Assembly (NCBI RefSeq): GCF_900119155.1
Contig: NZ_FPIR01000013.1
Span: 1-64,000 of the forward strand
Reading direction: 5' to 3'
Origin: Ruminococcus sp. YE71
Lineage (GTDB): Bacteria; Bacillota; Clostridia; Oscillospirales; Ruminococcaceae
DNA length: 64,000 nucleotides
Shown: positions 1-64,000 of the stretch, piece by piece
Layout: each line of letters starts with the position of its first letter
How positions within the stretch are numbered: the first letter of the stretch is position 1
Program-made: the position numbers and the translations under genes
Notes under the pieces: model-generated
What the model was told of the DNA's origin: nothing
Seen by the model: only the letters and a program-made list of their open reading frames with translations
Database searches by the model: none

Positions 1-125
1 CTCTGTATCGTGTAATCTTCTTTGGAATAGATCTCGTCTATCACATTGCCCAGTACTCTGACCGGTGAGCTTTCTTCGATGTAGATCTCATAATTTATGT
101 TAAGACGTACTTGACAATTTCTCAT
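1..125 (-). CDS. N-terminal fragment of an unidentified protein, possibly a transposase
   Basis: An open frame runs off the left edge of the window on the minus strand. It starts with ATG at 125, about 12 bases after an AAAGGA-like ribosome site, and gives about 41 residues beginning MRNCQVRLNINYEI. The short hydrophilic start, with a YEIxIEExxPVRVL-like stretch, recalls the N-terminus of IS1182-type transposases from clostridia. That resemblance is from memory and weak, and no terminal inverted repeat was identified. A real gene is likely because start, ribosome site and a TATAAT at 170-175 line up; the identity is uncertain. Confidence 0.35.
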   Translation of the reverse strand, partial: MRNCQVRLNINYEIYIEESSPVRVLGNVIDEIYSKEDYTIQ

Positions 126-185
126 TTTTATGGTACAATCCTTTCGTGGGTTATTTTTTTCGCAATTAAATTATACCACAAAACG

Positions 186-224
186 AAGAGCTTAGCTATA
201 CCTTTCGGGGTTCGCTAAGCTCTT
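186..224. terminator. Bidirectional hairpin terminator
   Basis: The arms AAGAGCTTAGC (186-196) and GCTAAGCTCTT (214-224) are perfect complements and are followed on the plus strand by a T-rich run. The gene it serves is not obvious, because the minus-strand frame at 125 starts below it. Confidence 0.6.
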
Positions 225-306
225 TTTCTTTCTTTTTGGGGTGCAACAGCCCCTGCCGTTTTGTCCCGATACGATAATGTAACGGACACCGTATCCGTAA
301 AATAGA

Positions 307-338
307 AAAGCTCGCAAACCCTGAAGTTTACGAGCTTT
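307..338 (-). terminator. Terminator of tRNA-Pro
   Basis: Arms AAAGCTCG (307-314) and CGAGCTTT (331-338), with a further AAAC/GTTT pairing inside, lie directly downstream of the minus-strand tRNA. On that strand the hairpin is followed by TTTTCTATTTT. Confidence 0.65.
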
Positions 339-347
339 CTGCGTTAG

Positions 348-420
348 TCGGAGTGACGGGACTTGAACCCACGGCCTCTACCACCCCAAGGTAGCGCGCT
401 ACCACCTGCGCCACACCCCG
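348..420 (-). tRNA. tRNA-Pro (anticodon GGG)
   Basis: The minus strand folds as a 73-nt tRNA. The acceptor stem CGGGGTG pairs with CACTCCG (one G-T wobble) and has discriminator A. The anticodon stem CTACC/GGTAG closes the loop TTGGGGT, placing GGG at positions 34-36. The T arm has GGTTCAAGTCC. CCA is not encoded; CTAA follows the discriminator. A GGG anticodon reads CCC and CCU, so a UGG isoacceptor is expected elsewhere. There is no integrase or attachment-site duplication beside it. Confidence 0.93.
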
Positions 421-665
421 AACAACGTAATATATTATAGCACATCAATTCGCACCTGTCAAGGGTTTTTGAGCCTGATTTGATTAAACTTTTGTAAATA
501 TAAAATTAAGCCTTGTTCACAATTCGTTGTCGAACTCGCTTAGTAATAGAATAATAATCAAATATACGTATTGTGTTAATATAATCTTGATATAATTAAT
601 TGAAACAACCGATCGAGTTGGTTAGTTTTATACGATTCTTACAAATTATGTTACGGGAGAAAAAT

Positions 666-2771
666 ATGGGCAAGAAAAATACAGACAGACAAATTATCGA
701 AGAGATCCCCGAAAATGAGTATCTTTGCTTTGATAACAGGGAACTTTCGTGGCTCAAATTCAATGAAAGAGTGCTTGAAGAGGCTGAGGACGAGCGGGTG
801 CCGCTTCTCGAACGGCTGAATTTCGTTTCAATATTCCAGAGCAACCTCGATGAATTCTTTATGGTCAGGGTCGGAGGTCTGCACGATACGGTCTCGGTCG
901 CACCCGATACGCGCGACAGCCGCTCGGGGATGAACGCCGCCGAACAGCTCACGGCTATCCTGCCCGAGGTCAAGCGGCTCTGCGACCGCCGCGACGCCGC
1001 ATACGTTAATATAATGCGAGGGGTGCGCGACAACGGCGTAAGGCTCGTGCGCTACACCGAGCTCACACATAAGGAACAGGAATTCGTCCGCCGCCACTTC
1101 GACGAGGATATACAGCCCCTGCTTTTCCCTGCGATGATCGGCAAGAAACAGCCGTTCCCGTTCCTCAAAAACAAGGAGGTCTACGGTTTTGCCGTGCTCG
1201 AAAACAAGAGCGGAAAGCGCAGGATAGCCATCGTGCCGTCCATCTCGCCGATGTTTCCGCCGACGCTGGAGCTTTCGGGCATCTCGGGCGGTTCGAGCGT
1301 TTCGGTCATCTGCATGGAGGACGTTATCCTTGAATTCTTTGAGGAGATATTCACGGGCTACAAGGTCATCGAAAAATCCCTTATCCGCATAATCCGCAAC
1401 GCCGACATCGACGAGGCGAGGGTCTACGACGAGGAACTCGACTACCGCGACCACATGAGCGAGGTCATAAAGATGCGCAAAAAGCTCGCTCCCGTGCGTC
1501 TTGACCTGTCGAATCAGCTGAGCGAGCCCGTGCTCGAAGAGCTGTGCAGCCTTCTCCGTCTCGAACGCCGATGGGTGTTCATTTCGGGAATGCCGCTCTC
1601 CACCGACTTTATCAAGCCCCTCGGCGAACTTCTCGACGGCAGACCTCAGCTTCGCTATCAGCCGAGAACCCCCCAGCGAAGTCCCGAACTGACCGATTCG
1701 CCTGTCATACCTCAGATACTGAAAAAGGACGTGCTGCTCCACTATCCTTATGAGAGCATGACACCGTTCCTGAATATGCTGCGTCAGGCTGCCGAGGACA
1801 AGAACGTCATCTCGATACAGATGACCCTCTACCGACTCGCAAACCACAGCAAGGTCATCGAAGCGCTCGTTGACGCCGCCGAGAACGGCAAGGAAGTCAA
1901 CGTGCTCGTCGAGCTCAAGGCGCGTTTCGACGAGGAGAACAATATCAACTGGTCGAAGCGTCTTGAACAGGCGGGATGCAGAGTGGTCTACGGTATCGAC
2001 GGACTGAAAGTCCATTCAAAGATATGTCTCATTACCCGCCGCAGCGGAAAGAGCACGCAGTACATAACCCAGATAGGCACGGGAAACTATAACGAATCCA
2101 CGGCGCGGTTCTACACCGACCTCTCGCTGATGACTGCCGACCGTCAGATAGGTCTTGAAACGGCGGAGGTTTTCAGGCACATCCTGATGGGTGAGACCGT
2201 TGCCGAGACAAAGCACCTTATGGTAGCGCCCAACTGCCTGCAAAACAAGGTCATCGACCTTATCGACCGTGAGGCGCAGAAGGCTCGCGAGGGCAAAGCC
2301 GCATACATCGGCGTGAAGCTCAACTCCATGACCGACAAGAGGATAATGGAGCACCTTATAGAAGCGTCCAAGGCGGGCGTAAAGATAGAGATGGTCATCC
2401 GCGGCATCTGCTGCCTGAAGCCTGGCATCGAGGGTCACACTGAGAACATCCGCATCGTGAGCATTGTCGGCAGACTGCTCGAACATTCGAGGATATACAT
2501 TTTCGGAGCCGATGACGACAGGGATATCTTCATCGCGTCCGCGGACTTCATGACGAGGAACACGCTCAAACGCGTCGAGGTCGCAGCGCCTGTCTATGCG
2601 CCCGAACTCAAAGCGCGTATAATGGGGATATTCGGCATCCTTATGAGCGATACCGCGTCCGCAAGGCTCATGCTCCCCGACGGCAGCTACAAGCGTCTGA
2701 GGGAAGGCGCGGACAATCTCTGCGCTCAGGAAAAGCTGTACGATATGGCTTACGAGAACGCGCTGAACTGA
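666..2771 (+). CDS. ppk1: Polyphosphate kinase 1
   Basis: Makes and reversibly uses inorganic polyphosphate from ATP at the cytoplasmic side of the membrane. The 701-residue protein has the family N-terminal domain (FDNRELSWLKFNERVLEEA), a long middle domain, and two phospholipase-D-like C-terminal domains. The autophosphorylated histidine lies in KVHSKICL (about His450), and the second conserved histidine in LEHSRIYIFG (about His607). In-frame ATGs exist at 600 and 648, but only 666 has a well-placed ribosome site (GGGAGA at 655-660). It stands alone, ending at a shared terminator against a convergent gene. No ppx partner is adjacent. Confidence 0.95.
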   Translation: MGKKNTDRQIIEEIPENEYLCFDNRELSWLKFNERVLEEAEDERVPLLERLNFVSIFQSNLDEFFMVRVGGLHDTVSVAPDTRDSRSGMNAAEQLTAILPEVKRLCDRRDAAYVNIMRGVRDNGVRLVRYTELTHKEQEFVRRHFDEDIQPLLFPAMIGKKQPFPFLKNKEVYGFAVLENKSGKRRIAIVPSISPMFPPTLELSGISGGSSVSVICMEDVILEFFEEIFTGYKVIEKSLIRIIRNADIDEARVYDEELDYRDHMSEVIKMRKKLAPVRLDLSNQLSEPVLEELCSLLRLERRWVFISGMPLSTDFIKPLGELLDGRPQLRYQPRTPQRSPELTDSPVIPQILKKDVLLHYPYESMTPFLNMLRQAAEDKNVISIQMTLYRLANHSKVIEALVDAAENGKEVNVLVELKARFDEENNINWSKRLEQAGCRVVYGIDGLKVHSKICLITRRSGKSTQYITQIGTGNYNESTARFYTDLSLMTADRQIGLETAEVFRHILMGETVAETKHLMVAPNCLQNKVIDLIDREAQKAREGKAAYIGVKLNSMTDKRIMEHLIEASKAGVKIEMVIRGICCLKPGIEGHTENIRIVSIVGRLLEHSRIYIFGADDDRDIFIASADFMTRNTLKRVEVAAPVYAPELKARIMGIFGILMSDTASARLMLPDGSYKRLREGADNLCAQEKLYDMAYENALN

Positions 2772-2810
2772 TATATTACGTCACTATATAATTATAATAG
2801 CAAAAACAAA

Positions 2811-2840
2811 GCCCGAAAGAGCGGATCTGCTCTTTCGGGC
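2811..2840. terminator. Shared terminator between ppk1 and the convergent membrane-protein gene
   Basis: GCCCGAAAGAGC (2811-2822) and GCTCTTTCGGGC (2829-2840) form a 12-bp stem with a 6-nt loop. T-rich tracts flank it on both strands, so it can serve both converging genes. Confidence 0.9.
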
Positions 2841-2848
2841 GTTTTTGT

Positions 2849-4396
2849 TTAATGGAAACCTTCGGTGATGCCGTCACCTGTGTTCGGGTGCTTGACCGAC
2901 CATCCAAGGTCGATGAAGAACAGAACGGTCAGCACAGTGCAGAGCGTCTTTCTGACCTTCGGCGGTATCCTCTCGAAGAGGTTATCCACCACGGGCGCGA
3001 TGAAATAGGTCATAGAAACTCCCGCAAGTCCGAAGACCAGCAGACCTTCAAGACATATCCTGCCGTTCAGGTTCATGAAATAACCCGTGTAGTCCCACCA
3101 GCGCTGACCCATCATCTTTTCCAGCAGCCACGAGGTGAAATACTCGACGATGCCGCAGACCGCGAACGTCCCTGCGAACATCACGGCAGGCTTCTTTCTC
3201 AGCGGTTTGAGCAGGTAGATGATTATCCAGCCGCCCACGCCGTATATCGGCAGCCACGGCCCCGTCATGGTACCGCGGTTGATGAAGGAACCTTCGTTAA
3301 TAAGATAGAAGAAAACTTCCCACGCCCAGCCGATGAACGAGAAGAAAAAGAAGAACAGCACAGGACGGTCGCCGCCGTAGTCCTTGCTGTAGTCGGTGGT
3401 GAGCCATCTGCGGTGTTCGAGGTAGGGGGTAGGGCAGTGGGTGTCGGGGTAGCAGGCGGAATCCGCGGCGTTGACAAGGTAGATGTCGTAAAGCAGCTCG
3501 GGCTTTTTCAGCTTTTCGCGCTTATCCTCACGCAGGGAAGAATAGTACTCCGAAAGCAGACACTCGCGGTAGGGATTGAGGAAGAACACCGACGTCAGGT
3601 GAAAGGTCGCACCGTCGAGCAGAGCCGCAGGCAGCAGCGTCAGGTCGATGAGGAATGCACGCTTCTTCTCGCCGCGCATCATCTGCTTCGAGAGGGCGAA
3701 AGCGTCATGAGTGGAGATGTTGGGGTTCTCGGCGAGGATGTAGGGTATCATCATGTATTCATAGTGTTTGATGACGCCGCCCACGATAGTCAGGTCCCAC
3801 AGCGTCTGGTACAGCGAGCGGAAAAACATGGTCCTCGCAGTTCTGAGGATATGGCCCGTGCGGTAGATGAACAGCAGGCGGTCGGCTTTGGTGTAGGGGT
3901 AGCACCTCCGCTCCATGAAATATCTGCACCGTCCCACGATGATGAGGTTCTTGATGAACACCCAGAACAGTCCCGAGATGACGGTCATCGCGAATATCAC
4001 CACCGATTCGCCTATCCTGCCGTGAAATACTATCTTGTTGATGCCGTTGAGCACGCCGAATCCAAGCGAGCCCGTGTCGGTCACCTCGTTCACGATGACC
4101 GCAAAATAGCCCATCGTATATTTCTCGGCTTCCGTCTCGGCTTTCGGCGGGTCGATGTCAACTATCGTCTGTTCCTTTACGAACTCGCGCAGTATCTCGG
4201 CATTCGACTTTCGGTTGTCCGAGATGATGTAGGAGGCTTCCTGTTTCGCCTGCTTTTCCTGCGTCCGCCAGTCGGAAGCGTAGTTGTAGCCCTCGTTCAG
4301 CACGATGCCGACGATGAATGCCACCACTATATTCAGAAAGAAGTGGGACTTCAGCGACTTTAGTGCTGAACTGTACAGGTCTTTGGATAGTTTCAT
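2849..4396 (-). CDS. Membrane protein with C-terminal CmpB-like (ABC-transporter type IV) domain
   Basis: A 515-residue integral membrane protein. One helix lies near the N-terminus (about residues 18-36), another hydrophobic segment around 150-175, and a C-terminal block of several helices with the Trp- and Gly-rich pattern FSFIGWAWEVFFYL, GTMTGPWLPIYGVGGW and RWWDYTGYFMNLNGRICLEG. That block matches the putative ABC-transporter type IV family (PF06541, CmpB), whose function is poorly known. The N-terminal 300 residues I do not recognise. Its start lies 1 bp after the queA stop with a GGAG site inside queA, so the two are probably co-transcribed. Confidence 0.75.
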   Translation of the reverse strand: MKLSKDLYSSALKSLKSHFFLNIVVAFIVGIVLNEGYNYASDWRTQEKQAKQEASYIISDNRKSNAEILREFVKEQTIVDIDPPKAETEAEKYTMGYFAVIVNEVTDTGSLGFGVLNGINKIVFHGRIGESVVIFAMTVISGLFWVFIKNLIIVGRCRYFMERRCYPYTKADRLLFIYRTGHILRTARTMFFRSLYQTLWDLTIVGGVIKHYEYMMIPYILAENPNISTHDAFALSKQMMRGEKKRAFLIDLTLLPAALLDGATFHLTSVFFLNPYRECLLSEYYSSLREDKREKLKKPELLYDIYLVNAADSACYPDTHCPTPYLEHRRWLTTDYSKDYGGDRPVLFFFFFSFIGWAWEVFFYLINEGSFINRGTMTGPWLPIYGVGGWIIIYLLKPLRKKPAVMFAGTFAVCGIVEYFTSWLLEKMMGQRWWDYTGYFMNLNGRICLEGLLVFGLAGVSMTYFIAPVVDNLFERIPPKVRKTLCTVLTVLFFIDLGWSVKHPNTGDGITEGFH

Positions 4397-4397
4397 A

Positions 4398-5459
4398 TCA
4401 CGACTCCGTATCGGGAGCTATGAGCATAGCATCGCCGAAGGAGAAGAAACGGTATTTTTCCTCGACCGCGACCTTGTAGGCGTTCATGGTCTTTTCGTAC
4501 CCGAGGAACGCCGACACCAGCATGATGAGGGTGCTTTCGGGCAGGTGGAAGTTTGTCACAAGTCCGTCGAGCACCTTGAACTCGAAGCCCGGATAGATGA
4601 ATATCTCGGTGCGTCCCTCACAGGGGATGACCTCGCCGTACTTCTGCGCGGCGGATTCGAGCGTCCTGCATGAAGTCGTACCGACCGCGATGACCCTGCC
4701 GCCGTTCGCTTTGGTCTGTTTTATCAGCTCGGCGGTACGTTCGGGTATCTCGTAGTGCTCCGAGTGCATCTTGTGGTCGAGCACCTTGTCTTCCTTGACG
4801 GGACGGAAGGTGCCGAGACCAACATGGAGCGTCACGTAAGCGATGTTCACGCCCATGTCCTCTATCTCTCTGAGCATCTCCTTGGTGAAGTGCAGACCTG
4901 CGGTAGGCGCGGCAGAAGAGCCGACCTCATGGGAATAAACGGTCTGATAGCGCTCTTTGTCCTCCAGCTTTTCGGTTATGTAGGGGGGGAGCGGCATCTG
5001 ACCTATCTCGTCGAGGGTCGAGAAGATGTTGCCTTCTTTCACCTCAAAGCGTGCGACGCGGTTGCCGTCTTCAAGAACGTCGGTTATCTCGGCGGTGAGC
5101 TTGCCCTCGCCGAACACGAACCGCGTGCCGATCTTCGCCTTCTTGCCAGGGCGGCAGAGTATCTCCCACTCGTCGTTGCCGCGCTGTTCCAGCAGCAGGA
5201 ACTCGATGAAGCTGCCCGTATCCTCACGCTCACCGTAGATACGCGCAGGCAACACGCGTGAATCGTTGAGCACCAGCAGATCACCCTTTTTGAGGTAGCT
5301 GCATAGATTGTAGAAATGAGCGTGCTCTATCTCGCCGCTCACACGGTCGATCTTCATCAGACGCGAGGAATTTCTCGGCTCGGCAGGGTGCTGAGCTATC
5401 AGCTCCTGAGGAAGATCGTAAAAAAAGTCGGCTTTTGTCATGTTATTTAAGTCAAGCAT
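4398..5459 (-). CDS. queA: S-adenosylmethionine:tRNA ribosyltransferase-isomerase
   Basis: Transfers and isomerises the ribosyl group of SAM onto preQ1 at position 34 of tRNA, giving epoxyqueuosine. The 353-residue length and the motifs AQHPAEPRNSSRL near the N-terminus, SSAAPTAGLHFT in the middle and FxLPxSTLIMLVSAF near the C-terminus are typical of QueA. Start at 5459 is supported by AGGAG eight bases upstream. It is first in a two-gene unit with the CmpB-like protein. The partner enzyme tgt lies 4 kb away on the other strand, so the queuosine genes are near but not in one operon. No preQ1 riboswitch is visible ahead of it. Confidence 0.95.
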   Translation of the reverse strand: MLDLNNMTKADFFYDLPQELIAQHPAEPRNSSRLMKIDRVSGEIEHAHFYNLCSYLKKGDLLVLNDSRVLPARIYGEREDTGSFIEFLLLEQRGNDEWEILCRPGKKAKIGTRFVFGEGKLTAEITDVLEDGNRVARFEVKEGNIFSTLDEIGQMPLPPYITEKLEDKERYQTVYSHEVGSSAAPTAGLHFTKEMLREIEDMGVNIAYVTLHVGLGTFRPVKEDKVLDHKMHSEHYEIPERTAELIKQTKANGGRVIAVGTTSCRTLESAAQKYGEVIPCEGRTEIFIYPGFEFKVLDGLVTNFHLPESTLIMLVSAFLGYEKTMNAYKVAVEEKYRFFSFGDAMLIAPDTES

Positions 5460-5512
5460 CTGTTTTTCTCCTGAATTTTTACAAAAAAGTCATAATTTTT
5501 TTTGCGGTGCTA

Positions 5513-5541
5513 TTGACAATCGTTCAAATATCTGTTATGAT
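5513..5541 (+). promoter_or_regulatory. Sigma-A promoter of the lysine-riboswitch/asd unit
   Basis: TTGACA at 5513-5518, exactly 17 bp, then TATGAT at 5536-5541. The expected transcript start is just before the riboswitch. Confidence 0.85.
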
Positions 5542-5553
5542 AAGATTTGAACA

Positions 5554-5723
5554 GATAGAGGTGCGGCAACGAACAGTAGCCCTGAGTAAGAACGTGCGTA
5601 TCCCGAACGTGCGGCTCTGCGGCAAAAGGCAATGCCGCCGAAGCTCAGCGCACGGGGAGCTGCTGCTGACCGCCTGCCGAACAGGTTTGCGGTTGTCATC
5701 ATGCTTTGTGATGGAGTGCTATC
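5554..5723 (+). promoter_or_regulatory. Lysine riboswitch (L box)
   Basis: The transcript contains the conserved L-box elements in order. P1 5' strand GATAG (5554-5558) runs into AGAGGTGCG, then AGTA, then CCGCCGAAGC in the junction, several paired arms, and GGAGTGCTATC closing P1 at 5719-5723. Size (170 nt), order and position ahead of asd-dapA match the known lysine aptamer. Lysine binding should favour the downstream terminator and shut off the diaminopimelate genes; that is inferred from the family. Confidence 0.93.
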
Positions 5724-5760
5724 GGCATTGATTGTCAACATTCTTATTATATTGCATGAT

Positions 5761-5785
5761 GGCGGGCATTTCAACCCGTTTTTTT
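5761..5785 (+). terminator. Riboswitch-controlled terminator
   Basis: A short GC stem, CGGG (5763-5766) with CCCG (5775-5778), extended by G-T pairs, is followed by seven T. It lies between the aptamer and asd, as expected for an attenuating expression platform. Confidence 0.7.
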
Positions 5786-5855
5786 ATTGTTCCGATAAAT
5801 TTTAGGCTTTGTACACATTTACTTAATGTGTACCGAGGGAAAAGGAGTTTTTACA

Positions 5856-6944
5856 ATGGAAAAGAAATTCAACGTAGGTATCATCGGTGCTACGGGCATG
5901 GTAGGACAGAGATTTTCTCTGCTGCTTGCTAACCACCCGTGGTTCAATGTAGTATGCGTAGCGGCTTCCGCTCGTTCGGCAGGCAAGACCCTTAAAGATG
6001 CTGTAGGCGCTAAGTGGGCTATGACTGAGCCGATGCCCGAAAAGCTCGCAAATCTCGTAGTTCTCGACGCTGAGGCTGACATCGACAAGATCGCAGAGCA
6101 GGTTGATTTCGTATTCTGCGCTGTTAATATGAAGAAGGACGAGATCAAGGCTCTTGAGGAGAAGTACGCTAAGCACGAGGTACCCGTTGTTTCCAACAAC
6201 TCGGCTCACAGACACACTCCCGACGTTCCGATGGTGATCCCCGAGATCAACCCCGAGCACATTGAGATCATCGCTTCCCAGAGAAAGCGTCTCGGCACCA
6301 AGCGCGGTTTCATCGCAGTTAAGTCTAATTGCTCGCTCCAGAGCTACGTTCCCGCACTTGCTCCCCTTATGAAGGAGTTCAAGGTCACCAAGGCTCTGAC
6401 CTGCACCTATCAGGCTATCAGCGGCGCAGGCAAGACCTTCGAGACCATGCCCGAGATCGTTGACAATGTTATCCCGTTCATCGGCGGCGAGGAGGAGAAG
6501 AGCGAGCAGGAGCCTCTGAAGATCTGGGGCAAGATCGTCGGCGACGAGATCGTTCCCGCTACCGAGCCTTCCATCACTGCACAGTGCCTCCGCGTTCCTG
6601 TTTCGGACGGTCACACCGCAGCAGTATTCGCTTCCTTCGAGAAGAAGCCTACCATCGAGCAGATGAAGAAGGCATGGGCTGAGTTCAAGGGCGTTCCCCA
6701 GGAGCTCGAGCTTCCTTCCGCTCCGAAGCAGTTCCTCCACTACTTCGAGGAGGACAACCGTCCGCAGGCTAAGCTCGACCGCAACCTTGAAGGCGGTATG
6801 GCTGTATCCATCGGCAGACTCCGTGAGGACAGCCAGTATGACTACAAGTTCGTATGCCTCTCCCACAACACCCTGAGAGGTGCGGCAGGCGGCGCTGTTC
6901 TGCTTGCAGAGCTGCTGGCTGCTAAGGGCTACTTCGACAGGTAA
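5856..6944 (+). CDS. asd: Aspartate-semialdehyde dehydrogenase
   Basis: Reduces aspartyl phosphate to aspartate semialdehyde with NADPH, the branch-point step to lysine/DAP, threonine and methionine. The 362-residue protein starts with the nucleotide-binding motif GIIGATGMVGQRF and has its catalytic cysteine in KSNCSLQ (Cys159). This arrangement and length fit the archaeal/fungal-type subfamily. ATG at 5856 is chosen over an upstream in-frame ATG at 5826 because AAGGAG sits nine bases before it. First gene after the lysine riboswitch. Confidence 0.95.
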   Translation: MEKKFNVGIIGATGMVGQRFSLLLANHPWFNVVCVAASARSAGKTLKDAVGAKWAMTEPMPEKLANLVVLDAEADIDKIAEQVDFVFCAVNMKKDEIKALEEKYAKHEVPVVSNNSAHRHTPDVPMVIPEINPEHIEIIASQRKRLGTKRGFIAVKSNCSLQSYVPALAPLMKEFKVTKALTCTYQAISGAGKTFETMPEIVDNVIPFIGGEEEKSEQEPLKIWGKIVGDEIVPATEPSITAQCLRVPVSDGHTAAVFASFEKKPTIEQMKKAWAEFKGVPQELELPSAPKQFLHYFEEDNRPQAKLDRNLEGGMAVSIGRLREDSQYDYKFVCLSHNTLRGAAGGAVLLAELLAAKGYFDR

Positions 6945-6948
6945 GAAA

Positions 6949-7644
6949 ATGCCTTTCGAGATCAGTCTGATACTCTGGCTGCTGATACTGCTTATCCCGC
7001 TGACAGCGCAGATAAACGTCAAGCTCACCTTCTCGAAATATAAGAAGGTCATGAGCAAGAGCGGTCTGACAGCGGATAAGGCAGCAAAGCAGATACTCGA
7101 CGGCGCAGGTCTCGGACTTGTGAAAGTGAAGCAGATCGGCGGCAAACTGACCGACCGTTACGAACCCGACAACGATACGATAAAGCTGTCCGACTCCGTG
7201 TACGGCGATCCGAGCGTCGCTTCGATCGGTGTTGCGGCTCACGAATGCGGTCATGCGATACAGTATGCCGAAAATTACGCTCCGATCATCGTGCGCAGCA
7301 AGCTGGTACCTGTGACGAGCTTCTGCTCTAAAAGCTGGTACTACGTCGTGCTTGTCGGTGCGATGATGAGCAGATATCAGGTCGGCACACATATAATGAC
7401 TGTGGGCGTGCTGCTGTTTACGGTGTTGGTGCTGTTCCAGATGGCTACGCTGCCTGTCGAGATAGATGCGAGCAAACGCGCTCTCAAAGTCATCGAATCC
7501 CGCGGGATACTTGACGATGAAGAGCTCAGAGCCGCTAAAAAAGTCCTGACCGCTGCGGCGCTGACCTACGTCGCTTCGCTGCTGTCGGGTATATTACAGC
7601 TTATTCGTCTTATCCTCATGTCACAGAACAGGAGACGGCGATGA
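6949..7644 (+). CDS. Neutral zinc metallopeptidase, YugP family
   Basis: A 231-residue membrane protein with an N-terminal helix (about residues 5-22), the zinc motif HECGH (His98-His102) and further hydrophobic segments around residues 130-165 and at the C-terminus. This is the zinc peptidase family PF04298 (YugP); its substrate is unknown. It starts 4 bp after the asd stop and ends 32 bp before dapA, so it is expressed inside the lysine-controlled unit. That is an odd place for a peptidase; a role in cell-wall or membrane upkeep is only a guess. Confidence 0.88.
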   Translation: MPFEISLILWLLILLIPLTAQINVKLTFSKYKKVMSKSGLTADKAAKQILDGAGLGLVKVKQIGGKLTDRYEPDNDTIKLSDSVYGDPSVASIGVAAHECGHAIQYAENYAPIIVRSKLVPVTSFCSKSWYYVVLVGAMMSRYQVGTHIMTVGVLLFTVLVLFQMATLPVEIDASKRALKVIESRGILDDEELRAAKKVLTAAALTYVASLLSGILQLIRLILMSQNRRRR

Positions 7645-7676
7645 TAACTATCCTTTGAAGAAAGGTGGGTTTTACC

Positions 7677-8576
7677 ATGAAAAAGACAATTTTTACAGGT
7701 GCGGGCGTCGCTATCGCCACACCTATGAATGCTGACGGTTCGATCAACTATGACGAACTGGGCAGACTTATCGACTTCCAGATCGAAAACGGTACTGATG
7801 CTATCATCATCTGCGGCACCACAGGCGAAAGTGCCTGCATGACAGACGAAGAGCATATCGAGTGCATCAAGTTCGCAGTGGAGAGAACGGCTAAAAGAGT
7901 TCCCGTTATCGCAGGCACAGGCTCGAATCACACCGAGTATGCCGTTAATCTCTCGAAGCACGCCGAGCAGCTGGGCGCTGACGCTCTGCTGTGCGTTACA
8001 CCTTACTACAACAAGGCTTCTCAGCAGGGTCTTATCAAGCACTTCAGCGCTATCGCCGAGGCTGTTACTCTGCCGATAATCCTTTACAACGTACCGTCGA
8101 GAACTGGCTGCAACATCCTTCCCGAGACTGCTGCCGAGCTCGCTAAGATCGACAACATCGTTGCTATCAAGGAAGCATCGGGCAACATCAGTCAGATCGC
8201 TAAGGTAAGACAGCTCTGCGGCGATACCCTCGACATCTACTCGGGTAACGACGATCAGATCGTTCCGATCATGTCGCTGGGCGGCAAGGGCGTTATCTCA
8301 GTGCTGTCGAACGTTGTTCCGAAGCAGACCCACGAGATCGCGGCTCTCTGCCTTGAAAACAAGTGGAGCGAGGCTCTTGACCTTGCTATGAAGTATCTGC
8401 CTCTCGCAAACGTTCTGTTCTGCGATGTGAACCCGATACCCGTCAAGGAAGCTCTGAACGTAATGGGCTTCAAGGCAGGTTCGTGCAGACTTCCGCTCTG
8501 CGACACGAGCGACGACAAGAAGGCTAAGATCAAGGCTGAACTTGACAAGCTCGGACTGACAGGTTCGATCAAGTAA
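7677..8576 (+). CDS. dapA: 4-hydroxy-tetrahydrodipicolinate synthase
   Basis: Condenses pyruvate with aspartate semialdehyde, the first committed step to diaminopimelate. The 299-residue TIM barrel shows CGTTGES (substrate loop), VTPYYNK, the catalytic tyrosine in LYNVPSRTG, and the Schiff-base lysine in AIKEASG (about Lys165). ATG at 7677 is preceded by AAAGGTGG at suitable distance; an in-frame ATG at 7665 is less well placed. Third gene under the lysine riboswitch. Confidence 0.95.
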   Translation: MKKTIFTGAGVAIATPMNADGSINYDELGRLIDFQIENGTDAIIICGTTGESACMTDEEHIECIKFAVERTAKRVPVIAGTGSNHTEYAVNLSKHAEQLGADALLCVTPYYNKASQQGLIKHFSAIAEAVTLPIILYNVPSRTGCNILPETAAELAKIDNIVAIKEASGNISQIAKVRQLCGDTLDIYSGNDDQIVPIMSLGGKGVISVLSNVVPKQTHEIAALCLENKWSEALDLAMKYLPLANVLFCDVNPIPVKEALNVMGFKAGSCRLPLCDTSDDKKAKIKAELDKLGLTGSIK

Positions 8577-8589
8577 TCATAACTCAGAT

Positions 8590-8644
8590 GAGCGGGGGAA
8601 TGAAAGCTCCCGCTCTATTTATAACCGGCGGTGAGCTGACCGCC
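8590..8644 (+). other. Two hairpins between dapA and dapB
   Basis: Hairpin one pairs 8590-8598 with 8607-8615 (GAGCGGG arm) and is followed by TATTTAT, a weak U tract. Hairpin two pairs GGCGGT (8627-8632) with ACCGCC (8639-8644), 30 bases ahead of the dapB start. They may attenuate or process the message between the genes; no separate promoter for dapB is evident. Confidence 0.55.
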
Positions 8645-8674
8645 GCAAAATACTGATACGAAAGGATGTTAAAT

Positions 8675-9433
8675 ATGACCAATATCGCTATCTGCGGTGC
8701 AAGCGGACACATGGGACGAGTTATCGCCGACATAATCGCGAACCGTTCCGACTGCACAGTTGTCGCAGGCATCGACAAGGTGACACAGAGCTACGCCGAT
8801 TTCCCGATCGTTGAGAATCCCGACGCTCTGCCTGTGAAGCCCGATGTTATTATCGACTTTTCCCACCCTTCGACCCTTGACGGACTGCTCAGCTACTGCC
8901 TGACAAACGGCGTGCCTGTAGTTGTTGCGACCACGGGCTACACCGCCGACCAGATCGCTCAGATCAAGAAGGCTGCCGAGAGCATTCCCGTGTTCTTCAC
9001 GTTCAATATGTCGCTGGGCATCAACCTGCTTGCCGAGCTTGCCAAGAAGGCGGCTTCGGTGCTGGAGGGGCAGTTCGATATCGAGATCGTCGAGAAGCAC
9101 CACAACCAGAAGCTCGACGCTCCGAGCGGTACGGCTATCATGCTCGCCGATGCTATCAATGAGACTCTTGAGACCAAGTGTACCTACACCTACGACCGTC
9201 ACTCTGTCCGCGCAAAGAGGACAAAGACCGAGATCGGTATGCACTCCATACGCGGCGGCACGATCGTGGGTGAGCACGAGATAATCTTCGCGGGTCGTGA
9301 CGAGGTCGTTTCGCTGAAGCACGAGGCTCATTCCAAGAGTGTGTTCGCGGTAGGCTCCGTGAACGCGGCTGTGTTCCTGAAAACCAAGGGCGCAGGTCTT
9401 TACGCTATGAGCGATATGCTCAAAGAGGTCTGA
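8675..9433 (+). CDS. dapB: 4-hydroxy-tetrahydrodipicolinate reductase
   Basis: Reduces the dapA product to tetrahydrodipicolinate with NAD(P)H. The 252-residue protein has the nucleotide-binding motif CGASGHMGR at residues 7-15 and the substrate motif EKHHNQKLDAPSGTA with the catalytic His pair (about 142-143) and Lys. ATG at 8675 is chosen over ATG at 8666 because AAAGGA lies about eight bases before it. Together with asd, dapA and the ddh gene at 19522 it gives the short dehydrogenase route to meso-DAP. Confidence 0.95.
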   Translation: MTNIAICGASGHMGRVIADIIANRSDCTVVAGIDKVTQSYADFPIVENPDALPVKPDVIIDFSHPSTLDGLLSYCLTNGVPVVVATTGYTADQIAQIKKAAESIPVFFTFNMSLGINLLAELAKKAASVLEGQFDIEIVEKHHNQKLDAPSGTAIMLADAINETLETKCTYTYDRHSVRAKRTKTEIGMHSIRGGTIVGEHEIIFAGRDEVVSLKHEAHSKSVFAVGSVNAAVFLKTKGAGLYAMSDMLKEV

Positions 9434-9453
9434 AAACACAGGATTAAAAAACG

Positions 9454-9484
9454 GAACATCACTGTCCTTGCGGCGGTGATGTTC
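9454..9484 (+). terminator. Terminator after dapB
   Basis: GAACATCAC (9454-9462) pairs with GTGATGTTC (9476-9484), followed by TTTGTATTT. Confidence 0.8.
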
Positions 9485-9589
9485 TTTGTATTTGGCGGCT
9501 TTTTTGACGGCTGATGAATGATTTTGTATCATTTCTGTATATTTTGCCGCCTGTTTTGTACCAATTTTCGAGACTTGTCCTAAACACGT

Positions 9590-9618
9590 TTGACAAAATT
9601 ATTTTGCTGTGCTAAAAT
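9590..9618 (+). promoter_or_regulatory. Sigma-A promoter of tgt
   Basis: TTGACA at 9590-9595, 17 bp, TAAAAT at 9613-9618. The leader holds only a small TGAAAG/CTTTCA hairpin (9631-9646); no preQ1 aptamer is visible. Confidence 0.8.
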
Positions 9619-9667
9619 TGTATGGTACTGTGAAAGTGTTCTTTCATTTGATTAATATCTACTATAA

Positions 9668-10819
<1,152 letters not shown>

Positions 10820-10822
10820 CAT

Positions 10823-11527
10823 ATGGATAAAGATTACGAAGAATTCAGGACTCCTGCCGACAAATTCTGGGATACACTGATTTTTGGCGGATGTTTTGTT
10901 ATCCTCCTATTTATCGCGGGAACGTTCGTCATGATATCAAGGCACGACTACATAATGGCGGCGGTCTTCGGTGCTATTACGGTGCTGTGGATAGCGCTCA
11001 ACAGATACGCGGTCTACCGCGACGACAAGCGCATCATCGAGCGTAAACAGCAATACAAGGATACCTATGTTTCCGTTGTGACAGCGCATGACTCGTCGTT
11101 CGGAGAGCTTTCGTTTGAATACGATTCCAAGAAGAAGGAGCTTCACCTCGACAGCGCACAGCTTGTGAAGTTCGGCGGAGAAGGCATCGAGGTGAATGTT
11201 GATGATTACGACGGTAATATCAACACCGTTATGTCCTACATCCGCAGAGCATACGACGACAAGGACACGATCCTCGAAGGATTGTACGACCTTATCGAGA
11301 AGAATTATAAGGAAGAGGGCTACTCCGATTTTGAGGGTGACGTGATAGATCGTGCTTATATTGCGGATAAGTTCATCTTTACCGAGCTGAACATTTTTTT
11401 AGACCCGCAGGAGCGGTACGTCTGCCTTCAGGGTGAGATGCTGACCGAGTTTTACGACCTTGTCAGAGACCGTGGTGTGGCAGCCGAATTCAAAACTGAC
11501 GGTACATACGAATATATCTTAGCCTGA
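10823..11527 (+). CDS. Membrane-anchored protein of unknown function (paralogue of the next gene)
   Basis: A 234-residue protein with two adjacent transmembrane helices (about residues 17-38 and 44-62), a charged linker (DDKRIIERKQQYKD) and a soluble C-terminal domain containing FGELSFEYDSKKKELHL. The soluble domain resembles DUF2262-type proteins, but this is a weak impression. The next gene has the same plan and shares the FEYDSxxxxLxL segment, so the pair look like diverged tandem duplicates. It starts 3 bp after tgt, with GGAGG inside the tgt end. Function unknown. Confidence 0.75.
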   Translation: MDKDYEEFRTPADKFWDTLIFGGCFVILLFIAGTFVMISRHDYIMAAVFGAITVLWIALNRYAVYRDDKRIIERKQQYKDTYVSVVTAHDSSFGELSFEYDSKKKELHLDSAQLVKFGGEGIEVNVDDYDGNINTVMSYIRRAYDDKDTILEGLYDLIEKNYKEEGYSDFEGDVIDRAYIADKFIFTELNIFLDPQERYVCLQGEMLTEFYDLVRDRGVAAEFKTDGTYEYILA

Positions 11528-11539
11528 GGGGGGATAAAA

Positions 11540-12271
11540 ATGAGCAGGAGAACAGACGGAGATACGCCTTCGGAAAGATCGTCCTTTATGTTCGGAATGT
11601 TTCTTGTGATAGTTTCGCTGCTGATGAAGCTGGTGGGCGTTGTTATCGCGGTGGCGGCAATACTCGCCATGGTAAACAATGCGCACGGTCTTGCACTGGT
11701 GTGCGCACTTGTGTCGGTGTCGGTCATTTTTCTCAGTCACCTTATCAGCTCCTACGACGAGAAGCGTGACGCAATGATCGAGGAAAAGCGCAAGAATGAC
11801 CGTGCAAAATACTATTCCGAGATAATCGCTAACGGAAAAGAACTGGGCTGGCTCCGCTTTGAGTACGATTCGCGCGAGAACGTGCTGAAGCTCGGAAGAG
11901 ATCAGCTGCCGTATTTTTCCGACAGCGACGCACTCGAAGTCGTGACCTACGGAAACGACGGAACGGCTGACACTACAGTGGCGATGCTCCGACAGCTTTA
12001 CAATGACAAGATCATCGTTATCGAGTCGATGCGCAGCAAGTGCCTTGACTACTGCCGCAGCAACGGCATCAGATTAAAGGGCGGCGAGCTTGTGAACGAG
12101 TGGTACATAAGCAACCATCTGAAGTTCTCGCAGCTCATTATCAACAACACCGAGGAGGGTCCCGAGGGCGTGCTTTACGCCGACCCCGACAACGGTTTTA
12201 TCGACTACACTGTGAAAGCTGTGTTCAGAAACGGCAGCAACGAGTACGTTTACAGTGTCGGTATGAGGTGA
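11540..12271 (+). CDS. Membrane-anchored protein of unknown function (paralogue of the preceding gene)
   Basis: A 243-residue protein with two predicted helices (about 20-45 and 50-70), then a charged linker (SSYDEKRDAMIEEKRKND) and a soluble domain opening with LGWLRFEYDSRENVLKLG. The domain plan and the FEYDS motif match the upstream neighbour, while overall identity looks low. AGGGGGGA precedes the ATG. It lies between tgt and a HAD phosphatase in a tightly packed unit; no catalytic motif is evident. Confidence 0.75.
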   Translation: MSRRTDGDTPSERSSFMFGMFLVIVSLLMKLVGVVIAVAAILAMVNNAHGLALVCALVSVSVIFLSHLISSYDEKRDAMIEEKRKNDRAKYYSEIIANGKELGWLRFEYDSRENVLKLGRDQLPYFSDSDALEVVTYGNDGTADTTVAMLRQLYNDKIIVIESMRSKCLDYCRSNGIRLKGGELVNEWYISNHLKFSQLIINNTEEGPEGVLYADPDNGFIDYTVKAVFRNGSNEYVYSVGMR

Positions 12272-12274
12272 GAT

Positions 12275-12925
12275 ATGATACAGCTTGCGATTTTTGATCT
12301 TGACGGTACGCTCGTCGATTCTATCAGCGACCTTGCGGACGCGGTGAACACCGCACTTGCCGAGAAAGGTCACCCCACGCATACGGTGGATGAATACAGA
12401 TTTTTCGTCGGCAACGGTGCAAAAAAGCTTATCGAAAGAGCGGCTCCCGCAGATACGGATGAAACCGAAAGAGACTTGCTCTACGCACGTTTCTCTCAAA
12501 TCTACCGCGAGCACTGCCTCGATAAGACGAAGCCCTATGACGGCATGGCAGAGCTCGTTTTGAGGCTCAGGAGCGAGGGCATCAAATGTGCTGTAGCTTC
12601 AAACAAGCCCGACGAATTCTCGAAGGAGATAGTGACCGCACTGCTCGGCGACGGTTCCTTCGACCTTGTGCGCGGAAAGCTCGACGGAGTGCCCACAAAG
12701 CCCTCGCCCGATATCATTTTTTCGATCACCGAAAAGCTCGGCATCCCAACAGAAAACTCTGTGATGATAGGCGACTCGAACGTTGACGTGCAGACCGCTC
12801 ATAACGCCCGTATCCCGTGCATAGGATGCGAGTGGGGCTTTCGGGGAAGAAAAGAGCTTGAAAACGCAGGTGCGGACATGATAGCCGCTTCGCCCGAAGA
12901 TATATATACTTTTTTACACAGCTGA
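12275..12925 (+). CDS. HAD-superfamily hydrolase, phosphoglycolate phosphatase-like
   Basis: A 216-residue haloacid-dehalogenase phosphatase. Motif I is IFDLDGTLVDS (residues 5-15), motif II falls in CAVASNKP, a conserved lysine lies in GVPTKPSPD, and motif IV is MIGDSNVDVQTA. A helical cap follows motif I, as in phosphoglycolate phosphatase (Gph) and pyrophosphatase PpaX. Substrate cannot be told from sequence. The start lies 3 bp after the previous stop, with GAGGTGA upstream. Confidence 0.85.
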   Translation: MIQLAIFDLDGTLVDSISDLADAVNTALAEKGHPTHTVDEYRFFVGNGAKKLIERAAPADTDETERDLLYARFSQIYREHCLDKTKPYDGMAELVLRLRSEGIKCAVASNKPDEFSKEIVTALLGDGSFDLVRGKLDGVPTKPSPDIIFSITEKLGIPTENSVMIGDSNVDVQTAHNARIPCIGCEWGFRGRKELENAGADMIAASPEDIYTFLHS

Positions 12926-12941
12926 TTTGGAGGCTTACAAG

Positions 12942-14612
12942 ATGAAGGACTTTTACAAGAGATTCGTTAAGGAAGAGCTTGACGAGCAGGGGAGACTGCT
13001 GAAATTCGAGCTTGATATCCCCGACAACTTCAACTTTTCCTACGATGTGGTGGACGAGCTCGCAAGGCTTCAGCCCGACAAGGTCGCGATCCTTTGGGTA
13101 AACGAGCAGGGCGAGGAACAGCGTTTCACCTACCGCGACCTGTTGGAGCAGTCCAACCGTGTGGCGAACATGATGACCGCTCACGGCGTGAAAAAGGGCG
13201 ACTTCGTTATGGCAGTGCTCAAACGCCACTACGAATTCTGGTTCCTTGCCTACGGTCTGATGAAGATAGGCGCGATACTCGTTCCTGCGACAAATCAGCT
13301 TACTCCCAAGGACTACATCTACCGTTTCAAGGCGGCCGACATCAAGTATATCGTCTGCACCGCCGAGAACGATGTTGCCGCGAAGGTCGATGCCGCCGAG
13401 GAAAAGTACGGCAAGCTCTCGGGCAAGTTCATCACCCACGGTTCGCGTGAGGGCTGGGTGGATTTCCTGCCCGAAATGGCGAAGTTCGAGCCGACACATG
13501 AGCGCACCGAGACAAACGTCTACGAGCCGATGCTTATGTATTTCTCCAGCGGAACGACGGGTCAGCCGAAGATGGTGCTGCACAACTATTCCATCGCGGC
13601 GGCGCATATCATCACTGGCAAGCACTGGCATCACCTCGACGACAACTCCCTGCACCTGACCGTTTCGGAGACAGGCTGGGCGAAGTGCGCGTGGGGCAAG
13701 ATGTACGGTCAGTTCGTTGCGGGTGCGACCACCTTCATCTACGATTTTGACCGCTTTGACCCCGACAAGCTCATGCAGGTCATCCAGGACTACAAGATAA
13801 CTTCCTTCTGCGCACCGCCGACCATGTACCGTTTCTTCATCAAGGCGGGCGTCGGAAAGTACGACCTCAGCTCCATCAAGTACAGCTGTATGGCGGGCGA
13901 GGCGCTGAATCCTGCGGTCTACCGCCGCTGGTACGAGTACACGGGGCTTAAACTCATGGAAGGCTTCGGTCAGACCGAGACAGCCGTTATCATCGCGAAC
14001 CTTTACGGTATGGAGCCGAAGGCGGGTTCGATGGGCAAGCCTACGCCCCTTTACAAGGTCGGTCTGATGGATTCGGACGGCGAGTTCGTGAATCAGGGCG
14101 AGGTCGGCGAGATAGTTGTGTTCGGTGAGGAAGGCAAGACCTTCGGACTGCTGAAAGAGTACTACCGCAACCCTGCCGAGAATGAACGTGCCTGGAAGTA
14201 CGGCGTTTACCACACGGGCGACACCGCTTACATGGACAAGGACGGCTACTACTGGTACGTGGGAAGGACCGATGACCTTATCAAGGCTTCGGGCTACCGT
14301 ATCGGACCTTTCGAGATTGAGAGCATACTGATGGAGCATCCTGCCGTAATGGAGTGCGCTGTTACAGGCGCTAAAGACCCAATACGCGGCAACGTCGTAA
14401 AGGCGACCATCGTTCTGACCAAGGACTATTCGCCTTCCGATGAGCTCGTCAAGGAACTCCAGACCTTCGTAAAGCGCTCGACCGCTCCGTACAAGTATCC
14501 GCGAATCATCGAGTTCGTGGACGAACTTCCGAAGACTGTCAGCGGCAAGATCAAGCGCGGCGAGATCAGAAAGCACGACATGGACCGCGACCCCGACGAG
14601 GACGAAGACTGA
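12942..14612 (+). CDS. AMP-forming acyl-CoA synthetase (MACS/acetyl-CoA synthetase-like)
   Basis: Activates a carboxylic acid to the acyl-adenylate and then the CoA thioester. The 556-residue protein shows the P-loop YFSSGTTGQPK (about 200-210), GEALNP, EGFGQTET, YHTGDTAYMDKDGYYWYVGR (core hinge) and the C-terminal lysine in PKTVSGKIKRGEIR. It fits medium-chain acyl-CoA synthetases; substrate unknown. A TTG at 12927 is in frame, but GGAGG at 12929-12933 overlaps it and points to ATG 12942. Last gene before a strong terminator. Confidence 0.9.
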   Translation: MKDFYKRFVKEELDEQGRLLKFELDIPDNFNFSYDVVDELARLQPDKVAILWVNEQGEEQRFTYRDLLEQSNRVANMMTAHGVKKGDFVMAVLKRHYEFWFLAYGLMKIGAILVPATNQLTPKDYIYRFKAADIKYIVCTAENDVAAKVDAAEEKYGKLSGKFITHGSREGWVDFLPEMAKFEPTHERTETNVYEPMLMYFSSGTTGQPKMVLHNYSIAAAHIITGKHWHHLDDNSLHLTVSETGWAKCAWGKMYGQFVAGATTFIYDFDRFDPDKLMQVIQDYKITSFCAPPTMYRFFIKAGVGKYDLSSIKYSCMAGEALNPAVYRRWYEYTGLKLMEGFGQTETAVIIANLYGMEPKAGSMGKPTPLYKVGLMDSDGEFVNQGEVGEIVVFGEEGKTFGLLKEYYRNPAENERAWKYGVYHTGDTAYMDKDGYYWYVGRTDDLIKASGYRIGPFEIESILMEHPAVMECAVTGAKDPIRGNVVKATIVLTKDYSPSDELVKELQTFVKRSTAPYKYPRIIEFVDELPKTVSGKIKRGEIRKHDMDRDPDEDED

Positions 14613-14617
14613 TACTC

Positions 14618-14645
14618 ATGCGCTTTTCCGAAAGGGGGAGCGCAT
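14618..14645 (+). terminator. Terminator after the acyl-CoA synthetase gene
   Basis: ATGCGCT (14618-14624) pairs with AGCGCAT (14639-14645), with CC/GG pairs inside, followed by TTCCTTTTT. Confidence 0.8.
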
Positions 14646-14712
14646 TTCCTTTTTGAGCAGTTAATTCGCTCAAAAAAACAGAATAACACCGAAATATCAA
14701 CTCGTTAAACTA

Positions 14713-14775
14713 TTGACAGATTTGAAAAAATATAGTAAAATAGTAATATGGGATATTGTTTTCCATATTACTATT
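14713..14775 (+). promoter_or_regulatory. Promoter of the GNAT gene with a 13-bp operator-like dyad
   Basis: TTGACA at 14713-14718, 17 bp, TAAAAT at 14736-14741. A perfect inverted repeat, AATAGTAATATGG (14739-14751) and CCATATTACTATT (14763-14775), overlaps the -10 end and the expected start site. This is a good position for a repressor operator; it could also form a 5' stabilising hairpin. Confidence 0.75.
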
Positions 14776-14794
14776 TTATTTAGGAGAGTGCTGT

Positions 14795-14865
14795 TTGAAA
14801 AAGTACAACATACGAGAGATTGTAGGCTGACCGGGAGGTTTGCATACGATCATTCAGACCTCCCG
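14795..14865 (+). promoter_or_regulatory. Possible leader peptide and hairpin ahead of the GNAT gene
   Basis: A TTG codon at 14795, six bases after GGAGAG, opens an 11-codon frame (MKKYNIREIVG) ending with TGA at 14828-14830. Directly after it CGGGAGGT (14832-14839) pairs with ACCTCCCG (14858-14865). The CCTCC in the second arm could instead pair with the GGAGG ribosome site of the next gene (14896-14900). The layout suggests translational attenuation, but this is inference. Confidence 0.4.
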
Positions 14866-14908
14866 CTGAGAAGCAATTGAAGTCAACAATTTTCAGGAGG
14901 AAAAAACA

Positions 14909-15535
14909 ATGAATATAAATGACATCACCATTCGTCTCGAGAATAAAAACGACCACAGAAAAGTTGAAGAGCTTGTCAGAACATCGTTCTGGAACGTCTA
15001 CCGTCCGGGGTGCAGTGAGCACTACGTCATCCATGTGCTGAGAGACGACCCTGCTTTCGTCAGGGAACTCGACTTCGTCGTGGAAAAGGACGGCTCCCTT
15101 ATCGGACAGAATATGTTCATGAAGACCGTTATCGAAGCCGATGACGGCAGGAACATCGACGTTCTGACCATGGGTCCGATATGTATCGCAAACGACCTGA
15201 AACGCAGGGGCTACGGCAAGCTCCTGCTCGACTTCTCGTTAGAGAAAGCGGCAGAGCTGGGCTTTGGCGCTGTGCTGTTTGAGGGAAATATCGGTTTCTA
15301 CGGTAAGAGCGGTTTCGACTATTCAAGCAGGTTCGGGATTAGGTATCATGACCTGCCCGAGGATGCTGACTCGTCGTTCTTTCTCTGCAAGGAACTGAAA
15401 AAGGGCTATCTCGACGGTGTGACGGGCGTTTATCAGACACCGCAGGGCTACTATGTCGATGACTCTGACGTGGAGGAGTTCGACAGGGGATTCCCCTACA
15501 TGGAGAAGAAAAAGCTCCCCACACAGATATTCTGA
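14909..15535 (+). CDS. GNAT-family N-acetyltransferase
   Basis: A 208-residue acyl-CoA-dependent acetyltransferase. The acetyl-CoA pyrophosphate loop is seen as DLKRRGYGKLLLDF (about residues 90-105), followed by FYGKSGFDYSSR, typical of the YhbS-like branch. The substrate is unknown. AGGAGG (14895-14900) precedes the ATG at good spacing. It has its own promoter with an operator-like dyad and an unusual leader, and is followed by a stable hairpin before the peptidase gene. Confidence 0.88.
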   Translation: MNINDITIRLENKNDHRKVEELVRTSFWNVYRPGCSEHYVIHVLRDDPAFVRELDFVVEKDGSLIGQNMFMKTVIEADDGRNIDVLTMGPICIANDLKRRGYGKLLLDFSLEKAAELGFGAVLFEGNIGFYGKSGFDYSSRFGIRYHDLPEDADSSFFLCKELKKGYLDGVTGVYQTPQGYYVDDSDVEEFDRGFPYMEKKKLPTQIF

Positions 15536-15561
15536 GCGGACGGATAACTGACCCCGTTTTA

Positions 15562-15589
15562 CGGGCGGAGGAGGAAACTCCTCTGCCCG
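15562..15589 (+). other. Stable GAAA-tetraloop hairpin between two genes
   Basis: CGGGCGGAGGAG (15562-15573) pairs with CTCCTCTGCCCG (15578-15589) around a GAAA loop; flanking CCC/GGG can extend the stem. No U tract follows, so it may stabilise the message or pause polymerase rather than terminate. Confidence 0.6.
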
Positions 15590-15636
15590 AAACAGGGTGT
15601 CATAATTTCAATCACAATAATGTTGGAGGGTATTAT

Positions 15637-17934
15637 ATGCCTAACGATAATAAGCCCCGTGCCAGACAGAAAACTGTCTCATCGGGCGGAAGCGGAATTC
15701 ACCGCAGGGGCGGCGGACTCGGAACAGGTCCTGTCGGTTCAGGTTCGGGCGGTTCCTACAGCTCGGGCGGCGGCGTTTCAAAAGGCGCCATCGGCGGTGG
15801 AAGCATCGGTCTTATCGCCATCATCGCCGTTATAATCAAGCTGTTCGGCGGTTCTGGAGCAAGTTCAAACGTTCCCGAAGGTTACGGACAGGGCAGCGGT
15901 AACAACTACATGGCATCGACCGCAGGCGAAGTTGACCGCACGGTCGCGGCAGGTTCGCGCGAGAAATACACCGTCCTGAAAGGCGACGGCAAGGATAAGG
16001 TCACCTTCATGGTGTATATGTGCGGCACCGACCTTGAATCAAAGCACGGAATGGCTTCAAACGACCTTAAAGAAATGGCTGCGGCTTCGCTCGGCAAAAA
16101 CATCGACATCATTGTCATGACGGGCGGCTGCAAGCAGTGGAAGATCAACAGCATCAGCAATTCGGTGAACCAGATCTACAAGGTTTCCGACGGAAAGTTG
16201 GAGCTGCTCGAAGCTGACATGGGCACCAAAGCTATGACCGATTTCTCGAATCTGTCCGCGTTCATCAAGTACTGCGCGAAGAATTATCCTGCTGACCGAA
16301 ATGAGCTTATCCTGTGGGATCACGGCGGCGGTTCGGTGAGCGGCTACGGTTACGACGAGAAAAACAAATCGGCGGGCTCGATGGATCTCGGCAATCTTTC
16401 GAGAGCGCTGGAACAGGGCGGCGTAAAGTTCGATATGGTGGGCTTCGATGCCTGCCTGATGGCCACTGCCGAGACTTCGCTGATGCTTAACGATCATGCG
16501 GACTATATGATCGCATCCGAGGAGACCGAGCCCGGAATCGGCTGGTACTATACCGACTGGCTGAACGCTCTTGCAAAGGACACTTCGATGCCGACTATCG
16601 ACCTCGGAAAGATGATCGTTGACAGCTATATCGAAAAGTGCGCTCAGCAGTGCCCGGGTCAGGGTACGACCCTTTCAGTCGTTGACCTTGCGGAGTTTGC
16701 GAATACCGTTCCCGATAAACTTGGCGGTTTCTCAAAATCGGTGACGGGTCTGCTTTCAGACAAGCAGTACAAGACTGTTTCCGACGCAAGATACACTACC
16801 CGTGAGTTTGCAATCAGCACGAAAATAGACCAGGTAGATCTTGCCGACCTTTCCACCAATATCGGAACCAAAGAGGGCGAAGCTCTCGCAAAGGCGGTAA
16901 AGGGCGCCGTCAAGTACAACCGCACCTCGGCGAATATGTCCAACGCTCACGGCGTTTCGATATATTTCCCCTACAGACGTGCTTCCTATGTTGACAAGGC
17001 TTGCAGTACCTACAACACCATCGGCATCGACGGCGAGTACAGCAAGGCTATCCGACAGTTCACGAGCATGGAAACTACAGGTCAGGTAGCTTCGGGCGGT
17101 ACACAGTCGCCTGTGGGCTCGCTGCTGGATGTCGGTTCTTCCGCCGTGAGCGCTATCGGCAATTCCGATATGGTGACCTCGCTGCTGTCATCCTTCCTGC
17201 TGGGCGGTTCCGACAGGAGCATCAAGGGGCTTGACGACGGCAACACCGACTTCATGAACGACAACGCGCTTTCGGACAAGGATACCGCGGATTACATCTC
17301 GAAAAATATGCTTGACCCCTCCGCGCTTGTCTGGACGGAGAACAACGGCAAATATACGCTCGAACTCAGCAAGGAACAGTGGTCGCTCGTTCACGCGCTC
17401 GACCTCAATATGTTCTATGACGACGGAACGGGTTATGTGGATCTCGGACTTGATAACATCTTCACCTTCGACGGCGACAAACTCGTAGCCGATACCGACG
17501 GCGACTGGCTCTCCATCAACGGTCAGCCTGTGGCGTATTATCATACCGACACCATCGAGAACGGCGATGAGTACACCATTTCGGGATATGTGCCTGTGCT
17601 CCTCAACGGCGAACGTGCAGAGCTTATCCTGCGTTTCGACAACAAGAACCCCTCGGGATACATCGCAGGTGCGGTCAGCGACTACGTAGACGGCGAGACC
17701 GAGACGGTGGCAAAGGGTCTGACCGAGCTTCAGACGGGAGACACGATCGACTTCGTGTGCGATTATTATTCATACGACGGGACTTACTCCGACAGCTATA
17801 TGCTAGGCGAACAGCTCGTTTACGACGGCAATATCACTATTACGAATACTGCTGTGGGCGGTAAGGTCAAGCTGACCTATCGTTTCACGGATATTTACGA
17901 TCAGCAGTACTGGACGACTGCGATAATCAAATAA
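15637..17934 (+). CDS. Clostripain-family (C11) cysteine peptidase, membrane-anchored
   Basis: A 765-residue protein. The first 50 residues are Gly/Ser-rich and basic, then comes one transmembrane segment (GLIAIIAVIIKLF, about residues 58-70), placing the rest outside the cell. The peptidase C11 domain follows (about 125-470), with VTFMVYMCGTDLES at its start, the catalytic histidine in LILWDHGGGS (His229) and the catalytic cysteine in GFDACLMATAE (Cys273). The C-terminal 250 residues are unrecognised and Asp/Thr-rich. GGAGG precedes the ATG. It likely cleaves after Arg or Lys, as the family does. Confidence 0.88.
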   Translation: MPNDNKPRARQKTVSSGGSGIHRRGGGLGTGPVGSGSGGSYSSGGGVSKGAIGGGSIGLIAIIAVIIKLFGGSGASSNVPEGYGQGSGNNYMASTAGEVDRTVAAGSREKYTVLKGDGKDKVTFMVYMCGTDLESKHGMASNDLKEMAAASLGKNIDIIVMTGGCKQWKINSISNSVNQIYKVSDGKLELLEADMGTKAMTDFSNLSAFIKYCAKNYPADRNELILWDHGGGSVSGYGYDEKNKSAGSMDLGNLSRALEQGGVKFDMVGFDACLMATAETSLMLNDHADYMIASEETEPGIGWYYTDWLNALAKDTSMPTIDLGKMIVDSYIEKCAQQCPGQGTTLSVVDLAEFANTVPDKLGGFSKSVTGLLSDKQYKTVSDARYTTREFAISTKIDQVDLADLSTNIGTKEGEALAKAVKGAVKYNRTSANMSNAHGVSIYFPYRRASYVDKACSTYNTIGIDGEYSKAIRQFTSMETTGQVASGGTQSPVGSLLDVGSSAVSAIGNSDMVTSLLSSFLLGGSDRSIKGLDDGNTDFMNDNALSDKDTADYISKNMLDPSALVWTENNGKYTLELSKEQWSLVHALDLNMFYDDGTGYVDLGLDNIFTFDGDKLVADTDGDWLSINGQPVAYYHTDTIENGDEYTISGYVPVLLNGERAELILRFDNKNPSGYIAGAVSDYVDGETETVAKGLTELQTGDTIDFVCDYYSYDGTYSDSYMLGEQLVYDGNITITNTAVGGKVKLTYRFTDIYDQQYWTTAIIK

Positions 17935-17955
17935 CGCAAAAGGAGGACTATCAGT

Positions 17956-18627
17956 ATGACATTGATCGACGCTATCAAGGAAAGACATTCCGTAAGAAGT
18001 TATCTTGACAAGCCCATCGAGCAGGATAAGATCGACATACTCGAAAAACTGATCGAAGAGATAAATGAAGAGACGGGTCTGCATTTCCAGCTCGTTCTTG
18101 ACGAACCCGAGGCTTTTGATACCAGCAGAACAGCCCGCTACGGAACCTTTTCTGGCGTAAGGAACTATATCACACTTATCGGGCCCAAGACAAAGGATCT
18201 TGAGGAGCTGCTCGGCTATCACGGCGAAAGACTCGTGCTTGAGGCTCAGCGTCTGGGACTCAACACCTGCTGGGTGGGTCTCAGCTACCGCAAGGTGCTC
18301 GGCGTATACGAGATCGAGGACGATGAGAAGCTCATGGGCGTTATCACCATTGGTTACGGCACAAGCCAGGGCGCAAAACGCAAGACCAGACCTCCGCGCA
18401 GTCTTTCAAAGGCTGATGTTGAAGAGCCGCCGAAGTGGTTCAAAAGGGGAGTCGAGTGCGCTATGCTCGCTCCGACTGCGGTAAATCAGCAGAAATTCAT
18501 GCTGACCCTCGCAGGGGACACTGTTACCGCAAAGGCAGGCAAGGGCTTTTACACCAAGATGGATCTCGGCATCGTGAAGTATCACTTCGAGATCGGTGCA
18601 GGCAAAGAGAATTTTATGTGGGGCTGA
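17956..18627 (+). CDS. Nitroreductase-family flavoprotein (TM1586-like)
   Basis: A 223-residue FMN-type protein. It opens with IKERHSVRSYLDKPI, the usual N-terminal FMN-contact region, and shows LGLNTCWVG and the late segment ECAMLAPTAVNQQKFMLTL, a pattern of the putative TM nitroreductase family (PF14512). Substrate unknown. AAAGGAGG lies before the ATG, and the gene starts 21 bp after the peptidase stop, so it is probably in the same unit. Confidence 0.85.
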   Translation: MTLIDAIKERHSVRSYLDKPIEQDKIDILEKLIEEINEETGLHFQLVLDEPEAFDTSRTARYGTFSGVRNYITLIGPKTKDLEELLGYHGERLVLEAQRLGLNTCWVGLSYRKVLGVYEIEDDEKLMGVITIGYGTSQGAKRKTRPPRSLSKADVEEPPKWFKRGVECAMLAPTAVNQQKFMLTLAGDTVTAKAGKGFYTKMDLGIVKYHFEIGAGKENFMWG

Positions 18628-18661
18628 AAGCCGAAAATTTATTTTGAAAGAGGAATCTACA

Positions 18662-19324
18662 ATGCTTACAATCAATGAAATGTACGATCTTGACCACACA
18701 CTCGCGGGCGAGTACCTTAAAGGCTTTACCTACCCGTGGGAGGCACTCGACGGCATCAAGGACATGATAATCGCAATCGGCGAGAAACTTGACAAGTCGG
18801 AATACGCTGAGGTCAGTCCGCAGATATGGGTTCACAAGAGCGCTACCGTTTACCTTTCGGCGTTTCTGGGTGCGCCCTGCATCATCGGCGCAAATACCGA
18901 GATCAGACACTGCGCTTTCATCAGAGGCTCGGCACTCGTGGGCGAGAACTGCGTCATAGGCAACTCCGTTGAGCTGAAGAACGTTATCCTTTTCGATAAC
19001 GTGCAGACTCCGCACTACAACTATGTCGGCGACAGCATCCTCGGTTACTGCTCGCACATGGGCGCAGGCTCCATCACCTCGAACGTGAAGTCCGACAAGT
19101 CGCTCGTGACCGTCAAGGACGGCGAGGAGACCATCGAAACAGGCGCGAAGAAGTTCGGCGCGATGATCGCCGATCACGTTGAGGTCGGCTGCAACAGCGT
19201 TCTCAACCCCGGAACGGTTGTCGGCAGGAACACTAATATCTATCCGCTGTCCTGCGTAAGGGGCTGCATCCCTGCGAACAGCATCTTCAAATCGGGCTGC
19301 GATATTGTTGAAAAGCACGATTGA
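18662..19324 (+). CDS. Left-handed beta-helix (hexapeptide repeat) transferase-like protein
   Basis: A 220-residue protein with an N-terminal region (about 1-60) followed by imperfect hexapeptide repeats (IWVHKSATVYLSAFLG, CIIGANTEIRHCAFIRG, GENCVIGNSVELKNVIL). It resembles the C-terminal acyltransferase half of GlmU or nucleotidyltransferase-associated beta-helices, but has no uridylyltransferase half. A sugar-nucleotide or acyl transfer role is plausible. Start 18662 is set by GAGG; upstream codons lack a site. It closes a unit that ends in a strong terminator. Confidence 0.82.
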   Translation: MLTINEMYDLDHTLAGEYLKGFTYPWEALDGIKDMIIAIGEKLDKSEYAEVSPQIWVHKSATVYLSAFLGAPCIIGANTEIRHCAFIRGSALVGENCVIGNSVELKNVILFDNVQTPHYNYVGDSILGYCSHMGAGSITSNVKSDKSLVTVKDGEETIETGAKKFGAMIADHVEVGCNSVLNPGTVVGRNTNIYPLSCVRGCIPANSIFKSGCDIVEKHD

Positions 19325-19334
19325 TGAATCAAAT

Positions 19335-19385
19335 AACGCCGTCTCATGCAGATATTGACCGAAAATCTGCTAGTTAGACGGCGTT
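19335..19385 (+). terminator. Terminator after the beta-helix gene
   Basis: AACGCCGTCT (19335-19344) pairs with AGACGGCGTT (19376-19385), with an inner GCAGAT/ATCTGC stem, then TTTT. Confidence 0.85.
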
Positions 19386-19429
19386 TTTGATGCAAATATG
19401 AAATTTTCTTATAATCGTCATTCATTTAC

Positions 19430-19458
19430 TTGACAATTCCACTGGGATATGTTAGAAT
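19430..19458 (+). promoter_or_regulatory. Sigma-A promoter of ddh
   Basis: TTGACA at 19430-19435, 17 bp, TAGAAT at 19453-19458. The leader to the start codon is only about 55 nt and holds no lysine aptamer. Confidence 0.85.
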
Positions 19459-19521
19459 TATTATGGTGTCTTTTTTGTTTTCGATAGAAGATACATCCAT
19501 ATAGGAAAGGATATGATTTTT

Positions 19522-20511
19522 ATGTCACAGATCAGATTAGGTGTTGTAGGCTACGGCAACCTCGGCAGAGGCGTTGAGCTTGCAGTTCGTCAGAATCCTG
19601 ACGTTGCGCTCGCAGCGGTTTTCACCAGACGCGACCCCGCAAGCGTTAAGCTGCTCACTGAGGGCGTGCCTGTATATCACATTGACGATGTTGCAGCTCA
19701 TAAGGACGAGCTCGATGTGCTTATCCTCTGCGGCGGAAGCGCTACCGACCTGCCCGTTCAGGGTCCGAAGTTTGCTGAGATCCTGCCGACCGTTGACAGT
19801 TTCGATACTCACGCAAGAGTTCCCGAGCATTTCGCAAATGTTGACGCTGCTGCAAAGAAGGGCGGCAACGTAAGCATCATCTCTGTGGGCTGGGATCCGG
19901 GTATGTTCTCTCTCGCAAGACTTTACGGCAGCTGCATCCTTCCCGAAGGCAAGGACTACACCTTCTGGGGCAAGGGCGTTTCGCAGGGTCACTCCGACGC
20001 TATCAGAAGAGTTGAGGGTGTTGCCGATGGTAAGCAGTACACCGTTCCCGTTGAGGCTGCTATCGAAGCAGTAAGAAACGGCGAGAACCCCGAGCTCACC
20101 ACCCGTCAGAAGCACACCAGAGAGTGCTATGTTGTAGCTAAGGAAGGCGCTGACAAGGCTAAGATCGAGTCCGAGATCAAGAATATGCCCAACTACTTCT
20201 CCGATTACGATACTACCGTAAACTTCATCTCTCAGGAAGAGCTTGACCGCGACCACAAGGGCATCCCTCACGGCGGTTTCGTTATCAGAAGCGGAGTTAC
20301 AGGCGTTAACGGCGAGACCAAGCAGCTCGTTGAGTACAGCCTCAAGCTCGGCTCCAACCCCGAGTTCACCTCTTCGATCCTCGTGGCTTATGCAAGAGCT
20401 ATCTACAGACTTCACAAGGAGGGCGTGACCGGCTGCAAGACCGTGTTCGATATCCCGCCTGCATATCTCTCTCCGCTCACCGGCGAGCAGATCAGAAAGA
20501 CAATGCTCTGA
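19522..20511 (+). CDS. ddh: meso-Diaminopimelate D-dehydrogenase
   Basis: Converts tetrahydrodipicolinate, ammonia and NADPH directly to meso-DAP, bypassing the four-step succinyl or acetyl branches. The 329-residue protein has the Rossmann start RLGVVGYGNLGRGVE, the segment ISVGWDPGMFSLARLYG and the domain order of Ddh. ATG 19522 is preferred over ATG 19513, which lies too close to GGAAAGGA. It is a single-gene unit with its own promoter and terminator, so unlike asd and dapA it appears not to be controlled by the lysine riboswitch. Confidence 0.95.
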   Translation: MSQIRLGVVGYGNLGRGVELAVRQNPDVALAAVFTRRDPASVKLLTEGVPVYHIDDVAAHKDELDVLILCGGSATDLPVQGPKFAEILPTVDSFDTHARVPEHFANVDAAAKKGGNVSIISVGWDPGMFSLARLYGSCILPEGKDYTFWGKGVSQGHSDAIRRVEGVADGKQYTVPVEAAIEAVRNGENPELTTRQKHTRECYVVAKEGADKAKIESEIKNMPNYFSDYDTTVNFISQEELDRDHKGIPHGGFVIRSGVTGVNGETKQLVEYSLKLGSNPEFTSSILVAYARAIYRLHKEGVTGCKTVFDIPPAYLSPLTGEQIRKTML

Positions 20512-20535
20512 TTTTTAACAGATAAATAAAAGAAG

Positions 20536-20565
20536 ATCGGCACCGTTTATATGAACGATGCCGAT
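20536..20565 (+). terminator. Terminator of ddh
   Basis: ATCGGCA and CGTT (20536-20547) pair with AACG and TGCCGAT (20554-20565), followed by TTTTTTA. Confidence 0.88.
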
Positions 20566-20605
20566 TTTTTTACTCTCTATTTGCGGGGTGAGTGCGGAGA
20601 TTCTT

Positions 20606-20910
20606 GGTGGAAACCCTTTTGAAAAAGGGTTATCCCCCAACCCCCTTTCCTAAAACTTTTAATGCTTTTTGGCTTTGGGGTGGTTCTTCCTTAATTTGTG
20701 TAGGTGGGGTAGTTTGTGGTTCTCCTGCTATATGCTTGTACCTTGCCAAAAAGACGTTAATGAGAGCGTAACGCGTCTTATGCAGAATTTGTAAGTGTTC
20801 TCTTTTGAAACGGTGAGAGTCTATCTTATAAACCACAACTAACTGCCAACATATTAAAAGTCTTTGGAAGGGGGTCTGGGGGAGAACCTTTCTTCAGAAA
20901 GGTTTCCCCC
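20606..20910. repeat. MITE-like element with long terminal inverted repeats
   Basis: The left end (20606-20663) and the reverse complement of the right end (20853-20910) align over about 58 bases: GGxGGAAACC, a local hairpin (AACCCTTTT/AAAAGGGTT on the left, AACCTTTC/GAAAGGTT on the right), CCCCC blocks, and AAAACTTTTAAT/AAGACTTTTAAT. The roughly 190-bp interior has no gene I can support. Size, end structure and lack of coding fit a non-autonomous transposable element. A target-site duplication was not identified. Confidence 0.75.
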
Positions 20911-20944
20911 AGCAAAACAAGCAGTTCAGCACCACAACCCCCGA

Positions 20945-23941
20945 TCATTCGGTCCTGAGTGCTACTACAGGGTCCTTCTTTGCGGCGCTTCTTGAGGGGA
21001 TAAGTCCCGAGATGAGCGTCAGCAGGATGCTTATCAGGATGAGAAGGGCGGCTGCGGGTACAGGCAGGAAGGCGTTCAGATTCATGATGTCGGTGATATT
21101 GTGGATGATGATATTGATCGGGATGCAGAGCAGGTAAGTCACGATGACGCCTATCAGTCCCGACGTAAAGCCGATTATCATGGTCTCGGCGTTGAACATA
21201 CTCGAAACGTCCTTCTTGGAAGCGCCGATAGCGCGGAGAATACCGATCTCCTTGGTGCGCTCCTGCACGGAGATGAGCGTGATAACGCCGATCATTATCG
21301 AAGATACCACAAGCGAGATCGAAACGAACGCGATAAGCACGTAGGAGATAGCGTTGATGATGGTGGTCACGCTCGAAAGCATGATGCCGATATAGTCGGT
21401 GTAGGTTATCTGCTTATCTTCGGTCGTGCCGTTGTTGTAGGATTCGATCGCGGAAGAGATCAGGTCTTTGTTCTCGAATGTTGAAGAATAAAGGCTGATG
21501 CGCGAGGGCTCGTCAAGATCGACATAGCCGAGCTTTTCGAGGTTGTACTCGTAGGTGGAGTCGCTGAGGTTGTGGGGCATGGCGTTGTCGTACCAGCCTG
21601 CGAGAGTTGTCTCGTCGGCATTCTTCACCGTTTCATCGAGGGTCGCAGAAACCTGCTCGGCGGTGAGGGATGCCAGCTGAGCGCCGATCATCTCTTTTTT
21701 CTGGTTAGTGATCTGTTCTTTCATGGCTGTCGAGAGCATCTCCTTGAACTCGTCCTCACTCATCGAGTCGAGGTAACTGCGGATGCTGCCCTCGTCCATG
21801 GTTATCTGTTCGCCCACCATCTGCATGAACATGGAGACCATGTCATCCTCGCTCATGGCGGAAATGTCGCTTATCGCCTTTGAAAGCTCCTCTTCGGTGG
21901 GGGCGCTCATCATGTCGGCGTAGAGCGCTGCCTTTTCGGTGTCGGGCAGCTCCTCGGCGTAGGACTTGAACTCGGCTGCCTTTTCGGGCTGTGTAAGCTC
22001 CTTAGCGTCCGCCTTGAAGGTCATGCCTGTGAATATATCAACGGTTTTGTCCGCCAGCTGAGCGGCTATCGCTTCGTTGCCTTCGCTCTGCTTAACGACG
22101 TACTTGGTAAGCGCCGTTGTGTAGCCGATGGCGGTCTGGAGCATCGGAGTATCGTTGTCCTCCAGCGGACGGATGATACCGCTTATCTTCAGATCGATGC
22201 CGTTGTCGTAGAGGTATTTCATGCCCGTGTCGCTGTCGCGCATATCGAGATAGATGCCGTCCTCGTTCGCCTTGTAGCAGTCGGAGTTGATTATCATGCG
22301 GTATTCCTTGCCGCAGATATCCTCATAGGACCAGCTTCTGTCATCGTATTCGAGCTCGGTCTGGTTCATGGCGGCGTCCATCATTTTCTTCATGTCGTCA
22401 TGGGACTTGAGACCGAGAGCGTAGAGTGCGAGGTCGTTCAGCTCGTTGTTCTTGTCGAGGATGAGCACGACTTCGTTATACTCCTTCGGGTAGCTTCCGT
22501 ATACGAGCTCGTAGTTGTCTGTGATGAGCTTGTTGATGCCCTCGCCGTTTGAATCGGGGAGCATTTCGCTCATGAGGTCAACTCCCACAGAGAACATATT
22601 GCCCGTACCTGCGAGGTAGCTGTCGCGAGCTTCGGTCATGGTGCTCATGTCAACGCCCATCGACTCGCTCATGATGTCCTGCATCAGCTTGTTCGGGTCG
22701 GCCTTCACTATCTTGCCCTCGGTGTTGTGGGTGTAGATGCTGATGTCGAGCTTGTAGGAATACTGCACCGCACTGAGCGCCTTGTGAAGGTCGCTGTTCT
22801 CGTCGGCGCGTTCATTTTCTATGTACTCCTTGAAGGCTTTGAGGTCGTTGGACTTCTGGTTTGATGCACTCATGGAGTTCACGAGGTCTGCAAATATCGG
22901 TCGGGTGTAGACCGCATCCTTTGGATGTTCCTGACTTTTTGTGGACTTGCCCATCATCGTTTCAAACAGCGAGGAGAAATCCATGACCTTCGATTCTATC
23001 GTCAGGGGGTAGCTTGCAAGGCTTTCCTCCTGAACGTCGTTGATGTAAGCCGTGACGCCCTCGGACAGCGAGAGTATCAGCGCGATACCGATGATGCCGA
23101 TGCTTCCCGCAAAGGAAGTGAGTATCGTGCGTCCCTTTTTGGTCAGCAGGTTTTTCAGTGACAGTCCAAATGCGGTCGCGAAGGACATGGAAGGCTTTTT
23201 TTGTCTGCTTTCCGACTTGGAACGTTCGGCGTCGCTTTTCAGCTCGGCTTCGACCTCCGACTCGGTGAGCGGTGCGGAGTCGTCGGTTATCTGACCGTCG
23301 AGAACCCTGATGATTCGTGAGGAATACTTCTCGGCAAGCTCGGGATTGTGGGTTACCATGATGATGAGCTTGTTCTCGGAGATCTTTTTGAGTATCTCCA
23401 TGACCTGAACGCTGGTCTCGGTGTCGAGAGCGCCAGTCGGTTCGTCGGCGAGGATGATATCGGGGTCGTTCACGAGGGCACGGGCGATGGCTACACGCTG
23501 CATCTGACCGCCCGACATCTCGCTCGGACGCTTTTTCAGCTGGTCGCCCAGACCCACCTGTTCGAGCGCCTTCTTCGCACGCTCGGTACGCTCGGACTTC
23601 GACACGCCCGACAGTGTCAGCGCGAGCTCAACATTCCTCAGCACTGTCTGGTGCGGGATAAGGTTGTAGCTCTGGAACACGAAACCGATGGAGTGGTTGC
23701 GGTAGGAATCCCAGTCGCGGTCCTTGAAATCCTTTGTCGATCTGCCGTTTATCACAAGGTCGCCTTCGGTGTACTGGTCGAGACCGCCGATGATGTTCAG
23801 CATGGTGGTCTTTCCGCAGCCCGACGGACCCAGGATAGAAACAAATTCATTCGTCCTGAATTTAAGGCTTATCCCTCGCAGCGCGTGAACTATTTCGCTG
23901 CCTGCGGGATAATCCTTTCTGATATCCTTCAGTTCAAGCAT
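20945..23941 (-). CDS. Fused ABC ATPase-permease (MacB/FtsX type)
   Basis: A 998-residue transporter with both halves in one chain. The ATPase domain (1-225) has Walker A GPSGCGKTT, signature SGGQMQR, Walker B IILADEPTGALD and the H-loop VTHN. One helix (about 272-295) leads to a very large external domain (about 300-860), then three helices in the FtsX/MacB-permease pattern near the C-terminus. Such proteins move lipids, peptides or antibiotics, or transmit mechanical signals; the substrate is unknown. Its ATG overlaps the end of the marR-like gene by 13 bp, with AGGAGG inside that gene, so translation is coupled. Confidence 0.92.
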   Translation of the reverse strand: MLELKDIRKDYPAGSEIVHALRGISLKFRTNEFVSILGPSGCGKTTMLNIIGGLDQYTEGDLVINGRSTKDFKDRDWDSYRNHSIGFVFQSYNLIPHQTVLRNVELALTLSGVSKSERTERAKKALEQVGLGDQLKKRPSEMSGGQMQRVAIARALVNDPDIILADEPTGALDTETSVQVMEILKKISENKLIIMVTHNPELAEKYSSRIIRVLDGQITDDSAPLTESEVEAELKSDAERSKSESRQKKPSMSFATAFGLSLKNLLTKKGRTILTSFAGSIGIIGIALILSLSEGVTAYINDVQEESLASYPLTIESKVMDFSSLFETMMGKSTKSQEHPKDAVYTRPIFADLVNSMSASNQKSNDLKAFKEYIENERADENSDLHKALSAVQYSYKLDISIYTHNTEGKIVKADPNKLMQDIMSESMGVDMSTMTEARDSYLAGTGNMFSVGVDLMSEMLPDSNGEGINKLITDNYELVYGSYPKEYNEVVLILDKNNELNDLALYALGLKSHDDMKKMMDAAMNQTELEYDDRSWSYEDICGKEYRMIINSDCYKANEDGIYLDMRDSDTGMKYLYDNGIDLKISGIIRPLEDNDTPMLQTAIGYTTALTKYVVKQSEGNEAIAAQLADKTVDIFTGMTFKADAKELTQPEKAAEFKSYAEELPDTEKAALYADMMSAPTEEELSKAISDISAMSEDDMVSMFMQMVGEQITMDEGSIRSYLDSMSEDEFKEMLSTAMKEQITNQKKEMIGAQLASLTAEQVSATLDETVKNADETTLAGWYDNAMPHNLSDSTYEYNLEKLGYVDLDEPSRISLYSSTFENKDLISSAIESYNNGTTEDKQITYTDYIGIMLSSVTTIINAISYVLIAFVSISLVVSSIMIGVITLISVQERTKEIGILRAIGASKKDVSSMFNAETMIIGFTSGLIGVIVTYLLCIPINIIIHNITDIMNLNAFLPVPAAALLILISILLTLISGLIPSRSAAKKDPVVALRTE

Positions 23942-24414
23942 ATTTTATCCTCCTTAGTCTGCTCTTCGGCAAGCTTTTTCAGATTGTCTGTCAGCTGAGC
24001 GCCCGTAAGATAGAACGCTTCGAGCTCACTTTTGCTGATGTTTCGGGTAATTCGTTCAGAGATGTCGTGAGAGAGTCTGTCGATGCTTTTGGTAAGCGTA
24101 AGCCCTTCATCCGTGAGAATGAACCTTGCTCCTCGTCTTTTTTTCTCGTCCTCGGGGTTCTTGCAGACGAGGCCTCTTTCCGTAAGTTCGGCAAGCATCC
24201 TTGAGATGAGCGCCTTATCGTAACAGGTCGCACGCCGCATATCCGAAGCCGAACAGCCGCCGATATTGTGCCGCAGTATCATCAGACAGGCGACGTAAGA
24301 GATCTTCAGCCCCGTGTCCGCGAGCGCTTCGCTGTACAGCTTTTGCAGGCTGCGGTGATTCTGCACTATCAGTACCGAGAACATATCTATTATCGAAGAT
24401 TCCAAACAGTTCAC
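23929..24414 (-). CDS. MarR-family transcriptional regulator
   Basis: A 161-residue winged-helix regulator. The helix-turn-helix lies around residues 55-80 (CSASDMRRATCYDKALISRM), followed by the wing with basic residues DEKKRRGARFILTDEG. The outer helices for dimerisation are present. It overlaps the transporter gene by 13 bp and probably controls it and itself, with an effector related to the transported compound; this is inference from arrangement. A palindrome, GTTGA TTTG TCAAC, covers its own -35 region. Confidence 0.9.
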   Translation of the reverse strand: MNCLESSIIDMFSVLIVQNHRSLQKLYSEALADTGLKISYVACLMILRHNIGGCSASDMRRATCYDKALISRMLAELTERGLVCKNPEDEKKRRGARFILTDEGLTLTKSIDRLSHDISERITRNISKSELEAFYLTGAQLTDNLKKLAEEQTKEDKICLN

Positions 24415-24432
24415 TTCCTTTCTTACAGGATT

Positions 24433-24461
24433 ATTATACCACCGTTAAGTTGATTTGTCAA
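24433..24461 (-). promoter_or_regulatory. Promoter and possible operator of the marR-transporter unit
   Basis: On the minus strand TTGACA (24456-24461), 17 bp, TATAAT (24433-24438). The -35 box is part of the palindrome GTTGA-TTTG-TCAAC (24449-24462), a likely self-regulation site. Confidence 0.85.
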
Positions 24462-24497
24462 CATAGCCTGTGTGAAAGTTTGATGAAAGCATATTTT

Positions 24498-24530
24498 TTC
24501 ATGCAGATATATGGCGATAGTCTGCATGAA
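24498..24530. promoter_or_regulatory. 10-bp operator-like inverted repeat between divergent units
   Basis: TTCATGCAGA (24498-24507) and TCTGCATGAA (24521-24530) are perfect complements 13 bp apart, just upstream of the plus-strand promoter and about 40 bp from the minus-strand -35. There is no U tract, so a protein site is more likely than a terminator. Confidence 0.55.
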
Positions 24531-24534
24531 TGAC

Positions 24535-24563
24535 TTTACAAAAGAGAAAAAAAGTGGTATAAT
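24535..24563 (+). promoter_or_regulatory. Promoter of the acyltransferase unit
   Basis: TTTACA at 24535-24540, 17 bp, TATAAT at 24558-24563. Confidence 0.75.
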
Positions 24564-24648
24564 TTAAACAGGGTATTATCCTGAAACAGCGCCAGTATCA
24601 ACTGTGTCAAGCGGCTGTTTCTCACAGGAAAAGCAAGAGGGTGATCCG

Positions 24649-25941
24649 ATGAAAAAACGTCAGCTTCGGTGGATGAAGCTCGATAATTCTGCAAAGCTCT
24701 ATCCTGCCACACGTCGGCGTGACTGGAGCAATATATTCCGACTGTCCATCACTCTCGACGGGCAGATCGACCCGTGGCTCTTGCAGGACGCGCTCGACCG
24801 AACTGTGCGGCGTTTCCCGTCCATAGCCGTTCGCGTAAGGCGTGCCGCCTTCTGGTACTATCTTGAAGAGATCGAGAGAGCCCCGAAGGTGATGCCCGAT
24901 CACAGCTACCCCCTCACACATATGCCCTTCGACGACATCCTCAAATGTGCTTTCCGCGTGCTGTACTACAAGAACCGCATCGCGGTGGAGTTTTTCCACG
25001 CAATAGCGGACGGCAACAGCGGACTCATCTTCCTGAAAACGCTGGCGGCTCAGTATCTGCAACTGTCCCGCGGTATCAACATTCCCTGCGAGCATGGCGT
25101 TTTCGACTGCAAAGAGCCCCCTCGTGATGAAGAGCTTGTGGACGATTTCCCGAAGTATGCGGGCAAAAATCCCCTCAAGCAAAAAGAGGCGACCTCCTAT
25201 CAGCTGAAAGGAACGCCGATACCCGACGGTTTCCGCGACATAATCCTTGCGGAGCTTGACGTCAGGGAAGTGATAGGGCTTGCACATAAGTACAAGGTCA
25301 CGCTCACCGAACTGATGGTCACGGTCATGATACAGGCGTTTCTCGACGTGCAGGCGGAACGAGTGCCGCCGAAGAAGCGCAGACCCGTCAAGGTCCTCGT
25401 TCCGACAAATCTGCGTCGGATGTTCCCGAGCGAGACACTGAGAAATTTCGTCCTCTACGTTTCACCCGGCATCGACCCTCAGCTGGGCGACCTCACATTT
25501 GAGCAGATGCTCAGCGACGTGCATCATCAGATGTCCCTCGAACTCGCTCCGCACCGCATCGCCGCCCGCATCCGTTCAAATGTTCGGATGGAACAGATGT
25601 GGATATTGAAGATACTGCCGCTTTTCATCAAGAACATCGGCATGAAGATAGTTTATGACATGAACGGCGAGAAGAAGACCTGCATCACCATGTCGAATCT
25701 CGGGGCGGTGAAACTCCCCGACGAGATGGCGGCTCATGTTGAGCGCGTGGGCTTTACCCTCGGCACGCAGACAAAATCCCCGAACAACTGCGCTATGCTC
25801 AGCTTCGGAAATAAGCTGTATATTGCGCTTATCCGCTCGATAAATGAACCCGTGCTGGAGCAGAGGTTCCTGCTCCTGCTGAGAGATCTTGGACTGCACG
25901 TTAAAGTCAGCTCCAATTACGGAAGGGAAGGTGTACAATAA
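24649..25941 (+). CDS. Condensation/alcohol-acetyltransferase-like acyltransferase
   Basis: A 430-residue protein with the HxxxDG active-site motif in FFHAIADGNSG (about residues 120-130) and the two-lobed layout of condensation and alcohol-acetyltransferase folds (PF07247-like). The second lobe shows VPTNLRRMFPSETLRNF and TMSNLGAVKLP. It likely transfers an acyl group to an alcohol or lipid acceptor; the substrate is unknown. Start 24649 follows GAGGGTG; an upstream in-frame start at 24604 lacks a site. The next gene begins 1 bp after its stop and probably works with it. Confidence 0.8.
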   Translation: MKKRQLRWMKLDNSAKLYPATRRRDWSNIFRLSITLDGQIDPWLLQDALDRTVRRFPSIAVRVRRAAFWYYLEEIERAPKVMPDHSYPLTHMPFDDILKCAFRVLYYKNRIAVEFFHAIADGNSGLIFLKTLAAQYLQLSRGINIPCEHGVFDCKEPPRDEELVDDFPKYAGKNPLKQKEATSYQLKGTPIPDGFRDIILAELDVREVIGLAHKYKVTLTELMVTVMIQAFLDVQAERVPPKKRRPVKVLVPTNLRRMFPSETLRNFVLYVSPGIDPQLGDLTFEQMLSDVHHQMSLELAPHRIAARIRSNVRMEQMWILKILPLFIKNIGMKIVYDMNGEKKTCITMSNLGAVKLPDEMAAHVERVGFTLGTQTKSPNNCAMLSFGNKLYIALIRSINEPVLEQRFLLLLRDLGLHVKVSSNYGREGVQ

Positions 25942-25942
25942 A

Positions 25943-26641
25943 ATGTACTGTATTAAATGCGGAGTGGAGCTTGCCTACAGCGAGCAGAAATGTCCCCTCT
26001 GCTTTACGAGAGTGTATCATCCCGATCTCGAGATGCCCCACGGCGACCCGCTTTTCCCGAACAATCCCGTCATAAAGCGGCAGACGGTCACACGTCAGGG
26101 CGGATTGTTCATACTGACCTCGCTGTTCCTGCTTGGTCTGACCCTTCCCCTCATCTGCAACCTGAGCATAACGGGTTCGGTGACATGGGGCGGCATCGCG
26201 GCGGCTTCGGTGATACTTGCCTATGTCGTGCTTGTCCTGCCATTCTGGTTCAAAAGACCGAATCCCGTTGTGTTCGTTCCTGTCGATCACGCGGCGGCGG
26301 CGGCCTTCTTACTGTACATAAATCTGTACACTCACGGAAAGTGGTTCCTGTCATTCGCCTTTCCGACGGTGGGGGCTTCATGTATCATCTGTACCGCGGT
26401 GGTGGCGCTCTGCAAGTACGTTGCGAAGGGTTACCTCTACATTTTCGGCGGTGCGACTATCCTCAGCGGTTTCGCTATGGTGCTGACCGAGTTCCTTCTG
26501 AACAACACCTTCGGCATAAACAATAAGCTGGTCTGGTCGATATACCCCTTCGCCGCCTGTGTGCTTATCGGGCTGATGCTCATTATAATCGCGGTGAGCC
26601 CCGCACTCAGAACGACGCTGGAAAAGAAATTTTTTGTGTAG
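25943..26641 (+). CDS. Zinc-ribbon multi-pass membrane protein (DUF6320-like)
   Basis: A 232-residue protein. The N-terminus carries a CxxC...CxxC zinc ribbon (CIKCGVEL and CPLCFTRV), followed by about six transmembrane helices from residue 55 onward. This combination next to an alcohol-acetyltransferase-like gene recalls the DUF6320 family, usually paired in this way; no biochemical role is known to me. ATG at 25943 is immediately after the upstream stop (TAAAATG), with GGAAGG upstream, implying coupled translation. Confidence 0.75.
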   Translation: MYCIKCGVELAYSEQKCPLCFTRVYHPDLEMPHGDPLFPNNPVIKRQTVTRQGGLFILTSLFLLGLTLPLICNLSITGSVTWGGIAAASVILAYVVLVLPFWFKRPNPVVFVPVDHAAAAAFLLYINLYTHGKWFLSFAFPTVGASCIICTAVVALCKYVAKGYLYIFGGATILSGFAMVLTEFLLNNTFGINNKLVWSIYPFAACVLIGLMLIIIAVSPALRTTLEKKFFV

Positions 26642-26691
26642 TATTTTAGTGGATAATGCTTAATTTTCTTTGTAAATTTTCTGAAAAAATC

Positions 26692-26720
26692 TTGACTTTT
26701 TGATTGTACTATGCTAAAAT
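26692..26720 (+). promoter_or_regulatory. Promoter of the DUF4234-like gene
   Basis: TTGACT at 26692-26697, 17 bp, TAAAAT at 26715-26720. Confidence 0.8.
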
Positions 26721-26782
26721 ATTACTTGATAGGGTGGTATGCCCTGTTAAAAAATTCAGATCTATGAAAGGAGATCACAATC

Positions 26783-27118
26783 ATGTTCACTCAGAAATCA
26801 GTTGCGACAGTTGTAATACTGACTATCGTTACCTGCGGTATCTATAGTCTGGTATGGTACTGGGGAGCAATGCACGAGCTGTACAATGCAGGAGGAAAGA
26901 GCGTTGCTAACCTCGATCCCACCATTCAGTTCATTCTGCTGTTCCTGTATGTCGGAGGTGTTTTCTTTGCTATAAATGCAGATGACAACATCAACGCGGT
27001 AAAGGCTCAGCGCGGTATCCCACAGGCTGACAACAAGATCCTGTACATCATTCTTTCGCTGGTATTCCCGATCGCAATGATCGCTCTCGTTCAGAACGAG
27101 ATGAATCAGCTCGCATGA
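26783..27118 (+). CDS. Small membrane protein, DUF4234-like
   Basis: A 111-residue protein with three hydrophobic segments (about 8-28, 50-65 and 87-104). The opening SVATVVILTIVTCGIYSLVWYW matches the start of DUF4234 proteins. AAAGGAG precedes the ATG. It has its own promoter and terminator. Function unknown. Confidence 0.85.
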   Translation: MFTQKSVATVVILTIVTCGIYSLVWYWGAMHELYNAGGKSVANLDPTIQFILLFLYVGGVFFAINADDNINAVKAQRGIPQADNKILYIILSLVFPIAMIALVQNEMNQLA

Positions 27119-27131
27119 CCGCAAACAAAAG

Positions 27132-27153
27132 GCTGTCCGTTACGGCGGGCAGC
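27132..27153 (+). terminator. Terminator after the DUF4234-like gene
   Basis: GCTGTCCG (27132-27139) pairs with CGGGCAGC (27146-27153), followed by TTTTTTA. Confidence 0.8.
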
Positions 27154-27185
27154 TTTTTTAGTCTTTGATAGGGAGTAGGCTTCGT

Positions 27186-27563
27186 ATGAAAAAAAGGATC
27201 ATCAGGGTCTTGTTTGTTTATGCGGCGATAGCTTCGTCGGCGGCAGCCTATGCGCTTATCATGGAGCTGACAGGCCGCGGTCTGCCGTGCATTTTTCACA
27301 AGCTCACGGGGCTGAAATGTCCCGGCTGCGGAAACACTCACGCTCTGCACTGTCTTGCAACGGGCAGATTCCGTGAAGCACTCGGGCACAACGCAATGAT
27401 GCCCCTCGAAGCCGCCTTCGCGGTGTGGCTCGCGGTCGCTTCGGCGGCAAGGTATATCCGCACGGGGAAATACTCTCTGACAACGGGCTGCGAGGCCGCG
27501 AATGTTGTTTTCCTGCTGCTGTTCGTCGGCTGGTGGGTCGTGAGAAATATTTTAGGGATATAA
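27186..27563 (+). CDS. DUF2752 small membrane protein
   Basis: A 125-residue membrane protein with helices near residues 8-27, 69-85 and 103-122 and the family signature PCIFHKLTGLKCPGCGNTHAL (two cysteines as CPGCG). DUF2752 proteins have no assigned reaction. Start 27186 follows GGGAG; earlier in-frame starts lack a site. It lies only 33 bp beyond the previous terminator, so it may depend on read-through or an unseen promoter. Confidence 0.85.
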   Translation: MKKRIIRVLFVYAAIASSAAAYALIMELTGRGLPCIFHKLTGLKCPGCGNTHALHCLATGRFREALGHNAMMPLEAAFAVWLAVASAARYIRTGKYSLTTGCEAANVVFLLLFVGWWVVRNILGI

Positions 27564-27600
27564 AAAAGCTCATTTCCGAACAAGGGAATGAGCTTTTTTT
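27562..27600. terminator. Shared terminator between converging genes
   Basis: AAGCTCATT (27566-27574) pairs with AATGAGCTT (27587-27595), flanked by A6 on the left and T6 on the right, so it can act on both strands. Confidence 0.9.
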
Positions 27601-27614
27601 GAACACTATTCTGT

Positions 27615-28424
27615 TTAGATCCCGAACATCATGATGAATACGAGAAATCCGCCCATGGCAGCAAATATCAGTCCGAAAACTACCAAGAACGCCTGCGTGC
27701 CCGTCTTGCGGTAGATCTCGACGGGATCGTCGGGATTCACAAGTATCTCATGCACCGAACCGATCTCGGGATAGCCAACGTTCGTATATGTACTTTCCTG
27801 ATGCTCGTAGGTCAGACCGTTGACCTTGTACTCCCAGTTTGGGGCGAAAACTCTGTACGCTCTTCCGTTTTTATTGCGACTGTGTCTCGAAGCGAGACCT
27901 GTACAGGTAGCGTCGATCTTCAGCGTACACTTTTTCAGCATGACATTTCGGTGGATAAGCGGAAATACTATCACGCATAACCCGATCAGGAAGAAGAGCA
28001 ATCCCACCAGCAAGCCGACGGTTTTTGTGCTCATCACGGGGCCGAGGTCGTGCTTTTTGTTGTAGAGCGCTTTTGCGGGTATCACGATCATGCCGAGACC
28101 CGCGAGAGGGAAGACGGTTATCGGAAGGTTATCCCACGAAAGTTTCTGGGAGTAGAGTACAGCCGCGCCGATCGTGAAAAACAGCTGACCGACGCAGATG
28201 ACCGCGATCAGCGGCTCGCTCTTTGCGAATATCGCCAGCCCGAGGAACATGACGACGAACGAGATCAGCACAAGTACACCGGGCACACCGTCTAATCTCT
28301 GGGGTTCCTGATAGTGGTTATTGCCGCCGTATGTGGGGTCTTCCGCCTGACGTCTTTTTATCTCCTCAATACGCTCTTTTTCGTCGCGAATCGCCTCGGT
28401 CACCTGATCTATCGGGTTTTCCAT
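27615..28424 (-). CDS. Membrane protein with DUF3592-like domain
   Basis: A 269-residue protein: a charged N-terminus (about 1-45), then paired helices (about 48-90), further hydrophobic segments (about 103-120 and 135-157), and an external beta domain with WEYKVNGLTYEHQESTYT and a final helix. The VNGxxYxxxS...G..VxVxxNPxDPxE pattern resembles DUF3592. It follows galT by 26 bp with AAGGAGAT upstream, so it is probably co-transcribed. The function is unknown. Confidence 0.75.
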   Translation of the reverse strand: MENPIDQVTEAIRDEKERIEEIKRRQAEDPTYGGNNHYQEPQRLDGVPGVLVLISFVVMFLGLAIFAKSEPLIAVICVGQLFFTIGAAVLYSQKLSWDNLPITVFPLAGLGMIVIPAKALYNKKHDLGPVMSTKTVGLLVGLLFFLIGLCVIVFPLIHRNVMLKKCTLKIDATCTGLASRHSRNKNGRAYRVFAPNWEYKVNGLTYEHQESTYTNVGYPEIGSVHEILVNPDDPVEIYRKTGTQAFLVVFGLIFAAMGGFLVFIMMFGI

Positions 28425-28450
28425 ATGATCTCCTTCTTTCTGTTTGAAAA

Positions 28451-29947
28451 TTATCTGCCGTTCACATGGTCGATGAAGCGCATGAACGCCTGTCTGCCCT
28501 CATTGGTGCGCTTGTAGACGCCTGCGTGTTCGAGGACTTTCGCGAATACGATTCCAATCTCTTCACGAAGCACCTCTGCGGCGTTTTCGGCGGTGACAGT
28601 TCTTCTCGAAAGGATGTCCTCGACCCAGTCGGCGTGCTTTTCGAGCACTTCGTCCGAACGGATGTCCGAACCGTTCACGATCGCCTGTTCGAGCTTAGCC
28701 ATCTCGTCCTTGAGTCTGCTCGGGAGCACCGCAAGTCCCATGACCTCGATAAGTCCGATGTTTTCTTTCTTGATGTGGTGAAGCTCCGCGTGCGGATGGT
28801 AAACACCGAGCGGATGTTCGTCGGTGGTGATATTATTTCTAAGCACAAGGTCGAGCTCGAAAAGATCTCCTCTGCGGCGTGCGATGGGGGTGATGGTGTT
28901 GTGAGCCTCGCCGTCGGTCTCGGCAAAAATGAATTCCGATTCGTCGGTATAGCCGCGCCATTCGGTAAGTATCTTGTCGGCAAGTTCCGCGAGTTTGTCG
29001 GGTTCGCTGCCTGTCAGGCGGATGACTGACATAGGCCACTTCACGATACCTGCCGAGATATTTTCATAGCCTTTGAAAACAACAGGCGTTTCGACCTCGG
29101 CACGCTCCATCGCGAAGGTGTAGCGTCCGCCCTGAAAATGCTCGTGAGAGAGTATCGAACCGCCGACTATCGGCAGGTCGGCATTGGAGCCCACGAAGTA
29201 GTGTGGGAATACGGTGACGAAGCTGAGCAGCTTGTCGAAGGCGCTTCTGTCGATGACCATAGGAGTGTGTTTCTTGTTGAACACGATGCAGTGCTCGTTG
29301 TAGTAAACGTAGGGTGAGTACTGGAATCCCCAGTCCTCGCCGCATATCTTGATGCCGATGATGCGGTGGTTCTGACGGGCAGGATAGTTGACTCTGCCTG
29401 CATAACCCTCGCACTCGCGGCAGAGCATACACTTCGGATAGCCCGCCTGCTTTGCGTTCTTTGCGGCGGCGATAGCCTTTGGGTCTTTTTCGGGTTTCGA
29501 GAGGTTTATCGTGATGTCGAGCTCGCCGTATTCGGTCTGCGACTTGTAGCGTACGTCCTTCGCGATGCGGTAACGCCTGATGTAGTCGGTATCGCAGCTG
29601 AACTTGTAGTAGTTGTCGGTCGCAGTCTCGGGGGAGATCTTCATGTCCTCTGCGAACCGTCTGTTGACTGCCGAAGGCGGGGGAGTGATAAGTCCCATGA
29701 GTTTTGTGTCAAACAGGTCGCGGTAAACAACGCTGTCCTCGCAGAGACCCTTTTCAACCGCGTAGTCAAGCAGTTCGGCGAGAGTCTGTTCAATATCGAC
29801 GTCAGAAAAATTTTCCTGAGGTTCGTCATATTCCTCAAGCCCGAGAGCTTCGAGAATCCTGTTCGTGCAGTACACCCTGTCCACAGGGTCGATAAGTCCT
29901 TTTTCAAGTCCGTAGCTTACCAGTTTTTTTATGCTGTCATATATCAT
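28451..29947 (-). CDS. galT: UDP-glucose--hexose-1-phosphate uridylyltransferase, type 2
   Basis: Exchanges UMP between UDP-glucose and galactose-1-phosphate in the Leloir pathway. The 498-residue length and segments RTRVNYPARQNHRII-like (GRVNYPARQNHRI), GSILSHEHFQGGRYTFAMER and VYHPHAELHHIKKENIGLIE are those of the clostridial/bacillar type 2 GalT rather than the shorter E. coli type. AAGGAGG precedes the ATG. galK and galE are not in the window. A beta-galactosidase-like enzyme lies 5 kb away on the other strand. Confidence 0.93.
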   Translation of the reverse strand: MIYDSIKKLVSYGLEKGLIDPVDRVYCTNRILEALGLEEYDEPQENFSDVDIEQTLAELLDYAVEKGLCEDSVVYRDLFDTKLMGLITPPPSAVNRRFAEDMKISPETATDNYYKFSCDTDYIRRYRIAKDVRYKSQTEYGELDITINLSKPEKDPKAIAAAKNAKQAGYPKCMLCRECEGYAGRVNYPARQNHRIIGIKICGEDWGFQYSPYVYYNEHCIVFNKKHTPMVIDRSAFDKLLSFVTVFPHYFVGSNADLPIVGGSILSHEHFQGGRYTFAMERAEVETPVVFKGYENISAGIVKWPMSVIRLTGSEPDKLAELADKILTEWRGYTDESEFIFAETDGEAHNTITPIARRRGDLFELDLVLRNNITTDEHPLGVYHPHAELHHIKKENIGLIEVMGLAVLPSRLKDEMAKLEQAIVNGSDIRSDEVLEKHADWVEDILSRRTVTAENAAEVLREEIGIVFAKVLEHAGVYKRTNEGRQAFMRFIDHVNGR

Positions 29948-29977
29948 CGGTTTTCCTCCTTAACGGATATCAACTTT

Positions 29978-30006
29978 ATTATATCACATAAATTTTTAAA
30001 AAGCAA
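29978..30006 (-). promoter_or_regulatory. Promoter of galT
   Basis: On the minus strand TTGCTT (30001-30006), 17 bp, TATAAT (29978-29983). Confidence 0.7.
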
Positions 30007-30057
30007 TAGCTTCAAACATATGCAGCACACATTTTCTGTCGATGAGCAACAAAAAAA

Positions 30058-30081
30058 CCTGTACGTCCTAAAACGTACAGG
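30058..30081. terminator. Terminator of the rpsF-ssb-rpsR operon
   Basis: CCTGTACGT (30058-30066) pairs with ACGTACAGG (30073-30081). On the minus strand seven T follow; the plus side also has a T run. Confidence 0.9.
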
Positions 30082-30109
30082 CTGTGTTTTTTTTATCGAT
30101 CCCGAATGC

Positions 30110-30346
30110 TTATTCAGCAGTGTAGGGAAGCAGTGCCAGATGTCTTGCTCTCTTGATGCAGCTGGTAAGCTCTCTCTGATGATATGCGCAAGTACCTGTT
30201 ACTCTGCGGGGAAGAATCTTGCCTCTTTCGGTAGTGCACTTTCTCAGCTTAGCGATATCCTTGTAGTCGATCTTCTCAGCTCTGTCTACGCAGAACATGC
30301 AAACCTTTTTGCGGCCTCTCTTCATAGGTCTGGAACCCTTTTCCAT
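30110..30346 (-). CDS. rpsR: 30S ribosomal protein S18
   Basis: Component of the small subunit platform, binding beside S6. The 78-residue protein has [17 protein letters not shown] near the start and [24 protein letters not shown] at the end. The CxxC plus two later cysteines mark the zinc-binding form. AGGAGG lies six bases before the ATG, so the short extension MEKGSRP is likely translated. Third gene of the S6-SSB-S18 operon. Confidence 0.96.
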
Positions 30347-30387
30347 GTCGATCCTCCTAACTCAAAAAATTCGTTTACTCTCTTTGC

Positions 30388-30939
30388 TCAGAAAGGAAGT
30401 CCGTCATCGTTATAAACGTCAACGTTGAAATCCTGGAAATCTCCGATGCTCACTGCGTCATCGGGCTGCTGGGGCTGCTGATTCTGGTAGCTGTTCTGTG
30501 CGGGCTGTCTGGGAGCCTGATTGTAGCTTCCGCCCTGCTGATAACCGCCGCCGTTATAGCTTCCGCCCTGCTGGTATCCGCCGTTATTGTAGCTCTGCTG
30601 AGCGTAACCGCCCTGATCTTTCGGCTCGAAAGTAAACTGAGCTTCATCGACGAAGACTTCTGTAACATAATGCTTAGTACCGTTTTTATCATCGTATGTT
30701 CTTGAACGCAGGTTGCCGACAATAGCTATCGACTTGCCCTTGCGGAAGAAACGGCTGATAAATTCGGCAGTCTTTCCCCAAGCAACACAGGTTATGAAAT
30801 CAGTCTGGCGCTCTTCGCCCTGTTTTGCAAAATTGCGCTGTACCGCGAGTGTGAACTGTAAAACAGCATTACCGCCGTTGGTCTGTCTGAGCTCAAGATC
30901 CTGAGTTATCCTGCCTGAAAGAATTACCTTATTCAGCAT
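30388..30939 (-). CDS. ssb: Single-stranded DNA-binding protein
   Basis: A 183-residue SSB. The OB-fold spans about residues 1-110 (MLNKVILSGRITQDLELRQT, ACVAWGKTAEFISRFFRKG), followed by a low-complexity linker of repeats built from Gly, Tyr, Asn, Gln and Ser, and the acidic tip DGLPF used to recruit repair and replication partners. It sits between rpsF and rpsR, the usual bacterial order. GAAAGGA precedes the start. Confidence 0.96.
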   Translation of the reverse strand: MLNKVILSGRITQDLELRQTNGGNAVLQFTLAVQRNFAKQGEERQTDFITCVAWGKTAEFISRFFRKGKSIAIVGNLRSRTYDDKNGTKHYVTEVFVDEAQFTFEPKDQGGYAQQSYNNGGYQQGGSYNGGGYQQGGSYNQAPRQPAQNSYQNQQPQQPDDAVSIGDFQDFNVDVYNDDGLPF

Positions 30940-30974
30940 AATACCAGTCCTTTCTGATCTGTTTGACCGTTTGC

Positions 30975-31265
30975 TTATCTCTTCATGATGAGGAAGCGAA
31001 GAACGCCATCGGTGATACCGAATACACGCTCAAGCTCAGCAGGGAAGCTGCACTCGGAAGTGAAGTTCCAGAGTACGTAGTTACCCTCGTTCTCGTAGTT
31101 GATCGGATAAGCCAGCTTTCTCTTGCCCCAGTCGTTCATCTCGACTTCGGTGGCATTAGCTTTGATGAGAGCGTCGAACTTTTCGGTCAGAGCCTTTACG
31201 TTCTCTTCTCCGCTCTGGGAGCTGAATACTGCGACAACCTCGTAGTTTTCGTTGATCTTTGCCAT
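30975..31265 (-). CDS. rpsF: 30S ribosomal protein S6
   Basis: A 96-residue S6 with the typical strands NYEVVAVFSS, RKLAYPINYENEGNYVLWNF and DGVLRFLIMKR. AAGGAGG stands before the ATG. The first gene of rpsF-ssb-rpsR. In other Firmicutes the S6:S18 pair can bind its own leader; the leader here has a GC hairpin (31294-31316), but I could not match the known motif with certainty. Confidence 0.96.
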   Translation of the reverse strand: MAKINENYEVVAVFSSQSGEENVKALTEKFDALIKANATEVEMNDWGKRKLAYPINYENEGNYVLWNFTSECSFPAELERVFGITDGVLRFLIMKR

Positions 31266-31293
31266 TACTATAGCACCTCCTTATGGATATTAA

Positions 31294-31316
31294 GCCTGCA
31301 CTCTTATTGTGCAAGC
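31294..31316 (-). promoter_or_regulatory. Leader hairpin upstream of rpsF
   Basis: On the minus strand GCTTGCAC pairs with GTGCAGGC (one G-T) around a 7-nt loop, between the promoter and the ribosome site. Candidate element for S6:S18 autoregulation. Confidence 0.4.
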
Positions 31317-31352
31317 AAGGGGAATCACGCGTCTGTCCGCACGATACATAAT

Positions 31353-31382
31353 ATTATAACACAAAAGATCCGCAGAAGTCAA
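31353..31382 (-). promoter_or_regulatory. Promoter of the rpsF operon, embedded in a terminator
   Basis: On the minus strand TTGACT (31377-31382), 18 bp, TATAAT (31353-31358). The -35 hexamer lies largely in the loop of the upstream gene's terminator hairpin. Confidence 0.75.
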
Positions 31383-31394
31383 GCACTGCGGACC
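31367..31394 (-). terminator. Terminator of the zinc-ribbon membrane protein gene
   Basis: On the minus strand GGTCCGCAG pairs with CTGCGGATC (one G-T), followed by TTTTGTG. Confidence 0.8.
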
Positions 31395-31424
31395 TTTTTA
31401 TAATGTAAATTTTCTGTAAACGCG

Positions 31425-32384
31425 TCAGTAGACATAAGTCAGCGCAAGCATGAACCCGAGCTTGAGGATGATGATCGCGATAGCCGCAGCGCCGACAGCC
31501 ACCCAAGAAGTGCCTCCTTTTTTGCGGATAAGATCGACCGTTTCATGCTCGCTCACCGTTTCTTCGGCGCGGATGCTGGTTATATCTTCGCGGGCTTTTT
31601 TATAGTACCAGTAGTTCGCGTAGGAACTTGCAAAAACGCTCACAGTCACGTTGATTATCCAGCACAGTTCGTAGAAAGATGTGAACTGCCTGCTCTTTAT
31701 GTCGATTGGGGTGCTGAAAAGTATCATCCCGCCGAATTCACCCGACTGACCGTTGTAGATCATCACGGGGATGCTGAGCAGGAAGGAGAGCAGCAGGAAA
31801 ATCACGCCTGTCTTGGTCATCTTTCGGTAGAAGAAATAGAGCTCGGGGAAGATGAGAGCCGCGATGTTGAAGCTGACTTTTCTGCCTGTTTTCGCGAATT
31901 TGATGAAGCTCGCGATGATGTTGAACGAACGGCTGCCGATGTACTCCATGTAGTCGCCGAGCCTTACGCCTGCCATGTCGGACTGAGGTGTAAGACGGAT
32001 GGTGCGCATCTGCATATTCGGCATCTGAGGGATGCCGGGTGTGCCCTCTTCGTTCTCGGGGATATCGTTGAAGGGGCGTGAACTCTCCCTGTCGAAGTTC
32101 AGCGGAAGTCCGCACTCGCTGCAAAAATGGCTGTCGCCGTCATTGAGCGCACCGCAGCGTATGCAGCGGATAGGCTGACCGTCGGGGGGGGTATAGGAGA
32201 CTTTAGCTGTAGGTTTCCAGCTTTCACCGCTTTCATGGAGCGCGGTGTTCGTGCATTCGCCGCTCTTTTCCCAGCAGCTTCTGTGGCAGGGTGTACCGCA
32301 GTCGGGGCAGACAACTATGTCGTCACCGTCGGCGAACAGTTCGCCGCAGACTATGCACTTTTCGCCTGTATATTTATCAGACAT
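31425..32384 (-). CDS. Zinc-finger membrane protein (RING-like plus zinc ribbon plus DUF2628)
   Basis: A 319-residue protein. The N-terminus has a RING-type metal site (CIVCGELF, CPDCGTPCHRSCW, about residues 9-45), then a zinc ribbon (CIRCGALN, CSECGLPL, about 74-98), a Pro/Asn-rich linker, and a DUF2628-like region with helices around 170-225, 235-262 and at the end. Prokaryotic RING proteins of this kind have no proven ligase role. AAAGGAAC precedes the ATG. It is a single gene with its own promoter and terminator. Confidence 0.8.
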   Translation of the reverse strand: MSDKYTGEKCIVCGELFADGDDIVVCPDCGTPCHRSCWEKSGECTNTALHESGESWKPTAKVSYTPPDGQPIRCIRCGALNDGDSHFCSECGLPLNFDRESSRPFNDIPENEEGTPGIPQMPNMQMRTIRLTPQSDMAGVRLGDYMEYIGSRSFNIIASFIKFAKTGRKVSFNIAALIFPELYFFYRKMTKTGVIFLLLSFLLSIPVMIYNGQSGEFGGMILFSTPIDIKSRQFTSFYELCWIINVTVSVFASSYANYWYYKKAREDITSIRAEETVSEHETVDLIRKKGGTSWVAVGAAAIAIIILKLGFMLALTYVY

Positions 32385-32441
32385 TATATTGTTCCTTTCT
32401 CATATGTGCTTTTACTTTCCCGAATAAATATATTTCTATTT

Positions 32442-32470
32442 ATTATACCATATTTTTTTTTGCTTGAAAA
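32442..32470 (-). promoter_or_regulatory. Probable promoter of the zinc-finger membrane protein gene
   Basis: On the minus strand TTTTCA (32465-32470), 17 bp, TATAAT (32442-32447). The -35 is imperfect. Confidence 0.5.
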
Positions 32471-32593
32471 GACCTTTTTTCAAAAAAACTATTTTTTTGA
32501 TGAAAATTATCTGAAATCTAAATGAGAATCACAGGAAAGCTCAGGCGCTTTGGGGAGAAATGATAAGAAATTGTGAAACTTTCGTGAATCTGC

Positions 32594-32622
32594 TTGACAA
32601 AGCATCTGTTCGGTGATAAAAT
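32594..32622 (+). promoter_or_regulatory. Promoter of the T-box/thrS unit
   Basis: TTGACA at 32594-32599, 17 bp, TAAAAT at 32617-32622. Confidence 0.88.
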
Positions 32623-32639
32623 TAGAAAAAAACATATCC

Positions 32640-32901
32640 GATATAAAACTGTGAAGAGACAGTCCGTTTTTCGGATGCGAAACGATGACAGAGAGCGCAC
32701 CGCCTGCTGAAAGGTGTGCAGTGTTCGCGGAAAACGGGTACCGGTCTCCGAGTTCGCCCAATCAGCGACGGATAAGCACCGTTAAAGGCTTGACACCGTG
32801 AAGGCGGTGAATGAGGTACGCAGCGTAAGCCGCGTGCGAATGCGGGTGGAATCACGGCTAATTGTCAATGTCGTCCCGAATGTGCTTTGTGCATATTCGG
32901 G
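32640..32901 (+). promoter_or_regulatory. T-box leader, threonine specifier, with terminator
   Basis: Stem I pairs GAGAC and CCGTTTT on the 5' side with AAAACGG and GTCTC on the 3' side, leaving a specifier loop with ACC (Thr) at 32740-32742. The T-box sequence TGCGGGTGGAATCACGG is at 32841-32857. The terminator is CCCGAATGTGC (32875-32885) with GCATATTCGGG (32891-32901), then CTTTTTATTT. Uncharged tRNA-Thr should pair with the specifier and the T-box and permit read-through. Confidence 0.93.
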
Positions 32902-32934
32902 CTTTTTATTTCTGAAAGGAGAACGGAGAAAACT

Positions 32935-33339
32935 ATGCTGCATTTCAGGAGGATACTTGCATTTCTGTGCTATCTTGTCATGCTCGCTGCCGATGCTGTC
33001 GCGGTCTATGTGATATACATCTCGATATTCGGTCAGATAACATATTATTTCGGTATGCTGATCTTTATTCCCGTGTTCATCATCAGCTACTGGTTCGCTA
33101 CATTTTTCATGCAGCTCACAAGCGGAAGAGTCAGGGGCAGACGCGTGATGTCAAAGGGACTCAGGGTCTTCTTCAATACTCTCGGCACGCTGCTGAGCCT
33201 TGCACTGGTCGGTTTCTGGGGATACATTTACTTCACTCAGCAGCTGAATCAGGCGGCAAATGAAAACCTTGTCGTGGAAACGGCATCGTATAGATACATC
33301 GAAACTAATGATATTATAAATGAAAGGATTGATTTGTAA
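32935..33339 (+). CDS. Small membrane protein co-transcribed with thrS
   Basis: A 134-residue protein with helices around residues 8-28, 34-58 and 78-98, a basic loop (GRVRGRRVMSKG) and a polar C-terminus. I do not recognise a family. The ATG at 32935 follows GGAGAACGGAG. Its stop overlaps the thrS start (TAATG), so translation is coupled, and both genes lie behind the threonine T-box. Whether it has a job linked to threonine is unknown. Confidence 0.75.
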   Translation: MLHFRRILAFLCYLVMLAADAVAVYVIYISIFGQITYYFGMLIFIPVFIISYWFATFFMQLTSGRVRGRRVMSKGLRVFFNTLGTLLSLALVGFWGYIYFTQQLNQAANENLVVETASYRYIETNDIINERIDL

Positions 33340-35285
33340 TGATTAAGCTTACGCTTAAAGACGGCAGCATCCGCGAGATCGAATCCGCGATGCCTGCATC
33401 CGAGATCATCAAGGGTATCGGCATGGGTCTTTACAAGGCTGCCTGCTGTGTAAAGGTCAACGGTGAGGTCAAGGACATCCGCACCGTTATCGATTCCGAC
33501 TGTGAGTTCGAGGTACTGACCTTCGATTCCAAGGCAGGTGCCGAGACCTTCCGTCACACTGCTTCCCACCTTCTTGCTCAGGCTGTAAAGAACCTCTACC
33601 CCGACGCAAAGCTGGCAAGAGGTCCTGCTACCGATACGGGATTCTATTATGATTTTGAGGTCGAGAAGCCTTTCGCTCCCGAAGATCTCACAAAGATCGA
33701 AGCTGAGATGAAGAAGCTCGCTAAGGAGGGTTTCGAGCTTGAGCGCTTCGAGCTGCCTTTTGATGAGGCTGTAAAGCTCATGGAAGAGCGCGGCGAGAAG
33801 TACAAGGTCGAGCTCATCAAGAAGCACGACGACCGCGGCGAGTCTCTGAGCTTCTACAAGCAGGGCGATTTCATCGACCTGTGCGCAGGCCCCCACATCA
33901 TGAACGTATCCGTTATCAAGGCTGTCAAGCTGCTCTCCTGCACAGGCGCTTACTGGGGCAAGGCTGAGGACGGCATCCAGATGTCGAGAATTTACGGAAC
34001 CGCTTTCCCGAAGGCTTCCATGCTCGAAGCTCACCTGAAGGCTCTCGAAGAAGCTAAGCTCCGCGACCACAACAAGCTCGGCAGAGAGCTGGAATACTTC
34101 ACCACTGTTGACTATATCGGTCAGGGTCTGCCGATCCTGCTGCCGAAGGGCGCGAAGGTCATCCAGACTCTCCAGCGCTGGATTGAGGATGAGGAGTACA
34201 AGCGCGGCTATCAGCTGACCAAGACTCCTTACATGGCTAAGCGCGACCTCTACAAGATCTCAGGTCACTGGGATCACTACCGCGATGGTATGTTCATCTT
34301 CGGCGATCCCGACGATGAGACCAAGGAGTGCTTTGCTCTGCGTCCGATGACCTGCCCGTTCCAGTATCAGGTATTCCTCAACAAGAAGCGCAGCTACCGC
34401 GACCTGCCTATGAGACTCGGCGAGACCTCCACCCTGTTCAGAAACGAGGACAGCGGTGAGATGCACGGACTTATCAGAGTTCGTCAGTTCACCATCTCCG
34501 AGGGTCATCTGATCCTCCGTCCCGAGCAGCTGGAAGAGGAGTTCAGGGGCTGTCTCGATCTCGCTAAGTACTGCCTTGAGACGATCGGTCTCGCGGAAGA
34601 CGTTACCTACCGTTTCTCCCAGTGGGATCCCGCAAACCCGAACAACAAGTACGAGGGCACTCCCGAACAGTGGGACGAGGCTCAGAGCACCATGAAGAAG
34701 ATCCTCGACAACATCGGTCTTGACTACGAGGTCGGCATCGACGAGGCTGCATTCTACGGCCCGAAGCTCGACATCCAGATCAAGAACGTATTCGGTAAGG
34801 AAGACACCCTCATCACCATCCAGATCGATATGCTCCTCTCCAAGAAGTTCGGCATGGAGTACGTTGACACCGACGGCAAGATGAAGAACCCGTACATCAT
34901 CCATCGTACCTCTGTCGGCTGCTACGAGAGAACACTCGCACTGCTTATCGAGAAGTACGCAGGCGTGCTTCCGCTGTGGCTCGCTCCCGAGCAGGTTCGC
35001 ATCCTCCCCATCAAGCCCGAGAACAACGAGTACGCAAAGGCGTTCGCCGAGAGACTTTCCAACGCAGGTATGCGCGTGACTGTCGATGAAGAGGACTCCA
35101 ACATCGGTCCGAAGATCAAGAAGGGCAGAAACGACCGCATCCCGTACCTGCTGATCTGCGGCGATAACGAGATGAATGACAACACCTTCACCGTTCGTTC
35201 GCGCAAGGAAGGCGAGCTGCCTGCTATGGCTGCCGACGAGCTGTTCACAAAGCTCATCACCGAGGTGGCTACAAAGGCTAAGTAA
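33339..35285 (+). CDS. thrS: Threonyl-tRNA synthetase
   Basis: Charges tRNA-Thr. The 648-residue class II enzyme has the TGS domain (1-62), the editing domain (RHTASHLLAQAVKNLYP and DFIDLCAGPHI), the catalytic core with the zinc cysteine in RPMTCPFQYQ (Cys339) and motif 2 around FRNEDSGEMHGLIRVRQF, and the anticodon-binding domain from about residue 545. ATG 33339 overlaps the preceding stop. Controlled by the threonine T-box upstream. Confidence 0.97.
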   Translation: MIKLTLKDGSIREIESAMPASEIIKGIGMGLYKAACCVKVNGEVKDIRTVIDSDCEFEVLTFDSKAGAETFRHTASHLLAQAVKNLYPDAKLARGPATDTGFYYDFEVEKPFAPEDLTKIEAEMKKLAKEGFELERFELPFDEAVKLMEERGEKYKVELIKKHDDRGESLSFYKQGDFIDLCAGPHIMNVSVIKAVKLLSCTGAYWGKAEDGIQMSRIYGTAFPKASMLEAHLKALEEAKLRDHNKLGRELEYFTTVDYIGQGLPILLPKGAKVIQTLQRWIEDEEYKRGYQLTKTPYMAKRDLYKISGHWDHYRDGMFIFGDPDDETKECFALRPMTCPFQYQVFLNKKRSYRDLPMRLGETSTLFRNEDSGEMHGLIRVRQFTISEGHLILRPEQLEEEFRGCLDLAKYCLETIGLAEDVTYRFSQWDPANPNNKYEGTPEQWDEAQSTMKKILDNIGLDYEVGIDEAAFYGPKLDIQIKNVFGKEDTLITIQIDMLLSKKFGMEYVDTDGKMKNPYIIHRTSVGCYERTLALLIEKYAGVLPLWLAPEQVRILPIKPENNEYAKAFAERLSNAGMRVTVDEEDSNIGPKIKKGRNDRIPYLLICGDNEMNDNTFTVRSRKEGELPAMAADELFTKLITEVATKAK

Positions 35286-35341
35286 GCCTTACGTAACGCG
35301 GCTGCTCCGTGCAGTAACGTTTATCAAATGATAAATAAAAC

Positions 35342-35371
35342 GATCCCCGAAGTTTTCACGCTTCGGGGATC
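35342..35371 (+). terminator. Terminator of thrS
   Basis: GATCCCCGAAG (35342-35352) pairs with CTTCGGGGATC (35361-35371), followed by TGTTTTTGTTT. Confidence 0.92.
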
Positions 35372-35412
35372 TGTTTTTGTTTCATATCATCATAAATGCT
35401 GATAAATAATGC

Positions 35413-35441
35413 TTGCAAAACACAGCATGATAGTGTATAAT
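35413..35441 (+). promoter_or_regulatory. Promoter of the glycoside hydrolase gene
   Basis: TTGCAA at 35413-35418, 17 bp, TATAAT at 35436-35441. Confidence 0.75.
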
Positions 35442-35475
35442 TTTAAGTGAAAAACTTTTTAGGAGTGTGCCACTT

Positions 35476-38400
35476 ATGAACGACATCATACTTTCATGCG
35501 GCTGGAGTTTCTGCAAACTGCCGTTCGGCAGCGAGTGTCCGCAGCCCGATTCTTTCGCCCCTGTGGAGCTGCCGCATGACTGGCTGATTTACGATACAAA
35601 AAATCTTTACGAGACTTCTACGGGCTGGTACAGAAAGACCATCACCGTTCCCGACGACGGAAAGCGGACGTCCATTCGTTTTGAGGGCGTTTATATGGAC
35701 AGTAAAGTCTATGTGAACGGCGTTTTGGCAGGGGAGTGGAAGTACGGCTATACAACTTTCGAGTTCGATATTACCGACCTCGTTAAGCCCGGCGAGAACG
35801 TCATTACCGTGCGGGTGGACTACATCGAGCCTAATTCGCGGTGGTATTCGGGCGCGGGCATCTTCCGCAAGGTGCTGCTGCGGCGTTATGCGCAGACTCA
35901 TATCCTGCCCGACGGTGTGTATATCTCGGCGCGGAACGACGGCAGCGTGACTGTTATGACCGAGGCGGCGCGTCCCGCGGATGAATCCGTCGAGGGTTAC
36001 CGCGTTAGAACGAAGCTGTATAAGAAGACCGACGGCGAACCTCAGCTCCTGACTCTCTGCGACAGCAATATGTGCGCCGCAGACCGCAGTGTTCTGCCCG
36101 ACTACCTCACAGCCGACGGTTTCAGGTACTCGGTCAACGAACAGCGCCTGAACGTTGACGAGCCGCAGCTTTGGGACATCACCGACCCTCAGCTCTATCT
36201 CTGCGAGGTGTATATTCTCAAAAACGGTGAGGTCATCGACAGTGTGAGCAGTGATTTCGGTTTCCGAAGCGCGGAATTCACTGCCGACAAGGGCTTTTTC
36301 CTTAACGGCAGACACGTCAAGCTGCATGGCGCTTGTCAGCATCACGACCTGGGAGCTCTCGGCGCGGCGGTCAACAAAGCGGCGCTCAGACGTCAGTTCG
36401 TCAAGCTCCGCGAGATGGGCATCAACGCTATCCGCACCAGCCACAATCCGCCCTCGGTGGAGTTCATGGAGCTTGCTGATGAGATGGGATTTCTCATCCT
36501 CTCCGAGTGCTTCGATATGTGGGAGCTGAAAAAGACCGACTACGATTACGCGCGTTTTTTCCCCGAGTGGCACCGCCGCGATGTGGCTTCGTGGGTGCGC
36601 CGCGACAGGAATCATCCCTCGGTGTTTGCGTGGAGCATCGGGAACGAGATCTACGACACTCACGCTTCCGACCGCGGTCAGGAAGTCACTTCGATGCTGA
36701 TGCACGAAGTCCGCAGGCATGACCCCTTCGGCAACGGATATGTCACCATCGGCTCGAACTACATGGGCAGTGAACCTGCACGCAGATGCGCCGACATCCT
36801 CAAGACCGCAGGCTACAACTACGCCGAGCGTCTCTATGACGAGCACCACGCCGAACATCCCGACTGGTTCATTTACGGCAGCGAGACTTCTTCGGTGGTG
36901 CAGAGCAGAGGCATCTACCATTTCCCGAAGGAGCAGGCGATACTTTGCGACGACGACGAACAGTGCTCCGCCCTCGGAAACAGCTCCCCGGGCTGGGCGG
37001 CACGTTCCACCGAGTCCTGCATCATTCCCGACCGTGACGCCGAGTTCTGCGCGGGTCAGTTCATCTGGACGGGCTTCGACTACATCGGCGAACCGACCCC
37101 GTACTCGACCAAGAACAGCTACTTCGGACAGATCGACACCGCGGGATTTTTCAAGGACAGCGCGTACATTTTCCGCGCTGCGTGGACTGACTGCAAGACC
37201 GCACCTTTCGTCCACCTCTACCCCTACTGGGACTGGAACGAGGGCGAGATCATTGATGTGAGGGCGGCGACAAATGCTCCTCTCGTCAGACTGTTCCTCA
37301 ACGGCGAACAGATTGCGGAGCAGACCATCGACGTGCTTCACGGCGACACTTACACCCTTGACGCGAAGGTCGCTTTCGTCAGGGGCGAGCTCACGGCGGT
37401 GGCTTACGATGAAGAGGGCAGGGAAGTCGCACGCGACACCCGCCGCAGTTTCGGTGATACGGCATCGGTTCGTCTGACCCCTGACAAGACCGAGTTGACT
37501 GCCGACGGTAAAGACCTCGTTTTCATCGAGATAGACGCCCTCGACCGTGACGGCAATACCGTTGACAACGCCAACGACCGCGTGACCGTCAGCGTTTCGG
37601 GCGCGGGCAGGCTCGTCGGTCTCGACAACGGCGATTCCACCGACTACGATCGGTACAAGGGCACTTCCAGACGGCTTTTCTCGGGCAAGCTGCTTGCCAT
37701 TGTGGCGGCAACGACCGAAGCGGGCGAGATAACTGTGACGGTCAAACCCAACGGTCTGCCCGAAAGTACTCTGAACCTTACTTCGTCCGCCCACGAGACA
37801 GTTACCGAGACAGACTGCATCGACGAGTGCAGACCCTGCGACGCCGACTGCGTCAATGCAGAGGACGATATTCCCGTCCGCAGGATCGGTCTCATTCCCG
37901 AATGCCGCGAGTTTTCGCCGAGCCGCCGCGAGATCAGGGTCAGGACGGTCGTTTATCCCGAAAATGCAACGTATTCAAAGGACATCGACTACCGCCTGAC
38001 AACGGTCAGCGGCATCGACGTGAACAACGCGGTCATCAGGGAGCGCTCAGCAGAGGGTGTGACCATCGAAGCAATGGGCGACGGCGTCATCTACCTCAAG
38101 GCGCTCTGTAAGAACGGCACCGATAAATATCATGTGCTCTCGACGGTGAAACTGACTGCCGACGGTCTCGGATGCGCCTGCATCGACCCGTACAGCATGG
38201 TTTACGGCGGTCTCTACAGCCTGTCGGACGGTAATGTCTGTGACGGTCTCGATCACGGTGCGACCATCGGCGGCGAGGGCGGATGGTTCGGCTTCACGAA
38301 CGTCGATTTCGGCGCGGTGGGAAGCGACACGGTGACCGTGCCGATCTTCGCGAACACTTTAACGCCTGTCCGCATCCGCTTCTATGATGGTTCTCCTGCC

Positions 38401-38934
38401 GCGGGCGGCGAGCTTATCGGCGATTTCGAGTACGGCCTGACCCCGATCTGGCTGACCTACCAGCCGATGACCTACAAGCTCTCGAAGGTGCTTACGGGCG
38501 TTCACACCATCTGCATCGGTTCGGACGAACGCTACGACGTGCAGGGATTCGTGTTTGAGCGCCGCGCCAAGGAGACTTCAGAGCTGGCTGCGGTCAACTG
38601 TGAGAACATCTACGGCGACAAATTCACGATCGGTACCGACGCTGTGACAGGCATCGGAAACAACGTGATGCTGAGTTTCGGCGAGTTCGATTTTGCCGAG
38701 GCGGTGGACACGATCGTTATCTGCGGACGTTCGCAGCTGCCTGTGAACAGCATCCACATCATCTTTTTTGATGAAAATGGCGCCGAGATACGCCGCGAGC
38801 TCTGCGAATTTGAGCAGGCGGACGACTACACCTGCCGCGAGTTTGCGATAGGTGCTGTCCGAGGAAAAGTCAAAGTTCAGCTCTGCTTCCTCCCGGGCAG
38901 CGACTTTGACCTGAAGTCGATAAAATTCAGATAA
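35476..38934 (+). CDS. Glycoside hydrolase family 2 (beta-galactosidase-like), multidomain
   Basis: A 1152-residue cytoplasmic-type glycosidase; no signal peptide. Order: jelly-roll sugar-binding domain (1-170), Ig-like domain (170-270), TIM barrel (270-570) with acid/base Glu391 in WSIGNEIYD and nucleophile Glu470 in FIYGSETSS, then a DUF4982-like domain, an Ig-like segment with SVSGAGRLVGLDNGD, and two C-terminal beta-sandwich regions resembling carbohydrate-binding modules. Beta-galactosidase is likely, but other family-2 activities are possible. ATG 35476 is ten bases after AGGAG; a GTG at 35467 is too close. Single-gene unit. Confidence 0.9.
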   Translation: MNDIILSCGWSFCKLPFGSECPQPDSFAPVELPHDWLIYDTKNLYETSTGWYRKTITVPDDGKRTSIRFEGVYMDSKVYVNGVLAGEWKYGYTTFEFDITDLVKPGENVITVRVDYIEPNSRWYSGAGIFRKVLLRRYAQTHILPDGVYISARNDGSVTVMTEAARPADESVEGYRVRTKLYKKTDGEPQLLTLCDSNMCAADRSVLPDYLTADGFRYSVNEQRLNVDEPQLWDITDPQLYLCEVYILKNGEVIDSVSSDFGFRSAEFTADKGFFLNGRHVKLHGACQHHDLGALGAAVNKAALRRQFVKLREMGINAIRTSHNPPSVEFMELADEMGFLILSECFDMWELKKTDYDYARFFPEWHRRDVASWVRRDRNHPSVFAWSIGNEIYDTHASDRGQEVTSMLMHEVRRHDPFGNGYVTIGSNYMGSEPARRCADILKTAGYNYAERLYDEHHAEHPDWFIYGSETSSVVQSRGIYHFPKEQAILCDDDEQCSALGNSSPGWAARSTESCIIPDRDAEFCAGQFIWTGFDYIGEPTPYSTKNSYFGQIDTAGFFKDSAYIFRAAWTDCKTAPFVHLYPYWDWNEGEIIDVRAATNAPLVRLFLNGEQIAEQTIDVLHGDTYTLDAKVAFVRGELTAVAYDEEGREVARDTRRSFGDTASVRLTPDKTELTADGKDLVFIEIDALDRDGNTVDNANDRVTVSVSGAGRLVGLDNGDSTDYDRYKGTSRRLFSGKLLAIVAATTEAGEITVTVKPNGLPESTLNLTSSAHETVTETDCIDECRPCDADCVNAEDDIPVRRIGLIPECREFSPSRREIRVRTVVYPENATYSKDIDYRLTTVSGIDVNNAVIRERSAEGVTIEAMGDGVIYLKALCKNGTDKYHVLSTVKLTADGLGCACIDPYSMVYGGLYSLSDGNVCDGLDHGATIGGEGGWFGFTNVDFGAVGSDTVTVPIFANTLTPVRIRFYDGSPAAGGELIGDFEYGLTPIWLTYQPMTYKLSKVLTGVHTICIGSDERYDVQGFVFERRAKETSELAAVNCENIYGDKFTIGTDAVTGIGNNVMLSFGEFDFAEAVDTIVICGRSQLPVNSIHIIFFDENGAEIRRELCEFEQADDYTCREFAIGAVRGKVKVQLCFLPGSDFDLKSIKFR

Positions 38935-38942
38935 ATGTACAT

Positions 38943-38982
38943 AAAAACGGACAACTGATGTGCGAATCAGCTGTCCGTTTTT
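38943..38982. terminator. Shared terminator between the glycosidase gene and the polyamine operon
   Basis: AAAAACGGACA (38943-38953) pairs with TGTCCGTTTTT (38972-38982), with an inner TGAT/ATCA. A and T runs on both sides let it serve both converging units. Confidence 0.92.
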
Positions 38983-38988
38983 TTTACG

Positions 38989-39864
38989 CTATTTTTCGGT
39001 AATGACTTTGTAGCAGGTCGGTCTGCGGTCGCGGAACAGACCCCATTCGAGCCTTGCTTTGTCAAGCTCCGCAAGGTCAAATTCGGAAGTCAGGACACAG
39101 TCGCCCTCGCGCTCGGCCTGTGCGATCACCTCACCGACGCCGTCAGTGATAAACGACGAACCGTAGAACCGAAGCGCCGAACTCTGTCCGCCGTTTTCCT
39201 CTGTCGGTTCAACAGTTTCGAGCCCGTAGCGGTTTGCGGCGATCACGGGGATCATGTTTGTGGCCGCGTGGCCTTTCATGCAGCGACGCCAGTGCGGCAT
39301 ACTGTCGGTTTCGAGGATAGGCTCGGCACCGATCGCGGTCGGGTAGAGCAGAAGCTCGGCACCCATAAGCGCCATCGCACGGGCGGTCTCGGGAAACCAC
39401 TGATCCCAGCAGATCCCGACGCCAATTCGGCCGAAACGAGTGTTCCAGACCTTGAAACCTGTGTCGCCGGGCGTGAAATAAAACTTTTCCTGATAGTAGT
39501 GGTCGTCGGGGATATGCGTTTTGCGGTAAACGCCGAGCACCGAGCCGTCAGCGTCGATCATGGCGACGGAGTTGAACAGGGTGTTGCCGCTCCGTTCGTA
39601 AAAGCTGACAGGAATAACGACATTCAGCTCGGCACAAACCTTTGAAAAGTGCAGAACAGCGTCATTCTCGGTGACAGACTTTGCGAATGCATAGTAGTCA
39701 TATCGCCGCTCCTGACAGAAATACTGACGCTCAAAAAGCTCGGGCAAGAGTATGACATTTGCGCCGTCAGCCGCAGCTTTACGCACAAGCTTCTCGGCGT
39801 GTGCGATGTTTTCACCCACATCTCGCGAGCAGTTCATCTGAACCGCTGCTGCTTTTATCTTCAT
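38989..39864 (-). CDS. aguB: N-carbamoylputrescine amidase
   Basis: Hydrolyses N-carbamoylputrescine to putrescine, CO2 and ammonia. The 291-residue nitrilase-fold protein has the full triad: Glu42 in LLPELFE, Lys115 in YRKTHIP and Cys152 in GICWDQWFPE. Its ATG overlaps the aguA stop (ATGA), with AGGAG inside aguA; longer in-frame starts upstream would run deep into aguA. Last gene of the polyamine operon and third step of the arginine-agmatine-putrescine route. Confidence 0.95.
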   Translation of the reverse strand: MKIKAAAVQMNCSRDVGENIAHAEKLVRKAAADGANVILLPELFERQYFCQERRYDYYAFAKSVTENDAVLHFSKVCAELNVVIPVSFYERSGNTLFNSVAMIDADGSVLGVYRKTHIPDDHYYQEKFYFTPGDTGFKVWNTRFGRIGVGICWDQWFPETARAMALMGAELLLYPTAIGAEPILETDSMPHWRRCMKGHAATNMIPVIAANRYGLETVEPTEENGGQSSALRFYGSSFITDGVGEVIAQAEREGDCVLTSEFDLAELDKARLEWGLFRDRRPTCYKVITEK

Positions 39865-40979
39865 TTCAGGTCGTCTCCTTTCGGGATCTGTTGAGTGATG
39901 CAGTGGATGTTTCCGCCGCCGACGATTATCTGCCGCGCCTGTATCGGAACGATTTTTCTGCTCCTGCACCATTCGGTCATGAGTCGCACTGCGCGTTCGT
40001 CGCTCTCAGCGTTTTCACCGCCGAACTGCGGCAGCAGAACTTTACCGTTAGTGAAGTAAAAGTTCACATAGCTTGCCGCGAGTCTTTCGCCGACTTCTCG
40101 GACATCTTCGCCTTCCTCGAACACATATCCGTCGAGTTCTTCCTGAGTGATGCAGACGGGATGATCAGGGATAGGCAGCTTGTGGATTGTGAATTTTCTG
40201 CCTTTAGCGTCGGTCTCTTTTTCAAGAACATCAAGGCACGCTTTCGACATTTTATGCTGAGGATCGTTCGCATCATCAGTCCATGCAAGAACGACCTCAG
40301 CAGGTCCGATGAACGCACAAACGTTGTCAACGTGCTCATTTGTCTCGTCGTTATAGATTCCTCTCGGAAGCCAGATGACTTTTTTGCCGCCCAGATGATC
40401 ACACAAAATACGTGCAATATCGTCTTTAGAAAGGTGCGGATTTCGTCCCTGACTCAAAAGGCAGCTCTCTGTAACAAGGATAGTACCTTCACCGTCGGAA
40501 TGTATCGAACCGCCTTCAAGCACGAAATTTTGAGCGTCGTAGTAGTGAACTGCGAGCTTCTCACAAATGCTTTTGGCAAGCTTGTTGTCATTATCCCAGT
40601 GGGCATAAAGCCCGTCAGATTCGCCGCCCCATGCGTTGAACTGCCAGTCTATCCCTCGGATCTCATGACCGTTTGTTACAAATGTCGGAGCGGTGTCTCT
40701 TGCCCAGGCATCGTCTGTCGGTATCTCTAACAGGGTGATATTCTGTACACCTGCAAGCATTTTCTCAGCAATATGCTTTGTGAACGAACTGACGACAACA
40801 TACACATTTTCGTCTTCAGCAATCTCACGTATTATCTGCGAAAAAACTTCCTGAGCGGGTTTCGCCTCGTCGATCCACGAACCTCTCCGCTCGGGGAAGA
40901 TCATGATGGTGCCATGGTGCGGCTCATACTCGGCAGGCATCCTGAAACCGTCCGCAGACGGCGTATTTACAAGCTTCAT
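39861..40979 (-). CDS. aguA: Agmatine deiminase
   Basis: Converts agmatine to N-carbamoylputrescine and ammonia. The 372-residue protein has the family start DGFRMPAEYEPHHGTIMIFP, WARDTAPTF, and the nucleophile cysteine in GGGNIHCITQQIP (about Cys360). It overlaps nspC by 4 bp (ATGA) and aguB by 4 bp, so the three are translated together. Confidence 0.96.
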   Translation of the reverse strand: MKLVNTPSADGFRMPAEYEPHHGTIMIFPERRGSWIDEAKPAQEVFSQIIREIAEDENVYVVVSSFTKHIAEKMLAGVQNITLLEIPTDDAWARDTAPTFVTNGHEIRGIDWQFNAWGGESDGLYAHWDNDNKLAKSICEKLAVHYYDAQNFVLEGGSIHSDGEGTILVTESCLLSQGRNPHLSKDDIARILCDHLGGKKVIWLPRGIYNDETNEHVDNVCAFIGPAEVVLAWTDDANDPQHKMSKACLDVLEKETDAKGRKFTIHKLPIPDHPVCITQEELDGYVFEEGEDVREVGERLAASYVNFYFTNGKVLLPQFGGENAESDERAVRLMTEWCRSRKIVPIQARQIIVGGGNIHCITQQIPKGDDLK

Positions 40980-42112
40980 GACAGCCTCCCCTTGAAATCT
41001 TCGTAGCCGAACCTCCGAACGAGTTCGTAGCTGCCGTCGGCGTGGAGAATCCCGATATCTGGCAGCGGCATCCCGTTGAAAGTGTTGTTTTTGACCATCG
41101 AATAGATCGCCATGTCCTCAAAACACAGCCTGTCGCCGACTTCGAGCGGCTGATCGAAGCTGTAATCGCCGATGATATCGCCTGCGAGGCAGGTTCGTGA
41201 AGACAGCCTATAACTGTACGCTTTTTCTCCCTCTTTTCCCGAAAGGAACAGTGGCGGACGATAAGGCATCTCAAGAACATCGGGCATATGACAGGCAGCC
41301 GATGCATCTAAAACTGCGATTTTGCGCCCGTTTTCGACGATATCCATCACTTCTGTCACCAGATAACCTGCGTTCAGAGCGACAGCTTCGCCCGGTTCGA
41401 GATAGACCTCAACGTTGTATCTATCCCTAAAATCGGACACAAGTTTCACTAGCAGATCACGGTCGTAATCGGCACGGGTGATATGATGCCCGCCGCCGAA
41501 ATTGACCCATTTCACCCTGCTAAGGTACTTCCCGAATTTCTCCTCGACTGCTTTGAGCGTCACTTCAAGTGCGTCGGAATTCTGCTCGCAAAGCGTGTGA
41601 AAATGCAGTCCGTCGAGACACGCTACCACCTCATCAGTGAGGTCGCACGCCCTGACTCCGAGCCGCGAGCCCGACGCACACGGGTCATATATCGGCTCTT
41701 CCTGCGTCGAACATTCGGGATTGACGCGCAATCCGATGCTTTTACCTGCACATCTGTCCTTAAATTTGTACAGCTGAGCAATTGAATTGAAAACGATATG
41801 GTCTGACAGACTCGCTACTTCCTCAAATTCGCTGTCTTTGTACGCAGGGCAGTAGGTGTGAACTTCACCCTTAAATTCTTCATGTCCGAGTTTTGCTTCA
41901 TACAGACCGCTCGCAGTGGTGCCGTCCATATATTCAGCGATCATCGGATAGACAGAAAACATAGAAAATGCTTTCTGAGCGAGCAGTATCTTACAGCCTG
42001 CCCGTTCTTTTACGTCCTTCAGTATGCGAAGATTTTTCAGAAGTTTCGCTTCGTCGAGAACATAGCAGGGTGTTTCAATAGTCCTGAAAATCGGACTGAT
42101 AACTTCTAACAT
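40976..42112 (-). CDS. nspC: Carboxyspermidine/carboxynorspermidine decarboxylase
   Basis: A PLP enzyme of the alanine-racemase fold that removes CO2 from carboxyspermidine. The 378-residue protein opens with ETPCYVLDEAKLLKNL and has the PLP lysine in LLAQKAFS (Lys47). A glycine-rich phosphate loop (NFGGGHHIT) and the late DASAACHMPDVLEMPYRP segment identify the NspC branch rather than LysA. It starts 1 bp after the dehydrogenase gene. Confidence 0.94.
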   Translation of the reverse strand: MLEVISPIFRTIETPCYVLDEAKLLKNLRILKDVKERAGCKILLAQKAFSMFSVYPMIAEYMDGTTASGLYEAKLGHEEFKGEVHTYCPAYKDSEFEEVASLSDHIVFNSIAQLYKFKDRCAGKSIGLRVNPECSTQEEPIYDPCASGSRLGVRACDLTDEVVACLDGLHFHTLCEQNSDALEVTLKAVEEKFGKYLSRVKWVNFGGGHHITRADYDRDLLVKLVSDFRDRYNVEVYLEPGEAVALNAGYLVTEVMDIVENGRKIAVLDASAACHMPDVLEMPYRPPLFLSGKEGEKAYSYRLSSRTCLAGDIIGDYSFDQPLEVGDRLCFEDMAIYSMVKNNTFNGMPLPDIGILHADGSYELVRRFGYEDFKGRLS

Positions 42113-42113
42113 A

Positions 42114-43367
<1,254 letters not shown>

Positions 43368-43399
43368 GTTTATGTCCTCCTTGAAAATGATATTTTAGT

Positions 43400-43706
43400 T
43401 TTTTAGTTTCTTGTCTTTCACCTGTCTGAATGAATCGGATCAGTTCCTCGACATCATCAAAACCGTCGTAATCTCCGAAGATACCCTCACGGTGATAGAC
43501 GATGCCGTTCTTTTCGTTTATTTCAAGACGGTCGGGAAGTTCTTCCTCGCCTATCTTTTTGCAAACAAAGTGAAGCAGTATGGTTTTATCTTCGACAGCA
43601 TACCCTTTCGGCATTCATTGGTGCAGCCGAAGCAGTGCGCGGCTTTCTTTTCGGCTGTGCATTTTCTGTTTTCGAACCATCCTTTGTCGGGACAGTCTTC
43701 CGAAGA
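43400..43706 (-). pseudogene. Broken cysteine-rich reading frame inside the polyamine operon
   Basis: Directly after the GNAT stop and in the same frame, 51 open codons (43706-43554) encode a cysteine-rich stretch with CTAEKKAAHCFGCTNECRKG and KPYCFTLFAKR, then TAG. The coding sense continues one base out of frame as GEEELPDRLEINEKNGIVYHREG and GDYDGFDDVEELIRFIQTG. A single-base loss at about 43552 explains the change. No start codon with a ribosome site precedes it. It looks like a decayed small zinc-binding protein or lost C-terminal domain of the GNAT; a sequencing error is not excluded. Confidence 0.6.
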
Positions 43707-44174
43707 TCACCCGATGACCAGCCCCATCTCCGACACGAGCGGCTCAAAGCCGCAGCTTTCGTAAAGCGGTCTGCCCATGTCCGTCGCTTCAAGCCCGACC
43801 ATGCTGACGCCGTGTTCCTTCGCGTCTTCGAGAAGCATCCTGACCATTCGCGCCGCGATGCCCCTCCGCCGATAGTCGGGAGCGGTGTACATATTCATAA
43901 TGTAGGCTCTTTTTCCTGTGGGCTCGTGATAGGTCGGCATTATATTATAGTAGCTGATGCCGCCCGTCCCGATGATTTTTTCGCCGTCGAACACAAGAAA
44001 CGCCGTGTGCGAACCTTCCGAAAGCGCCTGCTGATAGTAAGCCTTTGAAGCCGTTCCGACCACTGACATATCAGTATCATCTGAGAGCCTGTTCGCGGCT
44101 CTGAGCACGATGACCCGAGTTTCGGTCAGCAGTTCCAGATCGTTCAAGTCCGCTTTTCTGTACACTAAACCCAT
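43707..44174 (-). CDS. GNAT-family N-acetyltransferase in the polyamine operon
   Basis: A 155-residue acetyltransferase. The acetyl-CoA motif is YTAPDYRRRGIAARMVRML (about residues 95-113), preceded by the strand AYIMNMY and followed by LEATDMGRPLYESCGF. It begins at the base after the speE stop, so it is co-expressed with polyamine genes. Acetylation of a polyamine is a natural guess, but the fold alone does not show the acceptor. The reading frame continues past its TGA into a cysteine-rich stretch, described as a separate pseudogene. Confidence 0.88.
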   Translation of the reverse strand: MGLVYRKADLNDLELLTETRVIVLRAANRLSDDTDMSVVGTASKAYYQQALSEGSHTAFLVFDGEKIIGTGGISYYNIMPTYHEPTGKRAYIMNMYTAPDYRRRGIAARMVRMLLEDAKEHGVSMVGLEATDMGRPLYESCGFEPLVSEMGLVIG

Positions 44175-45032
44175 TTAAGAGCGTTCCTCTTCTTCGAGCA
44201 GTTCCTCAACATATCTCGGCAGCATGAACGCGCCTGTGTGCAGGTTTGTCGTGTAGTACCAGGTCTTCAAGCCCCTCGCCTTCCAGCGCTCGGCGTCGAG
44301 GTCGTGCAGCGGGTGATACTTCTTGCTCGCGAAGCCGAACAGCCAGTAACCCGACGGGCAGGTCGGGATATGTGCCTGATACACGCGGCTGATCGGGAAA
44401 CTTCGGTACGCCTTGCGGTGCATGGCGCGGCAGGCATCCTCGTCCTCGTCGAAAAATGGCGAACCGTGCTGATAGACCATCACGCCGTCTTCTTTGAGTG
44501 CCTTGTAGCAGCTGCCGTAGAACTCCTTTGTGAACAGCCCCGCCGTGTGTCCGAACGGGTCGGTGGAGTCGTTGATGATGAGGTCGTACTCGCCCTCCTT
44601 GCCGCGCAGGAAACGCAGACCGTCGCGGTAGTAGACCTTGACGCGGGGGTCGTCGAGCCCCTTTGCGTTGTCAGGGAAGAACTCCTGACAGACCTTGACG
44701 AACAGTTCGTCGGGTTCAACAACGTCGATCTCCTCGATCTCCTCGTAGTAGCTGAGCTCTCTCGCCACGCCGCCGTCGCCGCCGCCGATGACCAGCACCT
44801 TCTTGACGTTCGGGTGTACCGCCATCGGAACGTGTACGATCATCTCGTCGTAGGTGAACTCGTCCTGCTCCGAGAAGATAACGCTGCCGTCCGACGTGAT
44901 GAACCTGCCGAACTCGGGCGACTCGAACACGTCGATCCTTCTGAAATCGCTGTCCCCCGAGAAGAGCTGACGCTCGACGCGGATAGACATTTTAACATTA
45001 GCCGTGTGCATTTCCGAAAACCAGAAATCCAA
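44175..45032 (-). CDS. speE: Spermidine synthase-family aminopropyltransferase
   Basis: Transfers an aminopropyl group from decarboxylated SAM to a polyamine. The 285-residue protein has the family start FWFSEMHTANVK, the cofactor loop GGGDGG (83-88) and the catalytic aspartate region IINDSTDPFG. A TTG at 45032 is the likely start: GGAGG lies eight bases before it, whereas a GTG at 45041 overlaps that site. No speD (SAM decarboxylase) is in the window, so its donor must come from elsewhere or its role may differ. Confidence 0.92.
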   Translation of the reverse strand: MDFWFSEMHTANVKMSIRVERQLFSGDSDFRRIDVFESPEFGRFITSDGSVIFSEQDEFTYDEMIVHVPMAVHPNVKKVLVIGGGDGGVARELSYYEEIEEIDVVEPDELFVKVCQEFFPDNAKGLDDPRVKVYYRDGLRFLRGKEGEYDLIINDSTDPFGHTAGLFTKEFYGSCYKALKEDGVMVYQHGSPFFDEDEDACRAMHRKAYRSFPISRVYQAHIPTCPSGYWLFGFASKKYHPLHDLDAERWKARGLKTWYYTTNLHTGAFMLPRYVEELLEEEERS

Positions 45033-45091
45033 ACCGCTCACCTCCGGTAGAAATGAATAGTGAATACAGAATAATGAATAATTAACAATAT

Positions 45092-45304
45092 TTAAACACC
45101 ATTATAGAATCTGATGATTATAAGTATAACAGCCAGCATCGGGATAAATACTATGTACCCGATGATCCTGAGCGCAACTAATATTTTACTGTTTTGGTCA
45201 ACCTTTTCACCCTTACGTCTGCGCTTCATTACGGTCATTATCAGTACATACAGCAGAACAACGATAAGTGCCGCCCACAGCATTACATTCCAAAAGCCTG
45301 CCAT
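45092..45304 (-). CDS. Small two-helix membrane protein in the polyamine operon
   Basis: A 70-residue protein: helix one at about residues 5-24, a basic loop (KRRRKGEKVD), helix two at about 41-64. AAAGGA precedes the ATG, which lies 7 bp after the decarboxylase stop. It has no recognisable family. A helper role in polyamine transport or enzyme anchoring is speculation. A longer in-frame version would overlap the decarboxylase gene and is unlikely. Confidence 0.65.
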   Translation of the reverse strand: MAGFWNVMLWAALIVVLLYVLIMTVMKRRRKGEKVDQNSKILVALRIIGYIVFIPMLAVILIIIRFYNGV

Positions 45305-45311
45305 GCCTGAT

Positions 45312-46763
45312 CTATCCTTTAAGTACGTTGAGTCTTTCGAGTGACCCGTCCTCAGGTCCCTGCATTGAGCACCCCTTTTCCTTAGCGAAAAGCGTGTACT
45401 CAATGATCTCCTCGGTTATCATCTCGCCCGGGGAGAGGATCGGTATTCCGGGCGGATAGCACATGACGAACTCGCCGCAGATGCGCCCCGCCGTCTCGCG
45501 GATCGGGACGAGCTCCTTGTCGGAATAGAACGCCTTCTGCGGTGTCGCTGCAACGATGGGCGTGATGTACTCGGCGTTGTGCAGCTTTGAGGTCGGCTTG
45601 TGATACAGGCGCTTGATGTCCTCCAGCGCGCCCACAAGACGTTCAATATCCTGAATGCGGTCGCCGATCGAAATGTACGCGAGGATGTTGCCTATGTCGC
45701 CGAACTCGATCTGTATATCGTACTCGTCACGCAGCAGGTCGTATACTTCTATACCCGTCAGACCGATGTCGCGGGTGTAGACTGACAGCTTTGTGACGTC
45801 GTAATCGTAGATGCTCCTGCCGTTGACAAGATCTTTACCGTAGGCGTAATAACCGCCGATGGAATTTATTTCGCTGCGTGCGTATTCAGCCATCTGACGA
45901 ACCTTTTCAAAGCTCTCGCGGCCTCTCAGAGCGAGGTTTCGTCGCGAAATGTCAAGGCTCGACAGCAGCAGATAGCTTGCGCTCGTTGTCTGAGTGAGGT
46001 TGATGATCTGCTCGACATAGCGCGTGTTCATGCTCTCGCCGAGCAGCAGCAGGGAACTCTGCGTCAGGCTGCCCCCCGATTTATGCATCGAGACAGCCGC
46101 CATATCCGCGCCTGCTTCCATTGCCGAAACGGGGAGCTCCTCATGGAAGTACAGATGCGTTCCGTGAGCTTCGTCCACAAGACAAAGCATACCATGCTCG
46201 TGAGCCATTTTCACGATGGAACGCAGGTCGGAACAGATGCCGTAGTAAGTCGGGTTGTTGACAAAGACTGCTGTGGCTTCGGGGTGTTCTTCCATCGCCT
46301 TTTTCAGCATATCCAGATCCATTCCGAGGGCTATGCCGATATGCGCGTCAACGTCGGGATTGACGTATACGGGCTCGGCGCCGCACAGCACCAGCGCATT
46401 GATGACGCTGCGGTGAACGTTTCTCGGAAGGATGATCTTGTCCCCCGCCTTGCACGCCGAAAGCACCATGCTCTGCACCGAAGAAGTGGTGCCGCCTACC
46501 ATAAAATAGGCGTGTGCCGCCCCAAAGGCTTCGGCAGCCAGCGCTTCCGCGTCGTAGATGACCGAAACGGGATGGCAAAGGTTGTCCAGCGGCTTCATCG
46601 AGTTGACGTCGAGCCCGACGCACTTTTCGCCCAGAAGCTGCACCAGCTCGGGATTTCCGCGTCCGCGCTTGTGTCCCGGAACATCGAAGGGAACTACCCT
46701 CTGCCGTCTGAACCTTTCGAGCGCTTCATAGACAGGGGCTCTTTTCTGCTTTTCTATGTCCAT
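45312..46763 (-). CDS. speA: Arginine/lysine/ornithine decarboxylase (fold type I), probably arginine decarboxylase
   Basis: A 483-residue PLP decarboxylase of the short Firmicutes type. It shows VPGHKRGRG, GGTTSSVQ, LVDEAHGTHLYFHEELP and the PLP lysine in VSMHKSGGSLTQSS (Lys228). Because aguA and aguB follow in the same operon, arginine to agmatine is the probable reaction; lysine or ornithine cannot be excluded by sequence. ATG 46763 follows GTGAGG; a GTG at 46796 has no site. First gene of the operon, behind a long leader with a terminator. Confidence 0.9.
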   Translation of the reverse strand: MDIEKQKRAPVYEALERFRRQRVVPFDVPGHKRGRGNPELVQLLGEKCVGLDVNSMKPLDNLCHPVSVIYDAEALAAEAFGAAHAYFMVGGTTSSVQSMVLSACKAGDKIILPRNVHRSVINALVLCGAEPVYVNPDVDAHIGIALGMDLDMLKKAMEEHPEATAVFVNNPTYYGICSDLRSIVKMAHEHGMLCLVDEAHGTHLYFHEELPVSAMEAGADMAAVSMHKSGGSLTQSSLLLLGESMNTRYVEQIINLTQTTSASYLLLSSLDISRRNLALRGRESFEKVRQMAEYARSEINSIGGYYAYGKDLVNGRSIYDYDVTKLSVYTRDIGLTGIEVYDLLRDEYDIQIEFGDIGNILAYISIGDRIQDIERLVGALEDIKRLYHKPTSKLHNAEYITPIVAATPQKAFYSDKELVPIRETAGRICGEFVMCYPPGIPILSPGEMITEEIIEYTLFAKEKGCSMQGPEDGSLERLNVLKG

Positions 46764-46830
46764 ATCTTTTACCTCACGATAAAGTATTTTTCCCACAATG
46801 ACGTTAACAGAGCAATTTCAAAATCAAAAA

Positions 46831-46857
46831 CAGGCGATACGCATAACGCATCACCTG
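46831..46857 (-). terminator. Leader terminator upstream of the polyamine operon
   Basis: On the minus strand CAGGTGATGCG pairs with CGTATCGCCTG (two G-T wobbles), 11 bp, followed by TTTTTGATTTTG. It lies about 240 nt into the transcript and about 70 nt before the speA start, so it must be bypassed for expression. Confidence 0.82.
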
Positions 46858-47096
46858 CATGAAAATGTCTTTGCTTTGCACGTTCGCCCGTAACCGCTGG
46901 GAGTAATGCCGATTTCTTATTGACCGTTTCACAAGTGATGTTGATTATAAAGTTATCATCTTATAAAAAGTTAGGGCTGTTCACCCAATCAATAATGCAG
47001 CAGAAAATGCTGCGGTCGGCTTTCGACCCGCCTGTCCGTCCGGGCTTGGCTTTTCGATCATATTGAAAGAAAAGCGGTCGTGACTTTTTCAAGTCC
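46831..47096 (-). promoter_or_regulatory. Candidate riboregulator (terminator/antiterminator leader) of the polyamine operon
   Basis: The minus-strand leader carries several hairpins (GACTT/AAGTC at 47082-47095; GCGGTCG/CGACCCGC at 47012-47031; GCAGCA/TGCTGC at 46997-47013). Further down, CATCACTTG (46940-46932) can pair with CAGGTGATG, the 5' arm of the terminator (46857-46849), over nine base pairs with one wobble. This mutually exclusive pairing is the hallmark of an attenuation switch. The ligand is unknown, and I do not recognise a described aptamer. Confidence 0.6.
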
Positions 47097-47102
47097 TTAT
47101 GT

Positions 47103-47131
47103 ATTATAACATATTTTTTGTCAGTTGTCAA
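47103..47131 (-). promoter_or_regulatory. Promoter of the polyamine operon
   Basis: On the minus strand TTGACA (47126-47131), 17 bp, TATAAT (47103-47108). It gives a leader of about 333 nt before speA. Confidence 0.88.
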
Positions 47132-47184
47132 CGGTTTGTCAGAGAAATTTAACGTGTCGGTTGTAAAAAAATTCTGTATATCTA

Positions 47185-47213
47185 TTGACAAGATAAGAGA
47201 AAAGTAGTATAAT
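47185..47213 (+). promoter_or_regulatory. Promoter of secDF
   Basis: TTGACA at 47185-47190, 17 bp, TATAAT at 47208-47213, divergent from the polyamine operon promoter. Confidence 0.88.
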
Positions 47214-47294
47214 ATTATGGTAAATCGGCTGCATGAGGGCTTGCTATGCCGTTTTGACCCTCGTTCAGTCAGAAAGTTGATAGGAGGAAATACA

Positions 47295-49691
47295 GTGCGA
47301 CGTGCAAAAAAGCCTGTATTCTTCGTAGTCTTCATACTTATATTCGCTTTTGCGTACCTAACTATCATGGGTGTGCATTACCTGTACGGAGACACGCAGT
47401 TTACAGTCATAAAGAGCGTAAATGAGATAAGGTGGGGTATCGATATTCGGGGCGGTGTAAACGCCACCTTCGGTCCTGCTGATGATTACAAAGCTTCCGA
47501 GGACGATATGAACTCGGCTAAGGCGGTAATCGACCAGAGACTTCTGAACCTCAACATAACCGACAGTGAGGTCTATGTTGACTACAACAAAAACAAGGTC
47601 ATCGTGTCCTTCCCCTGGCAGGCAGGCGAGTCTGACTTTGATCCCGAACAGGCAGTTAGCGAGCTCGGCGAGACGGCTATGCTCAAGTTCGTTAAGGGTT
47701 CGGATCAGAACGGCGAGGAGATCATGACCGGTCTTCAGGTCGCAAAGGCAGAAGCAGCGGGCTATGAGGGCGACAACGGTGAGACAAACTGGGTCGTTAG
47801 CCTTACTCTCGACGAGGACGGCAAAAAGGCGTTCGCTGATGCTACTACCGAACTTGCGGGCAGCGGTGACATCTCCATCTGGATGGATGAGACCATGATC
47901 TCCGATGCTAACGTCAATGAGCCTATCACAGGCGGCAAGGCACAGATCTCGGGCAACTTCACCTACGAACAGGCAAAATCCCTCGCTGACAAGATCAACG
48001 CAGGTTCTCTGCCTTTCAAGCTGGTGGCTACCAGCACCAACATCATCAGCCCGACCCTTGGTGAGGGCGCACTTTCCGCAATGCTGATGGCCGGCCTTAT
48101 CGCATTCGGCTTTGTTGCAATTTATCTGATGATCTTCTACAGACTGCCCGGCTTTGTTGCAGTTATCGCACTTGTCGGTCAGGTCATTGGTTCGCTGGCG
48201 TGCATCTCGGGCTTCTTCAAGGACTTCGACAGCTTCACGCTCACCATTCCGGGTATCGCGGGTATCATCCTCTCGATCGGTATGGGTGTTGACGCGAACA
48301 TCATCGTTGCAGAGCGTATCAAGGAAGAGCTCAGACTCGGCAAGACCCTTAACGGCGCTATCGAGCAGGGTTACAAGAGAGCATGGGCAGCCGTATTCGA
48401 CTCCAACATAACTGTAATTTTCGTTGCTGTCATCCTGATGGGTTCCTTCGGTTCCACCGACAGCGTATTCGGAACACTTCTCAAGCCTTTCTTCATGGCG
48501 TTCGGCGCTCAGATGGCAGGCACCATTTACTCGCTCGGCTATACTCTTTTGGTCGGCATCATCACAAACTTCTTCTTCGGAATCTTCTGTTCGAGACTTA
48601 TGCTCGAATCCCTGTCTAAGTTCCAGTGCTTCAGAAAGCGCAAGTTCTTCGGCGTCAAGGAAGATGAAAAGAGCGTTCCTACTCTCGAGAAGAAGCGTTA
48701 CAATGTTACAGGCAAGGGCAAGGTCTTCTACGTTGTTTCCTGCTGCCTCATAGTTCTGTTCGCAGCACTCACCATCGCAGGTATCCCGAAGATCGCTATC
48801 GAGTTCAAGGGCGGTACACTTATCAGCTATACATTCGAGGGCACTATCGACAATTCTGCTGTTGAGACCCTCGTTAAGGACACCATCGGAGAAGACTGCA
48901 CCGTTACTCAGGGTAAGGACATCACCAGCGGCAAGGACACTGTTCAGCTGAGCTTCTCCTCCAAGGGCGGTATCGACGATTCCAAGCAGGAACAGATCAA
49001 GACTGCTATGACTTCAACTTTTGCGGACAACAACATCGAGACTCTTGAGTCCACCAACGTTTCCGCGACCAACGGTAAGACATTCTTCGCTAAGTGCCTC
49101 GTTGCGCTTCTGCTGGCTGTAGTTGTTATGATTATCTACATCGGCATCAGATTCCGCAACATCGGCGGTATCTCGGCAGGTGCGTTCTCTGTTGTAGCGC
49201 TCCTCCACGATATGATAATGGTTTACGGCTCCTTCGTGATCTTCGGATTCGACATCAGCTCCAACTTCATCGCAGTACTGCTCACCATCATGGGCTACTC
49301 GATCAACTCGACCATCATCATCTACGACCGTATCCGTGAGAATAAGCGTCTGTACGGCAAGAAGCTCGACATTCAGGAGCTTACGAACCTTTCCATCACA
49401 CAGACCATCACGAGAAATATCCACACCAACGTGACCACCGTTTCGGTTATGATAATCGTTTCGGTAGTATGCTCGCTCAGAGGCGTTTCCTCGATCATGA
49501 GCTTCTCGCTCCCGATGATCGTTGGTATGCTCTCAGGTGTTTACACCTCGATGTGCCTTGCTCCTACCCTCTGGGTGGCTTGGCAGAAGCACGTTGAGAA
49601 GAAGCACCCCGACAAGTCCTTCAAGTCTCAGGGCAAGAAGAAAAAGGCGGGTTACAAAGACACAGGTTACGGTGTCGGCGCTCAGGTATAA
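47295..49691 (+). CDS. secDF: Protein translocase subunit SecDF (fused)
   Basis: Uses the proton gradient to help pull exported proteins through SecYEG. The 798-residue protein joins SecD (about 1-455: helix 1, the D1 motif GIDIRGGVN, five helices with GMGVDANIIVAERIKEE) and SecF (about 470-798: EFKGGTLISYTFEG, then helices with GYSINSTIIIYDRIREN). GTG at 47295, seven bases after AGGAGG, is the start; an upstream ATG in frame lacks a site. Stands alone between its promoter and terminator. Confidence 0.95.
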   Translation: MRRAKKPVFFVVFILIFAFAYLTIMGVHYLYGDTQFTVIKSVNEIRWGIDIRGGVNATFGPADDYKASEDDMNSAKAVIDQRLLNLNITDSEVYVDYNKNKVIVSFPWQAGESDFDPEQAVSELGETAMLKFVKGSDQNGEEIMTGLQVAKAEAAGYEGDNGETNWVVSLTLDEDGKKAFADATTELAGSGDISIWMDETMISDANVNEPITGGKAQISGNFTYEQAKSLADKINAGSLPFKLVATSTNIISPTLGEGALSAMLMAGLIAFGFVAIYLMIFYRLPGFVAVIALVGQVIGSLACISGFFKDFDSFTLTIPGIAGIILSIGMGVDANIIVAERIKEELRLGKTLNGAIEQGYKRAWAAVFDSNITVIFVAVILMGSFGSTDSVFGTLLKPFFMAFGAQMAGTIYSLGYTLLVGIITNFFFGIFCSRLMLESLSKFQCFRKRKFFGVKEDEKSVPTLEKKRYNVTGKGKVFYVVSCCLIVLFAALTIAGIPKIAIEFKGGTLISYTFEGTIDNSAVETLVKDTIGEDCTVTQGKDITSGKDTVQLSFSSKGGIDDSKQEQIKTAMTSTFADNNIETLESTNVSATNGKTFFAKCLVALLLAVVVMIIYIGIRFRNIGGISAGAFSVVALLHDMIMVYGSFVIFGFDISSNFIAVLLTIMGYSINSTIIIYDRIRENKRLYGKKLDIQELTNLSITQTITRNIHTNVTTVSVMIIVSVVCSLRGVSSIMSFSLPMIVGMLSGVYTSMCLAPTLWVAWQKHVEKKHPDKSFKSQGKKKKAGYKDTGYGVGAQV

Positions 49692-49698
49692 AAAATCA

Positions 49699-49728
49699 AA
49701 CCTCACAGTTCTGTTGAGCTGTGAGGTT
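49699..49728. terminator. Shared terminator between secDF and the zinc-ribbon gene
   Basis: AACCTCACAG (49699-49708) pairs with CTGTGAGGTT (49719-49728), followed by TTTTA on the plus strand and an A-rich left flank serving the minus strand. Confidence 0.88.
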
Positions 49729-49730
49729 TT

Positions 49731-50342
49731 TTACATGATACGCGGCTGATCGTTGTTCGTATCGCCGCGGAAATCGAGCTTTTGCTGATGATTTTTCCAT
49801 CGGAGCTTTTTCTGCTTGTCATACTTGTGCAGGTTCTTTATCCCGATATACGAAGCCGACCCCGAAAGAGCAGTCAGCAAGATCATGGCGAATATCATTC
49901 CTGCGCTGCCGTCGGTCAGAATGCCTGCGATCGTCACCATCAGCATCAGCAGAGTGATCGGCGAGAACACCAGAGCAAGCAGTGCTCCGAAAAATGCGTT
50001 CGCTTTCGAGACGGGCATTTCCTGCTGAACGGCAACTGTCGCCCCTGCTTTTATCTGCACGCCACAGTTGGGACACAGACCCTCAAAACCGCGATCCACT
50101 ATCGCGCCGCAGAACGGACACGCCCACTGTTCCCGAACGCTCTGAGAAGGTGATACAGGTTTATTTTCAGGCTTTGGCTGAGTATAGATATTGTAGGTAT
50201 TGTAGACATTGTGCCGGTAGACGGGCTGCCCTTGGGGAGCCGAGCTGTGCTGAGGATTCGGAGGGTCGATCTTTCCTCCGCATACAGCACAGAACACACC
50301 GTTATGTTCCGCCATCGCTCCGCAGTTGTAGCAATATCTCAT
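49731..50342 (-). CDS. Double zinc-ribbon membrane protein
   Basis: A 203-residue protein. Zinc ribbon one is at the N-terminus (CYNCGAMAEHNGVFCAVCGG), then a Pro/Gln/Tyr-rich linker, zinc ribbon two (CPFCGAIVDRGFEGLCPNCG), and two or three helices around residues 120-180, ending in a charged tail. Function unknown; such proteins are common single genes in clostridia. ATG 50342 follows GGAGG. Confidence 0.8.
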   Translation of the reverse strand: MRYCYNCGAMAEHNGVFCAVCGGKIDPPNPQHSSAPQGQPVYRHNVYNTYNIYTQPKPENKPVSPSQSVREQWACPFCGAIVDRGFEGLCPNCGVQIKAGATVAVQQEMPVSKANAFFGALLALVFSPITLLMLMVTIAGILTDGSAGMIFAMILLTALSGSASYIGIKNLHKYDKQKKLRWKNHQQKLDFRGDTNNDQPRIM

Positions 50343-50362
50343 AATTATCTCCTCCACGCTTA

Positions 50363-50391
50363 ATTATAGCAGAATACCGTTGATTTGTCAA
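50363..50391 (-). promoter_or_regulatory. Promoter of the zinc-ribbon gene
   Basis: On the minus strand TTGACA (50386-50391), 17 bp, TATAAT (50363-50368). Its first 13 bases (TTGACAAATCAAC) are the same as in the marR promoter at 24433-24461. Confidence 0.85.
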
Positions 50392-50394
50392 GAA

Positions 50395-50427
50395 AAAAGC
50401 GTATCCGCACTGAGCAGATACGCTTTT
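50395..50427 (-). terminator. Terminator of nrdD
   Basis: AAAAGCGTATC (50395-50405) pairs with GATACGCTTTT (50417-50427); on the minus strand TT and more T follow. Confidence 0.88.
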
Positions 50428-50431
50428 GCTG

Positions 50432-52687
50432 TTATTCTTCTTCGGGGCAGTAGATACGCTTGAGTCTTTCACGTACGATCTTGTTGTGCTCCGACTCTGT
50501 GCGTCCGCATCTCGGACATTTGTCACCGATGATGCCTGTGTAGCCGCAAATAGGATCGCGGTCAACAGGGTGGTTGATAGAGCCGTAGCCGATGCCCTTT
50601 TCCTTCATGTAGCGGATGATCTTCTCAAAGGCGGGAAGATTGTTCAGCGGGTCGCCGTCAAGCTCGATGTAGCTGATGTGACCTGCATTGGTGAGCGCGT
50701 GATAAGGCGCTTCGATCTCGATCTTCTTGTAAGCGTTGATCGGGTAGTAAACGGGCACATGGAAGGAGTTGGTGTAGTAATCCTTGTCGGTGACGCCCTT
50801 GATAACGCCGTACTTCTTGCGGTCGATCTTGATGAATCGTCCCGACAGACCCTCGGCTGGAGTAGCGAGCAGCGAGAAGTTGAGTCCGCGCTTCTTGGAC
50901 TCCTCATCCATGCGTTCTCTCATGTGAGTGATGATCTCGATACCGAGCTTGCGTGAGTTCTCATCCTCGCCGTGGTGCTTGCCTGTGAGCGCCACAAGGC
51001 ACTCAGCAAGTCCGATGAAGCCCATGGACAGCGTGCCGTGCTTGAGCACTTCGCCGACCTTGTCGTCAATGTCGAGCTTCTCGCTGTCGATCCAGATGCC
51101 CTGTCCCATCAGGAACGGGTAGTTCTTCACGCGCTTGTCAGACTGTATCTTGAAGCGGTGGAGCAGCTGTTCGATAACGAGGTCGATGTACTTGTCGAGC
51201 ATCTCGAAGAAGTCGCCGATATTTCTGTCGGCAAGGATTCCGAGACGCGGCAGATTAACGGTCGTGAAGGATAGGTTTCCTCTGCCCGTAACGATCTCGC
51301 GCGAGGGGTCGTAAACGTTGCCTATAACTCTTGTACGGCAGCCCATGTACGCGATCTCGGTGTCGGGGTTGCCTTCCTTGTAGTACTGAAGATTGAAAGG
51401 TGCGTCGATGAATGAGAAGTTTGGGAACAGACGCTTTGCCGAAACGCGGCAGGCAAGTCTGAACAGGTCGTAGTTAGGATCGGTCGGGTTGAAGTTGATG
51501 CCGTCCTTGACCTTGAAGATATGTATCGGGAAAATAGGTGTCTCGCCGTTTCCGAGACCTGCTTCCTGCGCGAGCAGCACGTTCTTGATGACCATCCTGC
51601 CCTCGATCGAAGTATCCGTACCGTAGTTGATGGACGAGAACGGTGTCTGCGCACCCGCACGGGAGTTCATTGTGTTGAGGTTGTGGATGAGCGCTTCCAT
51701 AGCCTGATAGGTGGCTCTGTCGGTCTCCTTAACGGAAGTCTTGTAAGCGAAATTCTGTATCTTAGTCGCGGTCTTGTCGTCGGTAAACGCAAGCAGATAC
51801 TCGTGTTCGGCCTCGGTATAGCCGTTGTCGTTTGAAAGGGTAGGACCGACACCCAGGTCATTGTGGATCTTATCCATGATCTTCACAACTATCTCATAGG
51901 AGTCCGAAAGGTTTGCGATGAGCGCGAGAGAACGGTGGATATTGTCTCTGTAGCGGTGCGCGAAGGTCTTCTTTACGCCCTCAGCCATGTCGTAATCGAA
52001 CTTCGGGATCGACTGACCGCCGTGCTGATCGTTCTGGTTGGACTGTATCGCGATGCAGGCGAGTGCGGCGTAACTGGAAATATCGTTCGGCGTTCTGAGG
52101 AAGCCGTGACCTGTCGAGAAGCCCTTGTTGAACAGCTTTGTCAGGTCGATCTGAGTGCAGGTGGTAGTCAGCGTGTAGAAGTCGAGGTCGTGGATGTGGA
52201 TGAAGCCCTCAGCGTGAGCCTCGGCGTGCTTCTTGTCGAGCACGTACATCTCATAGAACTCCTTAGCACCTACCGAACCATACTTGAGCATGGTACCCAT
52301 AGCGGTATCGCCGTCGATGTTGGCGTTCTCGCGCTTGAGGTCGTTGTCCTTTGCGGATTTAAAGGTAAGATCCTCGTACACCTTCATAAGACGGGTGTTC
52401 ATCTCTCTTGCCTTTGTACGCTCCGAACGATAGAGGATATAGGATTTTGCGGTCTGTGCGTGACCCTCTTCGATCAGCACCTTTTCAACGCAGTCCTGTA
52501 TCTGTTCAACAGTAGGGTTAGAGAGCTGCTTTTCCATGAGCAGGTCGCCGACCTTGCCTGCAAGCTGCAAAGCCTCTTCGTAATTCTCACCGCCGACCGA
52601 CTGGGCAGCCTTGAAAATTGCGTTTGCGATCTTTTCGATATTGAACGTGACCAGTCTGCCGTCACGCTTCTGTATCTTGATGATCAT
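50432..52687 (-). CDS. nrdD: Anaerobic (class III) ribonucleoside-triphosphate reductase
   Basis: Makes deoxynucleotides without oxygen using a glycyl radical. The 751-residue protein has an ATP-cone (1-90, KRDGRLVTFNIEKIANAI), the barrel with GHGFLRTPND and ITGRGNLSFTTVNLPR-like segments, and the C-terminal radical/zinc site CGYTG followed by CPRCGR. The position before the first conserved cysteine pair reads DRDPIC, so only three of four usual zinc cysteines are present. The activase gene nrdG is 3 kb away on the opposite strand. Controlled by NrdR boxes. Confidence 0.96.
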   Translation of the reverse strand: MIIKIQKRDGRLVTFNIEKIANAIFKAAQSVGGENYEEALQLAGKVGDLLMEKQLSNPTVEQIQDCVEKVLIEEGHAQTAKSYILYRSERTKAREMNTRLMKVYEDLTFKSAKDNDLKRENANIDGDTAMGTMLKYGSVGAKEFYEMYVLDKKHAEAHAEGFIHIHDLDFYTLTTTCTQIDLTKLFNKGFSTGHGFLRTPNDISSYAALACIAIQSNQNDQHGGQSIPKFDYDMAEGVKKTFAHRYRDNIHRSLALIANLSDSYEIVVKIMDKIHNDLGVGPTLSNDNGYTEAEHEYLLAFTDDKTATKIQNFAYKTSVKETDRATYQAMEALIHNLNTMNSRAGAQTPFSSINYGTDTSIEGRMVIKNVLLAQEAGLGNGETPIFPIHIFKVKDGINFNPTDPNYDLFRLACRVSAKRLFPNFSFIDAPFNLQYYKEGNPDTEIAYMGCRTRVIGNVYDPSREIVTGRGNLSFTTVNLPRLGILADRNIGDFFEMLDKYIDLVIEQLLHRFKIQSDKRVKNYPFLMGQGIWIDSEKLDIDDKVGEVLKHGTLSMGFIGLAECLVALTGKHHGEDENSRKLGIEIITHMRERMDEESKKRGLNFSLLATPAEGLSGRFIKIDRKKYGVIKGVTDKDYYTNSFHVPVYYPINAYKKIEIEAPYHALTNAGHISYIELDGDPLNNLPAFEKIIRYMKEKGIGYGSINHPVDRDPICGYTGIIGDKCPRCGRTESEHNKIVRERLKRIYCPEEE

Positions 52688-52751
52688 AATCCTATCAATC
52701 CTCCGTATATTGTGTAATTCTTAATTGATTTCAGAAATTCAGGGCACTCAA

Positions 52752-52801
52752 CCACCATATATAGTGGTTGAATTGTGACCGTATTCAAGTATATAGTATT
52801 T
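52752..52801. promoter_or_regulatory. Two NrdR boxes
   Basis: Box one CCACCATATATAGTGG (52752-52767) and a second, weaker AAGTATATAGTATT-like box centred at about 52792 are 33 bp apart centre to centre, three helical turns, as in known NrdR sites. The second covers the -10 of nrdD. The nrdR gene is not in the window. Confidence 0.8.
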
Positions 52802-52816
52802 TAAGCCTAAAGTCAA
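52788..52816 (-). promoter_or_regulatory. Promoter of nrdD
   Basis: On the minus strand TTGACT (52811-52816), 17 bp, TATACT (52788-52793), overlapped by an NrdR box. Confidence 0.8.
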
Positions 52817-52829
52817 GTGGCTTTTTGTA

Positions 52830-53205
52830 CAATGGGACTCCACAAAAATATACATTTTGCACAACTCGGACTTAACCAATTAATAAGTGTTGCGGCGTTT
52901 TTAGGTGTAAAGTCACTATCAAAAATCGTCCGAAACGTAAATCGAACGCTGACAAGTCTTGTAGCTTGTCAGATCTATCGTATGAATAAAGGCACTATTC
53001 CGCATCGGAAGCATTCGGACAGATATTCAGCGTACAAATAATCACTCAGAACATTTGCTCTTCAAAGCGTTCCAAATTACCTGTATATGTAAGTTAAAAT
53101 CCTATCAAGTAACTTAACTTTACACAAAGCAAACCATTCTAAAACGGCATGACAGGTATTTTGATTTGTGTAAAGTTATATATCTTTACTGTACACCGTG
53201 CACAA
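52830..53205. other. Gene-free interval with inverted repeats
   Basis: No gene is supported here. It contains an 8-bp dyad (CTGACAAG/CTTGTCAG, about 52952-52975) and a perfect 14-bp inverted repeat TAACTTTACACAAA (53115-53128) and TTTGTGTAAAGTTA (53165-53178). A short open frame (52817-53041) lacks a ribosome site and normal composition. A small RNA or an old insertion scar are possible readings. Confidence 0.4.
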
Positions 53206-53209
53206 AAAA

Positions 53210-53228
53210 GCTGCTTTTTCAAAGCAGC
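53210..53228 (-). terminator. Terminator of the small membrane protein gene
   Basis: GCTGCTTT (53210-53217) pairs with AAAGCAGC (53221-53228); on the minus strand TTTTTTG follows. Confidence 0.82.
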
Positions 53229-53246
53229 GATTAGGCTTGTGGGGTT

Positions 53247-53456
53247 TTATTCCTTCTCCGAGGAGTTGTCCGCATCGGTTTTCTCCGAGGTGCTGTGCGT
53301 GATAATAACGCCCTCACCGCGTTCGCGTTCAAGTACGTCCTCAAGGGAGGTGCTTGCCATATACGCCACGAAAGTCAGCAGCAGAACAACTGCCCAGACG
53401 AGAAGGATTATCTCGACGCGCAGCCTGTTGCGGCGTTTTTTCTTCTTTTCTGCCAT
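53247..53456 (-). CDS. Small single-pass membrane protein
   Basis: A 69-residue protein: a highly basic N-terminus (EKKKKRRNRLR), one helix (about residues 15-34) and an acidic, Ser-rich outer tail. The positive-inside rule puts the tail outside. It recalls small division or stress membrane proteins only in layout; no family is recognised. ATG 53456 has GGAGG eight bases before it; upstream ATG codons are too close or too far. Confidence 0.65.
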   Translation of the reverse strand: MAEKKKKRRNRLRVEIILLVWAVVLLLTFVAYMASTSLEDVLERERGEGVIITHSTSEKTDADNSSEKE

Positions 53457-53535
53457 ATGCATCACCTCCGTATATATCATTATACAATATCCTGAGAAAA
53501 AAAGCAAGGGGGATAATTAATTTTTTTGATTCGTA

Positions 53536-53564
53536 TTGAAAATTCCTGTCCGATGTGCTATAAT
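53536..53564 (+). promoter_or_regulatory. Promoter of the asparaginase unit
   Basis: TTGAAA at 53536-53541, 17 bp, TATAAT at 53559-53564. Confidence 0.8.
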
Positions 53565-53598
53565 AATATGGTTGGAAATTTAGTGAGGTGATATTTTT

Positions 53599-54519
53599 TT
53601 GAAAATATCGGTGATATTTACCGGCGGCACTATCGGCAGCAAGACCGAGGACACGACCGTTTCGCTCGGAACTGCGCCCTATACGCTGCTTGAAGGAGCG
53701 GTATACAACGGCGTCATTTTCGATTGCTTCGAGCCGTATACCGTCCTCAGCGAGGAAATGACCGCCGACAGACTTCGGACTCTTGCCGACAGCGTCCGCG
53801 GCCATCTTGACAGCTGTGACGGCATCATTGTCACGCACGGGACGGATTCGCTGGTCTATTCGGCGGCGTTTCTCGGCTACCTTTTCGCTGATACGCCTGT
53901 ACCCATCGTGCTCGTTTCGTCGGGTTATCCTCTTGACGACCCCCGAGCGAACGGCAGACAGAACTTTTCGGCGGCAGTTGGGCTTATCCGAAGCGGAGAA
54001 AAAGGCGTGTTCGTTACGTGGACTGCCGACGGCGTTAGCAAGGTGCATCGCGGCGTGAGACTGCTCAGACAGCTTCCGTATACCGATATGCTGACGAGTC
54101 TTTCGGGCGGCAGTACGCAGGGTGTTCCGATGCCTTGTCCCGACGATCTTTCGGGTTTTGGCAGAACAGTTTACCTGACCGTTCAGCCTTCCATGTGGTA
54201 TCCGAAGCTCGACGAGAGCGTTTCGGCGGTGCTGATGGTCAGCTATCACTCGGGTACGCTTTGCGCCGATGAGCGTTTCGCCGCTTTTATGAAAAGCGCC
54301 GACAAGCTCGGGATCCCCGTGTTCATCGCGGGCGCGGGCGGCAGAGATGCCGATTATGAGACTGTGCGCAAATACCGTGACCTCGGAGCAGTACCGCTGC
54401 CGATGGCGTCCCCCGATGCCATGTACGTCAAGCTGTGTCTGGCTGCATCCCTTGCGTCGGATGCCGAGGGTATCCGAAAAACGATGCTTACGGGCTTTGC
54501 GGGCGACTTCGCCGAGTAA
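53599..54519 (+). CDS. ansA: Asparaginase
   Basis: Hydrolyses asparagine to aspartate and ammonia. The 306-residue protein has both catalytic threonine regions: FTGGTIGSK (about residues 8-16) and THGTDSLVY (about 80-88). No signal peptide, so it is cytoplasmic, as type I enzymes are. A TTG start at 53599 is ten bases after GAGG; there is no ATG nearby in frame. Activity on asparagine rather than glutamine is the usual assignment, not shown here. Confidence 0.88.
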   Translation: MKISVIFTGGTIGSKTEDTTVSLGTAPYTLLEGAVYNGVIFDCFEPYTVLSEEMTADRLRTLADSVRGHLDSCDGIIVTHGTDSLVYSAAFLGYLFADTPVPIVLVSSGYPLDDPRANGRQNFSAAVGLIRSGEKGVFVTWTADGVSKVHRGVRLLRQLPYTDMLTSLSGGSTQGVPMPCPDDLSGFGRTVYLTVQPSMWYPKLDESVSAVLMVSYHSGTLCADERFAAFMKSADKLGIPVFIAGAGGRDADYETVRKYRDLGAVPLPMASPDAMYVKLCLAASLASDAEGIRKTMLTGFAGDFAE

Positions 54520-54601
54520 TAGCACAGAACTTTCGGGAATAGAATTATCCCGTACCATATTGGGAAATACATTCGGCCAAAAGCCGTGTTAGGAGAGTAT
54601 G

Positions 54602-55465
54602 ATGATAGAATTTATTAAAGTTATCCTTCTGGGGATCGTCGAGGGTATAACCGAGTGGCTGCCTGTCAGCAGTACAGGTCACCTCATCCTCGCGAATCAG
54701 TTTATCGGACTGAAAGCCACCGAGGAGTTTCAGGAAATGTTCGACGTGGTGATACAGCTCGGCGCTATCATGGCGGTTGTTGTGCTGTACTGGAACCAAC
54801 TTTTCCCCTTCGGCAGAAAAAACAACGACCATCCGCTGGGACAGGACGGCTGGAAAGCGTACATAAAAACGGACATTTTCCAGATGTGGTTCAAGTGTCT
54901 CGTGGCTTGTGTGCCTGCGGCGGTCATCGGTCTGCTGTTTGACGATATGTTCAATAAGATGTTCTACAACTGGCAGACCATCGCGATAATGCTGATACTT
55001 TTTGGTATCATCTTCATCATTGCCGAGCGCTACAACAAAAAGCGCAAGCCCGTATTCAACTCCATCGCGCAGATGCCTTACTGTGTAGCGCTGATGATAG
55101 GCGCGTTCCAGCTTATCGCGGCGGTCTTCCCCGGAACTTCGCGTTCGGGCGCTACCATCGTCGGAGCGCTGATAATCGGCGTCAGCAGAACAGTCGCCGC
55201 CGAGTTCACCTTCTTCCTTGCCGTGCCCGTAATGTTCGGCGCGAGCCTGCTGAAGCTCGTGAAGTTCTTCCTTCACAGCGGTCACATGACAGGCACCGAG
55301 ACTGCCGAGCTTCTTCTCGGAATGGGCGTGGCATTCGGCGTTTCGATCTTCGTCATCCGATTCATGATGAGTTACATCAAAAAGCATGATTTCACCGTTT
55401 TCGGCTGGTACAGGATAGTGCTGGGCGTGCTGGTACTTCTGTACTTCGGACTTGTGGCGGCGTAA
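54602..55465 (+). CDS. uppP: Undecaprenyl-diphosphatase
   Basis: Recycles the undecaprenyl carrier of cell-wall synthesis and confers bacitracin tolerance. The 287-residue, multi-helix protein has the two active-site motifs GIVEGITEWLPVSSTGHL (about residues 12-29) and PGTSRSGATI. ATG 54602 lies six bases after AGGAG; the adjacent ATG 54599 is also possible. A small CGGGA/TCCCG hairpin lies between ansA and this gene. nrdG follows 20 bp later. Confidence 0.95.
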   Translation: MIEFIKVILLGIVEGITEWLPVSSTGHLILANQFIGLKATEEFQEMFDVVIQLGAIMAVVVLYWNQLFPFGRKNNDHPLGQDGWKAYIKTDIFQMWFKCLVACVPAAVIGLLFDDMFNKMFYNWQTIAIMLILFGIIFIIAERYNKKRKPVFNSIAQMPYCVALMIGAFQLIAAVFPGTSRSGATIVGALIIGVSRTVAAEFTFFLAVPVMFGASLLKLVKFFLHSGHMTGTETAELLLGMGVAFGVSIFVIRFMMSYIKKHDFTVFGWYRIVLGVLVLLYFGLVAA

Positions 55466-55485
55466 CAGAAAGGTTATGAGGAAAA

Positions 55486-56025
55486 ATGGAAATTAAAATA
55501 GCGGGACTTGTGGATGATTCTATCGTTGACGGACCCGGAGTAAGATACTCTGTGTTCGTTCAGGGATGTCCCCATCACTGTGAGGGATGCCATAATCCGC
55601 AGACCTGGGATTTCGAGGGCGGAACGATCATGACCACCGAGGAGATCTTCAAAAAGATCATCGCCGACGATATGCTCGACGGCGTGACTTTCACGGGCGG
55701 CGAACCCTTCTGCCAGTGCAGACCCCTCGCAGAACTTGCTGATATGCTCAGAGCTCACAAGCCCGAGATAAACATCATGTCCTACACGGGCTTTGAGTAC
55801 GAGTATCTTGTGGAACACGCCAACGAAGAGAACGGCTTCATGGAGCTTCTGAAAAGGCTCGACAGCCTTGTTGACGGACCTTTTGTGCTGGAAAAGCGCA
55901 GCCTTGAACTCAATTTCAGGGGCAGCTCAAACCAGAGATTTCTCGATGTGCCCGCGTCCCTCAGAGAGGGCAGGGCAGTTACAGTTCGGGACGACTGGAA
56001 CAATGTTGATATAAAATTAATATAA
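55486..56025 (+). CDS. nrdG: Anaerobic ribonucleotide reductase activating protein
   Basis: A radical-SAM activase that makes the glycyl radical of NrdD. The 179-residue protein has the iron-sulfur motif CPHHCEGC (Cys28, Cys32, Cys35) within VFVQGCPHHCEGCHNPQTW, and TFTGGEPFCQC. It is 3 kb from nrdD, behind uppP, and carries no NrdR box of its own that I can see, so activase and reductase may be controlled separately. Confidence 0.95.
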   Translation: MEIKIAGLVDDSIVDGPGVRYSVFVQGCPHHCEGCHNPQTWDFEGGTIMTTEEIFKKIIADDMLDGVTFTGGEPFCQCRPLAELADMLRAHKPEINIMSYTGFEYEYLVEHANEENGFMELLKRLDSLVDGPFVLEKRSLELNFRGSSNQRFLDVPASLREGRAVTVRDDWNNVDIKLI

Positions 56026-56116
56026 TATTCATAGTATTTTTCTATGGTATATAAGAAAAGCGGGTCGGGGGTATGTTATAATTTTATCAATATAAATAGA
56101 CAGGGGAGAAACATAT

Positions 56117-56794
56117 ATGCCGGATTCGATCAGATTAAAAATAGACATAGACGAAGCGATACGCTATATGGGTTATCGTGAGGCTCCGAACAAACAGCAG
56201 CTGGAAACCATCCGTGGTCTTGCAGAGCTCATCGAAAAAGATACAAAGCCTGCATGGGTGTACAGGGTATTCCCCATCATCGAGACTGAGGATGGCATCG
56301 AGCTGAAGGGTACAAAGCTCGTTCTGACGGGCAGTTCCGTGAGAAAACATCTCAAGGGCTGCGACAGCGCCGTACTTCTGTGCGCGACCATCTCTGCCAA
56401 GGCGGACGAGATAATCAGACAGAAGGAGCGCGAGGATATTGCGCTCGGTTTCATGACTGACTGCCTTGCTTCCGCTGCCGTGGAGTCTATCTGCAACGAG
56501 ATCGAAAGAATGCTCGCCGAAAAGTTCTCTACGAAATTTTTCACATGGAGGTTCTCGCCGGGGTACGGAGACCTTCCGCTTGACGTTCAGCCTTACATCA
56601 TCGAAGTGCTGGGCGCAGGAAAGCGTGCGGGCGTGACCTGCACTCCTTCACTTATGATGATACCTTCAAAATCCGTAACGGCTGTTATCGGTCTTTCGGA
56701 TGTACCTATAGACAGGGGCAGGAGAGGATGCGCCGTCTGCAACCTCTCGGGGACCTGCGAATTCAGAAAACGAGGTGTACGCTGTGGAACTTAA
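56117..56794 (+). CDS. Methionine synthase reactivation-domain protein
   Basis: A 225-residue protein carrying the SAM-dependent reactivation domain that in E. coli MetH is fused at the C-terminus. It shows the family motif RFSPGYGDLPLDVQP and PSKSVTAVIGLS. A cysteine-rich end (CAVCNLSGTCEFRKRGVRC) suggests a metal site. It overlaps the catalytic metH gene by 11 bp, so the two are made together and probably form one enzyme. A TATAAT at 56077-56082 may be its -10; the -35 is poor. Confidence 0.88.
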   Translation: MPDSIRLKIDIDEAIRYMGYREAPNKQQLETIRGLAELIEKDTKPAWVYRVFPIIETEDGIELKGTKLVLTGSSVRKHLKGCDSAVLLCATISAKADEIIRQKEREDIALGFMTDCLASAAVESICNEIERMLAEKFSTKFFTWRFSPGYGDLPLDVQPYIIEVLGAGKRAGVTCTPSLMMIPSKSVTAVIGLSDVPIDRGRRGCAVCNLSGTCEFRKRGVRCGT

Positions 56795-59156
56795 TAAACT
56801 GCTCGGACAAAAGGAATTTGTGTTTCTCGACGGCGGTATGGGTACGATGCTCCAGAGCTCAGGTCTTGAAGCAGGGGAGATCCCCGAGCTTCTGAACCTG
56901 ACTTCTCCCGAGCTTATCGAGAGTATCCATCTTAAATATATCGACGCGGGTTCGGATATTTTTTACGCAAATACCTTCGGTGCGAACAGGTATAAGCTCG
57001 AAAAATCGGGCAGGACCGTTGCCGAGATCGTCGGGGCGGCTGTAAAGATTGCAAACAGCGCAAAATCTCACGCGGACAGGCAGGCGTACTGCGCCCTTGA
57101 CATCGGACCTATCGGTCAGATGATGGAGCCGAACGGCACGATGCTTTTTGACGAAGCTTACGACATCTTCAAGGAGATGATCGAAGCAGGCAGGGAAGCG
57201 GATGTTATCGTTATCGAGACCATGACCGACCTGCTCGAAGCTAAGGCGGCACTGCTCGCGGCTAAGGAGAACAGCGACCTTCCCGTTATCGTTACGATGA
57301 CTTTCGAGGAGAATATGCGTACCTTTACGGGCTGCTGTATCGAGTCGATGGCGATGACTATGGCAGGTCTCGGAGCGGATGCTATCGGTATCAACTGTTC
57401 TCTCGGACCCCGTGAGCTTTTCCCTGCGGTGGAGAAGCTCTGTTCATGTACGAATCTTCCTGTGGTCATCAAGCCTAATGCAGGCCTGCCCGACCCTGTG
57501 ACGAACGAATATAATGTAATGCCCGACGAGTTCGCGGAGCTGCTGACGAACATGATACCTCTCGGCATCAAGATTATCGGCGGCTGCTGCGGAACTTCCC
57601 CCGACTATATCAGAGCGACAGTCAAGGCGTTTGAAGGCAGAAAGTGCGAAGCTGTGAAGAAGACTCTTCCGTCGGCGGTTTGCAGCGCGTCGAATGCTGT
57701 CATCATAGACTGCCCGAGGATAATCGGCGAGCGTATCAACCCGACTGGCAAAAAGCGTTTCAAGCAGGCGCTCCAGGAGCACGACCTCGACTATATCTGC
57801 AATCAGGCTATCGAGCAGATAGACGCGGGTGCGGAGATACTCGACGTGAATGTCGGTCTGCCCGGTATCGACGAGCGCGAGATGATGATGAGCGCCGTCA
57901 GAGCCGTTCAGGGCATCTGCGATACGCCATTGCAGATAGATTCGTCCATCCCCGAGGTGCTCGATTCCGCGCTGAGGATATACAGCGGCAAGCCTATCGT
58001 CAACTCGGTCAACGGCGAGGAAAAGTCCCTCTCGACTATCCTGCCACTCGTTGCGAAGTACGGCGCGGCTGTCGTTGGTCTTTGTCTCGACGAGAACGGC
58101 ATCCCGAAGACCGTTGAGGGCAGAGTGGCTATCGCCGAAAAGATCTGCAAGCGTGCCGACGCCCTCGGCATCCCGAGAAGCGACATCTGTATCGACTGCC
58201 TGACGCTTACCTGTTCGGCTGAGCAGGAAGCCGCCATGCAGACCATCGAAGCGTTGCGGATATGCAAGGAAAAACTCGGCGTGCGCACGGTTCTCGGTGT
58301 GTCGAACATCAGTTTTGGTCTGCCCCAGAGGGAGATCGTCAACCGCACATTCCTGACCATGGCGCTGACAAAGGGTCTCGATCTGCCGATCATGAACCCA
58401 AACATCGCGTCGATGACTTCGGCGGTCAGAGCCTACAGACTGCTCGCGAATATCGACAAGAACGCCAAGGAGTTCGTCGAGAATTACGGTGCCGACCCTG
58501 CGGCGGCAGCCGCACCTGTGGTCAAGCAGGAAGAGATGACTCTCGGCTATGCCATGAGTCACGGTCTGAAAAACGACGCGGCGCAGATCACCGCAAAGCT
58601 GCTCGAAACTATGGATTCGATGGACATCGTCAACAATATCCTCATCCCCGAGCTGGACAAGACAGGCGCGGAATTCGAGAAGGGCAAGATATTCCTGCCG
58701 CAGCTAATCATGACCGCAGGCGTTGCCCAGAGTTGCTTCGAGGTCATCAAGCAGAGTGTCCTGTCAAGCGGCGGAGGCGGAGTTTCCAAGGGCAAGATCG
58801 TGCTCTGCACGGTCAAGGGCGACGTTCACGACATCGGCAAGAACATCGTGAAGGTCATGCTCGAAAACTACGGTTTCACAGTCATTGACCTCGGCAAGGA
58901 CGTCGATCCGCAGCTTGTTGTGGATGCGGCTATCGAGCACGATGTCAAGCTCGTCGGGCTGAGTGCGCTCATGACCACCACCCTCAAGGGCATGGAGGAC
59001 ACGATAAATCTGCTGCGTCAGCACCACGAGTGCAAGATCATGGTGGGCGGCGCTGTGCTGACTCCTGATTACGCCGAGCAGATCGGCGCGGACTACTACG
59101 CGAAGGATGCGAAGCAGTCCTGCGACATCGCAAAAGAGGTCTACGGCGATGAGTGA
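56784..59156 (+). CDS. metH: Cobalamin-dependent methionine synthase (without reactivation domain)
   Basis: Methylates homocysteine from methyltetrahydrofolate through cobalamin. The 790-residue protein has the homocysteine domain (1-295; zinc cysteines in INCSLGP and IGGCCGTSP), the folate domain (about 310-560; IGERINPTGKKRF), the cobalamin cap and the B12 domain (about 655-790) with DVHDIGKNIV (His682). GTG 56784, eight bases after GAGG, is the probable start. The reactivation domain is the separate gene upstream. trpF overlaps its end by 8 bp. Confidence 0.94.
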   Translation: MELNKLLGQKEFVFLDGGMGTMLQSSGLEAGEIPELLNLTSPELIESIHLKYIDAGSDIFYANTFGANRYKLEKSGRTVAEIVGAAVKIANSAKSHADRQAYCALDIGPIGQMMEPNGTMLFDEAYDIFKEMIEAGREADVIVIETMTDLLEAKAALLAAKENSDLPVIVTMTFEENMRTFTGCCIESMAMTMAGLGADAIGINCSLGPRELFPAVEKLCSCTNLPVVIKPNAGLPDPVTNEYNVMPDEFAELLTNMIPLGIKIIGGCCGTSPDYIRATVKAFEGRKCEAVKKTLPSAVCSASNAVIIDCPRIIGERINPTGKKRFKQALQEHDLDYICNQAIEQIDAGAEILDVNVGLPGIDEREMMMSAVRAVQGICDTPLQIDSSIPEVLDSALRIYSGKPIVNSVNGEEKSLSTILPLVAKYGAAVVGLCLDENGIPKTVEGRVAIAEKICKRADALGIPRSDICIDCLTLTCSAEQEAAMQTIEALRICKEKLGVRTVLGVSNISFGLPQREIVNRTFLTMALTKGLDLPIMNPNIASMTSAVRAYRLLANIDKNAKEFVENYGADPAAAAAPVVKQEEMTLGYAMSHGLKNDAAQITAKLLETMDSMDIVNNILIPELDKTGAEFEKGKIFLPQLIMTAGVAQSCFEVIKQSVLSSGGGGVSKGKIVLCTVKGDVHDIGKNIVKVMLENYGFTVIDLGKDVDPQLVVDAAIEHDVKLVGLSALMTTTLKGMEDTINLLRQHHECKIMVGGAVLTPDYAEQIGADYYAKDAKQSCDIAKEVYGDE

Positions 59157-59763
59157 TTTAATGGTAAAGCTCTGCGGCATGACCCGAGAAGAGGACATAG
59201 CGATAGTCAACCGACTCCGTCCCGAGCTTGTTGGCTTCGTGCTGTTTTTCCCGAAGAGCCGCAGGAATGTTACTGTTGAGAGGGCGGCGGAGCTGATCTC
59301 TCAGCTCGACGGTATCAAAGCTGTGGCTGTGACCGTTTCGCCGACTCCCGAACAGACAAAGGAAATATGCGGCGCAGGTTTTGACTACTTGCAGGTTCAC
59401 GGCGAACTATCCAAAGAAACGTACAATTGCTGCACTATCCCGATCATCCGCGCGTTCAATGATCTCCCTGCGGACGAGCTTGACAGATGCTCGAAGCTCG
59501 ATAAGGTATGGGCTTTTCTGTTCGACGCAGCCGAACCCGGAAGCGGCAGGGTCTGCGACTGGGACAAGCTGAAAACGCTCCCGAGATCGGGCAAGAAGCT
59601 GTTTCTCGCAGGCGGACTCTCACCCGATAACGTTTCGCGTGCTATCGAAGCCGTTCACCCTGACGGAGTGGATGTTAGTTCGGGCATTGAACGTCCCGAA
59701 GGCGGCAAGGATGAAGCTCTTGCCGAGAGATTCGTTAATAACGCCCGTTCTGTTAACGGGTAA
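59149..59763 (+). CDS. trpF: Phosphoribosylanthranilate isomerase
   Basis: Isomerises phosphoribosylanthranilate in tryptophan synthesis. The 204-residue barrel starts with VKLCGMTREEDI (catalytic Cys), has the aspartate region near AFNDLPADELD and the phosphate site FLAGGLSPDNV and VDVSSGIERPEGGKD. ATG 59149 overlaps metH by 8 bp, with GAGG upstream. A lone trpF coupled to metH, without other trp genes, is unusual. Confidence 0.93.
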   Translation: MSDLMVKLCGMTREEDIAIVNRLRPELVGFVLFFPKSRRNVTVERAAELISQLDGIKAVAVTVSPTPEQTKEICGAGFDYLQVHGELSKETYNCCTIPIIRAFNDLPADELDRCSKLDKVWAFLFDAAEPGSGRVCDWDKLKTLPRSGKKLFLAGGLSPDNVSRAIEAVHPDGVDVSSGIERPEGGKDEALAERFVNNARSVNG

Positions 59764-59765
59764 AA

Positions 59766-59795
59766 AAACGGACTGCCGTTAAAAGCAGTCCGTTT
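59766..59795. terminator. Terminator after trpF
   Basis: AAACGGACTGC (59766-59776) pairs with GCAGTCCGTTT (59785-59795), followed by TTTAG; the A run on the left also serves the minus-strand gene. Confidence 0.9.
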
Positions 59796-59803
59796 TTTAG
59801 CAC

Positions 59804-60031
59804 TCAAAATATCTCTGCCAACAGCTCCGCAAGCCCGAAAGAATATGTTATTTTCGGCTTTGCAGTCTCCGTTTCATGGTCTTTGCCGGATGATGCGGCT
59901 GTCACGAACTGCGGAAAGATCATGCAATACTCATCCGCCGACACATCCTTCGGATGCGAAAAGGACGAGAAGATAAGTGCGCCGATCATTGTCAGCATGA
60001 GAAAAAGTTTTGCAGTATCGAATTTGTCCAT
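59804..60031 (-). CDS. Small exported or membrane-anchored protein
   Basis: A 75-residue protein with a hydrophobic segment at about residues 8-24 (KLFLMLTMIGALIFSSF), then a short polar region; a signal peptide or anchor is likely. AAGGAG is nine bases before the ATG. No family recognised. Its 5' region contains a repeated CACTGTAA motif. Confidence 0.6.
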   Translation of the reverse strand: MDKFDTAKLFLMLTMIGALIFSSFSHPKDVSADEYCMIFPQFVTAASSGKDHETETAKPKITYSFGLAELLAEIF

Positions 60032-60143
60032 ATTTTTGTACTCCTTTTACAGTGGTGTTACAGTGATTATTGACACTTTGCAATAAAATAAACACCAACT
60101 TTACCGATTTTTTTATGGATGAGGAAATAATGAGCGACAGCAC

Positions 60144-60172
60144 TTGACATATAGCGGCGGATATTGTATAAT
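60144..60172 (+). promoter_or_regulatory. Promoter of the cohesin-like protein gene
   Basis: TTGACA at 60144-60149, 17 bp, TATAAT at 60167-60172. Confidence 0.88.
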
Positions 60173-60217
60173 TACTATGAATGATTGTCTATTTTGATAG
60201 TTAAAGAGGATGATAAA

Positions 60218-61744
60218 ATGAAAAACAGGCTTCTTGCGGTATTCAGTGCCTGCCTGCTTGTTTCTGCACAGGCTGTTTCCGCTTCCGCCGACTGGAATGA
60301 CTACGGTTATACCGATTACGACTATACCGAATACGACTATAACGACTACGGCACTGCCGATAACGGCTACTCCGACAACGGGAACTGGGATTACAATTCC
60401 ATCACCATTGACCAGAATACGGACGACGACACAGGCTACTATACGGGTACCGAGTCCGCCGATTCAAGCTCTCAGGACGATGACGTCCCGCTGGTCGATC
60501 CCTTTAAGGACGCTCCTGTCACCGTTAAGCTGCTGCCCACCAAGATCGTTGACAAGAAATTCAGTGCCGAGCTTTTCATCGACGCGAATACCGACATCAC
60601 CGCTGCCGACCTGACCATCAGCTACGACAGCAAGGTGCTGAAGCTCAACAAGTCCACCATCAGCAAGGAAGTCAAGGGCACTCTTGCAGCTGCCGAGACC
60701 GCTCCCGGAACGATCCAGCTCCAGTACACCAGCGACGGCAGTTCACAGTCGAATAATGACAGCAGCGAGGAAAGCACCGATTCGGACAGCAGTTCCAAGG
60801 CTGAGGAAAAAAAGCCGAGCTACCTGACGCTCGATTTCGAGATCACCGATGTCACCGAACGCTCGACTGTGCTTTACATCACCGTGAATTCTCTACGCGA
60901 CCTCAGTTCGACCGAGGTCACCTACCGTGCAGACGGTACGATAATCCAGATCGAAGGCGCAGTACCCGTTGATGCTTCGGCCGATGAGTCGATGTATTCC
61001 GAGCTCAGGGTCGCAAGATCCGATTCGCTTATCGCTTACGATTCGATCGGTCTGACCAATGTAAAGCAGGTCACTGTTTCCGATACGAATGTTGCAACGG
61101 CCGACGAAAAGGGTCTTAAAACTCTTGCGGACGGTCTCACCAACATGACCGTTGAGTTCACAGACGGCACTGTGAAGTACTACAGGCTCGTAGTTTCCGA
61201 GACCGCTCCCGTGATAACGACTCAGGCTGCCGACGGCAACGCTCAGCCCGTGATCTCCAACGGACAGGTCGTTTCGGATCCTGCGGCGGCGGACAACGGT
61301 GCTGGCGGCATCACAAAGACCGAGACCAAGAGCAGCGCCAAGGTGAAGTATTTCATCATCTACATCGTCGCTCTTCTGGGTATAATCGCGATCTTTGCCG
61401 AGTTCTTCTTCTTCTTCGGCAACCCCTACAAGAAAGCCTTTGCGGTAATGAGAAAGCGCAAGAGCGAAAGGGAAGCCATGCAGGAAGCGCTCTACGGCGA
61501 GGAAAACGGCTTCTTCCCCGAGGAACAGCCCGAGGAAAACAGCGAGGAGTATTATGACGAGACTCAGCCCGAAGAGTATGAGGGCGAGCCGCAGGAGTAT
61601 TCCGACAGCGAGTATCCCGAGGATGAGGACAATTACGACGAGCAGTACGAGGACGAACAGCCTGAAGAGTACGGCGAGGAAGAATACACCGACGAAAATT
61701 CCGACGAGACCGAAGAAAAGGATGCTCCCGAAACCGACGAATAA
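60218..61744 (+). CDS. Cohesin-like surface protein with membrane anchor and acidic cytoplasmic tail
   Basis: A 508-residue exported protein. Signal peptide (1 to about 25, ending SASA), a Tyr/Asp/Asn repeat stretch (about 26-60; DYDYTEYDYNDYG), an Asp/Ser-rich linker, a cohesin-like beta domain (about 95-255; ITAADLTISYDSKVLKL, then SYLTLDFEITDVTERS), a second beta region ending with YYRLVVSETAP, one helix (about 378-400), and a 100-residue Glu/Asp/Tyr/Pro tail inside the cell. Cohesins bind dockerins in cellulosomes, but no dockerin is in the window. Start 60218 follows GAGG. The domain call is from pattern recognition. Confidence 0.75.
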   Translation: MKNRLLAVFSACLLVSAQAVSASADWNDYGYTDYDYTEYDYNDYGTADNGYSDNGNWDYNSITIDQNTDDDTGYYTGTESADSSSQDDDVPLVDPFKDAPVTVKLLPTKIVDKKFSAELFIDANTDITAADLTISYDSKVLKLNKSTISKEVKGTLAAAETAPGTIQLQYTSDGSSQSNNDSSEESTDSDSSSKAEEKKPSYLTLDFEITDVTERSTVLYITVNSLRDLSSTEVTYRADGTIIQIEGAVPVDASADESMYSELRVARSDSLIAYDSIGLTNVKQVTVSDTNVATADEKGLKTLADGLTNMTVEFTDGTVKYYRLVVSETAPVITTQAADGNAQPVISNGQVVSDPAAADNGAGGITKTETKSSAKVKYFIIYIVALLGIIAIFAEFFFFFGNPYKKAFAVMRKRKSEREAMQEALYGEENGFFPEEQPEENSEEYYDETQPEEYEGEPQEYSDSEYPEDEDNYDEQYEDEQPEEYGEEEYTDENSDETEEKDAPETDE

Positions 61745-61756
61745 ACAAAAAACAGA

Positions 61757-61786
61757 ACCGACTTCGCATAAACGGCGGAGTCGGTT
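61757..61786 (+). terminator. First terminator after the cohesin-like gene
   Basis: ACCGACT (61757-61763) pairs with AGTCGGT (61779-61785), with an inner CGC/GCG, followed by TTTTTAT. Confidence 0.85.
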
Positions 61787-61815
61787 TTTATCTGGCGAAT
61801 AGACCTGAAAACAGA

Positions 61816-61846
61816 CAAGGCATCCATCTATTTGATGAATGCCTTG
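61816..61846. terminator. Second terminator, between converging genes
   Basis: CAAGGCATCCATC (61816-61828) pairs with GATGAATGCCTTG (61834-61846), followed by TTTTTTA on the plus strand. Confidence 0.85.
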
Positions 61847-61850
61847 TTTT

Positions 61851-63209
61851 TTAATCAATGTCTATGCAAAGATCGTATTTCTGCTTATCCTCGGAATTGA
61901 TCTCCTCGCCAAGCTGGAGCTCGATAAGCTGCAAGCCCTTTTTTCCCGCGATGACCGTGTGTTTGCATCCTGCGGGGATACTCAGCGTCAGTCCGGGGGT
62001 CACCTCGATCTTTTTGTCGTCGATAACAGCGATGCCGCTGCCGCTGATGATCGTCCACACCTCGTCGCGTTTCATATGGCTGTGGTAATACATCTGATGC
62101 CCCGGGTCCAGCGAGACTTTGACCGTCATGGATTCTTCCTCGACATCGAGCACGCGGTAGCTTCCCCAGCTCTTTTCCGCGAACATGATCTGCTGATCTA
62201 TCGCATCCACGTAGGGTTTGATGAAGCTCGACTGCTCCATATCCGACACGAGTATGCCCTCGGGACTTGCCGCGATAACGGCGTTTTTCATGCCCATAGC
62301 AAGAATGGGCACGTCAAGCTCGTTGATAATATGGACGTTCTCACAGATGTCGTCGAGCCTTGCGTCGCCGACGGTTTTCTCTTCCATAGCCTCGGTGAGG
62401 GTGTTCCATGTGCCGAGATCCTTCCACTCGCCCGCAAAACGAAGCACAGCGATGTCATCCTCGTGTTCGACCACTGCATAGTCGAAGCTGATCTTTTTCA
62501 GCGAATCATACTTATCGAACAGATCGTAATAGTCGGTAAAATCAATAAGCTCGTGCGCTCTGTCAAGAACATATCTGAGCTTGTATGCAAAGACGCCGCC
62601 GTTCCAGAGTCCGCCCGCGTCGATGTATTTCTGCGCAGTTTTGGTGTCGGGCTTCTCCTTGAACTCGCTGACCTTGCTTATCTTGTCCTTTGTCACGGGC
62701 ATGATGTAGCCGAATTTCTCAGAGGGATAAGTCGGGTCAATGCCCATCAGCGTGAGATTTGCGGTGTCATCCTGTGCAAGCTCCCAGAGCTTTTTCAGCG
62801 CCTCAAAATAGTCATCGTTTACATAAGGGTCAACGGGGCACACAACGACAGCTTCATCTTTTCCGATGCCCTGAACATAGTGCAGATATGCTGTAGCGAG
62901 CGCTATCGCCGGGAAAGTGTCGCGTCTGCAAGGCTCGACCGAAATGCCGACATCGTTGCCGAGCTGGTTGTGGATAGCCGATACCTGCGACTTGCTGGTA
63001 GCGATCGTAACAGTGGCATCCTTGTCAACAGTCTTTATCTGCCGATAGACCCTCTGCACCATAGATTCGTACCCGTCCGAGCTTTCCGAGCCCATAGGGA
63101 TACTGTGTTCGGGTCGCCTGAAGATCTTTATAAATTGTTTGCTGCGGATATCGTTGGAAAGCGGCCAAAGCCTTTTCCCCGATCCGCCCGAAAGAAGAAC
63201 TATATTCAT
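61851..63209 (-). CDS. manC: Mannose-1-phosphate guanylyltransferase / mannose-6-phosphate isomerase-type protein
   Basis: Makes GDP-mannose for capsule or exopolysaccharide. The 452-residue protein has an N-terminal nucleotidyltransferase domain (GGSGKRLWPLSNDIRSKQF, residues 8-26; VEPCRRDTFPAIALA; FKEKPD) and a C-terminal cupin (about 335-450; YYHSHMKRDEVW, PAGCKHTV) as in bifunctional ManC/AlgA. GAGAGG precedes the ATG. No neighbouring polysaccharide genes are in the window. Confidence 0.93.
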   Translation of the reverse strand: MNIVLLSGGSGKRLWPLSNDIRSKQFIKIFRRPEHSIPMGSESSDGYESMVQRVYRQIKTVDKDATVTIATSKSQVSAIHNQLGNDVGISVEPCRRDTFPAIALATAYLHYVQGIGKDEAVVVCPVDPYVNDDYFEALKKLWELAQDDTANLTLMGIDPTYPSEKFGYIMPVTKDKISKVSEFKEKPDTKTAQKYIDAGGLWNGGVFAYKLRYVLDRAHELIDFTDYYDLFDKYDSLKKISFDYAVVEHEDDIAVLRFAGEWKDLGTWNTLTEAMEEKTVGDARLDDICENVHIINELDVPILAMGMKNAVIAASPEGILVSDMEQSSFIKPYVDAIDQQIMFAEKSWGSYRVLDVEEESMTVKVSLDPGHQMYYHSHMKRDEVWTIISGSGIAVIDDKKIEVTPGLTLSIPAGCKHTVIAGKKGLQLIELQLGEEINSEDKQKYDLCIDID

Positions 63210-63245
63210 ATCTTACCTCTCAGCCATCATAGGATCGTTGAGTAA

Positions 63246-63317
63246 AGGCAACACCGCGCAACCACCGGCTTCGCTGGTGCGGCGCATCTGACGCACAATG
63301 GTTGTGCGGTATTGCCT
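63246..63317. repeat. Short inverted-repeat element (REP/MITE-like)
   Basis: AGGCAACACCGCGCAACC (63246-63263) and GGTTGTGCGGTATTGCCT (63300-63317) are complementary except at two positions. Inner hairpins are CACCGGC/GCTGGTG (CACC/GGTG) and GTGCG/CGCAC. The 72-bp unit could fold as one long cruciform and lies just upstream of manC on non-coding DNA. Confidence 0.75.
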
Positions 63318-63493
63318 AAATCCTCATCAGCCGATTTTTATTGTCCGAACTTGAGTTGTGTACAACTTCAGTACGGTAAGTTATCATTACTATTATAACA
63401 CGTATTGAACGGGATATCTACTGTAATATGTTAATGATAATCTGTTTTTTTCTTATTTTACGACTTATTCAAAAAGTGATACTGCAAAACAAA
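63318..63493. other. Gene-free interval between manC and the LysR gene
   Basis: AT-rich DNA without a supported gene. A minus-strand TATAAT near 63395 could be part of the manC promoter, but no matching -35 is seen. Confidence 0.4.
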
Positions 63494-63525
63494 GCAGACC
63501 GAGGGACAAAGCCTGCACGGTCTGC
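63494..63525 (-). terminator. Terminator of the LysR-type gene
   Basis: GCAGACCG (63494-63501) pairs with CGGTCTGC (63518-63525); on the minus strand TTTGTTTTG follows. Confidence 0.75.
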
Positions 63526-63573
63526 AAACAGTTAAAATTCAACTATTTTTCCATAACAAAAGGGAAGGGTCGG

Positions 63574-64000
63574 TCACTTTGCGGGTGCAGAAGCATTTCT
63601 TTCAAGGCTCTTTCCGAGTTCTTCAACATATCTCTCGCCAATCTCGCTGAGCGAACCGTGTTTTTTTCTGATGTAGCCGATCTCCATCACACTGTTGTGA
63701 TTGTCGCTGTCCTCGCGGAAGGGAACAACGATATAATCTGTACCATTGAGCTCCTCGCAGAGTATCCCAGAGCAAAGGGTATAGCCGTTGAGCCCCTTCA
63801 TCAGCTCGCCCATAGCGGCGCGGTCGGTGGCTTTTATCATGCGGGGGTAGGTGTTCTCGCTGAGTATCTCCTCGGCGAACATATAAGCGTTCTCGCCGTT
63901 CTGTACGAACGACAGGCAGGGATATGGTTCAAGCTCTTTGAGCCCGATAGATCTTTTCCCTGCAAGTGGATGCCCTTTCCACATATACACATAGGCGCGG
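63574..64000 (-). CDS. C-terminal part of a LysR-family regulator (cut by the window end)
   Basis: The open frame continues to the right edge, so the N-terminal DNA-binding domain is outside. About 142 residues remain: VYMWKGHPLAGKRSIGLKEL, YPCLSFVQ, and the late pattern GYIRKKHGSLSEIGERYVEELG, which fit the substrate-binding domain of LysR regulators. The effector and target genes are unknown; manC is on the same strand beyond a terminator and a repeat. Confidence 0.8.
   Translation of the reverse strand, partial: RAYVYMWKGHPLAGKRSIGLKELEPYPCLSFVQNGENAYMFAEEILSENTYPRMIKATDRAAMGELMKGLNGYTLCSGILCEELNGTDYIVVPFREDSDNHNSVMEIGYIRKKHGSLSEIGERYVEELGKSLERNASAPAK

What the first reader, a model, noticed from the sequence alone, without database searches (positions are those of the whole stretch)
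46831..47131. Unrecognised RNA switch in the leader of a polyamine operon
Seen: a strong promoter, a roughly 330-nt leader with several hairpins, an 11-bp intrinsic terminator with U tract before speA, and an upstream strand (CATCACTTG, 46932-46940) that pairs with the 5' arm of that terminator (46849-46857) over nine base pairs. Known: such exclusive pairings are attenuators (riboswitch, T-box, leader peptide or protein-bound). No T-box sequence or described aptamer is recognised. Inference: the ligand could be a polyamine, agmatine, arginine or SAM-related compound.
Basis: partly seen in the sequence, partly recalled or inferred. Interest (0 to 1): 0.75.

Follow-up and report, generated by a model that had tools for sequence, protein, structure and literature searches.

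The report
Polyamine-operon RNA switch, wider than known
The stretch in front of a polyamine-making operon is a large, widely conserved RNA switch, known so far only as a fragment filed as a Streptococcus small RNA, that probably shuts polyamine synthesis and uptake genes off when polyamines are plentiful.

Summary
In detail: a perfect promoter, a ~330-nt leader, a 13-pair terminator with U tract before speA and a nine-pair antiterminator lie on the minus strand as stated. But 65 nt of the leader match Rfam RF02440, "SpF59", a Streptococcus sRNA without known mechanism. Relatives show that the conserved RNA is far larger (164 nt in the window, about 260 nt in the main subtype), with covariation in several helices. 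The antiterminator strand and the terminator arm co-vary over 72 non-redundant loci (z = -10.6; eight control segments near zero). Of 142 core matches, 129 are followed on the same strand by speA, speD, CASDH or potA; of the other 13, seven are cut short, five look off-target and one precedes a C39-like peptidase. Best reading: a transcriptional OFF riboswitch for a polyamine, most likely spermidine. Pneumococcal qRT-PCR in print fits (speA and speE up 17- and 14-fold when uptake is lost), but RNA-seq of the same mutant did not show it, and I did not see the full pneumococcal leader. Ligand binding is untested. The window carries a minority subtype with a swapped P3 pair and no 5' closing helix.

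The parts
47103..47131 (-). promoter TTGACA-17-TATAAT
   Evidence: 12 of 12 consensus matches; function not tested
46764..47096 (-). speA leader (start about 47096 inferred from the -10 box; ends before ATG 46763-46761)
   Evidence: sequence and translation
47016..47080 (-). Rfam RF02440 (SpF59_sRNA / ldcC RNA) match, the 5' part of the conserved domain
   Evidence: 55.8 bits, gathering 37.2
46917..47080 (-). conserved core domain (putative aptamer), model R1 positions 1-162
   Evidence: 123.8 bits, E 5.5e-27 for one genome (the window row is itself in the model's alignment)
47024..47080 (-). P1: 47080-47076 with 47028-47024; encloses P2 (47075-47070 with 47054-47049) and P3 (47045-47043 with 47032-47030)
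   Evidence: covariation in A1; the window's free fold does not contain P1
47017..47038 (-). possible pseudoknot: P3-loop CGG 47038-47036 with CCG 47019-47017
   Evidence: inferred; both strands invariant in A1, so no covariation to test it
46997..47013 (-). P4 hairpin
   Evidence: sequence; P4 arms co-vary in main-subtype relatives (z -13.9, fixed windows)
46917..46995 (-). P5: 46995-46989 with 46923-46917; encloses P6 (46986-46984 with 46976-46974) and P8
   Evidence: P5 98.1% of cells paired in A1, no change on both sides; P6 one pair with changes on both sides
46928..46967 (-). P8: UUUAUAAG 46967-46960 with CUUGUGAA 46935-46928
   Evidence: 98.9% of cells paired in A1, no change on both sides; its 3' strand holds the CUUG of the antiterminator
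46932..46940 (-). antiterminator strand CATCACTTG
   Evidence: co-varies with the terminator arm in relatives
46908..46912 (-). UCGGC element that can pair with GCCGA 47020-47016; subtype feature
   Evidence: UCGGC or CCGGC in 7 of 9 distinct members with the G-type P3 strand
46830..46858 (-). intrinsic terminator hairpin, 5' arm includes 46857-46849; U tract from 46830
45312..46763 (-). speA (PLP-dependent basic amino acid decarboxylase, probably arginine decarboxylase)
   Evidence: NCBIfam decarboxylase models match only below their cut-offs; 74.2% identical to the protein after the RNA in Faecalibacterium prausnitzii, L108
44175..45041 (-). speE
   Evidence: PRK00811 and TIGR00417 above cut-off
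42114..43367 (-). carboxy(nor)spermidine synthase/dehydrogenase (CASDH)
   Evidence: NF043000 at 389 bits, below its cut-off of 800
40976..42112 (-). nspC
   Evidence: TIGR01047 above cut-off
39861..40979 (-). aguA, agmatine deiminase
   Evidence: TIGR03380 above cut-off

Best explanation
The leader is a cis-acting transcriptional OFF switch of a large, new riboswitch class. Its conserved domain (P1-P8) folds around a polyamine, most likely spermidine. With ligand, P5 and P8 hold the CUUG part of the strand CAUCACUUG, the terminator hairpin forms, and RNA polymerase stops before speA. Without ligand, CAUCACUUG pairs with the 5' arm of the terminator and the operon is read. Shown here by computation: the conserved structure, the co-variation of antiterminator strand and terminator arm, the position before polyamine genes, and near-equal energies of the competing folds in the window. 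Inferred: that a small molecule binds directly, that it is a polyamine and spermidine in particular, and that binding favours the terminator.
For: Rfam fragment at 55.8 bits. A 59-row alignment with invariant stretches CGGACAG (P3 loop and strand), CGGG (P3/P1 strand) and CTTGT (P8 strand). 158 cells with changes on both sides of a pair against 45.4 in shuffles. Antiterminator strand against terminator arm: native mean duplex -14.94, mismatched partners -11.83, z -10.6, 0 of 10,000 permutations, 72 loci; z -8.4 with 42 loci below 80% identity; eight control offsets z -1.4 to 1.1. Closing helix P0 of the main subtype: z -15.0, 77 loci; controls -1.1 and 0.0 (75 loci). First same-strand polyamine gene speA 43, speD 37, potA 27, CASDH 22: 129 of 142 matches. 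In S. pneumoniae, where F59 lies between SP0915 and SP0916 (PMC3395615, passage), loss of potABCD raised speA 16.9-fold and speE 14.4-fold by qRT-PCR (PMC8540371, passages); the uptake inhibitor AMXT 1501 raised five genes among SPD0809-SPD0815 1.4-1.9-fold by RNA-seq, and the three of them tested 2.4-3.3-fold by qRT-PCR (PMC10887117, passages).
Against: No binding, probing or transcription data. P5 and P8 hardly vary and show no change on both sides. The permutation tests do not model shared ancestry; the identity cut and control segments only reduce that worry. In most relatives the antiterminator fold of the unfinished transcript lies well above the best fold (median 7.65 kcal/mol, quartiles 4.65 and 10.6, range 0-21.3, 72 loci; window 1.7), so folding during transcription must matter. 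RNA-seq of the pneumococcal potABCD mutant did not show the rise seen by qRT-PCR, and DFMO lowered two genes of the pathway 1.5-fold. I did not see the pneumococcal leader; Lactococcus loci L118 and L133 failed my 3'-strand pattern, and L133 by eye lacks the ACUUGUGAA strand, so the streptococcal form may differ. Of 35 relatives with nspC, 20 lack the RNA.
Confidence: 0.65

Rival explanations
1. A protein-dependent attenuator: an RNA-binding regulator that responds to polyamine stabilises one of the two folds.
For: The anatomy alone does not separate this from a riboswitch; polyamine-responsive expression in pneumococcus fits both.
Against: The core is large with invariant stretches outside the modelled pairs, such as the P3 loop and GCCG, unlike the short sites of most leader-binding proteins (general knowledge). 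The first gene is a polyamine gene in 129 of 142 matches, with no shared regulator in front; further neighbours were only partly identified, and L106 has a PII-like gene between the RNA and potA.
Confidence: 0.15
2. A riboswitch for another compound of the pathway: putrescine, agmatine, carboxyspermidine, decarboxylated SAM or arginine (overlaps the best explanation where the ligand is putrescine).
For: speA or speD is the first gene in 80 of 129 contexts, which alone would allow agmatine or SAM-derived ligands.
Against: CASDH-nspC units (CASDH first in 22 of 129) use neither SAM nor arginine directly, and potA units (27 of 129) import putrescine or spermidine (pathway knowledge). Putrescine remains the strongest of these.
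Confidence: 0.25
3. A trans-acting small RNA made by termination at the leader, as Rfam files it.
For: RF02440 is typed as an sRNA gene; F59/srn235 was found as a pneumococcal sRNA, and a review lists it with a lung pathogenesis profile.
Against: Co-variation links the RNA to the cis terminator, and it keeps its place before genes of one pathway. A terminated leader would look like an sRNA in RNA-seq. A second role in trans is not excluded.
Confidence: 0.03
4. Leader-peptide attenuation.
For: 9 of 82 non-redundant leaders hold an ORF of 8 or more codons preceded by AGGA, GGAG or GAGG; three of the nine (L071, L083, L137) share the start MQIF.
Against: 73 of 82 have none by that criterion; the shared MQIF comes from a conserved DNA word and the ORFs then differ.
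Confidence: 0.02

Closest known systems
Rfam RF02440 SpF59_sRNA (ldcC RNA); F59/srn235/SN20/M7 of S. pneumoniae
   Same: Same sequence family over 47080-47016; in pneumococcus it lies between SP0915 and SP0916.
   Different: Rfam models 54 positions and types it as an sRNA; the conserved RNA here is 164 nt (about 260 nt in the main subtype) and ends in a switchable terminator. Divergent members L201 and L212 do not reach E 0.1 with it.
Spermidine riboswitch, a rare SAM-I variant (Salvail 2023, PMC10853860; abstract, part 1 of 3 of the results, and passages seen)
   Same: OFF switch acting on a terminator before polyamine genes such as ldcC, speE, speB and speD; 13 examples in that paper.
   Different: SAM-I four-stem fold; the window leader matches no SAM family at E up to 1.
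T-box and lysine-type amino acid leaders
   Same: Terminator/antiterminator logic.
   Different: No T-box or lysine match in this leader.
potABCD ABC-leader of Haemophilus somnus and Pasteurella multocida (Naville and Gautheret 2010, PMC2965389; one passage seen)
   Same: Attenuator before potABCD, mechanism unassigned.
   Different: Gammaproteobacteria; sequences not compared here.
odc1 and potE motifs (PMC8632094; passages seen)
   Same: Structured RNAs before polyamine genes.
   Different: Described from alphaproteobacteria and Veillonella; sequences not compared.

Membership tests
Rfam RF02440 | covariance-model score at or above gathering | tested here: met
   55.8 against 37.2 bits
Rfam RF02440 | free-standing sRNA gene | tested here: inconclusive
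   sits inside a promoter-to-terminator leader upstream of speA; 129 of 142 matches precede polyamine genes
transcription attenuator | promoter, leader, terminator and gene in one orientation | tested here: met
transcription attenuator | conserved antiterminator exclusive with the terminator | tested here: met
   co-variation; energies
riboswitch | conserved structured domain upstream of the expression platform | tested here: met
riboswitch | direct, selective small-molecule binding | not testable with these tools
   needs in-line probing
riboswitch | ligand-dependent termination without protein | not testable with these tools
   needs single-round transcription
spermidine riboswitch (SAM-I variant) | SAM-I architecture (Rfam SAM families) | tested here: not met
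   at E up to 1 only RF02440, and isrK at 0.21 on the other strand
T-box | Rfam T-box match | tested here: not met
leader-peptide attenuator | conserved short ORF | tested here: not met
   by one criterion 9 of 82 leaders; three share a start, the rest differ
Pasteurellaceae potABCD ABC-leader | sequence and structure similarity | not tested
   sequences not in the calls made

The most novel reading that the evidence does not exclude
This is a main polyamine riboswitch of Bacillota: a large new class (about 160-260 nt) with spermidine as ligand, shutting down both synthesis (speA, speD, CASDH-nspC) and uptake (potABCD), overlooked because only a fragment was filed as a streptococcal sRNA. It has at least two further subtypes, and a variant before C39-like peptidases may have changed its ligand.
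Probability: 0.47. Interest if true: 0.88.

Novelty: new variant of a known kind. Interest (0 to 1): 0.78.

Why it matters
Polyamines are among the most abundant small molecules in cells, yet the one validated polyamine riboswitch met in the papers seen is a rare SAM-I variant. This RNA matches in 41 of 126 sampled genera of the window's family and 14 of 268 sampled genera of its phylum, reaches several bacterial classes by name, and has a nearly uniform polyamine gene context. That makes the question of a widespread polyamine riboswitch directly testable. It offers a possible mechanism for the polyamine-responsive speA operon of pneumococcus, and a reason to extend and re-annotate an Rfam family.

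Tried and rejected
T-box, lysine, SAM and the other Rfam families were considered; within the leaders scanned (the window and eight relatives) only RF02440 reached its gathering score, in six of the nine. L208 fell just below it; L201 and L212 gave no match at E 0.1.

A local 3' hairpin (P9, GAGUAGUAAAAGUAA...UUGCUAUAUAGACUC) looked convincing by eye, but its arms do not co-vary (z 0.9). Its 3' strand pairs instead with the 5' flank (P0, z -15.0). The conserved 5' strand of P9 is left without a tested partner.

Leader peptide: disfavoured. Arginine, agmatine or SAM as ligand: disfavoured by the CASDH-nspC and potA contexts.

Literature: ten searches of an open-licence library. In the results listed (long lists were cut to 12-25 rows) and the passages opened I saw no paper giving this RNA a cis function. 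Subscription papers and preprints were not held, so it may be described elsewhere.

Failed or faulty steps: a locus given where a genome handle was needed; the spread in Spirochaetes was left there; term too short; not repeated; paper not held; wrong frame; repeated with corrected coordinates; this report in a wrong format. The script stopped on a missing key after its statistics were printed. One control was invalid (empty sequences) and was repeated. L211 came out in an unexpected orientation and is not used, though its genome (G528, 28.8 bits) is within the tally.

Full report
WHAT IS THERE. On the minus strand a 12-of-12 promoter (47131-47103) is followed by a leader of about 333 nt, a 13-pair terminator (46858-46830) with U tract, and speA with ATG at 46763-46761. 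The operon continues with speE, an ORF with weak, sub-cutoff acetyltransferase matches, CASDH, nspC and aguA. The speA protein matches NCBIfam decarboxylase models only below their cut-offs. That its substrate is arginine is inferred from relatives and from pneumococcal SP_0916, shown to be an arginine decarboxylase (title of PMC7531197 in the listing; passage of PMC7990898; the terms searched in PMC7531197 itself gave no passage).

A KNOWN FRAGMENT. Rfam finds RF02440, "Streptococcus sRNA SpF59 (ldcC RNA)", at 47080-47016 with 55.8 bits against a gathering score of 37.2. In pneumococcus F59 is an 82-nt sRNA between SP0915 and SP0916 (PMC3395615, passage). It is also listed as srn235/SN20 with a lung pathogenesis profile but no target or mechanism (PMC4387999, passage), and as M7, a 327-nt region (PMC12323649, passage). 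The rest of the window leader matched no Rfam family at E up to 1, apart from isrK (0.21) on the other strand.

RELATIVES. RF02440 matched 15 of 61 relatives and 17 of 398 genomes of the phylum. Of 147 loci then held, 142 had the core motif and five did not (L009, L011, L015, L028, L029). At least one genome is probably counted twice (L021 and L067 lie on contigs of the same length). For structure work 110 of the 142 were kept, because both a GACC-like start and the 3' strand could be found by pattern. The 32 dropped are stretches cut short, off-target hits and pattern misses, among them real but divergent members such as Lactococcus L118 and L133, so conservation of those two ends is partly by selection. 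Of the 110, 82 remain below 90% identity; 59 of these (below 86%, 135-185 nt) form alignment A1.

STRUCTURE. RNAalifold on A1 gives P1, P2, P3, P5, P6 and P8: 33 pairs, 10 with changes on both sides. With that structure 96.9% of cells pair; 158 cells have both-sided changes against 45.4 +/- 9.0 in shuffles, and the covariation score is 0.237 against 0.103, with 0 of 500 shuffles as high. Slid versions fall to 29-45% paired. The structure was derived from this alignment, which favours it in that comparison. Most covariation is in P2 and the outer pair of P1, with some in P3 and P6; P5 and P8 are nearly invariant. P4 arms co-vary (z -13.9), P7b weakly (z -2.6), the local P9 hairpin not (z 0.9) (77 loci, fixed windows). 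In the main subtype the 42 nt before P1 pair with the tail after P5 (P0): native -24.21 against -17.72 for mismatched partners, z -15.0, 77 loci; outer and inner halves z -11.9 and -11.6. Controls gave -1.1 and 0.0 (75 loci).

THE SWITCH. A hairpin of -8 kcal/mol or better before a T tract was found within 330 nt downstream in 100 of 110 loci. Its 5' arm was paired with the strand around ACUUG. All 100 loci: z -10.6; 75 non-redundant: z -10.4; 72 after removing odd terminator calls: native -14.94, mismatched -11.83, z -10.6, 0 of 10,000 permutations as low; 42 below 80% identity: z -8.4. Eight other leader segments gave z from -1.4 to 1.1. The native arm is the best partner in only 3 of 72 rows (median 13 arms are better), as expected when all arms share the CUUG complement and differ in strength. 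The permutations do not model shared ancestry. The antiterminator strand and the 3' strand of P8 share 46935-46932, so the two folds exclude each other. In the window, with only the terminator's 5' arm made, the antiterminator fold is -69.1, the best fold (with P8, without P1) -70.8, and the fold with P1, P3, P5 and P8 forced -67.9. With the whole terminator the values are -77.2 (antiterminator), -85.1 (terminator plus forced aptamer helices) and -87.3 (best, with P8 and the terminator). Over 72 loci the antiterminator fold lies a median of 7.65 kcal/mol above the best fold, so the order of folding must matter.

GENES. A tblastn of polyamine proteins against up to 3,000 nt downstream found a same-strand match in 129 of 142: speA 43, speD 37, potA 27 and CASDH 22 as the first, at a median of 316 nt from the core. 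Of the 13 without, seven have 257 nt or less (L030, L031, L035, L064, L070, L082, L129). Five I judge off-target: Nocardia, Kiloniellaceae, Rhodococcus, Phycicoccus and Thermomicrobiales, without the 3' strand (L033, L036, L060, L091, L117). L034 precedes a C39-like peptidase lipoprotein (by its likeness to L207 and L208). NCBIfam scans of representatives put SpeD and agmatinase above cut-off, and PotA above a subfamily cut-off in one of two; PotB, PotC and PotD matched below cut-off. The compound common to these genes is spermidine, imported or made by either route; that is why I name it, and it is an inference.

DISTRIBUTION. A covariance model of the core (R1, 162 positions) matched 19 of 398 phylum genomes, including all 17 that matched RF02440, each over positions 1-162; 16 of 61 relatives; and 84 of 297 genomes of the family, 41 of 126 genera. 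That last tally includes five weak matches of 28.8-36 bits. Among the 61 relatives 35 have an nspC hit above 300 bits (my count); 15 of these have the RNA, and one of the 26 others does (G047, whose RNA precedes potA). In the window's genus 3 of 13 genomes have it, the window's included; some of the others are incomplete. Named carriers include Paenibacillus, Bacillus, Neobacillus, Kurthia, Lactococcus, Acidaminococcus, Phascolarctobacterium, Faecalibacterium and Blautia, and MAGs labelled Synergistaceae and Spirochaetes; that these span several classes is from general knowledge.

SUBTYPES. The window belongs to a minority in which the middle P3 pair is C-G instead of G-C (4 of 59 rows). Twelve rows with that 3' strand were found, nine distinct after removing copies of the same genome; seven of the nine carry UCGGC or CCGGC after P5, able to pair with GCCGA. 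L001 (the window), L012, L013 and L138 were left out of the P0 test because they seemed to lack its 5' partner; L001 and L013 show only weak pairing there, while L012 and L138 reached -17.4 and -18.2, so a form of P0 is not excluded in those two. A third group (L201-L205, L212) has other P1 and P3 pairs and precedes speA-speE, with CASDH next in five of the six stretches read. L207 and L208 precede C39-like peptidases.

INDEPENDENT DATA. In pneumococcus, deletion of potABCD raised speA 16.9-fold and speE 14.4-fold by qRT-PCR, while RNA-seq of the same mutant did not show it (PMC8540371, passages). The uptake inhibitor AMXT 1501 raised pathway genes modestly and DFMO lowered two of them 1.5-fold (PMC10887117, passages). 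The uptake data fit repression by intracellular polyamine; the DFMO result does not obviously do so. I did not see the pneumococcal leader sequence, and Lactococcus L133 seems by eye to lack the ACUUGUGAA strand.

JUDGEMENT. My estimates: a conserved cis-acting transcription attenuator, about 95%; direct small-molecule sensing, about 80%; a polyamine ligand, about 65%; spermidine itself, about 52%. As a riboswitch it would be a new class within a known kind.

Noticed in passing
window 5548-5729 (+): A lysine riboswitch, 76.1 bits, ordinary.
   Followed up: no
window 47185-47213 (+) and 47131-47103 (-): Two perfect 12-of-12 promoters stand back to back, one for the polyamine leader and one towards a secDF gene.
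   Followed up: no
L034, L207, L208: Variants of the RNA precede C39-like cysteine peptidases instead of polyamine genes; possibly a changed ligand or another regulon.
   Followed up: partly
L201-L205, L212: A divergent subclass before speA-speE, in L201-L205 with GGCC strands as P1; L201 and L212, the two tested, give no RF02440 match at E 0.1.
   Followed up: partly
L128, L135: Leaders before speD that keep the 5' domain and the GAGUAGUAAAAGUA tail but by eye lack P6 and P8.
   Followed up: no
L133: The Lactococcus taiwanensis leader before potA keeps P5-like ends and the tail but by eye lacks the ACUUGUGAA strand; the streptococcal form may switch differently.
   Followed up: no
L106 1557-1952 (-): A PII-like protein gene lies between the RNA and potA.
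   Followed up: no
L140: The region between P7 and the P8 3' strand carries an insertion of more than 100 nt.
   Followed up: no
window 45092-45403 (-) and 43249-43614 (-): Two small ORFs in the polyamine operon match no NCBIfam family at E 1e-5.
   Followed up: no
G001, G002, G004-G011 (same genus as the window): Ten of twelve other same-genus genomes show no R1 match, eight of them although nspC is present; some are incomplete. How those operons are controlled is open.
   Followed up: no
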